From positions 1 to 54,591 of the forward strand of contig JAPUDV010000065.1 in NCBI GenBank assembly GCA_027492875.1: a stretch of DNA of 54,591 nt, given 5' to 3'. The notes under the pieces are model-generated. The model ran no database searches, had not been told where the DNA came from, and saw only the letters and a list, made by a program, of their open reading frames with translations. Shown here piece by piece: positions 1 through 54,591 of the stretch. This stretch comes from Candidatus Competibacteraceae bacterium (GTDB lineage: Bacteria > Pseudomonadota > Gammaproteobacteria > Competibacterales > Competibacteraceae). How positions within the stretch are numbered: position 1 is the first letter of the stretch; every line of letters starts with the position of its first letter. Position numbers and translations under genes: made by a program.

Positions 1-102
1 CGCCATGGCGCTATCCGGCAACCCAGCGGCCCCCAACAGCCACAGCGATGACATCGCCCCGTAGAGGATGCGCCGGCTGAATTTAAAATTTTGTGTGTCC
101 AC
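1..102 (-). CDS. N-terminus of an exported protein (partial, runs off the left edge)
   Basis: The first 34 codons are present, starting at a GTG (complement 100-102). A strong Shine-Dalgarno GGGAGG lies four bases upstream of the GTG, which decides the start. The peptide opens with a charged stretch (MDTQNFKFSRR), then a hydrophobic core (LYGAMSSLWLLGAAGL) and a small-residue end (DSAMA), which is the layout of a Sec signal peptide with possible AxA cleavage. The mature protein lies outside the window, so its function cannot be named. The gene points away from the AT-rich segment to its right, which probably holds its promoter. Confidence 0.6.
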   Translation of the reverse strand, partial: MDTQNFKFSRRILYGAMSSLWLLGAAGLPDSAMA

Positions 103-785
103 GATGCCTCCCGAAAACCTGTCACCCGCTGGGGGTTGAATTGCCGTGTCGCGCTGTGGGAACCAGACGGGGATAATCCTGATTTCACGGCGCACATCTT
201 TGCATAATGTAGGCTTGTAGTGGGTTCAAATACAATCAGATTCGGAAGAAAAATTAACAAAATAGGCCACTGTTCCTGTTGGAATGGGTGAAAAATAACT
301 ACATTTTAATCGGCCAAAATTCATAAATGTCATTTAAAATTTACATAAAGAAGGCCATGCGCCGGCCCAGCACTCGATCAACGCGCTCCCGCCAGCGGAT
401 GAAGGACAAAAAATGACTGCGATCTTGCGGATTAACTCACTAATTTTTTATCGAAAATCCGCTGCATTGATCCAGGTCGGGAGCAACGCCTCATCGTCCG
501 CCCGTTCGCCCTCCCGGAAAAACTTCAGCCAACGCGGCGGTTCGTTGCCCGCCGGCTCCGCCGCGAGTTTATCCGGTTCCGGCACCCGGCCGCCTCCGCG
601 ATCCAGCCGCCGCCGGTCCCGCCCGCCGTGCGACTGCTGGCGGTACAAATCGGCCCAGCCGCAGACGATCCGCGCCGGTCCATGCGGGTGGAGGAAACCG
701 CACCGCCATCCGGCAGCCCCAACGGTCGTCATCGCGTTCGCTCGCTTTCGCGGGGAGAGTGGAATTTCCGTCCATCTCCACGCAC
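103..785. other. Long non-coding stretch, AT-rich in its left half
   Basis: No convincing gene is visible here. Bases about 180-355 are far more AT-rich than the rest of the window, with runs such as AAAATTAACAAAATA, and are likely the upstream regulatory region of the leftward gene. Bases about 400-785 return to high GC and are open in several frames only because of base composition. A minus-strand reading ending at 448 closes with a tail (WLKFFREGERADDEALL) that loosely recalls the C-termini of PD-(D/E)XK transposase-like proteins, but nothing upstream of it supports a gene. Confidence 0.4.
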
Positions 786-898
786 TATAGCGTTCCAGAA
801 GCGGTCGTGAAATTTCCCCGCCTTGGACCAGGAGAGGCGACGCGCAGCGCCGGGGTGGTTCGAAACGGCGATTCCACAACTCGGGGAGGAACGCACGA
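786..898 (+). repeat. Small inverted-repeat element, copy 1 (MITE-like)
   Basis: This 113-base stretch shares its plan and most of its sequence with 20082-20193. It starts TATAGCGTTCC, continues with a TTTCCCCGCCTTGG block, a GCAGCGCCGGGG block, GGTTCGAAACGG and GATTCCACAACTC, and ends in a degraded form of the inverted terminus (GGAACGCACGA against GGAGCGCTATA in copy 2). No protein is encoded. It ends 35 bases before the beta-glucosidase start, so it may affect that gene's expression. The terminal inverted repeats and short length fit a non-autonomous transposable element; no transposase is visible in the window. Confidence 0.6.
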
Positions 899-933
899 TT
901 CCGCAAACTCCCCATCACCAAGACAGTGCGCCC

Positions 934-2310
934 ATGGCCATGTCCGACCATCCGACCCCGTTTCCCCCCGGTTTTCTCTGGGGCGTCGCCACCTCCGCCT
1001 ATCAGATCGAAGGTTCGCCGCTGGCCGACGGCGCCGGGCCGAGCATCTGGCACGAATTCGCCCACACCCCCGGCCGAACCCGCGACGGCGACACCGGCGA
1101 TCTGGCCTGCGATCATTACCGCCGCTACCGGGACGACGTAGCGCTGATGGGCGGGCTGGGCCTGAACGCCTACCGCTTCAGCGTGTCCTGGAGCCGGGTG
1201 TTGCCAGAGGGGCGCGGCCGGATCAACCCTCGGGGACTGGATTTCTACCAAAGACTGGTGGACGCGCTGCTGGAACAGGGCATCCAGCCGATGCTCACCC
1301 TGTACCACTGGGACTTGCCGGCGGCGCTGGACCGGCGGGGCGGCTGGCTCAATCCCGACAGCGCCGGCTGGTTCGCCGACTACGCCCGAGTCCTGTTCCG
1401 GGCGCTGGACGACCGGGTTCGGCTCTGGGTCACCCTGAACGAACCCTGGGTGGTGGTGGACGGCGGTTACCTGCACGGCGTGCTCGCGCCCGGCCTGCGC
1501 AACCCCTTCGCCGCCCCACACGCCACCCACAACTTGTTGCGGGCACACGCCACCGCCGTGCAAGCCTATCGGGCCGTCGGTCGGCATCAAATCGGCCTGG
1601 TGGTCAACCTGGAACCGAAGTACCCAGCGGCGGAAACGGCCGAGGATTTGGCCGCCACCATGCGGGCCGACGCCTATTGGAACCGCCAGTATCTCGACCC
1701 GGTGTTCCTGGGCGCCTACCCGCCAGAACTGGCCGAGATCTTCGGCGCCGCCTGGCCGGCGTTCGCCACCGCCGACCTCGACGCCCTGCGCCAGCCGCCG
1801 GATTTTCTCGGTATCAACTATTACAGCCGGCAAGTGGTGCGGCACGACCCTCACGATTGGCCGCTGACCGCTGGCCGGGTTCGGCAGACGCGGCAGACCC
1901 ATACCGGCCTGGACTGGGAAGTCTATCCGCAGGGGCTAACCGACATCCTGCAATGGGTCGCCGGCCGCTACGGACCGTTGCCGCTCTACATCACCGAAAA
2001 CGGCGCGGCCTTCTACGACCCGCCCCAGGCCGACGGCGCGGTGGACGACCCCCTGCGTCGGCGCTACCTGCACGATCATCTACGGGCGGCGCGGGCGGCG
2101 CTGGACAGCGGCGTCGACCTGCGCGGCTATTTCGCCTGGTCGCTGCTGGACAACTTCGAATGGGCGCACGGCTACAGCCAGCGCTTCGGCCTGGTCCACG
2201 TCGATTACGCCACCCAGCGGCGCACCGTCAAGGCCAGTGGAAAGTTCTACTCGGACGTTGCTCGCAGCCGTGGCGCGGCCCTGTTCGCCAGCGGGGCCGG
2301 GCAGCCCTGA
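934..2310 (+). CDS. Family 1 glycoside hydrolase (beta-glucosidase)
   Basis: Predicted 458-residue cytoplasmic GH1 enzyme that hydrolyses beta-linked glucosides with retention. The N-terminal FLWGVATSAYQIEG signature, the acid/base glutamate in TLNEPW (E170) and the nucleophile in YITENG (E355) are all present, and the C-terminal WSLLDNFEWAHGY substrate-binding block is intact. Length matches the family norm of about 450. I start at the ATG at 934, with ATG 940 as an equal alternative; the frame stays open further upstream, but that extension would translate the repeat element at 786-898 and is not credible. No signal peptide is seen. It stands alone, without sugar transporter or regulator, so the natural substrate (cellobiose or another beta-glucoside) cannot be told. 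Confidence 0.93.
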   Translation: MAMSDHPTPFPPGFLWGVATSAYQIEGSPLADGAGPSIWHEFAHTPGRTRDGDTGDLACDHYRRYRDDVALMGGLGLNAYRFSVSWSRVLPEGRGRINPRGLDFYQRLVDALLEQGIQPMLTLYHWDLPAALDRRGGWLNPDSAGWFADYARVLFRALDDRVRLWVTLNEPWVVVDGGYLHGVLAPGLRNPFAAPHATHNLLRAHATAVQAYRAVGRHQIGLVVNLEPKYPAAETAEDLAATMRADAYWNRQYLDPVFLGAYPPELAEIFGAAWPAFATADLDALRQPPDFLGINYYSRQVVRHDPHDWPLTAGRVRQTRQTHTGLDWEVYPQGLTDILQWVAGRYGPLPLYITENGAAFYDPPQADGAVDDPLRRRYLHDHLRAARAALDSGVDLRGYFAWSLLDNFEWAHGYSQRFGLVHVDYATQRRTVKASGKFYSDVARSRGAALFASGAGQP

Positions 2311-2398
2311 TCCATCGGTGGGCCACCTCTCCGGCGAGCCGCGCCGCCCGCCGGCTTGCAAGACGGCCGGTCCGTGTCAAAATGGGGCGAAAACCGCC

Positions 2399-2794
2399 AT
2401 GCCACGGGAACCCTCGATGGAGAACGCAACAGCCGACGATCTGCACGCCCAGGCCGACCAGCAATGGCGGGAAGTCGTCGAACTCGGCTTGCACGACGCC
2501 GAAGACCTGGTTTACGGCATCATGCCGCTGCTGGTGCGGGCGCTGGGCCTGAACCCCAACCACCTGCCGTCCCTGGATCTGCTGAGCGACCTGCTGATGG
2601 AAATCGACGCCTGCGAGGAAGCCGTCGAATTCGCCGAAAAAATGCTGGCCCTGGCGCCGGACCATGCCGATGGCCGGAAGAAGCTGACGGCACTGGTCAG
2701 CGGCGCGGAGAATCGGCGGCGACTGACGCGCGCCTACCTGCATCAGAAGCGGCTGCAACTGACCCGAACCCCACCCACCGCCGGAGCGGTGTAA
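2399..2794 (+). CDS. Small TPR-like helical protein, function unknown
   Basis: A 131-residue protein (125 if the second ATG at 2417 is used). After a short variable start it is a continuous run of amphipathic helices with TPR-style spacing: residues around LNPNHLPSLDLLSDLLMEID and EEAVEFAEKMLALAPDHADG resemble one to two tetratricopeptide units (the A/G at helix turns and the terminal APDHADG). Such proteins usually act as docking partners. No signal peptide or catalytic motif is seen. It is followed after ten bases by another small gene with a strong ribosome site, so the two are probably co-transcribed. Specific role unknown. Confidence 0.65.
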   Translation: MPREPSMENATADDLHAQADQQWREVVELGLHDAEDLVYGIMPLLVRALGLNPNHLPSLDLLSDLLMEIDACEEAVEFAEKMLALAPDHADGRKKLTALVSGAENRRRLTRAYLHQKRLQLTRTPPTAGAV

Positions 2795-2804
2795 GGAGGA
2801 GCTT

Positions 2805-3200
2805 TTGGCGGCCAAGAGCATCGACGAACTGTTCGGCCAGGCGCTCGACAAATTTCGCGGCGAGCGGGAGCGGCAACAGGATCGCAACGACAGCGGGTCG
2901 AACGCGCTGCAACGGCAGTTCGAGCGCCTGAAGGATGAGGCGCGCCGGTTGAAGCAGCACATCCAGGATCACCCCCGGTTCAACTACTTCTGGATCTTTC
3001 GCGACCAGATCGCCATCAGCTTCCGCACCGGACCCAACCAGCCGCCCGCACAGTGGGTGGTCCGGCTTTACCATCCCGGCAACAATCGCTTCAAGCAGGG
3101 CATTTACGGCTATTTGCCCTGTGGCTACGAAATGCCGCTGGATTCGGTGGACGAAGCGGTGGAGTTCATCGCCACCCAGTGCGGCAAGCTGCTGGCCTGA
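2805..3200 (+). CDS. Conserved hypothetical protein, 131 residues
   Basis: The start is a TTG at 2805, fixed by a perfect AAGGAGG seven bases upstream that overlaps the stop region of the preceding gene. The N-terminal half (about residues 5-60) is charged and helical, likely coiled coil (ERERQQDRNDS, QFERLKDEARRLKQHIQ). The C-terminal half is a compact mixed fold rich in aromatics (HPRFNYFWIFRDQIAISF, WVVRLYHPGNN, GYLPCGYEMPL). No known motif is recognised. Tight coupling to the TPR-like gene upstream suggests the products act together. Confidence 0.7.
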   Translation: MAAKSIDELFGQALDKFRGERERQQDRNDSGSNALQRQFERLKDEARRLKQHIQDHPRFNYFWIFRDQIAISFRTGPNQPPAQWVVRLYHPGNNRFKQGIYGYLPCGYEMPLDSVDEAVEFIATQCGKLLA

Positions 3201-3277
3201 CCGCTTCCCGTCCCGCCCTGCCCTGGCGTCCTCGCTGAGCGCGCTCCCAAGCGGCCGAAGCGAACGAACGAATATTT

Positions 3278-3727
3278 TCAATCCATGCGCAGTTCGGCGA
3301 CGTTCTGGAACCGGCTGACCACGTAATAGCACTCCACATCCAGTTGCAGCAGCACGCAGCCCTCGGTGGCCACGAAATCCCGCAGCCGCCGATGCTTGCT
3401 CAAATAGAGTTGCAGCAGCTCCGCCCGCCGGGCCGCGTCGGCCTCGCGGACCGTGCCCTGGACGGAAATCGCCACGGCGTTGCGAAAATCGGTTTCGGCA
3501 TTGCACCGATTGTCGATCAGCAGCGAAGCCCGTGGATTGGCCAGCAGATTGGCATACTTCTGGGTGGCCCTGTAGGTGGCGAACACAATCTGCCGCAGGT
3601 CGGTGGTCGCGACGAACGCCATCAGGCTGGTGTAGGGCTGCTCTTGGTGCTGAGTCGCCAGCACCGCCTGAATCTGTGAATCCAGAAGGGTTCGAATGGT
3701 ATGGCGCAGTGGCTCGGGAGTACTCAT
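3278..3727 (-). CDS. Pyridoxamine 5'-phosphate oxidase-like flavin-binding protein
   Basis: A 149-residue protein of the split-barrel FMN-binding superfamily. The order of features fits: an N-terminal helix (LRHTIRTLLDSQ), first strand AVLATQHQEQPYTSLMAFVA, the FATYRATQKYANLLANPRASLL flavin/substrate block typical of PNPOx-like reductases, then a barrel strand GTVREAD and a C-terminal strand pair ending VVSRFQNVAELRMD. Members bind FMN or F420 or heme; the exact substrate is not shown by sequence. I start at ATG 3727 (MSTPEPLRH); a longer reading frame upstream is cysteine-rich noise. Transcribed opposite to the preceding genes and probably monocistronic. Confidence 0.8.
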   Translation of the reverse strand: MSTPEPLRHTIRTLLDSQIQAVLATQHQEQPYTSLMAFVATTDLRQIVFATYRATQKYANLLANPRASLLIDNRCNAETDFRNAVAISVQGTVREADAARRAELLQLYLSKHRRLRDFVATEGCVLLQLDVECYYVVSRFQNVAELRMD

Positions 3728-3767
3728 CGTCGGATCGGTGGAAAAAGTCGCAATATCATCGAACGGT

Positions 3768-3848
3768 TCAACCCGCCGCCAGCCGACGCCCACCCTCGTA
3801 CAGCAACAGCAGCGCGTAGGCCAGCAATAATCCACCCAAACCGCGCAT
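3768..3848 (-). CDS. Possible 26-residue membrane micropeptide
   Basis: Between rsgA and the PNPOx-like gene an ATG-initiated frame encodes one hydrophobic helix (GLGGLLLAYALLLLYEG) followed by RRLAAG and a stop. The arrangement (neutral start, leucine-rich helix, positive C-end) is plausible for a single-pass small membrane protein. There is no clear Shine-Dalgarno and the region is GC-rich enough to leave frames open by chance, so this is offered as a possibility only. Confidence 0.15.
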   Translation of the reverse strand: MRGLGGLLLAYALLLLYEGGRRLAAG

Positions 3849-3934
3849 CAGCACAACATAGCACCGGCTGCGCAGCGCGTGGCGCGCGCGCGGTCCAGCA
3901 GCAGACCGGCCGCCGCGAAGCTGGGCAACCGCGC

Positions 3935-4963
3935 TCACAATCCCGGCCACCCCGGCCGGGCCGCCGCCAGCTCCGCCCGCAGCTTCAGGTAGCTGTCCAG
4001 CCGGCGCGGAACGATCTCGCCGCGCGCCAGCGCCGCCGCCAGCGCGCAGCCGGGCTCGCTCTGGTGCCGGCAATCGGTAAACCGGCAGCGGCCCAGATGC
4101 GGCGCCAGCTCCGGAAAACCCCGGTCCAGCGCGCCCGGATCGATCTCGCCCAGTTCAAAGCTGCGCACGCCCGGCGTATCGATCAGATCGCCGCCGTCCG
4201 GCAGGTGGTAGAGCGTACTGGTGGTGGTGGTGTGAGCGCCGTGGCCGGTGGCCTGGGAGATGGCCTGGATGCGGATCTCGCGCTCCGGCAGCAGCGCCTT
4301 GACCAGCGACGACTTGCCGACCCCCGACTGGCCGACCAGCAGGCTGACCCGCCCACCCAGCCAGCCGCGCAGCTCGTCCAGTCCCTGCACGGCGCGGTTG
4401 CTGGCCAGCAGCAGCGGATAACCGATCCGCCGATAAGGTTCCAGCCGCTCCAGCAGCGCCGCCCGCGCCGGCGCATCCAGCAGATCCACCTTGTTCAGCA
4501 CCAGCAGCCCCCGCACGCCGATCGCGGCGATGGCCACCAGATAGCGGTCGAGCAAATATTCGCTGGGTTCCGGTTCCGGCGCCAGCACCACCACGACTTC
4601 GTCGAGGTTGGCGGCCACCGGCCGGGGCTGGCCACGGTAATCGGGGCGGGTCAGCAGCGAACGGCGCTCGACCAGCGCCACGACCACCCCTACCCCCTCT
4701 TCCGCGCCGGACGGCTGCCAGACCACGCGGTCGCCACAAGCCAGTCGGCCCAGATTTTGCCGCACCGCACAGCGATACAGGTCACCGTCGCCATCCTCGA
4801 CGATCAGGGCCGAGCCATAATTGGCGATCACCAGACCGGTTTGTTCCGGGCCGAGCCCGGTCTCGTCCGGCGCTGGCGGCGGCTCGCCGGCCCGCTCGCG
4901 GCGGTGGTCCTGCTGGCGCTGGATGCGCGTCCGCTGGCGCTGGGTCAACCGCCGGTTGGTCAT
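3935..4963 (-). CDS. rsgA: Small ribosomal subunit biogenesis GTPase RsgA
   Basis: Circularly permuted GTPase that checks maturation of the 30S decoding centre. The 342-residue product has the family order: basic N-terminus (NRRLTQRQRTRIQR), OB fold (about 40-110), then permuted G motifs with NKVD (157-160) before the P-loop GQSGVGKSS (211-219), DTPG and a C-terminal zinc knuckle with C-x4-C-x-H...C (CRFTDCRH through GC). The start at 4963 gives the usual basic MTNRRL beginning; a slightly longer frame adds unconserved residues. It is divergent from orn, a conserved gammaproteobacterial neighbour pair. Confidence 0.97.
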   Translation of the reverse strand: MTNRRLTQRQRTRIQRQQDHRRERAGEPPPAPDETGLGPEQTGLVIANYGSALIVEDGDGDLYRCAVRQNLGRLACGDRVVWQPSGAEEGVGVVVALVERRSLLTRPDYRGQPRPVAANLDEVVVVLAPEPEPSEYLLDRYLVAIAAIGVRGLLVLNKVDLLDAPARAALLERLEPYRRIGYPLLLASNRAVQGLDELRGWLGGRVSLLVGQSGVGKSSLVKALLPEREIRIQAISQATGHGAHTTTTSTLYHLPDGGDLIDTPGVRSFELGEIDPGALDRGFPELAPHLGRCRFTDCRHQSEPGCALAAALARGEIVPRRLDSYLKLRAELAAARPGWPGL

Positions 4964-5089
4964 GGCGCCCCACCGTGGGCCGGCTGGCATCGAACCGCCG
5001 CCGGAATCGGGTTAGACTGACGGCAACCGCCGCCAGCTACGCGCTGCCGGCGCTCCCCCTTACTCCCGTTCTCATAGCCCAAAGACACC

Positions 5090-5644
5090 ATGTCCCCCGA
5101 CAATCTGATCTGGATTGACCTGGAAATGACCGGCCTGGACACCCAGACCGATCGCATCATCGAAATCGCGACCGTCGTCACCGACAGCCAACTGAACGTA
5201 CTTGCCGAAGGGCCGGTGCTGGCCATCCATCAGAGCGACGCGGCGCTGGCGGCGATGGACGACTGGAACCGGAAGCAGCACGGCGGGTCCGGCCTGGCAG
5301 CCCGGGTGCGCGCCAGCGCGTTGGACGAACGCGAGGCCGAAACCCGCACCCTGGCGTTTCTCAGCCAGCACGTCCCGCCGGGCAAATCGCCGATGTGCGG
5401 CAACAGCATCTGTCAGGACCGGCGCTTTCTGGCGCGCTGCATGCCGGCGCTGGAAGCCTATTTCCACTACCGCAACCTGGACGTCAGCACGCTCAAGGAG
5501 CTGGCCCGTCGCTGGTATCCGGAGCGGATCAAGGGTTTCAACAAGACCTCGACCCACTTGGCGCTGCAAGACATTCACGATTCCATCGAGGAGCTGCGTT
5601 TTTACCGCGAGCGCTTGTTCCCGCCGGCGGCGGGCGCCCCCTAG
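5090..5644 (+). CDS. orn: Oligoribonuclease
   Basis: A 184-residue DEDDh 3'-5' exonuclease that degrades 2-5 nt RNAs (including pGpG) to mononucleotides. The first acidic pair is in IWIDLEMTG (D10, E12), the middle aspartate in [10 protein letters not shown] and the last His/Asp pair in the [15 protein letters not shown] block. The conserved [19 protein letters not shown] segment is complete. Length matches the family. It sits 126 bases from the divergent rsgA start, so both promoters lie in that gap. No terminator hairpin is visible before the convergent rhdA. Confidence 0.97.
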
Positions 5645-5688
5645 CGGTCGCCCCGGCCGTGCTCCATTCCGCACTGTGCTGCCGTTCC

Positions 5689-6513
5689 TCAGCGCTCGAC
5701 CGGCAGGCTGGGATCGTTGCCCCATTCCGACCAGGCGCCGGGATAGCCGCGCACCCGCGGATAGCCCAGATAGCGCAACACCCAGTAAGTATGCGCCGAG
5801 CGGTGGTGGGTTTGGCAGTAGACGATCACCTCCTTGTCGGGCGTGACGCCGCGCGCTGCCAGCAATTCCCGCAGCACCGGGGCGGGTTGCAGGCGCAACT
5901 GCCGCCGCGGGTCCATGGCGTCGCTCCAGTTCAGGTTGACCGCGCCGGGAATGTGGCCGGCACGGGCGGCGCGCTGGTCCAGGCCGGCGAATTCAGCCGG
6001 GGTACGGGTATCGAGCAGGGCCACGTCGGCGTGCCCGAGCCGCTCCAGGATGTAAGTCTTGTCGGCCACCGCCGCCGGATTGGCGAACCGGGCCGGATAG
6101 ACGCTGCGCGGCGGGCGGCGGACCTGCGCCTCCAGCGGTCCGCCGGCGGCGTCCCAGGCGTGGATGCCGCCGTTGAGCAGCGAAACCGGTTCGTGGCCGA
6201 GCACCGCCAGCGTCCACAGTAGCCGGGCGGCGCGGCCGTTGCCTTCCTCGTCGTAGGCGACCACATGCCGCTCCGGGGTCAGGCCGAGCCGCGAGCATAC
6301 CTCGCCAAGCCGCGCCTCGTCCGGCAACAGCCCCATCACCGGCGGTTCGATCCAGACCAGATCGGCGTAATCGAGATGGACCGCGCCGGGAATGTGACCG
6401 GCGGCGTAGCTGGCCGGATCGCACAGATCCACGGGCAGGACCGTGGGGTCGGCCAGACGCGATTGAAGCTGCTCCGGTTCGATCAGCAGCGGCAGGTTCG
6501 GGGCGGCGGTCAT
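5689..6513 (-). CDS. rhdA: Rhodanese (thiosulfate sulfurtransferase) of the RhdA type
   Basis: Two-domain rhodanese of 274 residues. The N-terminal domain (about 8-135) lacks a catalytic cysteine and the C-terminal domain carries C233 in the active loop CQTHHRS. That loop matches the one I recall for Azotobacter vinelandii RhdA rather than the classical CRKG-type loop. It moves a sulfane sulfur from thiosulfate or an unknown donor to a thiophilic acceptor; in Azotobacter the enzyme is tied to Fe-S homeostasis. Start at 6513 is supported by AGGAG five bases upstream. It stands alone between convergent orn and the hemW cluster. Confidence 0.92.
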   Translation of the reverse strand: MTAAPNLPLLIEPEQLQSRLADPTVLPVDLCDPASYAAGHIPGAVHLDYADLVWIEPPVMGLLPDEARLGEVCSRLGLTPERHVVAYDEEGNGRAARLLWTLAVLGHEPVSLLNGGIHAWDAAGGPLEAQVRRPPRSVYPARFANPAAVADKTYILERLGHADVALLDTRTPAEFAGLDQRAARAGHIPGAVNLNWSDAMDPRRQLRLQPAPVLRELLAARGVTPDKEVIVYCQTHHRSAHTYWVLRYLGYPRVRGYPGAWSEWGNDPSLPVER

Positions 6514-6630
6514 GCGGACTCCTGAGAAGGGTTGACGCCGGGGTTGAGTCCAGGGCGTTGATGGCGGATGTTCGACATGATTGCAAGTCCCCGCCCCACG
6601 CGCAACGGGCTCGGGATGCGCCGAACTTCA

Positions 6631-7794
6631 TTACAAAACCGGCATGAACGCCTGTAGCAGATCGTTCAGAAACCGCAGCCCCAGTTCGGTCGCTTGCAGA
6701 CGCTCGGGATCGGTTTCCATCAGCCCCCGCGCTCGCACCCGGCTCCAACCCGGTTCCAGCGCCGCCAGCGGCAGGCCGGCGCGCTCGCCGAACAGCGCCG
6801 CCGGCACGCCTTCGACCAGGCGCAAGGCGTTCATCAGAAACTCCAGCGGCAGTTCGGCCGCGCGCACCGGCGCGGCGCCGCCGATACCGGCCGGCGTGCC
6901 GGCCCGCGCCAGATAGTCGCGCGGATGCTTGACTTTCCAGGCTCGATGAATCGTTCCGCTGGCGGGATCGCTCAGCTTGCCGTGCGCGCCGGCGCCGATG
7001 CCAAGATAGTCGCCGAATTCCCAGTAATTCAGATTGTGCCGGCAGCGCCGGCCGGCGCGGGCGTAGGCCGACACTTCGTAGCGTGGGTAGCCATGCCGGG
7101 CCAGTTCCTCCTGGGCGCGATCCTGGATGATGTCGATCACATCATCCTCCGGCAGGACCGGCGGCGCCCGGTGGAATCGGGTGTTGGGTTCGAGGGTCAG
7201 CTGGTAATAGGAAAGATGCGCCGGGTGCAACGCCAGCGCGTCGGCAATATCGGTCAGCGCCTGTTCGACCGTCTGACCCGGCAGGCCGAACATCAGATCC
7301 AGATTGAAATGGTCCAGCCCGGCGGCATGGGCGGCCTCGGCGGCGGCAATCGCCGCCCGGCGGTCGTGAATCCGCCCCAGAGTTTGCAGGCGCCCGTCGT
7401 CGAAGCTCTGCACCCCGATCGACAGGCGATTGATGCCGACCTCGCGAAATTCGGCGAATTTACCCCGCTCGACCGTGCCAGGATTAGCCTCCAGGGTGAT
7501 TTCCAGATCGGGGCGCAGCGGCAGGCGGGCGCGCAATCCCGACAGCAGCCGATCCAGCGCCTCGGCCGAAAACAGGCTCGGGGTGCCGCCGCCGATAAAC
7601 GCGCTGTCGATGCGCCGCCCCCAGACTCGGGGCAAATCCTGTTCCAGGTCGGCCAGCAGCGCGTCCACATAGGCCCGTTCCGGCAGCGGCCCGCGCGCTT
7701 CGTGGGAGTTGAAATCGCAATACGGACACTTGCGCGCGCACCAGGGGATATGGACGTACAGCGCCAGCGGGATCGGCGCGGTGAAAACGGGCAT
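6631..7794 (-). CDS. hemW: Radical SAM heme chaperone HemW
   Basis: A 387-residue radical-SAM protein related to coproporphyrinogen III dehydrogenase but acting as a heme chaperone. The 4Fe-4S cluster motif is C19-x3-C23-x2-C26 (CARKCPYC) followed by DFNSH, the HemW-type continuation. GGGTPS, the LEANPGT block, NRLSIGVQSF and the C-terminal LNYWEFGDYLGIGAGAHG region are all present. I place the start at ATG 7794; the open frame continues far upstream through rdgB but that part is a shadow. It follows rdgB by eight bases, the common rdgB-hemW pair in gammaproteobacteria. Confidence 0.95.
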   Translation of the reverse strand: MPVFTAPIPLALYVHIPWCARKCPYCDFNSHEARGPLPERAYVDALLADLEQDLPRVWGRRIDSAFIGGGTPSLFSAEALDRLLSGLRARLPLRPDLEITLEANPGTVERGKFAEFREVGINRLSIGVQSFDDGRLQTLGRIHDRRAAIAAAEAAHAAGLDHFNLDLMFGLPGQTVEQALTDIADALALHPAHLSYYQLTLEPNTRFHRAPPVLPEDDVIDIIQDRAQEELARHGYPRYEVSAYARAGRRCRHNLNYWEFGDYLGIGAGAHGKLSDPASGTIHRAWKVKHPRDYLARAGTPAGIGGAAPVRAAELPLEFLMNALRLVEGVPAALFGERAGLPLAALEPGWSRVRARGLMETDPERLQATELGLRFLNDLLQAFMPVL

Positions 7795-7802
7795 CGCGCC
7801 GC

Positions 7803-8417
7803 TCAGTCCGTCGGCGGCGGCAGTGGGTTCAGCTTCAGCGCTTGCGCCAACTGGACCAGCGCCTGGCCGCGATGGCTGAGCCGGTTCTTGACCGCCGGAT
7901 CGAGTTCGGCGGCCGTCTGGGCTTCGCTGGGAACGAGGAATACCGGATCGTAGCCGAAGCCCCCGGCGCCATACGGCTCGAAGGTGATCAGCCCCTCCCA
8001 ACTGGCCTGACAGATCAACGGCATCGGGTCGGCGGCATGGCGCAACAAGGCTAAAGCGCAATGAAAGCGGGCGCCACGCCATTCGGCGGGGGTGTCGCCC
8101 AATTCCGCCAGCAGTTTGGCGATGTTGGCGCGGTCGTCGGCGCCGGGACCGGCGTAACGGGCCGAATAAATCCCCGGCGCGCCCTCCAGGGCGTCCACCA
8201 CCAGGCCGGAATCGTCGGCCAGCGCCGGTAGCCCGGTGTGCCGGGCGGCGTTGCGGGCCTTGAGCAAGGCATTTTCGACGAAGCTCGGTCCGGTTTCCTC
8301 GATTTCCGGCACGGCGAACGCCGACTGGGGCACGATTTCCACCTCCAGCCCGGCCAGAACGGCGCTGAATTCCCGGACCTTGCCCGGATTGCCGGTCGCC
8401 AGCACGATCTTGCGCAT
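7803..8417 (-). CDS. rdgB: dITP/XTP pyrophosphatase
   Basis: Hydrolyses non-canonical purine triphosphates (dITP, XTP) so that they are not built into DNA or RNA. The 204-residue product begins with [11 protein letters not shown] (the substrate-binding loop) and has [21 protein letters not shown] and the C-terminal FGYDPVF and SHRGQAL blocks, all HAM1 family hallmarks. The ATG at 8417 is preferred over one two codons earlier because the GGAGG ribosome site abuts the earlier ATG but sits six bases before this one. It is in a leftward run rph-rdgB-hemW. Confidence 0.96.
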
Positions 8418-8436
8418 CGTCATCCTCCGCCCGCGT

Positions 8437-9159
<723 letters not shown>

Positions 9160-9203
9160 GGCGGGTTCCCTGTGGTGAAGGCGTCAAGATTTGAAGGGGT
9201 GGC

Positions 9204-9220
9204 ACTATAGCAGAGAACCG
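9204..9220 (-). promoter_or_regulatory. Possible extended -10 promoter for rph
   Basis: On the minus strand TGC-TATAGT (TATAGT at complement 9204-9209) forms an extended -10 element 45 bases before the rph start. No clear -35 hexamer was found, which is tolerated with the TGn extension. Motif matching only. Confidence 0.35.
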
Positions 9221-9342
9221 GCCGGCGGCGCGGGGCGTCGCCACGACTTACTCCGAAGCTGCCAGGAAAATTCAGTGCGCCGGTACGCTAAGCTGGCCGC
9301 CACGACCTAAGATAAAGGTACCATTGAAGACGAGGACAACCC

Positions 9343-10209
9343 ATGTTACGCAGCATGACCGCTTTCGCGCGCCGGGAACAGCCGAGCCCGTGGGGCACCA
9401 TTACCTGGGAATTGCGGTCGGTGAACCACCGCTATCTGGAGACTGCTCTCCGCCTGCCCGAAGCGCTGCGGGGTCTGGAATCGCTGGTGCGCGAGCGCAT
9501 TGGCGCGGTGCTCGGCCGCGGCAAGGTCGAGGGAACGCTCAAGCTGCAAACCGCCGGCGCGACCGCGACCGCCATCACCCTGAACCGGCCGTTGGTCGAA
9601 CGCCTGCTGGACGTCGCGGCGGAGCTGGAACACCTGATGGGGCCGGGCACCGGCCTGCGCCTGGCGGACGTGCTGCGCTGGCCGGGCGCGATCAGCGAGG
9701 CGGAGCCGGACCTGGACGAAGTTCGGATCGCCATTCTCGACGGCTTGGACGCGGTGTTGCGGGAATTGGTCGTGACTCGCGAGCGGGAAGGCCAGCGCAC
9801 CGCCGAGCTGCTGCGGCAGCGCTGCGACGCCATGCGGGTCCAGGTCAAGCGGGTGCGCGCCCGCCGGCCCGAGGTGCTGGCGCGCTGGCGCGACAAACTG
9901 CTGAGCCGGCTGGTCGATATCCCAGTCGATGCCGACACCGGCCGCCTGGAACAGGAACTGGCGCTGATCGCCCAGCGCCTCGACGTGGACGAGGAGCTCG
10001 ATCGGCTGGACACCCATCTCGACGAGATTCATGCGGTGTTCGAGCGCGACGAGGCCGTCGGCCGTCGGCTGGATTTCCTGATGCAAGAGCTTAACCGGGA
10101 AGCCAATACCCTGTCCTCGAAGTCCGCCGACGCCGACACCACCCGCGCTGCGGTCGAACTCAAGGTGCTGATCGAGCAGATGCGGGAACAGGTGCAGAAC
10201 ATCGAGTAG
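9343..10209 (+). CDS. yicC: YicC-family endoribonuclease
   Basis: A 288-residue YicC/COG1561 protein. Members were long called stress-induced and are now known as endoribonucleases that can act on small RNAs. The N-terminal block SMTAFARRE...WELRSVNHRYLE and the C-terminal DUF1732 block (DRLDTHLDEI, GRRLDFLMQELNREANTLSSK) are complete, with a coiled-coil middle (about 145-210). Start ATG 9343 has a modest GAGG upstream. In relatives yicC is usually followed by gmk; here it is followed by an accessory island, suggesting an insertion after this gene. Confidence 0.94.
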   Translation: MLRSMTAFARREQPSPWGTITWELRSVNHRYLETALRLPEALRGLESLVRERIGAVLGRGKVEGTLKLQTAGATATAITLNRPLVERLLDVAAELEHLMGPGTGLRLADVLRWPGAISEAEPDLDEVRIAILDGLDAVLRELVVTREREGQRTAELLRQRCDAMRVQVKRVRARRPEVLARWRDKLLSRLVDIPVDADTGRLEQELALIAQRLDVDEELDRLDTHLDEIHAVFERDEAVGRRLDFLMQELNREANTLSSKSADADTTRAAVELKVLIEQMREQVQNIE

Positions 10210-10286
10210 GGTTTCACACCGTTTCATGCTGTCCCGCGCTCCACTAAAAGGCCGATGATTCAGCAGTCTTTTTCATCGTTGAATGG

Positions 10287-10560
10287 CTACCCGTCTGAAG
10301 CACTGTGTGGCCACCAGCGAAGCAGGTGCGCGCACTTTTCCCAGTACTGCTGAGAGGACCACGAGTTGCTGAGGCAGAACACAATCAGTCCGCTCTGTCG
10401 CAATGCCTCGCGCTCCAGATCGCCATGCTTGCGAAATTGATCGGCGGACAGAATGAACCAGTCGCCTTCCTGGCCGAGTGCCTGAATCCAAGTCACGTCT
10501 GGCGCATCCCTTGGAAACTTTTCTCGCAAGGCAATGACCTGTTCCAGATCGGAAAACTTG
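10287..10560 (-). pseudogene. Remnant of a PIN-like (VapC45/DUF5615-type) toxin
   Basis: The readable part, LLDKFSDLEQVIALREKFP then APDVTWIQALGQEGDWFILSAD and a C-terminal SSQQYWEKCAHLLRWWP, matches the body and end of PIN-like RNase toxins paired with DUF433 antitoxins. The usual first 20-25 residues, which carry the first catalytic aspartate, are missing: reading upstream in frame meets a TAG inside the end of the antitoxin gene, and no ATG, GTG or TTG start of full length exists. The toxin is therefore truncated at its N-terminus and likely inactive. Confidence 0.6.
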
Positions 10561-11258
10561 TCAAGCAGCTAACCGTTGTTTGTCCAATTGCTGTTCGTAA
10601 CGGATCGCCGCGTCGACATCAGCGACCGACACCTCATAGATCGCTGCCACCCGGCGGCTATCCTGTTCCACCCGGTAGGCCGAGAACAGCGCTTCCGTGG
10701 GTACGCCGGATTCGGTCAGAATCGGCTTGCCGAAGTTGCGGGCGGGGTCCAGCACGATGCGCTGCTTGCAGTCCACCGGAAACCAGCGTTGTGCGCTGCC
10801 TGAGGCGTCATACTCGATACCGGCGTACAGCGAAGGACGCACCACCTTCTCGAAGACGTACTGCTTCCGCGCTATGTCCAGCAACCTGGTATCTTCGGTC
10901 TCGCCGGCCTGCTCCAGGATTTCCGCGAACACGGCGCGGCCGTCGGTCAAAAACCGCTGGCAAGTGAAGGGATAGGCCGTTCGAAATACTCGCGGGCGTG
11001 CTGGCAAGCTCTTCGAATCGTGGACAGGCTATATAGCGCCATAGCGGCGAAAAGCATGAACGACGCGCACTTCCAGCAGATCGTGGAAGCCGAAAGCCTG
11101 TGGCAAGGGGCTGTCGCTCAGTTCGGACGACCCGACCACGGCGGCGGGTAGATCCGATTGCCAGACCGGTACCCGCGCAACCGGCGGCGAACCTGCCGTA
11201 CCGGGATTTGGGTGAAGGTGGCGACTTCACCGATGGTGTAAAGTCCCGTGCCGATCAT
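10561..11258 (-). pseudogene. Frameshifted DUF433 antitoxin with MerR-like N-terminus
   Basis: The intact C-terminal frame (from about 11007 to the stop at 10561) ends in a DUF433 domain (GKPILTESGVPTEALF, VAAIYEVSVADVDAAIRYEQQL). The N-terminal part is present but spread over other frames: an ATG at 11256-11258 opens GLYTIGEVATFTQIPVRQVR (MerR-like helix-turn-helix) and stops by 11117; a second frame gives FGFHDLLEVRVVHAFRRYG up to a TAG near 11028; a third gives STIRRACQHAREYFERP before joining the last frame near 10990. Three frameshifts in one gene, next to a truncated toxin, indicate decay, unless the assembly contains indel errors. Confidence 0.6.
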
Positions 11259-11517
11259 GGGTCGTTCTCATCATGCGGATTAGACTGTTGTTTTTTAGAC
11301 CCCAGAGCGACCGATAGACCCATCTCCAGCCTGGATTCGGCCTATCTGGACCTCGCTTTTCAAGCCAAGTAGAGCCCGCTCTTCTACAATTGATGCAACA
11401 CCCTCCCCAGCCCGGTACAGATGCACCCCAGGAGTGAGCCATGCAGACAAGATGGGTGTGCGCGCCGCCGCCGGCTGCTCGTTATGCGGGTACCTTTGCA
11501 ACAATGGCGATTCCAGG

Positions 11518-14500
11518 ATGACCGCCTCTCTTTCCTATTCCAGCATCCGGGATAATCACAGCCGTGGCCCCGTCGCCCAGTTCCTAAAAGAGAAAGTAGG
11601 TTCCGGTAGCCGGCTGTCTATCGTTTCAGCCTATTTCACCATCTACGCCTACGAGGCGCTGGCCGCCGAATTGGGGCAGATTCAGGGGTTACGCTTTCTG
11701 TTCGGCGAGCCGAGCTTTATCAACGCGCTGGACCCGGATAAAACCGACTCAAAGTCGTTCAAAATCGAAGATGAAGGCTTGTCGCTGGCTCATCGGTTGC
11801 AGCAGAAGGCGGTGGCACGGCAATGCGCGGACTGGTTGCGCGCCAAGGCCGAAATCCGCTCGATTCGCCAAGCCAATTTTCTGCACGGCAAGCTTTATCA
11901 CATCGATGATGGTCGGCGCGAACACGCCATTCTCGGCAGTTCCAACTTCACCCAGCGCGGACTTGGACTGGCCGCGACTTCCAACATCGAACTCAATCTG
12001 GTGGTGGATAGCGACCGGGATCGGGCTGATCTCAAGGCATGGTTCGACGAAATCTGGTCCGACGAAAAGCGGGTGAAGGATGTCAAGGAACAAGTGTTGC
12101 ACTATCTCGCGCAACTCTACGTCGATCCCGCGCCCGAGTTCGTCTATTTCAAAACGCTGTTCCACGTCTTCGAGCAATTTCTGTCTGGCCAAGCCGCCGA
12201 CTCCGCACTATTCGACCAAACCGCTATCGTCGATACCCAGGTTTGGAAGACGCTGTTCGATTTCCAGAAGGATGGCGTTAAGGGTGCGATTCACAAAATC
12301 AACGCCCACAACGGCTGCATCCTGGCCGACAGCGTCGGTTTGGGGAAAACCTATTCGGCGCTGGCGATCATTAAATACTTCGAGCTGCGCAACCATCGGG
12401 TGCTGGTGCTGTGTCCGAAGAAGCTGCGCGATAACTGGACGGTCTATCTCGCCCAGAACAACAGCGAACTCAATCCCTTCCTGGAAGATCGCTTCGCCTA
12501 CACGGTGCTGTCGCACACCGATTTATCGCGGGATTCCGGGCGGGTGGATGGCCTCGATCTGGCAACCATCCACTGGAACAACTTCGATCTGGTGGTCATC
12601 GACGAATCGCACAACTTCCGCAATAACACCAAAGGCCAGCGGGACGAGGACGGTAACGTCATCAGGAAAAGCCGTTACGAACGACTGATGCAGGACATCA
12701 TCCAGGGTGGCGTCAAAACCAGGGTGCTGCTGCTGTCCGCCACCCCGGTCAACAACGATCTGCAAGACCTGCGTAATCAGATTTACCTGGTCACCGAGGG
12801 TCAGGATTCGGCGTTTGCCCAAGCCTTCGGCATCCAGAGTTTGAAAATCACGCTGGCGGTCGCGCAAAAAACCTTCATGGAATGGGCGAAGCAACCGGGC
12901 GAACGGGATGCGCACGCGCTGATGGAACGCTTGTCGGCCGGCTTTTTTACCTTGTTGGACGAACTCACCATCGCCCGTTCCCGCAAGCACCTTCAGAAAT
13001 ACTACCAATCATCGCTGGCTCAAGTCGGGCGGTTTCCGACTCGCAACAAACCGGAATCGGTGTTCTCTACTATCGACTTGAAGGATCGCTTCCCTTCTTA
13101 TGACCGCCTGAACGACGAGATATCCGACTATCAGCTTTCACTGTTCAACCCTTCCAAGTATGTCAAGGATGCCTATAAGACCGATTACGAGGAAAAGAAA
13201 ATACGGAATTTTTCCCAAGTGGCGCGCGAAGGGTTCCTGATCGGGATGATGAAGGTGAACTTCCTCAAGCGGCTGGAAAGCTCGGTGCACTCCTTCCGGA
13301 TCACCATGGAGCGCACCGTCGCCAAGATCGAGGAATTGGAAAGGCGGCTGAAAGCGTTCCTGGAACACCAGGCGCAACGAGGTGATGAAGCGGTGCAACC
13401 CGATCTGTTCCTGGAACCGGAGGAAGAGGACGATGAGTTGGTTCAAGCCTTTCAAGTGGGCGCCAAGCTCAAATTCGAGATGGCCCATTTGCGGGTGGAT
13501 GACTGGCTTGAAGATCTGCGAACCGATAAGCAGAAATTAGCGCTGCTGGCGGCGGCGGCGCAGGTGGTCAGTCCCCAACAAGATGCCAAACTTGCCAAGC
13601 TGAAGACGATTATCGAACGCAAGATCAATAATCCCACGATCAACCGGCGCGGCGAGGAAAACCGCAAGATCATCGTTTTCTGTGCGTTTGCCGATACCGC
13701 CGCGTATCTTTACGAGCAGTTGGAGTCCCTGGCCAGCGGCCTGAACGTGCATATCGCCCTGGTGTCCGGTGGAGCCAGGCCCAACCGGACGACCTTTGGC
13801 CGGGCGGATTTCAGCGAGATCCTGGTCAATTTCTCGCCGCGCGCCAAGCAGCGGGACAAAATGAAATCCATGCCGCAGCAGGGTGAAATCGACATTCTGA
13901 TCGCCACGGATTGCATTTCCGAAGGGCAGAATCTCCAGGATTGCGACTTGCTGGTGAATTACGACATTCACTGGAACCCGGTGCGGATCATCCAGCGCTT
14001 CGGCCGCATCGACCGGATCGGCAGCCTCAACGATGCGATCCAGTTGATCAATTTCTGGCCGACGCCCGATCTCAACAAGTACATCAATCTCAAGAACCGG
14101 GTCGAGGCGCGCATGGCGCTGGTGGATCTGGCCGCCACCGCCGAGGACAACATCCTGCAAGCCAAGGATCTGGAGGAGCTGATCCAGGAGGATTTGCACT
14201 ACCGCGACAAGCAGTTACTGCGGTTGAAGGACGAGGTGCTGGACCTGGAGGATTTCAACGAGTCGGTGGCGCTGAACGAATTTACCCTGGACGATTTTCG
14301 CATGGAGTTGGCGCGCTATATCGAGGCCAACCGACGGAAGCTGGAGGAAGCGCCGTTGGGCCTCTACGCGGTCGTGCCGCCGCACCCCGATGTTGTCGCC
14401 GTTCAACCGGGGGCAGTCTATTGTCTCAAGCAGCGCCAGGAGGGCGCCGGCAACGAAACAGTCAATCCGTTGCAACCCTATTTTCTGGTGTACATCCGGG

Positions 14501-14838
14501 ACGATGGAGAGGTGCGCTACAACTTCACCGCGCCGAAGCAGGTTTTGGAACTGTTCCGCTGGCTCTGCCAAGGCAAGGCCGAACCCTGCGCCGCCCTGTG
14601 CCAACTGTTCGACGCCGAAACCCAAAACGGTGCGGACATGAGCCGCCACAGCGCGCTGCTGGATAAGGCGGTGGCCGCCATCGTGGCCCAGTTCGGCAAG
14701 AAAAATGTGGGTAATCTCTTTGCTGGACGCAGCGGCAAGTTGATCGACGAGTCCAAGCAGGTCAAGTCCACCACGGATTTCGAGTTGATCGCCTGGCTGG
14801 TCATCAAGAATCACGACAAAGCAGCAAACCATGGCTGA
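11518..14838 (+). CDS. PLD-nuclease/SNF2-type helicase fusion, restriction or defence protein
   Basis: A 1106-residue protein. The N-terminus (about 1-200) is a phospholipase D-type nuclease domain with the H-x-K-x4-D motif HGKLYHID (H123) and a following GSSNFT. A superfamily 2 helicase follows: Walker A DSVGLGKT (271-278), DESH box (362-365), LLLSATPVNN, then the C-terminal lobe with ATDCISEGQNLQ and the arginine-finger motif QRFGRIDRIGS. A charged, partly coiled middle separates the lobes (EELERRLKAFLEHQ, acidic EPEEEDDEL). I start at ATG 11518 (MTASLSYSSI); GTG 11434 is an upstream option with a weak site. Its stop overlaps the methyltransferase start by eight bases, so the two are translationally coupled. 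The 259 bases upstream hold no other gene. It resembles DISARM DrmD helicases in kind, but the other DISARM genes are absent. Confidence 0.85.
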   Translation: MTASLSYSSIRDNHSRGPVAQFLKEKVGSGSRLSIVSAYFTIYAYEALAAELGQIQGLRFLFGEPSFINALDPDKTDSKSFKIEDEGLSLAHRLQQKAVARQCADWLRAKAEIRSIRQANFLHGKLYHIDDGRREHAILGSSNFTQRGLGLAATSNIELNLVVDSDRDRADLKAWFDEIWSDEKRVKDVKEQVLHYLAQLYVDPAPEFVYFKTLFHVFEQFLSGQAADSALFDQTAIVDTQVWKTLFDFQKDGVKGAIHKINAHNGCILADSVGLGKTYSALAIIKYFELRNHRVLVLCPKKLRDNWTVYLAQNNSELNPFLEDRFAYTVLSHTDLSRDSGRVDGLDLATIHWNNFDLVVIDESHNFRNNTKGQRDEDGNVIRKSRYERLMQDIIQGGVKTRVLLLSATPVNNDLQDLRNQIYLVTEGQDSAFAQAFGIQSLKITLAVAQKTFMEWAKQPGERDAHALMERLSAGFFTLLDELTIARSRKHLQKYYQSSLAQVGRFPTRNKPESVFSTIDLKDRFPSYDRLNDEISDYQLSLFNPSKYVKDAYKTDYEEKKIRNFSQVAREGFLIGMMKVNFLKRLESSVHSFRITMERTVAKIEELERRLKAFLEHQAQRGDEAVQPDLFLEPEEEDDELVQAFQVGAKLKFEMAHLRVDDWLEDLRTDKQKLALLAAAAQVVSPQQDAKLAKLKTIIERKINNPTINRRGEENRKIIVFCAFADTAAYLYEQLESLASGLNVHIALVSGGARPNRTTFGRADFSEILVNFSPRAKQRDKMKSMPQQGEIDILIATDCISEGQNLQDCDLLVNYDIHWNPVRIIQRFGRIDRIGSLNDAIQLINFWPTPDLNKYINLKNRVEARMALVDLAATAEDNILQAKDLEELIQEDLHYRDKQLLRLKDEVLDLEDFNESVALNEFTLDDFRMELARYIEANRRKLEEAPLGLYAVVPPHPDVVAVQPGAVYCLKQRQEGAGNETVNPLQPYFLVYIRDDGEVRYNFTAPKQVLELFRWLCQGKAEPCAALCQLFDAETQNGADMSRHSALLDKAVAAIVAQFGKKNVGNLFAGRSGKLIDESKQVKSTTDFELIAWLVIKNHDKAANHG

Positions 14839-17800
14839 TTCCAGCAATCCACAGCGCCGCGCCGCGATTCAGTCTGCCCTGGCCGATTTTCAAAACCGTT
14901 CGCTGGAAGATGCCGCAACCCGATTCTTTACCACGTTGGGCTATCAAAGCGAGCATACCGCCGACTTCGGCCACACGGCCGATGCGTTTCTTGCCAATAT
15001 CCCGAATGCGGACAGCTTCAATCGAGAGAAGGCCCAGGTTGCCCGCTGGCGCCGCTGTGCGTTCCTGTTCCAACTCACCGGGGAGGACATTCCCAGCCTG
15101 GCCGAACGGCAACGCACCATCGCGATGGATAACCATTACGCTTCGGAGCAGATCGAATCCTTCGTCTTTCTGGCCATTGAGTTGCGGGACGAAGACTGGT
15201 CGCGCCCGGCGCTGGCGGGAATCACCCGCGAACTCAACCGGTTTTTCCCCATGCCCGCCATCGTACTGTTCAAGCACGACGGGCGGGTGTCACTGGCGGT
15301 CATCGACCGGCGCGCGCATTTGCGCGATTCCAGCCGGGACGTGATCGATAGCCGCATCACCGTCATCAAGGATGTCCGCTGCGTTGAGCCGCATCGCGCC
15401 CACCTCGATATTCTGGTCGATTTGGCCATCGAACATCTGGGCGAGCGCCGCCGCCCCGGCAATTTCCGCGAGCTGTACGACGCCTGGATCGCGGTCCTAT
15501 CCATTCAGGCGCTGAACCGGCGGTTCTACACCGAATTGGCCTGGTGGTATTTCTGGGCGGTCAAGCAAGTGCAGTTTCCAAAAGGTGGCGGCGCGGATAC
15601 CAGCAAGCGCCATGCGGTCGCGGTCATCCGCCTGCTCACCCGGTTGATTTTCGTCTGGTTCATCAAGGAAAAAGGGCTGATCCCACCCGGCCTGTTCGAG
15701 CGCGCCCGCCTGCGGGAACTGCTGAAGACCGATCCCGCCATGGACCCGGAGGCCGGCAACTACTATCTGGCGATCCTGCAAAACCTGTTTTTCGCCACGC
15801 TCAACGTCGAGATGGGAACCGACGAGCAGGGTAACCGCCGTCGCCGCTGGGCTAGCGAGAACAAAAGCGGCGGCCCGAGCGGGCATTACCTGATCCCGTC
15901 CGTCTATCGTCACAAGGAGTTGTTCAAAGACCCGGACGCCGCCCTGGCGCTGTTCGCGACGATTCCGTTTCTGAACGGCGGTCTGTTCGAGTGCCTGGAC
16001 CGGGAACTGACCGAGCCGGATTTCCAGCGCAACCCGGAACTCAAGCCCCTGGCGGTGAAGGAAGGCGGCGGTTGGGTGTTGCGGGTGGATGGCTTCTCCC
16101 GCCGCAAGGAGGCGCGGGCGGCCGTGCCGAACAAGCTGTTCTTCGGTAGCGCCACCGCCGATTTGAACGCCGATCTGGGCACCCAGGGCAAGCGCTACGA
16201 GGTGCGGGGGTTGATCGATCTGTTCGACCGTTACAAGTTTACCGTGGATGAAAACACCCCGGTCGAAGAGGAAGTCGCGCTCGATCCCGAGTTGCTGGGT
16301 AAGGTGTTTGAAAACCTGCTGGCCAGCTATAACGAGGACACTCAAACCACCGCCCGCAAGCAGTCCGGCTCGTTCTACACCCCGCGCGAAGTCGTCGATT
16401 ACATGGTGGATGAGGCGCTGATCGCCTATTTCGAGCGGCACTTAACCTCCCCTCTCCCGCAGGCGGGAGAGGGGCCGGGGGTGAGGGTGCCTGAATTACC
16501 ACCAACGCGCCGCCCACCCGCCAAACTTCCCGATGACATTCGTCATTACGCCCACCAGATGCGCGGCCAACAAACCGACGCTGAACAACTCCTGTGGTTT
16601 CTCCTGCGTGATCGTCATTTGGCTGGAGCTAAATTCCGCCGGCAGCATCCAGTGGATCGCTATATTCTCGATTTTTATTGTGTTGAATGCAAAATCGCAG
16701 TCGAATTGGATGGCGGGCAGCACGCTGAACAAATAGCTTATGACGAAATTCGTAGCGCGGCACTGGCAAAAAAAGGCATTCAGATTTTACGTTTTTGGAA
16801 TAACCAGGTATTAAAGGAAACCGAGGGCGTTCTGGAGAAGATTTATCAGGCTGTATTGGTGAATCAACTACCCTCACCCCCGGCCCCTCTCCCGCATGCG
16901 GGAGAGGGGAGTCATGCATCCTCACCCCCGGCCCCTCTCCCGCATGCGGGAGAGGGGAGTCATGCATCCTCACCCCCGGTCCCTCTCCCGCTTGCGGGAG
17001 AGGGGAGGTTGCAATCTCGCTTGCGCTGCCTCCTGTCCTATTCCAAGTCAGGACATGATTTTGGCGAGGCGGAAAAAGCGGTGCTCATCGCCGCCATCGA
17101 GAGCCTGAAAGTGCTGGACCCCGCCTGCGGATCGGGCGCGTTTCCGATGGGCGTGTTGCATAAGCTGGTGTATGTGCTCAAGAAGCTGGACCCGGATAAT
17201 ACTCTGTGGCGTCAGCAGAATCGTGCGCCGCTGGCCGCGCAGTTGGCCGAGGCGCACAAGATTCCCGATCTTGCTCTGCGCGAAGAAAAGGTGGAAGCCG
17301 CCGAGGCGGCGCTGGAGAAATTCGACCGGGATTTTTCCAGCGCCAATCATGCCGATTACACCCGCAAGCTGTATCTGATCGAGAAGTGCATTCACGGGGT
17401 GGATATTCAGCCTATCGCCGTGCAAATCGCCAAACTGCGCTTTTTCATCGCTCTGATCGTCAGTCAGAAGGTTGATGCTGCCCAGCCCAATCACAACGTC
17501 ACGGCGCTGCCCAACCTGGAAACCAAAATCGTCGCCGCCGACAGCCTGATGCCGATCGATCGACCGGCGCAAGGTGGTTTGCGCGATCCGGCGATTGATG
17601 AAAAACAAAAAGCGCTAATCGCTGCGAATGAATCTTATTTTGCCGCCCGTACCGGCAAAACCAAACGCAAATGGCGGGAGCGCATTTTCGCCTTGCGCGA
17701 TGAATTGGCTACGTTGCTGGAACAGGATCGCTTTTTTCCCGAGGGCGCCGCGAAACAATTGGTGCATTGGAATCCTTTCGATCAGAATGCCGCCGCTGAT

Positions 17801-19384
17801 TTCTTTGACCCGGAGTGGATGTTTCAGTTAGTCGATGGTTTTGATGTGGTGATCGGTAATCCGCCGTATGTGCGGCAGGAAAAAATCAAAGAACTCAAGC
17901 CGCTATTGAAGAAGAATTATCAGTGTTTTACCGGGGTCGCGGATTTGTATGTCTACTTCTACGAGCGATCTATCAAGCTGCTGAAACCGGAAGGGATTTT
18001 TGCCTTTATCACCTCGAACAAGTGGTATCGGGCGAATTATGGGGAAAAACTGCGGGAGTGGATCAACCGGAACACGCGGATTTTGAGCATCATCGATTTT
18101 GGCGATGCTGACGTGTTCACCGCGATTGCCTATCCGACCATCGTGATCGCCGTGCGCCGTAAACCCCCCTCTCCCGCAAGCGGAAACTACAAACTCCCCT
18201 CTCCCGCAGGCGGGAGAGGGGCCGGGGGTGAGGGCGAAACGATCCAGGTCATGAACTGGACCCAGCAACATCCCGTGGAGGTTTTTCCCGCTATCTTTGC
18301 CGCCGAAAGTTTCCCGGTGCCGCAGGCGGAACTGAAAAAAGAAGGCTGGCAACTGGAACCGCCGGTTAAACGTCGGTTGCTGGAGCGCATTCGGGCTGCT
18401 GGCAAGCCGCTGGGTGACTATGTGCAGGGCCGGTTCTATTACGGCATCAAGACCGGTTTTAACGAAGCGTTCGTGATTGATGGCGCATCGCGGGCGCGAT
18501 TGATCGCTGAAGACCCGAGATCAGCGGAGATCATCAAGCCTTTTTTGCGTGGGCGGGATGTGAAACGGTGGTGGGTGGAGTTTGCCGATCAGTATCTTAT
18601 CAAGATCGAATCATCCGAGAATAAGCCGCATCTTTGGAGTGGCAAAAAAGATGCTGAAGCCGAAGCAGTTTTTGCCAACACCTATCCTGCAATTCACGCT
18701 CATTTCCAGAATTATCGGCAGGCGTTGATTGATCGTTATGATCAGGGGCGGTTTTTCTGGGAATTAAGAGCTTGCGTGTATTGGCAGGAATTCGAGAAGC
18801 CGAAGATTTTTGTTCCAGCTATTGAAGATGGTGTGAACTACGCGCCTGACTTGAAAGGATACTACGGTAACGACAAGACTAACATCATCGTCTCGAATGA
18901 GTGGAAGTATTTGCTCGCTCTACTGAATTCATCAGTCTCCTGGTGGCTAACAAAGCAAATCTTTTCGGGCAAGCAAGGCGGATTCTATGAATTCAAACCG
19001 ATGTACGTTACACGAATCCCTATTCCCTCCGCGAGCAACCACCAAAAGACACTGATTGAAGCCATCGTTACCGTCATTCTCGCACCAACCACCCTCACCC
19101 CCAACCCCTCTCCCGCTTGCGGGAGAGGGGAGTGGGAGCGCCTCATCAACGGCCTCGTCTATGAACTCTTTTTCCCCGAAGACCTGCACCAGATCAACAT
19201 CCGCCTCTTTGAGGCCGCTGCCAAGGCCGGACTCGACCGGTTAGCCGCTCTCGACGGCTCCGTATTGGCGGACGCCGCTGGCGAAATCGCCACCGTCATC
19301 TTCGCTCCCAGCCATCCCGTTCAGGGAATGCTCGCCGACCTGCAAAGGCTCGAAGTCGTTCGCGTGATCGAAGGGCGGGATTGA
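14831..19384 (+). CDS. Eco57I-like DNA adenine methyltransferase with an inserted DUF559 nuclease domain
   Basis: A 1517-residue protein. N-terminal region about 1-500 matches large type IIG/BREX-like methylase-specificity proteins, with the GSFYTPREVVDYMVDE block near 515-530. SAM motif I is DPACGSGAF (D763) and the N6-adenine catalytic motif is NPPY (N1010-Y1013); a target-recognition-like C-terminus follows. Between residues about 539 and 727 the family fold is interrupted by a foreign in-frame segment: repeat-encoded peptide, a DUF559/Vsr-like endonuclease domain (catalytic-type D614 and E625-L-D-G-G-Q-H631, then RFWNNQV), and three tandem repeat-encoded units. More repeat-encoded segments lie at about 1112-1135 and 1421-1434. 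Without these additions it would be near the usual 1250-1300 residues. It could methylate host sites while the partner helicase-nuclease cleaves unmodified DNA. Whether the chimeric protein is active is unknown. Confidence 0.85.
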   Translation: MADSSNPQRRAAIQSALADFQNRSLEDAATRFFTTLGYQSEHTADFGHTADAFLANIPNADSFNREKAQVARWRRCAFLFQLTGEDIPSLAERQRTIAMDNHYASEQIESFVFLAIELRDEDWSRPALAGITRELNRFFPMPAIVLFKHDGRVSLAVIDRRAHLRDSSRDVIDSRITVIKDVRCVEPHRAHLDILVDLAIEHLGERRRPGNFRELYDAWIAVLSIQALNRRFYTELAWWYFWAVKQVQFPKGGGADTSKRHAVAVIRLLTRLIFVWFIKEKGLIPPGLFERARLRELLKTDPAMDPEAGNYYLAILQNLFFATLNVEMGTDEQGNRRRRWASENKSGGPSGHYLIPSVYRHKELFKDPDAALALFATIPFLNGGLFECLDRELTEPDFQRNPELKPLAVKEGGGWVLRVDGFSRRKEARAAVPNKLFFGSATADLNADLGTQGKRYEVRGLIDLFDRYKFTVDENTPVEEEVALDPELLGKVFENLLASYNEDTQTTARKQSGSFYTPREVVDYMVDEALIAYFERHLTSPLPQAGEGPGVRVPELPPTRRPPAKLPDDIRHYAHQMRGQQTDAEQLLWFLLRDRHLAGAKFRRQHPVDRYILDFYCVECKIAVELDGGQHAEQIAYDEIRSAALAKKGIQILRFWNNQVLKETEGVLEKIYQAVLVNQLPSPPAPLPHAGEGSHASSPPAPLPHAGEGSHASSPPVPLPLAGEGRLQSRLRCLLSYSKSGHDFGEAEKAVLIAAIESLKVLDPACGSGAFPMGVLHKLVYVLKKLDPDNTLWRQQNRAPLAAQLAEAHKIPDLALREEKVEAAEAALEKFDRDFSSANHADYTRKLYLIEKCIHGVDIQPIAVQIAKLRFFIALIVSQKVDAAQPNHNVTALPNLETKIVAADSLMPIDRPAQGGLRDPAIDEKQKALIAANESYFAARTGKTKRKWRERIFALRDELATLLEQDRFFPEGAAKQLVHWNPFDQNAAADFFDPEWMFQLVDGFDVVIGNPPYVRQEKIKELKPLLKKNYQCFTGVADLYVYFYERSIKLLKPEGIFAFITSNKWYRANYGEKLREWINRNTRILSIIDFGDADVFTAIAYPTIVIAVRRKPPSPASGNYKLPSPAGGRGAGGEGETIQVMNWTQQHPVEVFPAIFAAESFPVPQAELKKEGWQLEPPVKRRLLERIRAAGKPLGDYVQGRFYYGIKTGFNEAFVIDGASRARLIAEDPRSAEIIKPFLRGRDVKRWWVEFADQYLIKIESSENKPHLWSGKKDAEAEAVFANTYPAIHAHFQNYRQALIDRYDQGRFFWELRACVYWQEFEKPKIFVPAIEDGVNYAPDLKGYYGNDKTNIIVSNEWKYLLALLNSSVSWWLTKQIFSGKQGGFYEFKPMYVTRIPIPSASNHQKTLIEAIVTVILAPTTLTPNPSPACGRGEWERLINGLVYELFFPEDLHQINIRLFEAAAKAGLDRLAALDGSVLADAAGEIATVIFAPSHPVQGMLADLQRLEVVRVIEGRD
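16449..16489 (+). repeat. Palindromic repeat, left boundary copy
   Basis: A 26-base palindrome (16449-16474, two 12-base arms around AG) is followed by the asymmetric arm CCGGGGGTGAGGGTG. In frame it encodes SPLPQAGEGPGVRV. It is the only copy on the left side of the DUF559 segment. Confidence 0.85.
16871..17005 (-). repeat. Three tandem palindromic repeats, right boundary
   Basis: Three units with starts 48 bases apart (16873, 16921, 16969). Each has the arm CTCACCCCCGG or GGT followed by a palindrome (16884-16909, 16932-16957, 16981-17005), and the first two units end in AGTCATGCATC. The 48-base period is exactly 16 codons, giving SPPAPLPHAGEGSHAS twice and SPPVPLPLAGEG once. Orientation is opposite to the left boundary copy. 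Confidence 0.88.
18164..18235 (+). repeat. Palindromic repeats, second insertion in the methyltransferase gene
   Basis: A truncated half-copy (18164-18183) and a full palindrome (18196-18221) followed by the arm CCGGGGGTGAGGGCG. It is read in another frame than the 16.4 kb copy (PSPAGGRGAGGEG) and keeps the gene open. It lies between the strand-end VIAVRRK and the EVFPAIFAAESF region, likely a surface loop. Confidence 0.85.
19091..19132 (-). repeat. Palindromic repeat, third insertion in the methyltransferase gene
   Basis: The arm ACCCTCACCCCCAA precedes a 26-base palindrome (19105-19130, arms around TT). Orientation is inverse to the copy at 18196. It encodes TLTPNPSPACGRGEW in the C-terminal part of the methyltransferase and leaves the frame open. 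Confidence 0.85.
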
Positions 19385-19445
19385 TAGCCTCTAGGTCAAT
19401 CCAAGCCTATGAATTATTCGTGCTGTCCATTCAAGGTCGCAAACC

Positions 19446-19682
19446 ATGCAAAGCGCTTATCGTATTGTAAAGCGGCTGGAAAACCGTCATCTAGTGATTG
19501 ACTTGCCCGCTGATTTTCCTGAAACCGCAGAGGCGGAAATTATCGTTTTGCCGCTGGATACAACTAATGAAGCTGCGGGCCAGCTATTGATGCGCGAATG
19601 GCTGGTTCGCGCCTGGGGTTGCGCGCCTGACTTTCCTGATCGCCCCGAACAACCGCCCCTCGATGACATCCAGCCATTATGA
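19446..19682 (+). CDS. Antitoxin-like small protein of a vapBC-type pair
   Basis: A 78-residue protein whose first half (YRIVKRLENRHLVIDLPADF) and EAEIIVLPL strand look like the short dimerising module of small antitoxins; the C-terminal acidic, proline-rich tail (CAPDFPDRPEQPPLDD) is the kind of flexible segment that wraps a PIN toxin. Its stop overlaps the toxin start in ATGA, so the two are coupled. No specific antitoxin family is asserted. The partner toxin is disrupted by a nonsense codon, which would make this gene free of its usual constraint. Confidence 0.65.
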   Translation: MQSAYRIVKRLENRHLVIDLPADFPETAEAEIIVLPLDTTNEAAGQLLMREWLVRAWGCAPDFPDRPEQPPLDDIQPL

Positions 19683-20086
19683 CCTCCCAGTATTTGCTGG
19701 ATACCAATATCTGTATTGAGATCGCCCGTGGGCGCTATCTTGGCATTCAAAAACGCATGGCGGCATTGTCCTACGGAAAGGTGACCCTTTGCGCGATGGT
19801 TTGGGCCGAATTGGAATTGGGCGCACGTTTATCCCAAAAAGGTTATGCGCGTGCCCGTGCCCAAATCGAAGTATTTTCCTTGCTGCCGCAATGGCCGTTC
19901 GACCGGGCCAGCGCCGAACATTACGCGGAACTTCGCGCCGATTTGCAACGTCAAGGTTAGCTCATCGGCGGTAACGACATGCAAATCACCGTCACCGCGC
20001 TGGCGCATGGCTTGATCCTGGTGACGCACAACACTCGCGAATGTAGCCGCGTACCGGGATTGCAACTGGAAAACTGGCAGATATAG
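19679..20086 (+). pseudogene. vapC: VapC-type PIN toxin with an internal TAG stop
   Basis: The gene starts with the PIN signature YLLDTNICIEI (D8) and has the middle acidic block VWAELELGA. The frame is stopped by TAG at 19958-19960 after 93 residues. Directly after it, in the same frame, come the rest of the PIN domain: LIGGNDMQITVTALAHGL, then LVTHNTRECSRVPGLQLENW and a natural stop at 20086. Family members have glutamine (CAG) or similar at the TAG position, so a single C-to-T change explains it. The lost part includes the conserved aspartate of GGND, so the toxin should be inactive unless the stop is read through. Confidence 0.75.
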
Positions 20087-20193
20087 CATTCCCCTACCGG
20101 TTGCGAAATCTCCCCGCCTTGGCCAAGGCGGGGTGGCGCGTAGCGCCGGGGGGGTCGAAACGGTGATTCCACAACTCAAAGAGGAGCGCTATA
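20082..20193 (+). repeat. Small inverted-repeat element, copy 2 (MITE-like)
   Basis: A 112-base element with terminal inverted repeats TATAGCATTCC (left) and GGAGCGCTATA (right). Inside are a perfect 22-base palindrome at 20112-20133 (CCCCGCCTTGG and its complement), a second small hairpin GGCGC-GTA-GCGCC, and the shared blocks GGTCGAAACGG and GATTCCACAACTC also found in copy 1. Its left terminus supplies the TAG stop of the PIN toxin reading frame, so it inserted at the very end of that gene or supplied a new end to it. It sits 34 bases upstream of the first pqiA gene. Confidence 0.65.
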
Positions 20194-20227
20194 TCGATGC
20201 GATTGGAACAATCGTTGAGACTCGATA

Positions 20228-20869
20228 ATGAGTGACCCTGATGCGCCTGTTTTTCCGCTGCCTGTGGCGGATACATTGGTTGCCTGTCACGACTGTGACA
20301 TGCTTTATCGCAAACGGCCGCTGCGGGAGGGTGAAAAGGCCCGCTGCGGCCGTTGCGGCGCGCTGCTGTACACTCGCAAGCCGAACAGCATCGAACGCTC
20401 GCTGACGCTGGCGCTGGCCGCTCTGATTCTGTTCGTGCTGGCCAACGCCTACCCGTTGCTGAACTTCCAGTTTCAGGGTCGCGTGCAACAGAGTTCGGTG
20501 CTCAGCGGCGTTCGGGAATTGTACGCGCAGGGCATGTGGGCGCTGGCGGTGGTGGTGTTTGTCGCCAGCATCCTGGCGCCGCTGCTGAAGATCCTGGCCC
20601 TGCTCTACGTGCTGCTGCCGCTGCATTTCGGCCGCCCGCCCTGGCGGATGGCGCCGGTGTTCCGCTGGATCGAAACCCTGCATCCCTGGGCGATGACCGA
20701 GGTGTACCTACTGGGCGTGCTGGTGGCCTTCGTCAAACTGTCCGATATCGCCACCATCGTGCCGGGCGTGGCGCTGTATTCCTTCGCGGCGCTGATCGTG
20801 GCGATGGCCGCCACCGATGCCGCGCTGGAACCGGAAGCGATCTGGGAACGCCTGGAAACGCGACGATGA
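20228..20869 (+). CDS. pqiA: PqiA-like inner-membrane protein, first half
   Basis: A 213-residue protein of the paraquat-inducible A family. An N-terminal zinc ribbon has C-x2-C...C-x2-C (CHDCDMLY, CGRCGALLY), followed by four likely membrane helices (about 50-70, 95-125, 150-170, 175-195). Classical E. coli PqiA is about twice this length with two ribbon-plus-membrane halves; here the halves are separate genes. It belongs to an operon for intermembrane lipid transport with the MCE protein PqiB and the lipoprotein PqiC. Its stop overlaps the next start in ATGA. Confidence 0.88.
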   Translation: MSDPDAPVFPLPVADTLVACHDCDMLYRKRPLREGEKARCGRCGALLYTRKPNSIERSLTLALAALILFVLANAYPLLNFQFQGRVQQSSVLSGVRELYAQGMWALAVVVFVASILAPLLKILALLYVLLPLHFGRPPWRMAPVFRWIETLHPWAMTEVYLLGVLVAFVKLSDIATIVPGVALYSFAALIVAMAATDAALEPEAIWERLETRR

Positions 20870-21510
20870 ACCCCGCCTTACCGGTCACCGCCGCACGCGC
20901 CGCGCTGGCCCGTTGTCACGCCTGCCACCGGCTGAGCCGGATGAAACCGCTGCCGCCGGGCAGCCACGTCCATTGCCCGCGCTGTGGGGCCGCGTTGCAC
21001 CTGCGCAAGCCCGACAGCCTGGCGCGAGCCTGGGCGCTGACGCTGGCCGCCTACATTCTCTATATTCCCGCCAACACCTTGCCGATCATGACGGTGGTGT
21101 CGATGGGGCACGGCGAGCCGGACACCATCCTCAGCGGAGTGCGGGCGCTGATCGCGGGGGGTCTGTGGCCACTGGCCCTGCTGGTGTTTTTCGCCAGCGT
21201 GGTCGTGCCGGTGCTGAAGCTGTTCTCGCTGACCTACCTGCTGGTTTCGGTGCAGCGCAAATCGCGCTGGCGTCCCAGGGATCGCACGGTCCTGTATCGC
21301 ATCACCGAGGCGGTCGGGCGCTGGTCGATGATCGACGTGTTCATGATTTCGATCCTGGTGGCGCTGGTCAAACTCGGTTCCATCGCCACCATCGAGCCGG
21401 GCGCGGGGGCGATGGCGTTCGCCGCCGTCGTGGTTATCACCATGTTCGCCGCCATGAGCTTCGATCCCCGCCTGATCTGGGATGCACTGGAGAACCCCGA
21501 TGAGCGATAA
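20866..21510 (+). CDS. pqiA: PqiA-like inner-membrane protein, second half
   Basis: A 214-residue paralogue of the preceding gene, again with a zinc ribbon (CHACHRLS, CPRCGAAL) and four membrane helices (AYILYIPANTLPIM, LLVFFASVVVPVLKLF, DVFMISILVALVKL, AAVVVITMFAAM). It corresponds to the C-terminal half of full-length PqiA. The start at 20866 is set by the four-base overlap with the gene before. It overlaps pqiB by eleven bases. Confidence 0.9.
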   Translation: MNPALPVTAARAALARCHACHRLSRMKPLPPGSHVHCPRCGAALHLRKPDSLARAWALTLAAYILYIPANTLPIMTVVSMGHGEPDTILSGVRALIAGGLWPLALLVFFASVVVPVLKLFSLTYLLVSVQRKSRWRPRDRTVLYRITEAVGRWSMIDVFMISILVALVKLGSIATIEPGAGAMAFAAVVVITMFAAMSFDPRLIWDALENPDER

Positions 21511-23215
21511 CGATATCCGACACCAGGGCCCGGCTGGGAACGATTCCCTGCCCGACGCGGTGATCGTGGAAAAACGCCACGGCTTTTCGATGGTCTGGCT
21601 GATTCCCTTGGTCGCGGCGCTGATCGGCGCCTGGCTGGCCTACAAGACGCTGAGCGAGCAGGGGCCGACCATCACCCTCACCTTCCGGGAAGGCACGGGT
21701 TTGGAAGCCGGCAAGACCAAAATCAAATACAAGGCCCTGGAGGTTGGCGTGGTCGAAACCGTCCGCTTCAGTCCGGATCTGTCCGACGTCATCGTGACGG
21801 CGCGGATGCACAAGGAAGTGGAGCGGCACCTGGGCGAACACAGCCGCTTCTGGGTGGTGCGGCCCCGGTTGGGGTTCAGCGGCGTCTCGGGGCTGGAAAC
21901 CGTGGTGTCTGGAACCTATATCGAGCTGGAATTCGGCGACGGCAACCCGGCCAGGGTATTCACTGGGCTCGCGCAGCCGCCCATCGTCAGGGCCGATACC
22001 CCCGGTCGCCGCTATCTGTTGCTGACCGACCAGTTGGGTTCGATCCAGCGGGGTTCGCCAATTTATTTCCGCGACATTCAGGTGGGCGAGGTGTTGACGA
22101 CCCAGTTGGCTGAAGACAACCGGAACGTGCTCGTGCAGGTGTTCGTAAACGCGCCTTACGACCGTCTGGTGCGCGACCAGAGCCGGTTTTGGAAAACCAG
22201 CGGTTTCGAGGTCTCGCTCGGTGCGCAGGGCATCGACGTGAAAATGGAATCGCTGCTGTCCCTGCTGCTGGGCGGCATCGCGTTCGACACCTCGACCCAC
22301 GACGAGCCGGGCGCGCCGAGTCGGGACGGCGCCCAGTTTCGGCTGTACGACAGCTTTGCCGACATCGCCGAATCGTCCTACACCCGCCGCGATTCCTACA
22401 TGATGTATTTCGAGGGTTCGGTGCGCGGCTTGAACGTGGGCGCGCCCGTAGAGGTGCGCGGTCTCAAGATCGGCAAGGTGACCGAGGTAAAGCTCGACAT
22501 CGACCTGAAGACCGGCAACATTCGCGTGCCGGTGATCGTGGATCTGGAACTGGAGCGTATCTTGCCCCCGGACATGATCAAGCAATTCGACGAAACCTAC
22601 GGCGCGCTCCGAACGGAAGGCCGCCGGCCCGGCATGGAGCACATGGTCAAGCGCGGACTGCGGGGGCAATTGAAAACCGGCAGCCTGTTGACCGGCCAGC
22701 TCTTCGTCGAGTTGGATTTTTATCCCGACAGCCCGCCGCTGGAGCTGGTTTACGGCGGGCCGTATCCCGAGATTCCGACGGTGCCGGGCGCGCTGGAAGC
22801 CTTCCAGAAGACCGCCGTGGATATCCTGGACACGCTGCGCAAGCTGCCCCTGGAGCAGATCGCCCACGAGCTGCTGGGGACGATGCGGGGCGCCAACCGA
22901 CTGGTCAACGCTCCGGAATGGCGAGCGGCGATCCGTTCCCTGGACGCGACCCTGAAGGATGTGCGGATGCTGGCGCAAACCGCCGACCGGCAGGTGGCCG
23001 CGCTGGCCACCGATGCCGGGAAAACCCTGAGCACGGCCCGGAAAACCCTGGAAAGCGTCGATCCCGAGGCGCCGCTGATGGTCGATCTGGCCAATACCCT
23101 GGAGGAACTGGCGGCGGCGGCCCGTTCCATTCGCGCTTTGAGCGACCATTTGGAACGCCATCCTGAATCCCTGCTGTACGGCAAGGGTGGCCCCGAAACC
23201 GGAGCAAGGAAATGA
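21500..23215 (+). CDS. pqiB: PqiB, MCE-domain intermembrane transport protein
   Basis: A 571-residue protein with a short cytoplasmic start, one membrane anchor (about 30-50, MVWLIPLVAALIGAWLAY) and three MCE/MlaD repeats (approximately 55-150, 170-235, 300-400), then a helical C-terminal region (TAVDILDTLRKL, TAARSIRAL) that in E. coli forms the needle bridging to the outer membrane. Length is close to E. coli PqiB. It moves phospholipids or protects the envelope; the substrate is not readable from sequence. ATG 21500 is chosen because the longer open frame adds only pqiA out-of-frame sequence. Confidence 0.93.
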   Translation: MSDNDIRHQGPAGNDSLPDAVIVEKRHGFSMVWLIPLVAALIGAWLAYKTLSEQGPTITLTFREGTGLEAGKTKIKYKALEVGVVETVRFSPDLSDVIVTARMHKEVERHLGEHSRFWVVRPRLGFSGVSGLETVVSGTYIELEFGDGNPARVFTGLAQPPIVRADTPGRRYLLLTDQLGSIQRGSPIYFRDIQVGEVLTTQLAEDNRNVLVQVFVNAPYDRLVRDQSRFWKTSGFEVSLGAQGIDVKMESLLSLLLGGIAFDTSTHDEPGAPSRDGAQFRLYDSFADIAESSYTRRDSYMMYFEGSVRGLNVGAPVEVRGLKIGKVTEVKLDIDLKTGNIRVPVIVDLELERILPPDMIKQFDETYGALRTEGRRPGMEHMVKRGLRGQLKTGSLLTGQLFVELDFYPDSPPLELVYGGPYPEIPTVPGALEAFQKTAVDILDTLRKLPLEQIAHELLGTMRGANRLVNAPEWRAAIRSLDATLKDVRMLAQTADRQVAALATDAGKTLSTARKTLESVDPEAPLMVDLANTLEELAAAARSIRALSDHLERHPESLLYGKGGPETGARK

Positions 23216-23832
23216 ATGATGGGTTATTGGTGGCGGCGCGCGCGGCGCTGGTGGGCGGATTGTTGGCGCTGGCGGGATGCGCCGGCAGCGAACCGGTGCG
23301 CTACTATGTATTGAGCGCGGTGCCGGTGGCTGTTCAAACGGGGCCGGGCGGCGCGGTGGGCCAGGATACCGCCGTCGGCGTCGGTCCCGTGGAATTGCCG
23401 GAGTATCTGGACCGGCCTCAGATTGTCACCCGAACCAGCCGGAACGAGCTGAGCATGGCCGATTTCGATCGCTGGGCCGAGTCCCTGAAGGACAATACGC
23501 TCCGGGTCCTGGCCGAAAATCTGGCGGCGTTGCTGCCGAGCCAGCGGGTGACCGTATACCCGTGGAAGCGGGCGACGCCGGTCGACTATCAAGTCACCGT
23601 CCAGGTCAGTCGGTTCGATCGGCTGGAGAACGGGGAGAGCGTGCTGGCCGCGCGCTGGCGCGTGCTGGACGGCGGTGGTCGGGAACTGCTGTCGCGGATG
23701 TCGACCTACCGGGAGACTCCGGCCGGGCCGGATTACGCGGCGACGGTGGCCGCCATGAACCAGAATCTGGAAGCCTTCAGCCGCGATGTCGCGTTGAGGA
23801 TTGGAGCGTTGTCGACCGGATCCGGCCGCTGA
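23212..23832 (+). CDS. pqiC: PqiC-type outer-membrane lipoprotein
   Basis: A 206-residue DUF330/ABC-type transport auxiliary lipoprotein. The N-terminus is a lipoprotein signal with lipobox LALAGC, and the mature part starts with YYVLSAVP, contains VGPVELPEYLDRPQIVTR and the AMNQNLEAFSRDVA helix near the end, all family marks. It overlaps pqiB in ATGA and is expected to hold the tip of the PqiB needle at the outer membrane. Confidence 0.92.
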   Translation: MNDGLLVAARAALVGGLLALAGCAGSEPVRYYVLSAVPVAVQTGPGGAVGQDTAVGVGPVELPEYLDRPQIVTRTSRNELSMADFDRWAESLKDNTLRVLAENLAALLPSQRVTVYPWKRATPVDYQVTVQVSRFDRLENGESVLAARWRVLDGGGRELLSRMSTYRETPAGPDYAATVAAMNQNLEAFSRDVALRIGALSTGSGR

Positions 23833-23917
23833 CAAGGGCCGGCCGGGCGGCTCGCGCTTGTTCCAAGCGGTTCCGCCGGCTGTTTGAACTGTCGGCGACG
23901 GCAGGAGGAATGCAGTC

Positions 23918-25138
23918 GTGCAGGAACTTCAACCCGGACAAAATCGCCCGATCGGCAACGGCCGGGTCGCGGTGGGTGTCGCCGGTGAACCGCGCGAGGA
24001 TTTTCTGGCCAAAACGCGGACGGGCGCGCTGCTGCTGGCCGCCGACGGCCGGATTCTCGACCCCAGCGACTTGATCAACCTCGAACGGCCGCGCTCCCGC
24101 GATGGCTCGGTGACGTTCGCCGAACCGTCGGGCGAGTTTTGGGTAGACCTGGACGCCGTGCCGGCGGCGGTGGCCCGGATCGCCATCGTGCTGGCGATCC
24201 GGCCGGGCCTCGGGTTGGGGACGACGTTCGGGGTATTCGCCTCGATTCGAAGCTGGCTGGCGGACGCGGCCGGTCAGCCGCTGCTGCTGTTTCCTCTGCC
24301 GCTGGCCAGTCGGGGCGAAACCGCCATGATTCTGGCGGAACTGTACCGCCATCGGGGACAATGGAAATTCCGGGCGGTGGGGCAGGGGTTCGCGGCGGGC
24401 CTGCCGGCGCTGGCGGCGCATTTCGGCCTGCACCCGCCGGAACCGGCGCCGGACGAGCGACTCGCCAGCGGGCCGGGTTCGCGGCGCGACCCGGCGCGGC
24501 CGGGCGGTCCCGCCGCGTTCAGCGGCACCGGATTCTGCGTGCATCCGGAAGGCTACGTGCTGACCAACCATCACGTCATCGAGGGCGCGAGCGAAATTCT
24601 GGCCCGTTCGCCGCGCCAGCGCTGCCGGCTGGAACCGGTGTTCTCCGATCCGACCAACGATCTGGCGCTGCTGCGATCCGATAGCCCGCCACCGGGCTTG
24701 GCGGTGTTCCGCGAGGGCGCGCCGGCCCGCCTGGGCGAGGCGGTGATCGTGGTCGGTTATCCGCTGGGTGGCCTGCTCGGATCGGGGCCACAGGTGACCA
24801 CCGGCAACGTCAGCTCCCTGATCGGCCCCGGCGACGATACCCGCGCCCTGCAATTCACCGCGCCGACCCAGGCCGGCAACAGCGGCGGGCCGCTGCTGGA
24901 TGGCGATGGCGCGGTGGTGGGCGTGGTCAGTTCCAAGCTGAACGTGGTCCGGGTCCACGAAATGACCGGCGACATCCCGCAAAACGTCAATTTCGCCATC
25001 AAGTCGGCACTGGCGCGCGGGTTTCTGGAGGCGGTCGGGGTGGAGTACCAAAGCCGCGCCACCCGCGCCACCCGCGCCGCTGCCGACATCGCCGCCGAGG
25101 CCCGCGATTTCGTGCTCAAGATCGAGTGCCGGGAGTAG
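23918..25138 (+). CDS. TerD domain fused to a trypsin-like serine protease
   Basis: A 406-residue protein with a GTG start; GGAGGA nine bases upstream supports it over an out-of-frame ATG. Residues about 10-190 match the TerD/tellurium-stress domain (FWVDLDAVP, GETAMILAELYRHRGQWKFRAVGQGF). Residues about 200-385 are a chymotrypsin-fold protease of the DegP/trypsin_2 type, with H219 in LTNHHVIEG, D248 in TNDLALLR and S322 in QAGNSGGPLL, so the catalytic triad is complete. There is no signal peptide and no PDZ domain, so it should act in the cytoplasm. TerD proteins bind calcium and appear in phage- and oxidative-stress systems; the fusion suggests a stress-triggered protease. No other ter gene is nearby. 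Confidence 0.85.
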   Translation: MQELQPGQNRPIGNGRVAVGVAGEPREDFLAKTRTGALLLAADGRILDPSDLINLERPRSRDGSVTFAEPSGEFWVDLDAVPAAVARIAIVLAIRPGLGLGTTFGVFASIRSWLADAAGQPLLLFPLPLASRGETAMILAELYRHRGQWKFRAVGQGFAAGLPALAAHFGLHPPEPAPDERLASGPGSRRDPARPGGPAAFSGTGFCVHPEGYVLTNHHVIEGASEILARSPRQRCRLEPVFSDPTNDLALLRSDSPPPGLAVFREGAPARLGEAVIVVGYPLGGLLGSGPQVTTGNVSSLIGPGDDTRALQFTAPTQAGNSGGPLLDGDGAVVGVVSSKLNVVRVHEMTGDIPQNVNFAIKSALARGFLEAVGVEYQSRATRATRAAADIAAEARDFVLKIECRE

Positions 25139-25172
25139 GGCAATCTTTTTTTCAACGACAGGAGGAAGTCCA

Positions 25173-25460
25173 ATGGCTCACGAAGGTTATCACGAACCGG
25201 TTTCGGAGCTTTCCGACGATACGCGGGATATGCACCGCGCGATTGTTTCGCTGATGGAGGAACTGGAGGCGGTGGACTGGTACAACCAGCGAGTGGATGC
25301 GTGCAAGGACGGAGAACTGAAAGCCATTCTTGCTCATAATCGGGATGAGGAAAAGGAACATGCCTCCATGGTGCTGGAATGGATTCGCAGGAAGGACCCG
25401 GCGTTCGACAAGGAACTCAAGGATTACCTGTTCACGGAGAAGCGAATCGCCCACAAATAG
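25173..25460 (+). CDS. Encapsulated-ferritin-like (EncFtn) iron oxidase, orphan
   Basis: A 95-residue two-helix ferritin-like protein. The segment from HRAIVSLMEELEAVDWYNQR through HNRDEEKEHASMVLEW is nearly that of Rhodospirillum rubrum EncFtn as I recall it. Ferroxidase residues E30, E60 and H63 and the site tryptophan W36 align with E32, E62, H65 and W38 there. Such proteins dimerise into ring-shaped decamers that oxidise Fe(II). The C-terminus ends at TEKRIAHK and lacks the usual cargo-loading peptide, and no encapsulin shell gene is in the window. AGGAGG precedes the start. It may work free in the cytoplasm. Confidence 0.88.
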   Translation: MAHEGYHEPVSELSDDTRDMHRAIVSLMEELEAVDWYNQRVDACKDGELKAILAHNRDEEKEHASMVLEWIRRKDPAFDKELKDYLFTEKRIAHK

Positions 25461-25679
25461 CCGTGCTGGGTTGGCGGTCATCCGCGACCGCCGCAAGCCT
25501 GCCCGGTCGCCCGTGGGGGATGGCTTTCCAGACCGGGAATGCTATCTTAAGGCCGGTAAAAGGGGGGTAGGGCGCCGGCGGACGGCTGGCGGTCCCGCAA
25601 CCCTCGGCAAGCCCGAATTCGCCACGCTTCCGACGCCTTGTCAGCGACTCACGCACACCATCCTTAGAGAAACACGCTC

Positions 25680-26672
25680 ATGAACGACACCGCGCTGCTT
25701 TTCCAAGCCGCAACCCGCGCCCGGCCACCGATTTCCTCCGCTCCGAACTGGACCGTCGATTCGGTTCTGGCGTTGTTCGAACTGCCTTTCGCCGATCTGC
25801 TGTTCCAGGCGCAGGGAGCGTTGCGCGAGCATTTCGACCCCAACGCGGTGCAACGCTCGACCCTGCTGTCGATCAAGACCGGCAACTGCTCCGAAGATTG
25901 CGGTTATTGTTCGCAGTCCAAACGCTACCAGACCGGACTGGAGACGCAGCGTTTGTTGTCCACCGAGGAAGTGTTGGCGGCGGCCAAGGCGGCCAAGGAC
26001 CAGGGCGCCGGTCGCTTCTGCATGGGCGCGGCCTGGCGCGGTCCCAAGGAAAAGGACTTGCCGGCGGTCATGGAGATGGTTAGCGCCGTCAAGGCGCTCG
26101 GGCTGGAAACCTGCGTGACCCTGGGCATTCTCAAGGACGGCCAGGCCGAACAGTTGAAGGAAGCCGGGCTGGACTACTACAACCATAACCTCGATACCGC
26201 ACCAGAGCTTTATGGGGATATCGTCACCACGCACACCTATCAGGATCGGCTGGACACCCTGCAAAACGTGCGCGAGGCCGGTCTGAAGGTCTGTAGCGGC
26301 GGCATCGTCGGCATGGGCGAATCGCGCCAGCATCGCGCCGGCTTGATCGCCAAGCTGGCCAATCTCGACCCGCCGCCGGAATCGGTACCGATCAATAATC
26401 TGGTGCCGATTCCCGGGACGCCGCTGGCCAACAGCGATCCGATCGATATTTTCGAGTTTGCCCGCACCATTGCCGCCGCCCGCGTCACCATGCCGCGCAG
26501 TTACGTGCGTTTGTCCGCCGGACGGGAGCAGATGAGCGAGTCCGAACAGGCGCTGTGCTTCCTGGCCGGCGCCAACTCGATTTTCTACGGCGACCATCTG
26601 CTGACCACCAGCAACCCGCAAACCCCTCGGGACAACACGCTTTTTGAAAAGCTCGGGCTGCACGGGATCTGA
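25680..26672 (+). CDS. bioB: Biotin synthase
   Basis: Radical-SAM enzyme of 330 residues that inserts sulfur into dethiobiotin. The 4Fe-4S cluster cysteines are C70, C74 and C77 (CSEDCGYC); the 2Fe-2S site residues occur in [17 protein letters not shown] and the later [13 protein letters not shown] block. The substrate-binding YYNHNLDT and the C-terminal GDHLLTT are intact. It is the first gene of bioB-bioA-bioF-bioC-bioD. Unusually, the encoded N-terminus extends about 20 residues before the core, which is still in the family range. Confidence 0.97.
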
Positions 26673-26685
26673 ACGACGCCCGGCC

Positions 26686-28008
26686 ATGAGCAACGCCGAC
26701 TGGTTGAATCGCAGCCTGAAAGCCGTTTGGCACCCCTGCACCCAGATGAAATACCACGACTCCGGCGCGCTGCCGCTGGTGCCGGTGGCGCGTGGCGCGG
26801 GCGCGTGGCTATACGATTTCGAAGGCCGGCGCTATCTGGACGCTATCGGTTCGTGGTGGGTGAACCTGTTCGGTCACGCCAACCCACGCATCAACGCCGC
26901 TGTGAAGGACCAACTCGACCGGCTCGAACACGTGATTCTGGCCGGTTTCACCCATGCACCGGTGGTGGAACTGTCGGAGCGGTTGTCGACCCTGACCGGC
27001 GGCGAGCTGGGCCATTGCTTCTATGCCTCGGACGGTTCGGCGGCGGTGGAAATCGCCCTGAAAATGTCGCATCACTACTGGCGCAATCACGGCCAGCCCG
27101 GCAAGCAGGAATTCCTCTGTCTGGCCGGTAGCTATCATGGCGAGACGCTGGGGGCGCTGGGGGTCAGCGATGTCGGTTTGTACAAGGAAGCCTATGGGCC
27201 GCTGATGCATCATGCCATCGCGGTCCCTTCTCCCGATGCCCGTCAGGCCGAGGTCGGAGAGACGGCCGCCGAGGTCGCCCGCCACGCCGCGGCCGGACTG
27301 GAAGCGATGCTGGCGGCTCGGCATGAATCGGTCGCCGCGCTGATCGTCGAGCCACTGGTGCAGGGCGCCGGCGGAATGGCGATGTACGACCCGGAGTACT
27401 TGCGGCGGGCTCGTGTTCTGTGCGACCGGTACCGGGTCCATCTGATCGCCGACGAAATCATGGTCGGGTTCGGCCGCACCGGCACCCTGCTCGCCCACGA
27501 ACAAGCCGGTATCCGCCCCGATTTGCTCTGTCTGTCCAAGGGACTCACCGGCGGTTACCTGCCGTTGTCGGTGGTGCTGAGCACGGATGGCCTGTACGAC
27601 GCTTTCTACGACGACAGCTACAGCCGTGCTTTCCTGCATTCCCATTCCTACACCGGCAATACCCTGGCCTGTCGGGCGGCGCTGGCGACCCTGGACATTT
27701 TCGCCGAGGACCAGGTATTGGCGCGCAACCAGCGCTTCGCCGAGCGCTTCACCGAGCTGCTGGCGCCGCTGGCGAGCCATCCCCGGGCGCGGCATTTCCG
27801 CCGGTGCGGCATGATCTGGGCCGCCGATATCGACAGCGCCGATCCCGATTTTCGGTTGCGTTTCTTTCGCGAGGCGCTGCAACGCGAGTTACTGCTGCGA
27901 CCGTTGGGGACCACGCTGTATTTCATGCCGCCCTACATCCTCGACGACGACGAAGCGGTCCTATTGGCCGAACGCGCGGTGGCGGCACTGGATGCCGCGC
28001 TGGCATGA
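26686..28008 (+). CDS. bioA: Adenosylmethionine-8-amino-7-oxononanoate aminotransferase
   Basis: PLP-dependent class III aminotransferase of 440 residues that makes 7,8-diaminopelargonate using SAM as amino donor. The WHPCTQMKYH beginning is a BioA hallmark, DGSAAVEIALKMS is the cofactor-phosphate loop, LIADEIMVGFGRTG holds the PLP-ring aspartate and SKGLTGGYLPL the Schiff-base lysine. ATG 26686 lies 14 bases after bioB; the longer open frame reads back into bioB and is rejected. Overlaps bioF by ATGA. Confidence 0.97.
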   Translation: MSNADWLNRSLKAVWHPCTQMKYHDSGALPLVPVARGAGAWLYDFEGRRYLDAIGSWWVNLFGHANPRINAAVKDQLDRLEHVILAGFTHAPVVELSERLSTLTGGELGHCFYASDGSAAVEIALKMSHHYWRNHGQPGKQEFLCLAGSYHGETLGALGVSDVGLYKEAYGPLMHHAIAVPSPDARQAEVGETAAEVARHAAAGLEAMLAARHESVAALIVEPLVQGAGGMAMYDPEYLRRARVLCDRYRVHLIADEIMVGFGRTGTLLAHEQAGIRPDLLCLSKGLTGGYLPLSVVLSTDGLYDAFYDDSYSRAFLHSHSYTGNTLACRAALATLDIFAEDQVLARNQRFAERFTELLAPLASHPRARHFRRCGMIWAADIDSADPDFRLRFFREALQRELLLRPLGTTLYFMPPYILDDDEAVLLAERAVAALDAALA

Positions 28009-29171
28009 TCTGGGACGAACTGGACAGCGGCCTTGCCCAACTGAGGGCGGATGGCCTGCTGCGCCGCCGCCGCATCCTGGATGCGCCTTGCGGTCCGGAA
28101 GCGCTGGTCGATGGCCGGCGGCTGATCGCGTTTTGCAGCAACGATTACCTTGGTCTGGCCAACCATCCTACCCTGGTCGCGGCGGCGCAGGCGGCGGCCG
28201 AACGCTGGGGCGTGGGCAGCGGCGCCTCGCATGTGGTGAGCGGACATCTGCGGCCCCATCAGGAATTGGAGGAACGGTTGGCGGTGTTCGTCGGGCGCGA
28301 GCGGGCGCTGTATTTCGGTACCGGCTACATGGCCAATCTGGCGATCGTGCCGGCGCTGGTGGGGCGCGACGACACCGTGTTCGCCGACAAGCTGAATCAC
28401 GCCTCGCTGATCGACGCCGCCCTGCTGGCGCGCGCTGAACACCTGCGCTATCCCCACGGCGATATGGCGACCCTCGCCCATCGGCTGGAACGGAGTCGGG
28501 CGCGGCGCAAGCTGATCCTCACCGACGCGGTGTTCAGCATGGATGGCGATCTGGCGCCACTGCCGGAGCTGTTCGAACTGGCTGAGCGCTTCGATGCCTG
28601 GCTGGTGGTCGACGACGCCCACGGCTTCGGGGTGCTCGGTCCCGGCGGTCGGGGCAGCCTCGCTTATTTTGAGTTGCCGCCCTCGCCGCGCGTGATCCTG
28701 ATGGGGACGCTGGGCAAGGCGGCCGGCGGATCCGGCGCGTTCGTGGCCGGCGACCGGCGGGTGATCGAATGGCTGGCGCAGCGGGCGCGTCCGTATATTT
28801 TTACCACCGCCGCCAGTCCGATCATGGCCGCCGTGCTGCTGTCCAGTCTGGAACTGATCGCCGCAGGCGACGACCGGCGCGCTCACCTGCAACGGCTGAT
28901 CGCCCGCTTGCGGGCGGGGCTCGCCGACCTGCCGTGGCGCTTGTTGCCATCCCGGACGGCGATCCAGCCGCTGCTGGTCGGCGACAATGAAGCCGCCGTA
29001 CGGTTGTCCGAACGCTTGTTCGAACGTGGCCTGTGGGTGCCGGCCATCCGGCCACCCACCGTGCCGGTCGGGACCGCCCGCTTGCGCGTTTCCCTCTCCG
29101 CCGCGCACGATGCAAGCCAGCTTGACGCCCTCATCGCGACCCTACATGACTGTGCCGATCACCCTCGCTAG
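28005..29171 (+). CDS. bioF: 8-amino-7-oxononanoate synthase
   Basis: PLP-dependent condensation of pimeloyl-ACP with alanine, first dedicated ring-assembly step of biotin synthesis. The 388-residue protein shows [32 protein letters not shown], the [15 protein letters not shown] block and the lysine in [14 protein letters not shown]. Start fixed by the ATGA overlap with bioA. Its last 26 bases overlap bioC, which replaces the bioH gene that often lies here. Confidence 0.97.
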
Positions 29172-29964
29172 CCCGCCCGCCACGCTGCCGGCCAAGCAAC
29201 GTATCCGACAAGCCTTCGACCGGGCGGCGGCGACCTACGATGCCGCCGCCGATGTCCAGCGGGAGGTGTGCGACCGGTTGGCGATCTGTTTCCAGCAAGC
29301 CGGCCTCGATTTCGATCCTGAAGCCATTCTGGACGCGGGCTGCGGCACCGGCTACGGCGCGTTCTGGCTACGGCGACATTGGCCGCGCGCCCGGTTGGCG
29401 TTGATCGATTTCGCGCCCAGTATGCTGGTCACCGCTCGTGCCCACGGCACCGGCGCGGCGCTGGTCTGCGCCGATATCGAGGCCTTGCCGCTGGTTGGCG
29501 GCGGTTTCGACTTGTACTGGTCCAGTTTAGCCTGGCAGTGGAACGATCCCGGCTGGTGTCTGGCCGAGGCCGGGCGGGTGCTGAAAACCGGCGGCGCGCT
29601 GGCGGTCGCCACCCTGGGGACCGATAATTTCCCCGAATTGCGCCACGCGTTCGCCGAAATCGATGAGTACAGCCATGTGCTGACCATGGCGCCGCCCGAA
29701 CGCCTGCTGGCGGATTGTCGGGCTGGCGGATGGGAGGTGCGGATTTGGCAACGGCGGCCGGTTCGCCGGCACTATCCCGATGTGCGGACCCTGCTCCGGG
29801 CAGTCAAGGCGGTGGGTGCGCGCGAGGTCGAGCAGCGCCGCCCCACACCCTTGAGCCGTGGCGCCTGGCAGGCGATCACCGCGCGCTACGAGCGGTTGCG
29901 GGAAACCGCCGGCCTGCCGCTGACCTACGATGCGGTGTGGTTGATCGCCGTGAAAACCGGTTAA
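29146..29964 (+). CDS. bioC: Malonyl-ACP O-methyltransferase
   Basis: SAM-dependent enzyme of 272 residues that methylates malonyl-ACP so that fatty-acid enzymes can extend it to pimeloyl-ACP. The N-terminal block RIRQAFDRAAATYDAAADVQ is BioC-specific, LDAGCGTGYG is SAM motif I, and DLYWSSLAWQWNDP and the C-terminal PLTYDAVWLIAVK close the family pattern. The start at 29146 gives a 26-base overlap with bioF; a later start would cut the protein. The matching ester hydrolase (BioH, BioG or similar) must be encoded elsewhere. Confidence 0.95.
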   Translation: MTVPITLASPPATLPAKQRIRQAFDRAAATYDAAADVQREVCDRLAICFQQAGLDFDPEAILDAGCGTGYGAFWLRRHWPRARLALIDFAPSMLVTARAHGTGAALVCADIEALPLVGGGFDLYWSSLAWQWNDPGWCLAEAGRVLKTGGALAVATLGTDNFPELRHAFAEIDEYSHVLTMAPPERLLADCRAGGWEVRIWQRRPVRRHYPDVRTLLRAVKAVGAREVEQRRPTPLSRGAWQAITARYERLRETAGLPLTYDAVWLIAVKTG

Positions 29965-29973
29965 CCGATCACC

Positions 29974-30663
29974 ATGCGCCAGGCTTTTTTCGTCACCGGC
30001 ACGGATACCGAAGCGGGCAAAACCCATGTGACTTGTTCATTGCTGCACGCCACGCGCCGGTGGGGTCGGACTGCGGTCGGCATGAAGCCGATCGCGGCGG
30101 GCGTTGAGAGCAACGGGTGCAACAGCGATGTCGCGTGCCTGCTGGGGGCCAGTTCCATCGCGCCGCCGCTCGACTGGGTTAACCCTTTTCTGTACGAGCC
30201 GTTTATCGCGCCGCATGTCGCCGCCCGCGCGGCCGGTCGCCCCATCGAGATACCGGTGATCCAGCACGCCCTGGAGCGCCTGCGCGATTTGGTGGAAGTG
30301 GTGTGGGTGGAAGGCGTGGGCGGATTTCGGGTGCCGCTGGACGAACGCTACGACACGGCCGATCTGGCGAGAATCCTGGCCTTGCCGGTGATTCTAGTGG
30401 TGGGTATGCGACTGGGTTGCCTCAATCACGCGCTGCTTACCGCCGAGGCGATCGCCCGGCGCGGGCTGACGCTGACCGGTTGGGTCGCCAATCGCATCGA
30501 TCCGGCCATGGCCTGCTTCGAAGCGAATCTCGACACGCTCCGCGCCCGGCTGGACGCGCCGTTGCTAGGGGTGGTCCCGCACGGCGGCAGTCCCGAGCAG
30601 GCCGCGCCACTGCTGTGTTTATCGGTGTTGCCAGGTTTTGACGCGGCTCCATCAGCCACCTAA
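29974..30663 (+). CDS. bioD: Dethiobiotin synthetase
   Basis: ATP-dependent carboxylation of diaminopelargonate to dethiobiotin. The 229-residue product has the P-loop GTDTEAGKTHV near its start, GMKPIAAGVE, the WVEGVGGFRVPLDE motif and GWVANRID. It is the last gene of the biotin run, and the bidirectional terminator at 30857-30886 lies about 190 bases downstream. Confidence 0.96.
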   Translation: MRQAFFVTGTDTEAGKTHVTCSLLHATRRWGRTAVGMKPIAAGVESNGCNSDVACLLGASSIAPPLDWVNPFLYEPFIAPHVAARAAGRPIEIPVIQHALERLRDLVEVVWVEGVGGFRVPLDERYDTADLARILALPVILVVGMRLGCLNHALLTAEAIARRGLTLTGWVANRIDPAMACFEANLDTLRARLDAPLLGVVPHGGSPEQAAPLLCLSVLPGFDAAPSAT

Positions 30664-30856
30664 AACGGGCGGTTCGCTCTGCCGCTGGTGGGCACAGGCC
30701 CGATCGTTCATTCGCTTTAGCCATCGATCCAGGCGGTACTCTCAAAGTGGACAGGAATAATCGCAATACCTTATTTTTCCTATTAAATTTGCGATACATC
30801 CGCCGCTATCCGGAGATGGGGTCCAGGAAGTCGGGAATGGTTCGGGCGAGAGGGCG

Positions 30857-30886
30857 AAAAAAAAGCCCGGTTACCCGGGCTTTTTT
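30857..30886. terminator. Bidirectional rho-independent terminator between bioD and the cold-shock gene
   Basis: A stem GCCCGG/CCGGGC with a four-base loop (TTAC) is extended by a run of A on the left and T on the right, so it can end transcription in both directions. It serves the biotin operon on the plus strand and the cold-shock gene on the minus strand. The rest of 30664-30913 shows no gene. Confidence 0.85.
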
Positions 30887-30913
30887 AGGAATCTGGACGA
30901 CCGAACAGAAAAT

Positions 30914-31126
30914 CTAGTCCTGGTCCAGGGGCTTGATATTGGTGGCTTGCTTGCCTTTAGGCCCCATGGTGACGTCAAAGGAAACTTTCTGATTTTCCTT
31001 GAGCGTCTTGAAGCCGCGCGCCTGAATCGCGGAAAAGTGCGCAAACACGTCGTCGCCGCCGTTATCGGGCGTGATGAAACCGAACCCCTTGGATTCGTTA
31101 AACCATTTGACGGTACCAGTGACCAT
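30914..31126 (-). CDS. Cold-shock protein, CspA family
   Basis: A 70-residue single OB-fold RNA/DNA chaperone. RNP1 is KGFGFI and RNP2 is VFAHFSA, both with the stacking aromatics, and the protein starts [16 protein letters not shown] like most proteobacterial Csps. It melts RNA secondary structure. The 213 bases between it and rimI hold a good promoter and a long leader (see next entry), which fits post-transcriptional cold control. Confidence 0.95.
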
Positions 31127-31310
31127 ATTGATGCATTTCCTGAGAACTAAGGGTATTGGAACAGCCGGGCGAACGCCCGAACAAGCCGCACGAATTCAAG
31201 ACGGGGAAATGACGGACTGAATAACCGACGGTTGTTACAGCAAACGAACAAATTCACGGCTTGAAAATCATACGCGTTAAAACTATAGGCGAAGCCCATC
31301 GGTAGGGCAA
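31127..31310 (-). promoter_or_regulatory. Promoter and long 5' leader of the cold-shock gene
   Basis: On the minus strand TTGCCC (complement 31305-31310) and TATAGT (31282-31287) are separated by 17 bases, a standard sigma-70 layout. Transcription from about 31275 gives a leader near 150 nt. The leader contains a hairpin formed by GCCGGGCGAACGCCCG (plus-strand reading, near 31164). Long structured leaders are the thermosensor of cspA-type genes; that this one works so is inference. Confidence 0.6.
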
Positions 31311-31340
31311 GCTGATTTTCTTGCGAGCCATTTTTACGCT

Positions 31341-31811
31341 CTATAGCTCCTTGGCCATCACCAGCGCGTCCTCCCGACGCCCGCTGGCGGCGGGATAGTA
31401 GTCCGGCCGCAGGCCGATTTCGCAGAAGTTCGCGGCGGTGTAAAGCCGCACGGCGGCGGTGTTGGTGGGGCGGACCTCCAGGAAGACGGTTTGTACCTCG
31501 GCGGCGCGGGCCAGTTCGAGCAGGTGGTCCAGCATGTGCCGCGACAGCCCGCGTCCGCGCAGTTCCGGCCGCACGCAAAGGTTAAGGATATGGGCTTCAT
31601 CGGCCGCCGCCGACATCACGCCGTAGGCCTGGATGAAGCCGTGTGGGGTTTCCAATACCTGGCAGTGGTAACCGACCCGGATGCAGTCGCGGAAGATGCC
31701 CTCGGTCCAGGAGAATTCGTAGGCGCGTTTCTCGATCGCTATCACTTCCCGGAGGTCGGCGTAAAGCATTCGTCGAAACCGGCCGATCCGGGGTTCCCGT
31801 AACGCACTCAT
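31341..31811 (-). CDS. rimI: Ribosomal-protein-alanine N-acetyltransferase RimI
   Basis: A 156-residue GNAT acetyltransferase that acetylates the N-terminal alanine of ribosomal protein S18. The family order is present: a first strand and helix with IEKRAYEFSWTEGIF, ILNLCVRPELRGRGLS (acetyl-CoA pyrophosphate loop RGRGLS), LEVRPTNTAAVRLY and FCEIGLRPDYYP. The start overlaps the uracil-DNA glycosylase stop in ATGA, so the two are coupled. In E. coli rimI follows holD; here the glycosylase takes that place. Confidence 0.93.
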   Translation of the reverse strand: MSALREPRIGRFRRMLYADLREVIAIEKRAYEFSWTEGIFRDCIRVGYHCQVLETPHGFIQAYGVMSAAADEAHILNLCVRPELRGRGLSRHMLDHLLELARAAEVQTVFLEVRPTNTAAVRLYTAANFCEIGLRPDYYPAASGRREDALVMAKEL

Positions 31812-32752
31812 GAATCGGCGGGCCTCCGAACCGGCTCGCCCAGGATAGCCGAGGCGCGCCGCGCCAGCCGCAGGTCGTCCCAGACCTTGCGTTTCTCGCG
31901 CGGCGAGCGCAGCAAATAAGCGGGGTGGTAGGTGGCCACCAGCGGAATTTGCGCCGATCCGAAGCGGTGAACCCGGCCGCGCAGCTTGCCGATCTGGGTG
32001 TCGGTGTCCAGCAGGTTCTGGGCGGCGATGCGGCCCACCGCAAGGATGATGCGCGGTCGGATCAGTTCGATCTGTCGTTCCAGGAACGGCCGGCAGAGAC
32101 TGGCCTCGGCGGGCGCCGGGTCGCGGTTTTCCGGCGGCCGGCATTTCAGAATATTGGCGATATAGACCTGCTCGCGTTTCAGGCCGATCGCCAACAGCAT
32201 CGGATTGAGCAGTTTGCCGGCCCGACCGACGAACGGCTCGCCAAGCCGGTCCTCGTCGGCGCCGGGCGCCTCGCCGATCACCAGCCAGTCGGCCTCGTGG
32301 TTGCCGACCCCGAACACGGCCTGGGTGCGGGTGGCGCACAGGCCGCAGGCGGTGCATTGCCGGGCTTCCGCCGCGAGCTCCTCCCAATCCATCCGGGCGA
32401 TGCGCGCTTCGCGGCGGGCGGCGGGCGGAGTGGCGGCATCATCGGCGGCGGTTTCGAAGACCGGTTCCCAATAATCGTCCGTCGTGGGCGGCGTCCAGTC
32501 GTCAGGGGGCAAGGATTCGAAGTCCTCCGCATCCCCCCTGGCCATCGGCTGAGGCTGATCCCGAGCGCTCTGCATCTTGGCAAAGGAGGGGGCAGCGGGA
32601 GGGTTGGGCGCTTCCGCGCGCGCGTCCAAACGCTCCGGCGCGGGTGAGAGCGAGGGGTCCGCCGGTTGCGGATGCACGGCCAGCGGCCGACGCGGCAGCC
32701 ACAGCGGAATGCCCAGCGCGGCCAGGTACTCGCGCTGGCGGTCGCCGGTCAC
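31808..32752 (-). CDS. Family 4 uracil-DNA glycosylase with a HolD-like N-terminus
   Basis: A 314-residue Fe-S uracil-DNA glycosylase, GTG start. The catalytic core starts near 120; cluster cysteines are likely C136, C139, C204 and C220. The uracil-pocket motif [20 protein letters not shown] and the late [11 protein letters not shown] block are intact. It removes uracil from DNA. The first 115 residues are an extension: residues 8-23 read [16 protein letters not shown], which aligns with the chi-binding start of E. coli HolD (psi) in the pattern LGI-x2-W-x2-RRP, followed by a long proline/alanine linker. The gene sits where holD lies relative to rimI. Confidence 0.9.
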
Positions 32753-32762
32753 GGTCGTCTGC

Positions 32763-34298
32763 TCACAGCAGTTGCGGATGCGCCCGCTCGGCCGGTTGCA
32801 ACATCTTGTTGAGCGCGTTGATATACGCCTTGGCCGAGGCGATCACGATGTCGGTGTCGGCGCCCTGGCCGTTGACGATCCGACCGCCCTTGGAGACTCG
32901 CACCGTCACTTCACCCTGCGAATCGGTGCCGCTGGTGATGTTGTTGACCGAGTACAGCAGCAGGTCGGTGCCGGTCTGCAAAATGCTTTCGATCGCCTTG
33001 AACGAGGCGTCGACCGGGCCGCCGCCGTCCGCGGTCGCGCAGCGTTCCTGTCCGTCCACCGCCAGAGTCACCTGGGCGTTCGGGGTTTCGCCGGTTTCCG
33101 AACAGACCCGCAGATAGAGGAGTTTCACCCGCTCATTTTCCGCCGTCAGATAAGCGTCGGTGACCAGCGCCTGCAAGTCTTCGTCATACACCTCATGCTT
33201 TTTATCGGCCAGCTCCTTGAAGCGGGCGAAGGCATCGTTCAATTCTTCCTCGGTGGCGAAACTGACGCCCAGTTCCTCCAGTCGGGTGCGGAAGGCGTTG
33301 CGGCCCGAGTGCTTGCCCATGACCATGCGGTTGGCGCTCCAGCCGACATCCTCGGCGCGCATGATCTCGTAGGTTTCTCGGTGCTTGAGCACGCCGTCCT
33401 GATGAATGCCGGATTCGTGGGCGAAAGCGTTGGCGCCGACGATGGCCTTGTTCGGCTGCACCGGAAAGCCGGTGATGTTGGCCACCAGCCGCGAGGCCGG
33501 TACGATCTGGGTGGTGTCGATGCCGGTTTCCAGTTGGAACACGTCGTGGCGGGTGCGCACCGTCATCACGATCTCTTCCAGCGAAGCATTGCCGGCCCGC
33601 TCGCCCAGGCCGTTGATGGTGCATTCCACCTGGCGCGCGCCGGCCAGCACTGCCGCTAGCGAATTGGCCACCGCCAATCCCAGGTCGTTGTGACAATGCA
33701 CCGAGAAAATCGCCTTGTCGGCGTTGGGCACCCGTTCGATCAAACTGCGAATGGTGTGGGCAAACTGGTCGGGAACATTGTAGCCGACCGTGTCGGGAAT
33801 ATTGATGGTGCGGGCGCCGGCGTCGATCACCGCCTCGGTGATCCGGCACAGAAAATCGAGTTCCGAACGACCGGCGTCCTCGGCGGAGAATTCCACGTCG
33901 TCGGTCCAGCGCCGGGCGCGGCGCACCGCCTCGACCGCCCGTTCCACCACCTGATCCGGTTCCATGCGCAGCTTCATCTGCATATGGATTGGCGAGGTGG
34001 CGATGAAGGTGTGGATACGGCCTGCCGCCGCCTCTTTCAACGCCTCACCGGCCCGGTCGATGTCGGCATCGGCGGCGCGCGCCAGGCCGCAGACCACGCT
34101 GTCCTTGACCGCCCGCGCCACTGCGCGCACCGCTTCGAAATCACCAGGGCTGGCGATGGGGAAACCGGCTTCGATCACGTCCACCCGCATCCGCTCCAGC
34201 ATCTTGGCGATGCGAACCTTTTCTTCCTTGGTCATGGACGCGCCGGGGCTCTGCTCGCCGTCGCGCAGGGTGGTATCGAAGATAATCAGCTTGTTCAT
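32763..34298 (-). CDS. leuA: 2-isopropylmalate synthase
   Basis: First committed step of leucine synthesis: condensation of acetyl-CoA with 2-ketoisovalerate. The 511-residue product has [12 protein letters not shown] at the start, the metal-binding [10 protein letters not shown] block, NGLGERAGN, and the C-terminal LeuA regulatory domain (from about 390) that mediates leucine feedback. It is ten bases upstream of the glycosylase gene. In relatives it usually follows pssA closely; here the glgX-treZ-treY block and a strand switch separate them. Confidence 0.97.
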
Positions 34299-34485
34299 GC
34301 GGGTGTTCTCCAGTGGGGTTCGACCGCCGCGCCGGTGGCTGGCGAAGCCGGCGGACCATGGCGGTTGATTATGGCGATTTTGCGAGGTTTGTCAGCCGAA
34401 TATTCGAACGGCCCAATCGACCTCCAGGCTCGATTCGGGCGGGCGAGCAACGGGTCGGGGCGGGCGCTTTCCGGCAGTTGGCCGC

Positions 34486-34515
34486 GATAGCTTGCTATAA
34501 TTGTGATTCTCGGCC
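34486..34515 (+). promoter_or_regulatory. Extended -10 promoter for glgX
   Basis: TGC-TATAAT (TATAAT at 34496-34501) is a perfect -10 hexamer with a TGn extension, about 42 bases before the glgX start. No convincing -35 is present at the usual spacing, as is common for extended -10 promoters. The remaining part of 34299-34485 between the divergent leuA and glgX shows no gene. Confidence 0.55.
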
Positions 34516-34542
34516 GTGGAGTCGTGCAAGGAAGGAGGTTTT

Positions 34543-36690
34543 ATGTCTCACCCGCTTTGGCCTGGCAAACCCTATCCGCTGGGCTCTTATTGGAACGGTA
34601 AAGGCACCAATTTCGCGTTGTTTTCGGAAAACGCCACCCGGGTCGAGCTGTGTCTGTTCGATGAAAGGAACCGGGAAACCCGGCTGGAATTGAAGGAGGT
34701 CAACAAGTTCATTTGGCACGGCTACCTCCCGGACATCGGCCCGGGCCAGCGCTATGGCTTTCGGGTGCATGGCCCGTTCGCGCCGCACGAAGGTCACCGC
34801 TTCAACCCCAACAAGCTGCTGATCGATCCCTACGCCAAGGCGCTCGACGGCGATGTTCGTTTCGGTAAGAGAATTTTCGGTTACCGGTGGAATCAACCGG
34901 AGGACGATCTGGCCTTTTCCGAAAGCAACAGCGCGCCGCTGATGCCGAAGGCCGTGGTGATCGACCCCCGTTTCGACTGGGAAGGCGACGAACTGCTGCG
35001 CACGCCCTGGCACGAGACCGTGATTTACGAGATGCACGTCCGGGGATTCACCCGCCTGCATCCGGACATTCCGCCGGAACTGCGCGGCACCTACGCCGGT
35101 CTGGCGCATCCTGCCGCGATTGCCCACTTGCGGTCGATCGATGTGACGGCGGTCGAATTGATGCCGGTGCATCACTACCTGGCCCATCCCGGCCATCTGG
35201 CCGCCACCGGGCTGCGCAATTACTGGGGCTACGACTCGCTGAATTTCTTCGCCCCCTATTCCGGCTACAGCGCCAGCGGCCACTACGGCCAGCAGGTGCG
35301 CGAGTTCAAGGAGATGGTCAAGGCGCTGCACCGGGCCGGCATCGAGGTGATTCTCGATGTGGTCTACAACCACACCGGCGAAGGCAATCAGCTGGGGCCG
35401 ACCCTGACTTTGCGCGGGGTGGACAACGCCGCCTACTACCGCCTGGTCGAGGACAACCCGCGCTACTACATGGACTTCACCGGCTGCGGCAATTCGCTCA
35501 ACGTCCGCCATCCGCAAGTGCTCAAGCTGATCATGGACAGCCTGCGCTACTGGGTGCTGGAGATGCACGTCGATGGTTTCCGCTTCGACCTGGCCTCGGC
35601 GCTGGCCCGGGAACTCTATGCCGTCGACCGGCTGGCGGCGTTCTTCGACATCATTCATCAAGACCCGGTGCTGTCCGATGTCAAGCTGATCGCCGAACCC
35701 TGGGACGTGGGGGAGGGCGGCTATCACGTCGGCGGTTTCCCCCTGCTGTGGTCGGAATGGAACGGTCGCTATCGCGATACGGTGCGCGATTTCTGGCGCG
35801 GCGAACCGAGCCGGCTGGCCGAATTCGCCTTCCGTTTTACCGGCAGTTCCGACCTGTATCAATCCAACGGCCGCAATCCCAGCGCCAGCATCAATTTCGT
35901 CATCGCTCATGATGGCTTCACCCTGCGCGATCTGGTCAGCTACAACGAAAAGCACAACGAAGCCAACAACGAGGGCAACCGGGACGGTGAATCGCACAAC
36001 CGTTCCTGGAATTGCGGGGCCGAGGGTGAAACGGATGATCCGGCGGTTCTGCAACTGCGCCAGCGCCAGCAGCGCAATTTCCTGGCGACGCTGTTCCTGT
36101 CGCAGGGCGTCCCCATGCTGCTGGCCGGCGACGAGATGGGCCGCACCCAGCACGGCAACAATAATGCTTACTGTCAGGACAACGAGATCTCCTGGCTGAA
36201 CTGGGATCTGCCGGAAGAAAACGCGGATCTGCTGGAATTCGTGCGTGAATTAATGGCATTCCGCTACCAACATCCGGTGTTGCGTCGGCGCAAATGGTTT
36301 CAGGGCCGCTCGATCCACGGTTCCGGCGTCCACGACATCCTCTGGTTCAATCCGGATGGCGGCGAGATGACCGAGGCGCAGTGGCATGACGGCTTGGCCA
36401 GGGCCATTGGCATTTTCCTGAACGGCGAAGAAATCGCCACGCCCGATCGGCGCGGCGAGCGGATCGTCGACGACAGCTTCATCCTGCTGTTCAACGCGGA
36501 CGACGATGCGGTCGAGTTCAGCCTACCCGAGGATCTGCTGGGTTGGGAGTGGCGCACCGTCATGGATACCGCCCAACCCCGCTTTCTGCAACGCGGCCGC
36601 TGCTACGGCGTCGACGCGCCGACGGTGCCGGTGGCCTGGCGGGCGTTGGTGGCGCTGCAACGGCAGCGCAGCGCGGCCGCCTCCGCTTAA
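34543..36690 (+). CDS. glgX: Glycogen debranching enzyme
   Basis: GH13 isoamylase-type enzyme of 715 residues that cleaves alpha-1,6 branches of phosphorylase-trimmed glycogen. It has an N-terminal CBM48 domain (about 10-110), then the barrel with VVYNHTGEG, the nucleophile in [10 protein letters not shown], the acid/base glutamate in LIAEPWD and [13 protein letters not shown] strong GGAGG precedes ATG 34543. It opens a three-gene run with treZ and treY, so the debranched maltodextrins probably feed trehalose synthesis. Confidence 0.95.
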
Positions 36691-36791
36691 TCCCCGCCCA
36701 CTCTGATCTCCACAGCCGCATAGCCTCGGCGGGGGATTCCGGCAACGCCGGTCCTCCTGGTTTGGCCATGGTTAAAAGAGGCATGATTTGC

Positions 36792-38636
36792 ATGAATAAA
36801 TTTAAATTGGGTTCGCATTATCTCGGCGACCGTCAATGCGTGTTTACCCTGTGGGCACCCTTGTTGAAGCAGGCGGCGGTCCACCTGGTCGCGCCCGAAG
36901 ACCGACTGGTTCCCATGACCCGCGACCAACGCGGTTACTGGCGCGCCACCGTCACCGACATCGAACCCGGCGCGCTGTACTTCTACCGGTGGGACGGGGA
37001 AACCGACCGCCCCGATCCCGTCTCCTACAGCCAGCCGCAAGGCGTGCACGGTCCATCGCGGGTGGTGGACCAGGCCTTCGCCTGGACCGATGCCGGCTGG
37101 CAACCGCCGCCGCTGACGCAATGGGTGATGTACGAACTGCACGTCGGGACGTTCACCCCGGAAGGGACGTTCGACGCCATCATCCCGCGCCTGCCGGAGT
37201 TGCGGGAACTGGGGGTGAACGCGCTGGAACTGCTGCCGGTCGCGCAATGCCCCGGCGACCGCAACTGGGGCTACGACGGCGTTTACCCTTATGCGGCCCA
37301 ACACGCCTACGGTGGGGTCGAAGGTCTGAAACGACTGGTGGACGCCTGCCACCGCGAGGGCTTGGCGGTCATCATGGACGTGGTTTACAACCATCTCGGT
37401 CCCGAAGGCAATTATCTGTGGGGGCTGGGCGCCTATTTTACCAACCACTACCGCACGCCCTGGGGCGACGCCGTTAATTACGATGGCCCACACAGCCCCG
37501 GCGTGCGCGAATACGTGGTCGGCAACGCGCTGTACTGGTTCGAGACCTGCCACTGCGACGCGTTGCGGCTGGATGCGGTTCATGCCATCTACGACTTCGG
37601 CGCCCGGCATATTCTGGCGGAACTGGCCGAAGCCGCCGCCGATTGCGGACAACGCCAAGGTCGGCCTTTTCATCTCATCGCCGAAAGCGATCTCAACGAT
37701 CCGCGTATCGTGCGTCCGCCGACCGCGGGCGGTTATGGCCTCGACGCCCAGTGGAGCGACGATTTCCATCACGCGCTGCATACCGTCCTCACCGGCGAGC
37801 GGCATGGCTACTACGAGGATTTTGGCGCCCTGGAGCAGTTGGCGCACGCCTATCGCCAGCCGTTCGTTTACGCCTGGGACTACTCTCCACACCGTCAGCG
37901 CTTCCACGGCGACGATCCCACGGATTGTCCGGCCTGGCGCTTCGTGGTATGCAGCCAGAATCACGACCAGGTGGGCAACCGGGCGCTGGGCGACCGATTT
38001 TCGGGCCTGTTGCCGTTTCCGGCGCTGAAGCTGGCGGCGGCGGCGGTGCTGCTGTCGCCCTACCTGCCGATGCTGTTCATGGGCGAGGAATACGGCGAGC
38101 CGCGCCCGTTTCTGTATTTCATCAGCCACGGCGACCCGGCGCTGATCGAAGGGGTTCGCGAGGGCCGGAAGAAGGAATTCGCCGCTTTCCACGCCGAGGG
38201 CGAAGCGCCCGACCCGCAGGCCGAGGCGACTTTCGAGGGGTCCAAGCTGCAATGGGGGCTCGGTCGCATCGGCCGACATGGCCAATTGCGCGTCTTTTAC
38301 CGCGAATTGCTGCGCTTGCGGCGCGAACTGCCGGCGCTGGCCCGGCTGGATCATGCCAGTCTGACCGCGACCGTGGTTGCGCCGACCGTACTGGAACTGC
38401 GGCGCTGGTGTGATGACAACCGAATGGTCGTTTTGATGAATTTCGCCGCCGATCCGGCGACCGTGACCGTCGCGCCGGGCGCGGGGGCATGGCGCAAAGT
38501 GCTGGATGCGGCCGAAGCTGACTGGGGTGGCGACGGCTCCAAGCTGCCGGCGCAACTGACCGACGGAACGACCCCGAACCTGCTTACCCTTCCGCCTTAC
38601 GCCGTGGTGATCTACGCCGCTGGCGTTCCCGCCTGA
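36792..38636 (+). CDS. treZ: Malto-oligosyltrehalose trehalohydrolase
   Basis: GH13 enzyme of 614 residues that releases trehalose from maltooligosyl-trehalose. The N-terminal CBM48-like domain (about 10-95) is followed by the barrel with NWGYDGVYPYA, VVYNHLGPEGNYL, the nucleophile in ALRLDAVHAIYD and acid/base in LIAESDLND, then the SQNHDQVGNR motif. ATG 36792 is chosen since AGAGG lies ten bases upstream; ATG 36783 is an alternative. It precedes treY, the usual partner, by 29 bases. Confidence 0.95.
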   Translation: MNKFKLGSHYLGDRQCVFTLWAPLLKQAAVHLVAPEDRLVPMTRDQRGYWRATVTDIEPGALYFYRWDGETDRPDPVSYSQPQGVHGPSRVVDQAFAWTDAGWQPPPLTQWVMYELHVGTFTPEGTFDAIIPRLPELRELGVNALELLPVAQCPGDRNWGYDGVYPYAAQHAYGGVEGLKRLVDACHREGLAVIMDVVYNHLGPEGNYLWGLGAYFTNHYRTPWGDAVNYDGPHSPGVREYVVGNALYWFETCHCDALRLDAVHAIYDFGARHILAELAEAAADCGQRQGRPFHLIAESDLNDPRIVRPPTAGGYGLDAQWSDDFHHALHTVLTGERHGYYEDFGALEQLAHAYRQPFVYAWDYSPHRQRFHGDDPTDCPAWRFVVCSQNHDQVGNRALGDRFSGLLPFPALKLAAAAVLLSPYLPMLFMGEEYGEPRPFLYFISHGDPALIEGVREGRKKEFAAFHAEGEAPDPQAEATFEGSKLQWGLGRIGRHGQLRVFYRELLRLRRELPALARLDHASLTATVVAPTVLELRRWCDDNRMVVLMNFAADPATVTVAPGAGAWRKVLDAAEADWGGDGSKLPAQLTDGTTPNLLTLPPYAVVIYAAGVPA

Positions 38637-38665
38637 ACGTTCATCGACAAGGAGGACCCCATTTC

Positions 38666-41473
38666 ATGATGCGCATTCCCGTCGCGACCTATCGCCTGCA
38701 ATTTAACCCGGACTTCGGCTTCGACGCCGCCTCCGCCATCGCTCCCTATCTGGCCGAACTGGGGGTATCCGACATCTACGCCTCGCCGATCCTGACCCCG
38801 CGCCACGGCAGCTCGCACGGTTACGACGTGGTGGACGCGCACGCCATCAGTCCCGAACTGGGTGGCATGGAGCGGTTCGAACTGCTCAGTCGGGTGCTGA
38901 AGGAGCACGAGATTGGCTGGGTGCAGGATATCGTGCCCAACCATATGGCGTTTAACAGTCAGAACCAGATGCTGGTCGATGTGTTGGAGAACGGCCCGGA
39001 CTCGCTCTATCACGAGTTTTTCGACATCAACTGGAACCATCTCTACGAAGGGATTCGCGGCCGAGTGCTGGCGCCCTTCCTCGGCAAGTTCTACGGCGAT
39101 TGCCTGGAAAGCGGTGAGTTGCAGTTGCGCTACAGCGAGCAGGGACTGGCCGTTTACTACTACGAATTCCGCTTTCCGATCCGCATCGAATCGTATTACC
39201 GGGTGTTGACCTACGATCTGGGGCGGCTGCGCGCCCGCCTCGAGCGCACTCATCCGCACTTCGTCAAGTTCCTGGGCGTGCTCTACCTGCTCAAATACAT
39301 CCCCTCCGGCGCGGAGGGACGGGAGCGCTACGACCAGGTTTCCTTCATCAAGCAGATGTTCTGGGAACTGTGGAACGGCAGCCCCGAAGTGCGCGAGTTC
39401 ATCGAGGAGAACATCCGCACCTTCAACGGCGAGGTCGGCAAGCCCGAAAGTTTCGATTTGCTGGACAGCCTGCTCGACGAGCAGTTCTTCCGGCTGTCCT
39501 ATTGGAAGGTGGGCAACGAGGAACTGAATTACCGCCGGTTTTTCACCATCAACGACCTGATCTCGTTGCGGATCGAGGATCCCAGGGTTTTTGACTTCAC
39601 CCACGAACTGATCCTGAAGCTGGTCGCGGAGGAAAAGATCAGCGGCCTGCGGATCGATCACATCGACGGTCTCTACGACCCGGCCCAGTATCTGCATCGC
39701 CTGCGCGAACAAGCGCCTTACGTTTACCTGGTCGTGGAAAAGATCCTCGAGCACGGCGAGGAATTGCCGGTGAACTGGCCGTGCCAGGGCACCAGCGGCT
39801 ACGATTTTCTCGGCATGGTCAATAGCCTGTTTTGCCAGCCGGCCGCCGAGTCCGAGTTCACCCGGATTTATCACGCGTTCATCGGTAACACCACGTCCTG
39901 CGAGATGCTGATCGACAGCAATAAGCGCATGATCGTGGACAAGCACCTGGCCGGCGATATCGACAATCTGGCGCATTTGCTCAAACGCATTTCCGAGCGT
40001 TACCGGTACGCCAGCGATTTCACCCTGTACGGACTCCAGGTGGCGCTGATCGAGATTCTGGTGCTGTTTCCGGTCTATCGCACCTACATCGGTCGAACCG
40101 GTTCCAGCCGGGCCGACCAGGAATACATCCGGCAGGTCATCGCCCAGGCCCGGCTCAACATCCCCAATTTCCGCAACGAACTGAATTTCATCGAGCGATT
40201 CCTGCGCCTGGAATTCGACGAGCACATGGCGGCCGAGGACAAGGACCAGTGGCTGCATTTCATCATGCGCTTGCAGCAGTTTACCGGGCCGTTGATGGCC
40301 AAGGGCGTCGAGGATACGGTGTTCTACGTCTATAACCGGCTGTTGTCGCTCAATGAAGTGGGCGCGGGGCCGCTGCAATTCGGCATCGATCTCGATGAAT
40401 TTCACGCCTTCAACCAACACCGGGTGGCCTGCTGGCCCCACGCGATGAACGCCAGCGCCACCCACGACACCAAACGGGGCGAAGATGTCCGCGCCCGCTT
40501 GAACGTGTTGTCGGAGATGCCGGACGAATGGGAACGTGTCTTGCGGGAATGGCACGAGATCAACCTGCCGCGCAAGGTGCAGATCGGGGGACTGGCCGCG
40601 CCCGGAAACGACGACGAGTACCTGCTGTATCAAACCCTGCTGGGTGCCTATCCCTTCGATCTGGCCGATTACCCCGCCTTTATCGAACGGGTCAAGGCCT
40701 ATTTGATCAAGGCCATCCGTGAAGCGAAAGTCCACACCAACTGGTTGGAACCCGACAACGCCTACGAGGATGCCTTGCTCGCGTTTGCCGGGCAGGTGAT
40801 GGAGCCGGGCAAGGACAATCCTTTTCTGCAAGCCTTCCTACCGTTCCAGCGGCGGATCCAGCACCACGGCATTCTCAACTCGCTCGGTCAGACCCTGCTC
40901 AAGCTCACCACGCCCGGCCTGCCCGATTTCTACCAGGGTACCGAGCTATGGGATTTGAGTCTGGTCGATCCCGATAATCGGCGCCCGGTGGATTTCGAAC
41001 GGCGTGGCGCGATGCTCAAGACGCTACAGAACCAGATTAGCGGCAATATCCTGCAATTAATCACGGAACTGCTGGTGGCGCCGGAAGATGGCCGGATCAA
41101 GCTGTTTCTGATTCATCGCGCCCTGCAGGCCCGGCGGGCGGAACCGGAGTTGTTCCAACATGGGGCCTACCAGAAACTGACGGTGATCGGCAGCCTCAAG
41201 GCGCATGTCGTGGCGTTCGCCCGGGAGTTGGGCGAGCGACGGGCGCTGATCATCGTGCCGCGTTTCCCGAGCGGTTTGGTCAAGGATGGCGAGTATCCGC
41301 TGGGCGAGGCGGTCTGGCATGAAACCCGGGTGCTGCCGCCGGCCGGTTCCCGCCTGTGCTGGCGCAATGCCCTGACCGGGGAGACGGTGCAGGGCGAGGA
41401 GGCGTTGTGGCTGCGGGAGTCGTTCCAGCATTTTCCGGTGGCGCTGCTGGTCAACGAGTCGGCGCAGGGCTGA
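38666..41473 (+). CDS. treY: Malto-oligosyltrehalose synthase
   Basis: Intramolecular transglycosylase of 935 residues that turns the reducing-end alpha-1,4 bond of maltodextrin into an alpha,alpha-1,1 (trehalose) bond. TreY marks are the TYRLQFN start, YASPILTPRHGSSHGYDVVD, WVQDIVPNHMA, the catalytic region SGLRIDHIDGLYDP and VEKILEHGEELP, and STHDTKRGEDVRARL-type ending (SATHDTKRGEDVR). AAGGAGG stands before the start. With treZ and glgX it completes the glycogen-to-trehalose route. Trehalose serves as an osmolyte or carbon reserve. Confidence 0.96.
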   Translation: MMRIPVATYRLQFNPDFGFDAASAIAPYLAELGVSDIYASPILTPRHGSSHGYDVVDAHAISPELGGMERFELLSRVLKEHEIGWVQDIVPNHMAFNSQNQMLVDVLENGPDSLYHEFFDINWNHLYEGIRGRVLAPFLGKFYGDCLESGELQLRYSEQGLAVYYYEFRFPIRIESYYRVLTYDLGRLRARLERTHPHFVKFLGVLYLLKYIPSGAEGRERYDQVSFIKQMFWELWNGSPEVREFIEENIRTFNGEVGKPESFDLLDSLLDEQFFRLSYWKVGNEELNYRRFFTINDLISLRIEDPRVFDFTHELILKLVAEEKISGLRIDHIDGLYDPAQYLHRLREQAPYVYLVVEKILEHGEELPVNWPCQGTSGYDFLGMVNSLFCQPAAESEFTRIYHAFIGNTTSCEMLIDSNKRMIVDKHLAGDIDNLAHLLKRISERYRYASDFTLYGLQVALIEILVLFPVYRTYIGRTGSSRADQEYIRQVIAQARLNIPNFRNELNFIERFLRLEFDEHMAAEDKDQWLHFIMRLQQFTGPLMAKGVEDTVFYVYNRLLSLNEVGAGPLQFGIDLDEFHAFNQHRVACWPHAMNASATHDTKRGEDVRARLNVLSEMPDEWERVLREWHEINLPRKVQIGGLAAPGNDDEYLLYQTLLGAYPFDLADYPAFIERVKAYLIKAIREAKVHTNWLEPDNAYEDALLAFAGQVMEPGKDNPFLQAFLPFQRRIQHHGILNSLGQTLLKLTTPGLPDFYQGTELWDLSLVDPDNRRPVDFERRGAMLKTLQNQISGNILQLITELLVAPEDGRIKLFLIHRALQARRAEPELFQHGAYQKLTVIGSLKAHVVAFARELGERRALIIVPRFPSGLVKDGEYPLGEAVWHETRVLPPAGSRLCWRNALTGETVQGEEALWLRESFQHFPVALLVNESAQG

Positions 41474-41490
41474 CCGGGTTTACCGCCCAC

Positions 41491-42285
41491 CTACTTGGGT
41501 TCGGGCGGTTCTCCGGGGCCTTGAGCGCGGCGGCGGGCGCGCTGCCGCAATCGCGTCAGGAACAGCGTTGGCCCCGACAGTCCGTACAGCAGGAAGCCGA
41601 AGAACAGCACCTTGGGCGGGTCGATCGAGGTCAGCACGAAGAGCAGCACCACCAGCAGCGCGGTGATGAACGGCAGCCGCCCGTGCAGGTCGACTTGCTT
41701 GAAGCTCAGGTAAAGGATGTTGCTGAACATCAGCGCCCCGGCGCCGATGGTCACGACCAGCGCCGGCCAGAGCATCTGCACGCCGGTCAGGCCGAGATCG
41801 GTGCAGAACCAGACGAACCCGGTCACGACGGCGGCGGCCGAGGGGCTGGGCAGACCGATGAAGTAGCGCTTGTCGGTACTGCCCAGTTGCACGTTAAAGC
41901 GGGCCAGCCGCAGCGCCGCCATCACCGTGTAGAAAAACGCTGCCAGCCAGCCAAGCTTGGACAGAAACGGCCCCATTTCGGCCATGGTTCCCAGCGCCCA
42001 TTCATACATGATCAGGGCCGGGGCCAACCCGAAGGAGACCAGATCAGCCATGCTGTCGTACTGAGCGCCGAACTCGCTTTCGGTGTGGGTCAGGCGGGCG
42101 ACCCGGCCGTCCAGCCCATCCAGCACCATCGCCACGAACACCGCCACGGCGGCGGGTTCGAAGCGACCCCGCAAGGCGGCGATGATGGCGTAGAAGCCGC
42201 AGAACAGCGCGGCGGTGGTGAAGAGATTGGGTAGCAGGTAAACGCCGCGCGAGCGACGGGCTTGAGAGGTTTCTTCGTTGGTCAT
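41491..42285 (-). CDS. pssA: CDP-diacylglycerol-serine O-phosphatidyltransferase
   Basis: Integral-membrane type II phosphatidylserine synthase of 264 residues. The CDP-alcohol phosphotransferase motif is complete: D59-G-x2-A-R-x8-G73-x3-D77-x3-D81. Seven to eight hydrophobic helices follow, with a charged C-terminal tail (RLRQRARRRAQG). It makes phosphatidylserine, precursor of phosphatidylethanolamine. It belongs to the ilvB-ilvH-ilvC-pssA-leuA neighbourhood common in proteobacteria, although here a NYN gene lies between it and ilvC. Confidence 0.95.
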   Translation of the reverse strand: MTNEETSQARRSRGVYLLPNLFTTAALFCGFYAIIAALRGRFEPAAVAVFVAMVLDGLDGRVARLTHTESEFGAQYDSMADLVSFGLAPALIMYEWALGTMAEMGPFLSKLGWLAAFFYTVMAALRLARFNVQLGSTDKRYFIGLPSPSAAAVVTGFVWFCTDLGLTGVQMLWPALVVTIGAGALMFSNILYLSFKQVDLHGRLPFITALLVVLLFVLTSIDPPKVLFFGFLLYGLSGPTLFLTRLRQRARRRAQGPGEPPEPK

Positions 42286-42327
42286 CGGCTTGAGAGGACG
42301 CTTTAGGTCGTTATTGTTCCGGCCCGT

Positions 42328-43068
42328 TTAGGGTTGAAGTTTGCTGCGCTTGTCCCGGATGTAAACAGTGCCCTGAGATTGCCTGTCGATCTCGAACAGG
42401 GTGATGGCCGATACCAAGTCAACCAGTTTTTTGTAGCCATAGTTTCGAGAGTCGAACTCAGGAACCTGCTTGGCGATGTGATGGCCAACCGCGCCAAGAT
42501 GAGCCCATCCACTATCGTCAGAAGCCGCTTCCAGGGCATTTCGAAAGAGGTTCACGAGTTTGGTGTCTCCCTTGAGCTTTTTGGTTTCTTGCTTGCGGAT
42601 GGCGGTATCTGGATTTTCCTCGGTAAGAATGACTGTGGTGAAAATGAATTTATCGCAGGCGGATACAAAAGCTTTTGGTGTTTTTTCCTCACCGAAGCCG
42701 TGTACCAGCAGACCTTCTTCCCGGATACGCGATGCCAAACGCGTAAAGTCGCTATCGCTGGAAACCAGGCAGAAGCCATCGAAGCGATGGGTGTAGAGCA
42801 AATCCATCGCGTCGATGAGCATGGCGCTATCGGTCGCATTTTTGCCGACCGTGTAGCGGAATTGCTGGATGGGCTGGATAGAGTGATCTAACAGAACCGA
42901 CTTCCATCCCGCCAGGTTTGGCGTGGTCCAGTCGCCGTAAATGCGCTTGACGCTAGGGATGCCATATTTGACGATTTCCCGGACGAGCCCTTCGATGATC
43001 GCTGGCTGGGCATTGTCCGCGTCGATCAGAACCGCAAGCCGACGCTGGACTGGAAGGTCAACATTCAT
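42328..43068 (-). CDS. NYN-domain putative ribonuclease with OST-HTH/LOTUS domain
   Basis: A 246-residue LabA/DUF88-type protein. The NYN domain (about 8-150) has the PIN-like acidic residues in AVLIDADNAQ, NATDSAMLIDAMDLL and FCLVSSDSDFTRLA. The C-terminal part (about 165-240) is an OST-HTH/LOTUS fold (GWAHLGAVGHHIAKQVPEFD, YGYKKLVDLVSAI). Such proteins are predicted RNases of unknown target. I take ATG 43068; a TTG two codons earlier is possible. Base composition is visibly lower in GC than its neighbours, suggesting a transferred insert between ilvC and pssA. Confidence 0.88.
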   Translation of the reverse strand: MNVDLPVQRRLAVLIDADNAQPAIIEGLVREIVKYGIPSVKRIYGDWTTPNLAGWKSVLLDHSIQPIQQFRYTVGKNATDSAMLIDAMDLLYTHRFDGFCLVSSDSDFTRLASRIREEGLLVHGFGEEKTPKAFVSACDKFIFTTVILTEENPDTAIRKQETKKLKGDTKLVNLFRNALEAASDDSGWAHLGAVGHHIAKQVPEFDSRNYGYKKLVDLVSAITLFEIDRQSQGTVYIRDKRSKLQP

Positions 43069-43158
43069 TTTCAAGAAGCGACCTGATGCGAGTCCAGGAA
43101 GCGGAGCACAAATGGAAAATAACGGACACCGTGCCCCGCTTGCTAGCCGCCTACCGCC

Positions 43159-44754
<1,596 letters not shown>

Positions 44755-44758
<4 letters not shown>

Positions 44759-46500
44759 AGTAGCACCATGCCTTCGTCGTGAGTCGAGACCATCTCGTCG
44801 CGTTCGGCCAGCAGCATTTCGTTCTGACCACCGCCCGAGGGGATCATCGGAAACACGTTTTCGCCTTGATCGGTAATAAAGTCCAGAAATACCGTGCGAT
44901 CCTTCATCGCAAACGCCTCGCGCAGCGCGCCTTCCACATCGCCCGGTTTCTCGATCCGCATGCCGACATGGCCATACGCCTCGGCCAGCATCACGAAATT
45001 CGGCAATGCTTCCAGGTAGGTCATGCTGTAGCGCTTCTGGTAGAAAAATTCCTGCCACTGGCGGACCATGCCAAGATAACCGTTGTTCAGGTTCACGATC
45101 TTGACCGGCGTGAAGTACTGCTTCATGGTCGACAATTCCTGTAGCATCATCTGGATGCTGCCGTCGCCGGTGACGCAGGCCACGTCCTGATCGGGGAAGG
45201 CCAGCTTGGCGCCCATCGCCGCCGGCAGGCCGAAGCCCATGGTGCCCAGCCCGCCGGAGTTGATCCACTGCCGCGGCCGGTCGAACAGATAGTACTGGGC
45301 CGCCCACATCTGGTGCTGCCCGACATCGGACGTGATGATGGCCTTGCCTTCGGTCACCTCGTACAGCTTCTGAATCACGTACTGCGGCTTGATCACCTCG
45401 TCGCTTTGGCGGTAGCTCAGCGACTTTATGGCCCGCCACTCGTCGATCTGCCGCCACCAGCGCTCCAGCGCCTCGGCGTCGGGTTTGAGTTTTTCATCGC
45501 GGATGACGTTAATCATGCCGCGTAGCACGTTCGGCACCGAACCGACGATGGGAATATCCACCAGCACGTTCTTGGAAATCGACGACGGATCGATGTCCAC
45601 ATGGACGATCTTGGCCTCGGGGCAGAACTTGTCGATCTTGCCGGTCACTCGATCATCGAAGCGAGCGCCGATGGCGATCAGCACGTCGCAATGGTGCATC
45701 GCCATGTTGGCTTCATAGGTGCCGTGCATGCCCAACATGCCGATGAACTGCCGGTCGGTGGCCGGGTAGGCGCCCAATCCCATCAGGGTGTTGGTGATCG
45801 GATAGCCGAGTAATTGAGTGAGCTCGATCAGTTCCGGCGAGCCTTCGCTCAGAATCACCCCGCCGCCGGTATACAGCACTGGCCGCTTGGCGGACAGGAT
45901 CAGATCCACCGCCTTGCGAATCTGCCCGGCGTGGCCCTTGACCGTCGGGTTGTAGGAGCGCAGCTTGACTTTTTTCGGATAGTGAAACTCGGCCTTGCCG
46001 ATAGTGATGTCCTTCGGCAGGTCGATCAACACCGGGCCGGGTCGGCCGGTGCTGGCGATATAGAAGGCTTTCTTGACGGTTTCGGCCAGATTCTTGATGT
46101 CCCTGACCAGGAAATTATGCTTGACGCAAGGCCGGGTGATGCCGACCGCATCCACCTCCTGAAAAGCGTCGTTGCCGATCAGCGCCGTCGGCACCTGACC
46201 GGAGAATACCACCAGCGGAATGGAATCCATGTAGGCGTCGGCGATGCCGGTGACGGCGTTGGTGACGCCGGGGCCGGAGGTGACCAGCACCACGCCGGTT
46301 TTGCCGCTGGCGCGGGCATACCCTTCGGCGGCGTGGACGGCGGCCTGTTCGTGGCGGACCAGCACATGCTTGATGTCGTCCTGAGCGTACAGTGCGTCAT
46401 AGATATGAAGCACGGCGCCGCCCGGATAACCGAACATGCATTCGACGCCTTCTTCCTTCAGGCAACGGACGAGAATTTCAGCACCCGTGATGAGTTCCAT
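44755..46500 (-). CDS. ilvB: Acetolactate synthase large (catalytic) subunit
   Basis: Thiamine-diphosphate enzyme of 581 residues that condenses pyruvate to acetolactate or with 2-ketobutyrate. The cofactor-activating glutamate is in VRHEQAAVHAAEGYAR, the FAD region in the middle, and the ThDP-Mg motif is GDGSIQMMLQEL continuing to NLNNGYLGMVRQWQEFF. It is the first gene of the leftward ilv run. The gene may equally be named ilvI or ilvG; sequence alone does not decide. Confidence 0.96.
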
Positions 46501-46844
46501 CAGCGTTGACTCCTCATGGCGAATCGGGGTTAAGAGACGGGCAAGGCAGCAAAACCATTCTTTCGCCCCAGTACGGGCGTATCATGACCGAGGTTCGTGC
46601 AGTGGCCTGCCGGGTCCGCGACTGAGCGGGATGACCGCCGCGCGGCGGGGGTAAGCCCGGTGGGCGCAATCCATCATGAAAGTCGCCGGTACGCGCTGGG
46701 CGCGGGTCTTGCGAGCCGCTTATACTACATAAACTTTATTTTCGAGCAAAATCCCGCCGTGCTGTCGGGGAATGGGCACGGGATGTCCGTCATCCCGGAG
46801 CCAATCTTCTTTTCCGGCAATTCCAGAATCGATCGGAGGCGTGT
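46501..46844. other. Non-coding gap between ilvB and the DUF4124 gene
   Basis: The 344 bases separate two divergent genes and should contain both promoters. A TATACT hexamer at 46721-46726 followed by an AT-rich stretch (CATAAACTTTATTTTCG) is the best -10 candidate for the rightward gene, but no -35 is found at proper spacing. A GC-rich CGCCGCGCGGCGG palindrome lies near 46636. No convincing ilv leader peptide with runs of Ile, Val or Leu codons was found. Confidence 0.4.
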
Positions 46845-47315
46845 ATGTCGAAACGAATACTTTTATTGGTGTTGATGTTGGGGGGGTGCGGAGTCGGGGC
46901 CACGGCGCAGGCCCAGCAGTTCATCTACAAGTGGACCGACGGGCAAGGTCAAGTGCAGTACACCGAATTGCCGCCGCCGACCGGCGTGCCCTACGAGACG
47001 GTGCGCAAGCCCACCGGTTTCGGGCAGGAAAGCGGTCAGACCCGTGACTTGGCCAAGGAACAGGAGGAACTGGCTAAAAAACTGGCCGAGGAAGAAGCCA
47101 AGAAACAGCAGCAGCAACAGGAACAGTCGCGAAAAGAGGAGGATGTGCGCGTCAAGAACTGCGAGATCGCCAGGAAAAATGTTGAAACCCTGCAAAGCGA
47201 CCGACCGATAGTAAAGACCGATGCGCAAGGCAATAAGGTGGCGCTCGACGCCCAGCAGCGCGAGGCGGAATTGCAAAAGGCCCGAAAAGATCAGGATTAT
47301 TTCTGCAACCCTTGA
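46845..47315 (+). CDS. Exported DUF4124 protein
   Basis: A 156-residue protein. A signal peptide (about 1-23, KRILLLVLMLGGCGVGATAQA) is followed by the DUF4124 motif FIYKWTDGQGQVQYTELPPP, a short beta-rich module common in gammaproteobacterial periplasmic proteins. The remainder is a charged helix (KEQEELAKKLAEEEAKKQQQQQEQS), probably coiled coil, and a C-terminal part with two cysteines (NCEIARKN, YFCNP). The GGC in the signal region could be mistaken for a lipobox, but the hydrophobic core continues past it. Function unknown. Confidence 0.85.
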   Translation: MSKRILLLVLMLGGCGVGATAQAQQFIYKWTDGQGQVQYTELPPPTGVPYETVRKPTGFGQESGQTRDLAKEQEELAKKLAEEEAKKQQQQQEQSRKEEDVRVKNCEIARKNVETLQSDRPIVKTDAQGNKVALDAQQREAELQKARKDQDYFCNP

Positions 47316-47342
47316 CCCATCGACTCATCACAAGGCCGATTT

Positions 47343-49061
47343 ATGCGCGTATCCCGCTTTCCGCTATTCACCGTCAAGGAAACTCCGGCCGACGCCGAGG
47401 TTGTCAGCCATCAGCTCATGCTGCGGGCGGGCCTGATCCGCAAGCTCGCCGCCGGCATCTACACTTGGCTGCCGCTGGGCTTGCGCGTGCTGCGCAAAAC
47501 CGAGGCGGTAGTGCGCGAGGAAATGGATCGGGCCGGCGCGTTGGAACTGTCCATGCCCGCCGTTCAGCCGGCCGAGTTGTGGCAGGAATCCGGCCGCTGG
47601 CGGCAATACGGTCCGGAACTGTTGCGGATCAGAGACCGGCACGAACGCGATTTCTGCTTCGGTCCGACTCACGAAGAGGTGATCACCGACCTGTTTCGTC
47701 GCGAGATCAAGAGCTACAAGCAACTGCCGGTCAGCTTCTACCAGATCCAGACCAAGTTTCGCGACGAGGTCAGGCCGCGCTTCGGGGTGATGCGGGCGCG
47801 CGAGTTCCTGATGAAGGACGCCTACTCCTTCCATTTGGACGCGGCCTCGCTGCAAGAGACCTATGACCGGATGTATGAGGCCTACTCGCGCATTTTCACC
47901 CGGCTGGGGCTGCGGTTCCGCGCGGTGCTGGCCGATACCGGCAGCATCGGCGGCGCGCATTCCCACGAATTTCATGTACTGGCCGAGTCCGGCGAGGACG
48001 CCATCGCCTTCTCCGACGGCGGCGACTACGCCGCCAATGTCGAACTGGCTGAGGCGCTGGCCCCGCCCGACGAGCGGCCAGCGCCGGCCGAGACACTGAC
48101 GCGCGTGCATACGCTTGGCGTCAAGACCATCGCCGAGTTGTCCGATTTTCTGCATGTTCCCGCCGCGCGCACGGCGAAGGCGGTGGTGGTCGAGGGCGAG
48201 GACGGGCGGCCGGTGCTGCTGCTGGTGCGCGGCGACCACGAGGTCAATGCGATCAAGGTCGAGAAGCTGCCACAGGTGAAGGCGCCACTGACCTTCGCCA
48301 GCCCCGAGGCGATCCGCGCCGCCTTCGGCGCCAGTCCGGGTTCGCTCGGCGCGGTCGGTTTCGACGGGGTGGTGATCGCCGACCGTGCCGTAGCGAAAAT
48401 GACCGATATGGTGGCCGGCGCGAACCAGGACGACTGGCACCTGACCGGCGTCAACTTCGGCCGCGACTGCCCGGAACCACTGGTGGCCGACATCCGTAGA
48501 GTGGTCGAGGGCGATCCCAGCCCCGACGGCCAGGGCGTGTTGGCGATCGCCCGTGGCATCGAGGTCGGCCATATCTTCCAGCTCGGCCGCAAGTACAGTG
48601 CTGCCATGCAGGCGGAGGTGCTTGGCGAGGACGGCCAGCCGGCAACCGTGACCATGGGTTGCTACGGTATCGGAGTGTCGCGGGTGGTGGCGGCGGCCAT
48701 CGAGCAGAATCACGACGAGCGCGGCATCATCTGGCCGGCGGCGATGGCCCCGTTCCAGGTGGCGTTGCTACCGATCGGCGCTGGTCGCTCTGCAGCGGTG
48801 CGCGAGGTCACCGAGGCGCTGTATCGGGAACTGTCGAACGCGGGTATCGAGGTGTTGCTGGACGACCGTGACGCGCGGCCTGGGGTGATGTTCGCCGACA
48901 TGGAACTAATCGGTATCCCGCACCGCGTGGTGGTCGGCGAGCGCAACTTGGCCTCCGGTCAGGTGGAGTACCGCAGCCGGCGCGATCTGGCCGGCACACT
49001 GGTGGCGCGAGCCGATCTTCCCGGTTGGTTGCGGGGGCGGTTAGCGGCGGAGCAGCTTTAG
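47343..49061 (+). CDS. proS: Prolyl-tRNA synthetase
   Basis: Class II synthetase of 572 residues, bacterial (ProS type 1) architecture. Motif 1 and 2 lie in the N-terminal core ([47 protein letters not shown]), a YbaK-like editing insertion covers about 220-385 (hydrolyses mis-charged Ala-tRNA), motif 3 is in [16 protein letters not shown], and the anticodon domain ends the protein. It follows the DUF4124 gene by 27 bases. Confidence 0.97.
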
Positions 49062-49342
49062 ATCGGCGAGGGCATACTGCGGGGGAGTTATCCACAGAAC
49101 CTGTGGATAACTCTGTGGATAACTTTGACCCAACGGGCGTAACTCTGCGTCGCAGATAGAAGAATGACAGTTTGATGACTTTTTGATCGGTTGATATTTG
49201 TTTTCTTATCAAATAGTTATGCTGATGATTGAAAAAAGGTGGGAAATTTGCGCCAAAGTAACGGGCGAAAATCGCCAAGGAAAGAAGGCGCATAAGCCTG
49301 TGGATAAGTCAAGCGTTCTTAAAATAAAAAATTGTTTCCCGT
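49062..49342. promoter_or_regulatory. Cluster of four perfect DnaA boxes with an AT-rich segment
   Basis: TTATCCACA occurs at 49088-49096 and, in reverse, at 49102-49110, 49114-49122 and 49299-49307, four exact matches to the DnaA box consensus in about 220 bases. The first two form an inverted pair (11-base arms GTTATCCACAG and CTGTGGATAAC around AAC). Between the third and fourth boxes lies an AT-rich stretch (about 49145-49245, with TTTTTGATCGGTTGATATTTG). No gene is encoded. Such clusters act as origins, DnaA-titration or DnaA-reactivation sites. Confidence 0.7.
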
Positions 49343-49615
49343 CTAGTCAATCCGAAAATCGCGAAAATCCTGGTAGGGCAATGTTTCGCAGTGGACATCG
49401 GTGACTCGCGCGAATTGCGGGCCTTGCCACAACCAGTTGCGCAGGGCGACAACCGCTCTTTCCTCCCCGCAGGCCAATACTTCCACCCGTCGGTCCGGCA
49501 GGTTACGCACATAACCGTTGACGCCCAGCGCCACGGCTTTTTCGGCGGTGGCGTAACGGAAGCCAACGCCCTGAACGTGGCCGGTTACATGGCAGCGGAG
49601 GCACAGGGTTTTCAA
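49343..49615 (-). CDS. Acylphosphatase
   Basis: A 90-residue acylphosphatase that hydrolyses carboxyl-phosphate bonds. The active-site block VTGHVQGVGFRYAT carries the catalytic arginine, and the conserved asparagine is in GVNGYVRNLPDRRVEV. The start is a TTG with AGAGGA eight bases upstream; no ATG is available at the conserved position. It ends just at the DnaA-box region. Confidence 0.92.
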   Translation of the reverse strand: MKTLCLRCHVTGHVQGVGFRYATAEKAVALGVNGYVRNLPDRRVEVLACGEERAVVALRNWLWQGPQFARVTDVHCETLPYQDFRDFRID

Positions 49616-49640
49616 AATTCTTCCTCTCGAACCGGTCGGT

Positions 49641-50156
49641 CTAGCGGGACGAACCTCCGGCCGATTTCAGTTCGGCCAGCCGCTCCGCCAGCATGGCGGC
49701 GTTCACGGTGCCCAAATGGGTGTCGACCAATTCCCCGGTGGGCGAAATCAGGAACGTGGTGGGCAAGCCCTTCAATTCGAATCCGGGCAGGGGTTTGCCG
49801 CCGCTCAGCACGATGGGGAAGGTGACGGCCAACCGTCCGACAAAGGCGCCGATTTCAGAGGGAGCGATGTCCTCAAAATTGACGCCGATCACAGCGGTCC
49901 GTTCTTGGTGTTTTTCGTGGAACGCTTGCAGTTCCGGCATTTCCAGGAGGCAGGGCGCGCACCAAGTCGCCCAGAAATTGACGATGACCCAACGGCCGAG
50001 GAAATCGGCCAGCCGTAGCGGCTGGCCGTCCGTGCCGGGCAGCGTAAAGTTTAGGTTTTGCGCGCCAGTGGCGGGGTTGATCGCCAGCAATGCCAGCATC
50101 AACAGAGCTGGTCGGAAACTGGCCCGGTAAGAGCAATGTGGGGCGATGGCGGGCAT
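49641..50156 (-). CDS. TlpA/ResA-like thiol-disulfide oxidoreductase
   Basis: A 171-residue exported thioredoxin-fold protein. A signal peptide (about 12-32, RPALLMLALLAINPATGAQ) precedes the fold; the redox motif is WATWCAPCLLEMP, and the cis-proline loop is KGLPTTFLI. The family reduces periplasmic disulfides, often for cytochrome c maturation. It is 25 bases upstream of the acylphosphatase gene. The partner is not shown by context. Confidence 0.9.
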   Translation of the reverse strand: MPAIAPHCSYRASFRPALLMLALLAINPATGAQNLNFTLPGTDGQPLRLADFLGRWVIVNFWATWCAPCLLEMPELQAFHEKHQERTAVIGVNFEDIAPSEIGAFVGRLAVTFPIVLSGGKPLPGFELKGLPTTFLISPTGELVDTHLGTVNAAMLAERLAELKSAGGSSR

Positions 50157-50198
50157 GGGAGGTCTCGACCGTCATGGGCGCCGCGCGGAACGGCGAAT

Positions 50199-50543
50199 CT
50201 AGGGAAAGCCCGATCGAACCGCGGCATCGCGCACCGCATTCTCCCGGGCCTTGATGGCTTCGTCGCGCGCGTCCACGGCATATCGGCGCGCATCTTCGTA
50301 GGCGCCCGTTTCCAAACGCGCCTGGGCCTTTTGCAACAAAATCCGGGCCGCCTGCAAGGTATCGGGCGAGCGCCGTGCCGCGCCATTGGCCTCGGCTGAC
50401 CAAATAGCCTGTCGGGCATCGCTCATTTCTTGCACGGGGGCATTCGCGCAAGCTGCCAGAGCCAATATCGCAACAGCAAACAGGACGGGTGGTCTACGCG
50501 TGGTCAATAGCTTTGAATCTGAGAGGGCGGCAAACCGCTGCAT
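50199..50543 (-). CDS. DUF4398 lipoprotein
   Basis: A 114-residue predicted lipoprotein with hydrophobic core VLFAVAILAL and lipobox LAAC. The mature part is helical (DARQAIWSAEANGA, LLQKAQARLETGAYEDARRYA), a DUF4398 pattern related to the helical N-terminus of some OmpA-like proteins. The 32-residue lead is long for a lipoprotein signal, so a TTG near 50507 may be the true start. In relatives such genes often precede an OmpA-family gene, which is not seen here. Confidence 0.75.
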   Translation of the reverse strand: MQRFAALSDSKLLTTRRPPVLFAVAILALAACANAPVQEMSDARQAIWSAEANGAARRSPDTLQAARILLQKAQARLETGAYEDARRYAVDARDEAIKARENAVRDAAVRSGFP

Positions 50544-50686
50544 CGGGCTAGTAAAACAATGAATTCACTATGTAAAATAGCACTGACGACCGAAGTCGTC
50601 AAGCCAGTGCGGAAGAAGCGGACGCCCGATGGATGCGATGAATGCCCGATCCGGTAGTCTACGTTTCAACTTTGGAGAACCGATAA

Positions 50687-51684
<998 letters not shown>

Positions 51685-51714
51685 ACCCCTTGGTTCCGGT
51701 GTGGTCCATATTAT

Positions 51715-51744
51715 TTGCAAAACCTCGGGTATTCATGCTAGCTT
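51715..51744 (+). promoter_or_regulatory. Possible promoter of the initiator tRNA
   Basis: TTGCAA (51715-51720) and TAGCTT (51739-51744) are 18 bases apart and would start transcription about six bases before the tRNA. The -35 is good, the -10 is a weak match, so the call is tentative. Confidence 0.4.
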
Positions 51745-51756
51745 AGCGATCTCTGA

Positions 51757-51833
<77 letters not shown>

Positions 51834-51843
51834 AACTTCAAGG

Positions 51844-51865
51844 AAGCCCGTAGAGGGCTTTTTTT
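51844..51865 (+). terminator. Rho-independent terminator after the initiator tRNA
   Basis: Stem AAGCCC/GGGCTT around GTAGA followed by a run of seven T. It begins 11 bases after the tRNA CCA end. Confidence 0.85.
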
Positions 51866-51956
51866 ATGTGGCCACGTTAGACACCTCCGGATCGAAAGAT
51901 GCGGCGGGTGTCCCCGGCAGGCTTTATTGTACCGTGAGGGATCAAGCAGATTGGCG

Positions 51957-51985
51957 AAAAAAGTGGGCCGCTGGCCCACTTTTTA
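51957..51985 (+). terminator. Second terminator/attenuator hairpin in the rimP leader
   Basis: A perfect nine-base stem AAGTGGGCC/GGCCCACTT with loop GCT, preceded by A and followed by T runs, 26 bases before the rimP start. A strong terminator this close to rimP implies either a promoter between hairpin and gene or attenuation and read-through, as known for NusA autoregulation in E. coli. Confidence 0.8.
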
Positions 51986-52010
51986 TTTCCGGTTGTTTCC
52001 GGTGATCAAA

Positions 52011-52469
52011 ATGCATCAGGATTTTCAGACGCTCAGGCGGATAGTGACCGCTACGGTGGAAGCAATGGGCTACGAACTGGTGGGCGTGGAATTTCACCCT
52101 CGTCCGGCCAACGCGCTGTTGCGGGTTTATATCGATGGCGAGAACGGCATTGTACTGGACGACTGTCAGCGGGTCAGCCATCAGCTTGGCGGCGTGTTGG
52201 ACGTCGAGGATCCAATCGCTGGACCATACACTCTGGAGATCTCTTCACCCGGGTTGGACCGCCCGCTGTTCGAGGCCAAGCATTTTGTGCGCTTTGCCGG
52301 CTCGGAGGTTCGAATCCAGCTCAGGGAGTTGCTGGATGGGCGGCGGAAACTGGTCGGGCGCCTGCTTGGGATGCGCGGTGGCGACGTAGTGATCGCCGGC
52401 AGCGACGGGCAGGAATGGCAGGTGCCGCTCGAGCGGATTGAGAAAGCTCGGCTGGTGCCCCAACTCTAA
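52011..52469 (+). CDS. rimP: Ribosome maturation factor RimP
   Basis: A 152-residue factor for 30S assembly. The N-terminal alpha/beta domain (LRRIVTATVEAMGYELVGVEF, LLRVYID) and the C-terminal SH3-like domain (about 85-150) are complete, linked by the family signature YTLEISSPGLDRPLF. The ATG at 52011 follows the terminator hairpin; the longer open frame would translate the hairpin and is rejected. First protein gene of the nusA operon. Confidence 0.96.
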   Translation: MHQDFQTLRRIVTATVEAMGYELVGVEFHPRPANALLRVYIDGENGIVLDDCQRVSHQLGGVLDVEDPIAGPYTLEISSPGLDRPLFEAKHFVRFAGSEVRIQLRELLDGRRKLVGRLLGMRGGDVVIAGSDGQEWQVPLERIEKARLVPQL

Positions 52470-52512
52470 GGCAGGACGACAGCGTGCGGCTCCGGCTGAG
52501 AGGCAGAACGAC

Positions 52513-54081
52513 ATGCGCGTTAAAGACAGCAAAGAAGGCAACAAAGAGATTCTGCTGGTCGTGGACGCCGTTTCCAACGAGAAAGGCGTCAACAAGGAAA
52601 TCATTTTTGGCGCCCTGGAAGTGGCGCTGGCATCGGTGGCCAAAAAACGCTACGAGGGTGATCCCGACGTGCGGGTAGCGATCAACCGGCGGATCGGCAG
52701 CTACGAAACCTTCCGACGCTGGTTGGTCGTGGCCGATACCGCGCAGATCGAAAGCCCGGCCCGGCAGATCAGCCTGGAAGAGGCGCGTCGAATTCGAGGG
52801 GATGCCCAGGTCGGCGACTATGTCGAGATCCCTTTGGAAAATGCCGATTTCGGTGGACGCATCGCCGCGCAGACCGCTAAGCAGGTCATCGTTCAGAAAG
52901 TGCGGGACGCCGAGCGCGCGCAGATCGTGGACGCTTACCTGCACCGCAAGGGCGAGTTGATCGGTGGCGTGGTCAAGCGCCTGGAACGGGATAGGGATCG
53001 ACGGTCGGAGCGCGGCGAGCGCGCGGAGCGCAGCGATGTGATCATGGACGTGGGCGGCAATGTCGAAGCCAAGATCGCGGGCGAGGATCAGATCTTTCGC
53101 GAATCGTTCCGGGTCGGCGAGCGGGTGCGCGGTTATCTGAAGGACGTGCGCGCTGAAAGTCGTGGTCCCCAACTCTTCGTCAGCCGGGTGGCATCAGAGT
53201 TTCTGATCGCGCTGTTCTCGCTGGAAGTACCCGAGATCAACCAGGGCATCATTGAGATCAAGGGCGCGACGCGCGATCCCGGTTCGCGGGCCAAGATCGC
53301 GGTCAAGAGCAAGGATGCCCGCATTGACCCCATCGGCGCCTGCGTGGGCATGCGCGGCGCCCGGGTGCAGAGCGTGACCAACGAACTGGCCGGCGAGCGG
53401 GTGGATATCGTGCAATGGGACGACGATCCGGTTCGCTTCGTCATGAACGCGATGTCGCCGGCCGAGGTTGAGTCGATCATCGTCGATGAGGACACCCACA
53501 GCATGGACATCGTCGTCACCGATGAAAGGCAATTGGCGCAAGCTATTGGCAAGGGTGGCCAGAACGTGCAGTTGGCGAGCCGGCTGACCGGCTGGACGCT
53601 GAACGTGATGACCCGAACCCAGGCCCAGGCCAAACGTGGCCAGGAGGACGAAGGCTTGTCGCGCATGTTTGTGGAGCAGTTGGGTGTGGATGAAGAGATC
53701 GCCGCGATCCTGGTGCGAGAAGGGTTCGCCGGCTTGGAGGAAGTCGCCTACGTGCCTGTCCACGAGATGCTGGAGATTCCGGAATTCGATCAGGAGATCG
53801 TCGAGGGGCTGCGTGGGCGCGCGCGCGACGTGCTGCTGACTCGCGCCATCGCCGCCGAAGAACAGATCGACAGCACCCGGCCGGCCGAGGATTTGCTGCG
53901 GATGGATGGGATGGATGAAGAATTGGCCTTTATGCTGGCCGGTTGCGGGATCACGACCATGGAGGATTTGGCCGAACTGTCAGTGGACGATCTCAACGAT
54001 ATGGCTAGATTGGATGACGAACGGGCCGCGAAGTTGATCATGACGGCGCGGGCACCTTGGTTTTCGAATGATGAGCGGTAG
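52513..54081 (+). CDS. nusA: Transcription termination/antitermination factor NusA
   Basis: A 522-residue RNA polymerase elongation factor. Order: N-terminal polymerase-binding domain (1-130), S1 domain (135-200, with an extra arginine/glutamate-rich RDRDRRSERGERAERS loop), KH1 and KH2 (about 200-350, IGACVGMRGARVQSV and QAIGKGGQNVQLAS), and two C-terminal helix-hairpin acidic repeats (about 365-420 and 440-510) as in other gammaproteobacteria. Works in pausing, termination and rRNA antitermination. Confidence 0.97.
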   Translation: MRVKDSKEGNKEILLVVDAVSNEKGVNKEIIFGALEVALASVAKKRYEGDPDVRVAINRRIGSYETFRRWLVVADTAQIESPARQISLEEARRIRGDAQVGDYVEIPLENADFGGRIAAQTAKQVIVQKVRDAERAQIVDAYLHRKGELIGGVVKRLERDRDRRSERGERAERSDVIMDVGGNVEAKIAGEDQIFRESFRVGERVRGYLKDVRAESRGPQLFVSRVASEFLIALFSLEVPEINQGIIEIKGATRDPGSRAKIAVKSKDARIDPIGACVGMRGARVQSVTNELAGERVDIVQWDDDPVRFVMNAMSPAEVESIIVDEDTHSMDIVVTDERQLAQAIGKGGQNVQLASRLTGWTLNVMTRTQAQAKRGQEDEGLSRMFVEQLGVDEEIAAILVREGFAGLEEVAYVPVHEMLEIPEFDQEIVEGLRGRARDVLLTRAIAAEEQIDSTRPAEDLLRMDGMDEELAFMLAGCGITTMEDLAELSVDDLNDMARLDDERAAKLIMTARAPWFSNDER

Positions 54082-54111
54082 ATGGGAACGAGCTGGGGCT
54101 GGGGGTGGTGA

Positions 54112-54591
54112 ATGACGGATGTAACGGTCAAGCAGTTTGCGACGGTCGTCGGCATACCGGTGGATCGCCTGTTGGAGCAGTTCGCTGAAGCTGGCATATT
54201 AGTTGGCGGCGCGGAAGTGACGATTACGGAAAAACAGAAAATGGATCTATTGGCGCACCTGCGCAAGAGCCACGGTAACCGACCAGCCCAGGGAGCAGTC
54301 GCCGAACCCAAACGAATCACGCTCAAGCGCAAGACCCATAGTGAAATCAAGATGGCCGGCGGCGGCGGTGGGCAGGTTAAAACCGTCAGCGTCGAGGTGC
54401 GAAAAAAGCGTACCTACGTCAAGCGCAGTTTGGTCGAGGAAGAAACCCCCCGCCAGCGCGAGCCCGAACCGGTCGAGCCAGTGGTGGATACGATGCAACC
54501 GCAACTGGCCGAGGAGGAAGCCCGCCGCCGGGTCGAGGCCGAGGAGGAAGCCCGCCGCCGGGTCGAGGCCGAGGAGGAAGCCCGCCGCCGG
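54112..54591 (+). CDS. infB: Translation initiation factor IF-2 (5' part)
   Basis: The first 160 codons. The N-terminal IF2_N helical domain is visible (VTVKQFATVVGIPVDRLLEQ, GADVTITEK-type segment), then the IF2-associated region with KRKTHSEIK and VRKKRTYVKRS, then a low-complexity charged linker that is still running at the edge. The GTPase domain is outside the window. Start 54112 lies 30 bases after nusA, the usual pairing. Confidence 0.95.
   Translation, partial: MTDVTVKQFATVVGIPVDRLLEQFAEAGILVGGAEVTITEKQKMDLLAHLRKSHGNRPAQGAVAEPKRITLKRKTHSEIKMAGGGGGQVKTVSVEVRKKRTYVKRSLVEEETPRQREPEPVEPVVDTMQPQLAEEEARRRVEAEEEARRRVEAEEEARRR
54511..54591 (+). repeat. 30-base tandem repeat in the infB linker
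   Basis: The unit GAGGAGGAAGCCCGCCGCCG plus GGTCGAGGCC repeats at 54511, 54541 and 54571 with no visible change and runs off the edge. It encodes EEEARRRVEA. The period is a multiple of three, so copy-number change would keep the frame. Confidence 0.9.

Follow-up and report, generated by a model that had tools for sequence, protein, structure and literature searches.

A rimI-linked family-4 uracil-DNA glycosylase with a psi-type clamp-loader peptide, and the homology of its core to that of HolD (psi)

In many bacteria chi is found without a detectable psi, which has been stated as an open question (PMC3290774, PMC3197488). The window analysed here, the whole stretch of 54,591 nucleotides of contig JAPUDV010000065.1 from a Candidatus Competibacteraceae bacterium, raises the related question of what a uracil-DNA glycosylase (UDG) is doing at the position where Escherichia coli encodes psi (HolD). 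The UDG gene (31808..32752, minus strand), whose limits the original prediction had placed correctly, begins with GTG and encodes 314 aa. Its stop codon overlaps the start of rimI (31341..31811, minus strand; TIGR01575, E 2.4e-32) in the sequence ATGA, through which the two genes are predicted to be translationally coupled, and in E. coli K-12 holD likewise overlaps rimI, so that the neighbour gene is the same. The proposed coupling to rimI at the holD position is thus upheld. Upstream of the UDG gene, and given for context only, lies leuA (2-isopropylmalate synthase; 32763..34298, minus strand).

Judged by its residues and fold, the product is an intact family-4 UDG. The protein matches TIGR00758 (UDG_fam4) over residues 133-295 with an E value of 1e-66 (223.9 bits against a cut-off of 125.3) and PF03167 with an E value of 7e-39, and the core, residues ~110-303 (31844..32425, minus strand), contains all four Fe-S cysteines (C133, C136, C204 and C220). 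All five active-site positions are also kept (E161, E167, F174, N200 and H276); the corresponding active-site positions of Thermus thermophilus UDGA are E41, E47, F54, N80 and H155. With these residues intact the enzyme is predicted to be competent in uracil excision. The predicted model superimposes on T. thermophilus UDG (1ui0) with a Z score of 28.9 over 186 residues at 1.6 A. Core, cysteines, active site and fold are common to the window UDG and the family-4 enzymes of T. thermophilus (1ui0), Thermotoga maritima (1l9g) and Sulfolobus tokodaii (4zbx). The window protein differs from these in having a psi-type peptide, borne on a long linker, and in being encoded at the holD position before rimI; the three chains lack the N-terminal tail, since their residues 1-4 align at model residue ~119-122 and the alignment runs onward from there. 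E. coli psi is absent among the 50 best PDB entries listed for the UDG model, which is not counter-evidence to a relationship because UDGs fill that list. Searches of the window genome detected no other UDG with PF03167 and no Ung with TIGR00628, leaving the window UDG as the sole UDG-superfamily protein detected there. Elsewhere the gene has some unusual forms. One rimI-linked UDG (L158:1530-3377, plus strand) is split in frame by an intein within the UDG core, ~350 residues containing LAGLIDADG_2 together with the N- and C-terminal splicing domains; a 715-aa open frame in another genome (G018 C100:840-2933) has its UDG halves set apart, probably by an intein as well, and in a Ca. Competibacter phosphatis record (L031/L054) the UDG occupies two overlapping frames, reflecting a frameshift or an assembly error.

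The additional N-terminal part consists of a psi-type clamp-loader peptide, residues ~1-25 (32678..32752, minus strand), and a low-complexity, flexible linker, residues ~26-109 (32426..32677, minus strand), which corresponds to poorly conserved columns of alignment A2. In the predicted model residues 3-12 form a helix, the linker is disordered and the core begins at residue 110; linker pLDDT is mostly 48-60 up to residue ~100 and climbs to 70 at 101-110. The flexible linker expected ahead of the core is therefore present, with residues 21-100 disordered in the model. Residues 5-22 align with the E. coli HolD (L118) segment RRDWQLQQLGITQWSLRRP. Related loci number ~100, nearly all of them rimI-linked, and the consensus of 78 non-redundant UDG N-termini (<75% identical) is roughly R-R-x-x-Y-L-x-A-[ML]-G-I-x-x-W-x-x-R. 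The L of YL is conserved in 78/78, W in 74/78, R in 70/78 and G in 70/78, figures that are partly circular for the columns in which the motif search pattern demanded [GD] and [WYF], a circularity that does not affect the profile searches or the remaining columns. The window UDG matches the clamp-loader peptide pattern L-x-x-[ML]-G-I-x-x-W-x-x-R.

Profile searches relate this peptide to psi. When a profile of 44 26-mers was compared with 177,635 distinct PDB sequences, psi N-terminal peptides ranked first and second (3gli_O, E 0.029, then 9oyg_J), both from clamp-loader entries. DNA_III_psi was the second commonest Pfam match of the UDGs among 24,736 models, found in 33/65 members of alignment A2 with matches accepted up to E 10 (best 0.0014), and the next family was found in 4. 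PF03603 gave 82 matches over 369 genomes in which only the N-terminal part of the model was aligned; at least 67 of them were assigned, by coordinates or sequence, to UDG N-termini, and direct comparison of HolD with UDG N-termini by hhalign gave 98.7% (E 2.4e-16). The data indicate that a ~25-residue psi-type peptide is conserved across gamma- and beta-proteobacterial UDGs encoded just before rimI, as the psi-type motif noted in the original prediction had suggested for this gene; a mere chance resemblance to psi was rejected, given the profile statistics.

The likeness to psi extends beyond the peptide. HolD sequences from 18 genomes and from E. coli (19 sequences, A3), stripped of the N-terminal peptide, were compared with the UDG core, giving an hhalign probability of 98.4% (E 5.7e-15) over 126 columns. 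The value was 93.5% (E 2.3e-7) when the five most UDG-like HolDs were left out; this is the more conservative figure because 5/19 of the HolDs in the profile are UDG-like. Reversed and shuffled controls gave 0.1-0.2%, and the HolD core scored 97.9% against UDGs without a psi peptide, compared with 0.1% against HolC and 0.4% against RimI as controls. The 19-sequence HolD profile, 5/19 of whose members are UDG-like, ranked the rimI-linked UDG first in 20/20 genomes having psi-peptide UDGs, the window genome among them. Single proteins connect the two families. L130, a HolD above the PF03603 cut-off, matches both PF03603 (9e-6) and PF03167 (0.0016), and its predicted structure retrieves family-4 UDGs at PDB ranks 1-3 and E. 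coli psi at ranks 4-6 (Z 10.8 to 1ui1 over 125 residues; Z 7.7 to 3sxu_B); L195 matches PF03603 (7e-4) and Arch_udg (1e-5), and the last 70 residues of L131 match the UDG profile (E 5e-11). These comparisons indicate that the whole psi core, and not the peptide alone, is homologous to family-4 UDG. It could be argued that the N-terminal segment is a chance or independently acquired amphipathic helix with some other partner, and that HolD is unrelated. A tail of some kind does seem to be general, as an N-terminal helix, though one lacking the psi signature, occurs in alpha- and zeta-type UDGs too; peptide and core, however, are supported independently by profile statistics, the pre-rimI locus is shared, and L130 and L195 each match both families, so that we consider convergence extremely improbable. 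The alpha-/zeta-type family-4 UDGs (L159-L172) have no rimI adjoining; their conserved helix, [YF]L.E.GV, is connected through a long linker and is possibly an older form of the psi-type tail.

It should be emphasized that the window gene is not itself a recognizable holD. Pfam scans gave no PF03603 match to the protein, nor was there one anywhere in the window genome; with no match above the cut-off, the gene is therefore best filed as a UDG homologous to psi, and not as HolD. A separate holD, the presence of which would have spoken for an independent psi, was found neither by PF03603 nor by the 19-sequence HolD profile, whose matches in the window genome at E <= 1 comprised only the two halves of the UDG gene: profile positions 4-31 match the peptide (32657-32740; E 0.019 genome-wide) and positions 54-136 match the core (31856-32218; E 4.3e-8 genome-wide). 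HolD (PF03603; E. coli structures 1em8 and 3sxu, and the 3gli peptide) shares with the window UDG the N-terminal peptide, the pre-rimI locus and the core, but it is a shorter protein (137 aa in E. coli), and most catalytic residues are missing from it, as are the Fe-S cysteines. A further form is the Pseudomonas-like, rimI-linked psi of ~280 aa (G449 and G453; family of G198 and G445), the core of which scores 91.9% against HolD and, taken alone, only weakly (9.8%) against the UDG core. Four proteins (L201, L207, L214 and L215), which lie before rimI and have the psi motif RRRAYLGAMQVASWLPR, likely correspond to the pseudomonad psi PA4679 (278 aa; Jarvis 2005). Pseudomonad psi is longer and, like the window UDG, has an extended unstructured N-terminal region, but UDG residues are not recognizable in it.

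At this one locus the proteins form a graded series. It starts with intact UDGs (all nine residues are present in 84 of the aligned sequences), and these are followed by psi-peptide UDGs with broken active sites (L144, L145, L153-L155, L156 and L179), most of which adjoin rimI, then by short proteins that keep fragments of UDG motifs (L195, L131, L130 and L127), and finally by E. coli-type HolD. When losses of catalysis are mapped on the core tree by parsimony there are four, two of which are forced by well-supported branches; the tree supports no more than the statement that there were at least two. Most of the broken UDGs L144, L153-L155, L156 and L179 keep the four cluster cysteines (3/4 in L144), which suggests that the Fe-S cluster may outlive catalysis as a scaffold. 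Evolution from UDG to psi is the likely direction, because distantly related bacteria and archaea have family-4 UDGs (1ui0, 1l9g, 4zbx) and HolD is confined to some gamma lineages. The reverse order, in which psi came first and UDGs at the locus later gained its peptide, gains some room from the tree of UDG cores and degenerate copies, which has long branches, does not place HolD firmly and is not stable enough for the event to be rooted on it directly. That order is nevertheless hard to reconcile with the distribution just described, and HolD cores hold fragments of UDG motifs that would be unexpected in a psi of other origin; we regard it as very unlikely. Of the two routes that the original prediction had offered, a psi function taken over by the glycosylase agrees with these data and a psi fused to it does not, as the homology of the cores points to psi being derived from UDG.

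The distribution of the two proteins across genomes bears on what the UDG may be doing at this position. A separate match to the rimI-UDG profile was found in 0/16 genomes with full-length HolD and in ~285/353 others (Fisher p 1.6e-11); HolD and the psi-peptide UDG are mutually exclusive. Ung was present in 34/39 genomes with HolD or a dead copy compared with 2/41 genomes with an intact psi-peptide UDG (p 9e-15, a genome-level value inflated by shared ancestry, with the intact group drawn from the best-scoring UDGs), and counted by family the figures are 17/20 and 2/30 (p 2e-8). This pattern fits a hand-over in which the rimI-linked protein keeps its active site as long as it is the cell's UDG and, once Ung is present, is free to become psi only. 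In one large genome (G677) the rimI-linked UDG (L179) has a broken motif 1 and no Ung was found by TIGR00628; a second UDG-like domain that ends a longer open reading frame (L188) may do the repair there.

To which component would the peptide bind? Psi attaches by its N-terminus to the collar, domain III, of the DnaX (tau/gamma) subunits (PMC3290774, PMC3197488, PMC12871192), and the segment is needed for binding to the minimal clamp loader (PMC3197488). The peptide of the window UDG is predicted, by homology, to bind the DnaX collar, because the psi N-terminus sits on DnaX domain III and the best PDB matches are clamp-loader psi peptides. The original prediction had instead taken chi (HolC) as the partner of the HolD N-terminus, at odds with these published data, and had the glycosylase docking on chi through its peptide. 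Chi is indeed encoded in the window genome (locus L001), and HolC occurs in 311/369 genomes, most of the class; the psi segment that matches the peptide, however, is the one in the clamp-loader entries 3gli_O and 9oyg_J, and the first 26 residues of psi are disordered in crystals of the chi-psi complex (PMC3197488), which makes docking of the peptide on chi most improbable. Contact between chi and another part of the UDG is a separate matter. HolC residues W57 and F64, which are reported to be essential for HolD binding and also for binding YoaA (PMC11981726), are kept in the window HolC and conserved in 22/22 HolC proteins from both kinds of genome. This conservation would agree with a contact between UDG and chi without being specific evidence of one, because the same residues bind YoaA. 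The few HolC-negative genomes examined are mixed, with the peptide kept in one (L242), no peptide in a second (L240) and a degraded form in a third (L241), and the link between UDG and chi is not strict, as at least one of them keeps the peptide. The arrangement resembles that of YoaA and chi, in which a repair enzyme is tied to the replisome via a clamp-loader accessory subunit (PMC11981726), but YoaA is a helicase and binds chi, whereas the predicted anchor of the window UDG is DnaX.

We consider it probable that the gene encodes a replisome-tethered UDG that also occupies the position of psi, and that HolD arose from such a UDG through loss of catalysis. Like its counterpart in E. coli psi, the N-terminal peptide would dock on the DnaX collar, and the long flexible linker would carry the UDG core, thereby holding a family-4, Fe-S enzyme at the replication fork, where it would excise uracil incorporated or formed nearby. 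The window UDG would stand in psi's place and probably also contact chi; less certainly, its core may bridge to chi and SSB and so act as psi and repair enzyme at once. HolD, which has the same pre-rimI locus and peptide, would descend from such a UDG by reduction of the core and loss of the active site once the cell had Ung. From the comparisons above we infer that the protein docks on DnaX and contacts chi, that it repairs DNA at the fork, and in which order the changes took place; in this sense the original proposal that repair is coupled to the replication fork is, we judge, right.

It could be argued that the UDG docks on the DnaX collar simply as repair cargo, without being psi or holding chi, and that the partner of chi in such bacteria is YoaA or, by direct binding, tau. 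The intact catalytic and Fe-S residues, the need for a repair role where Ung is absent, the peptide of the HolC-negative L242 and a conservation of chi W57/F64 explicable by YoaA would all be in keeping with a tether alone. The mutual exclusion of HolD and psi-peptide UDG, in contrast, speaks against mere cargo; HolD is homologous over the whole core, so that the role of psi was plausibly filled in the common ancestor already, and the HolD-profile search found no other psi in the window genome. A tether alone is thus possible but rather doubtful, and a UDG that also serves as psi is the reading we prefer.

We found no report of a link between psi and UDG in the open-access literature, although one of Pfam clans, ECOD and SCOP may already group the folds. 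We lean towards the view that in chi-containing beta- and most gamma-proteobacteria the place of the missing psi is taken by an active UDG built into the Pol III clamp loader, of which E. coli psi is a leftover pseudoenzyme. If this is true, a gene routinely annotated as 'uracil-DNA glycosylase' is predicted to encode a replisome subunit, and both the origin of psi and the occurrence of chi without detectable psi would be explained. A base-excision enzyme would then sit inside the bacterial clamp loader, E. coli psi would be recast as a pseudoenzyme, and uracil removal would be a standing activity of the replisome.
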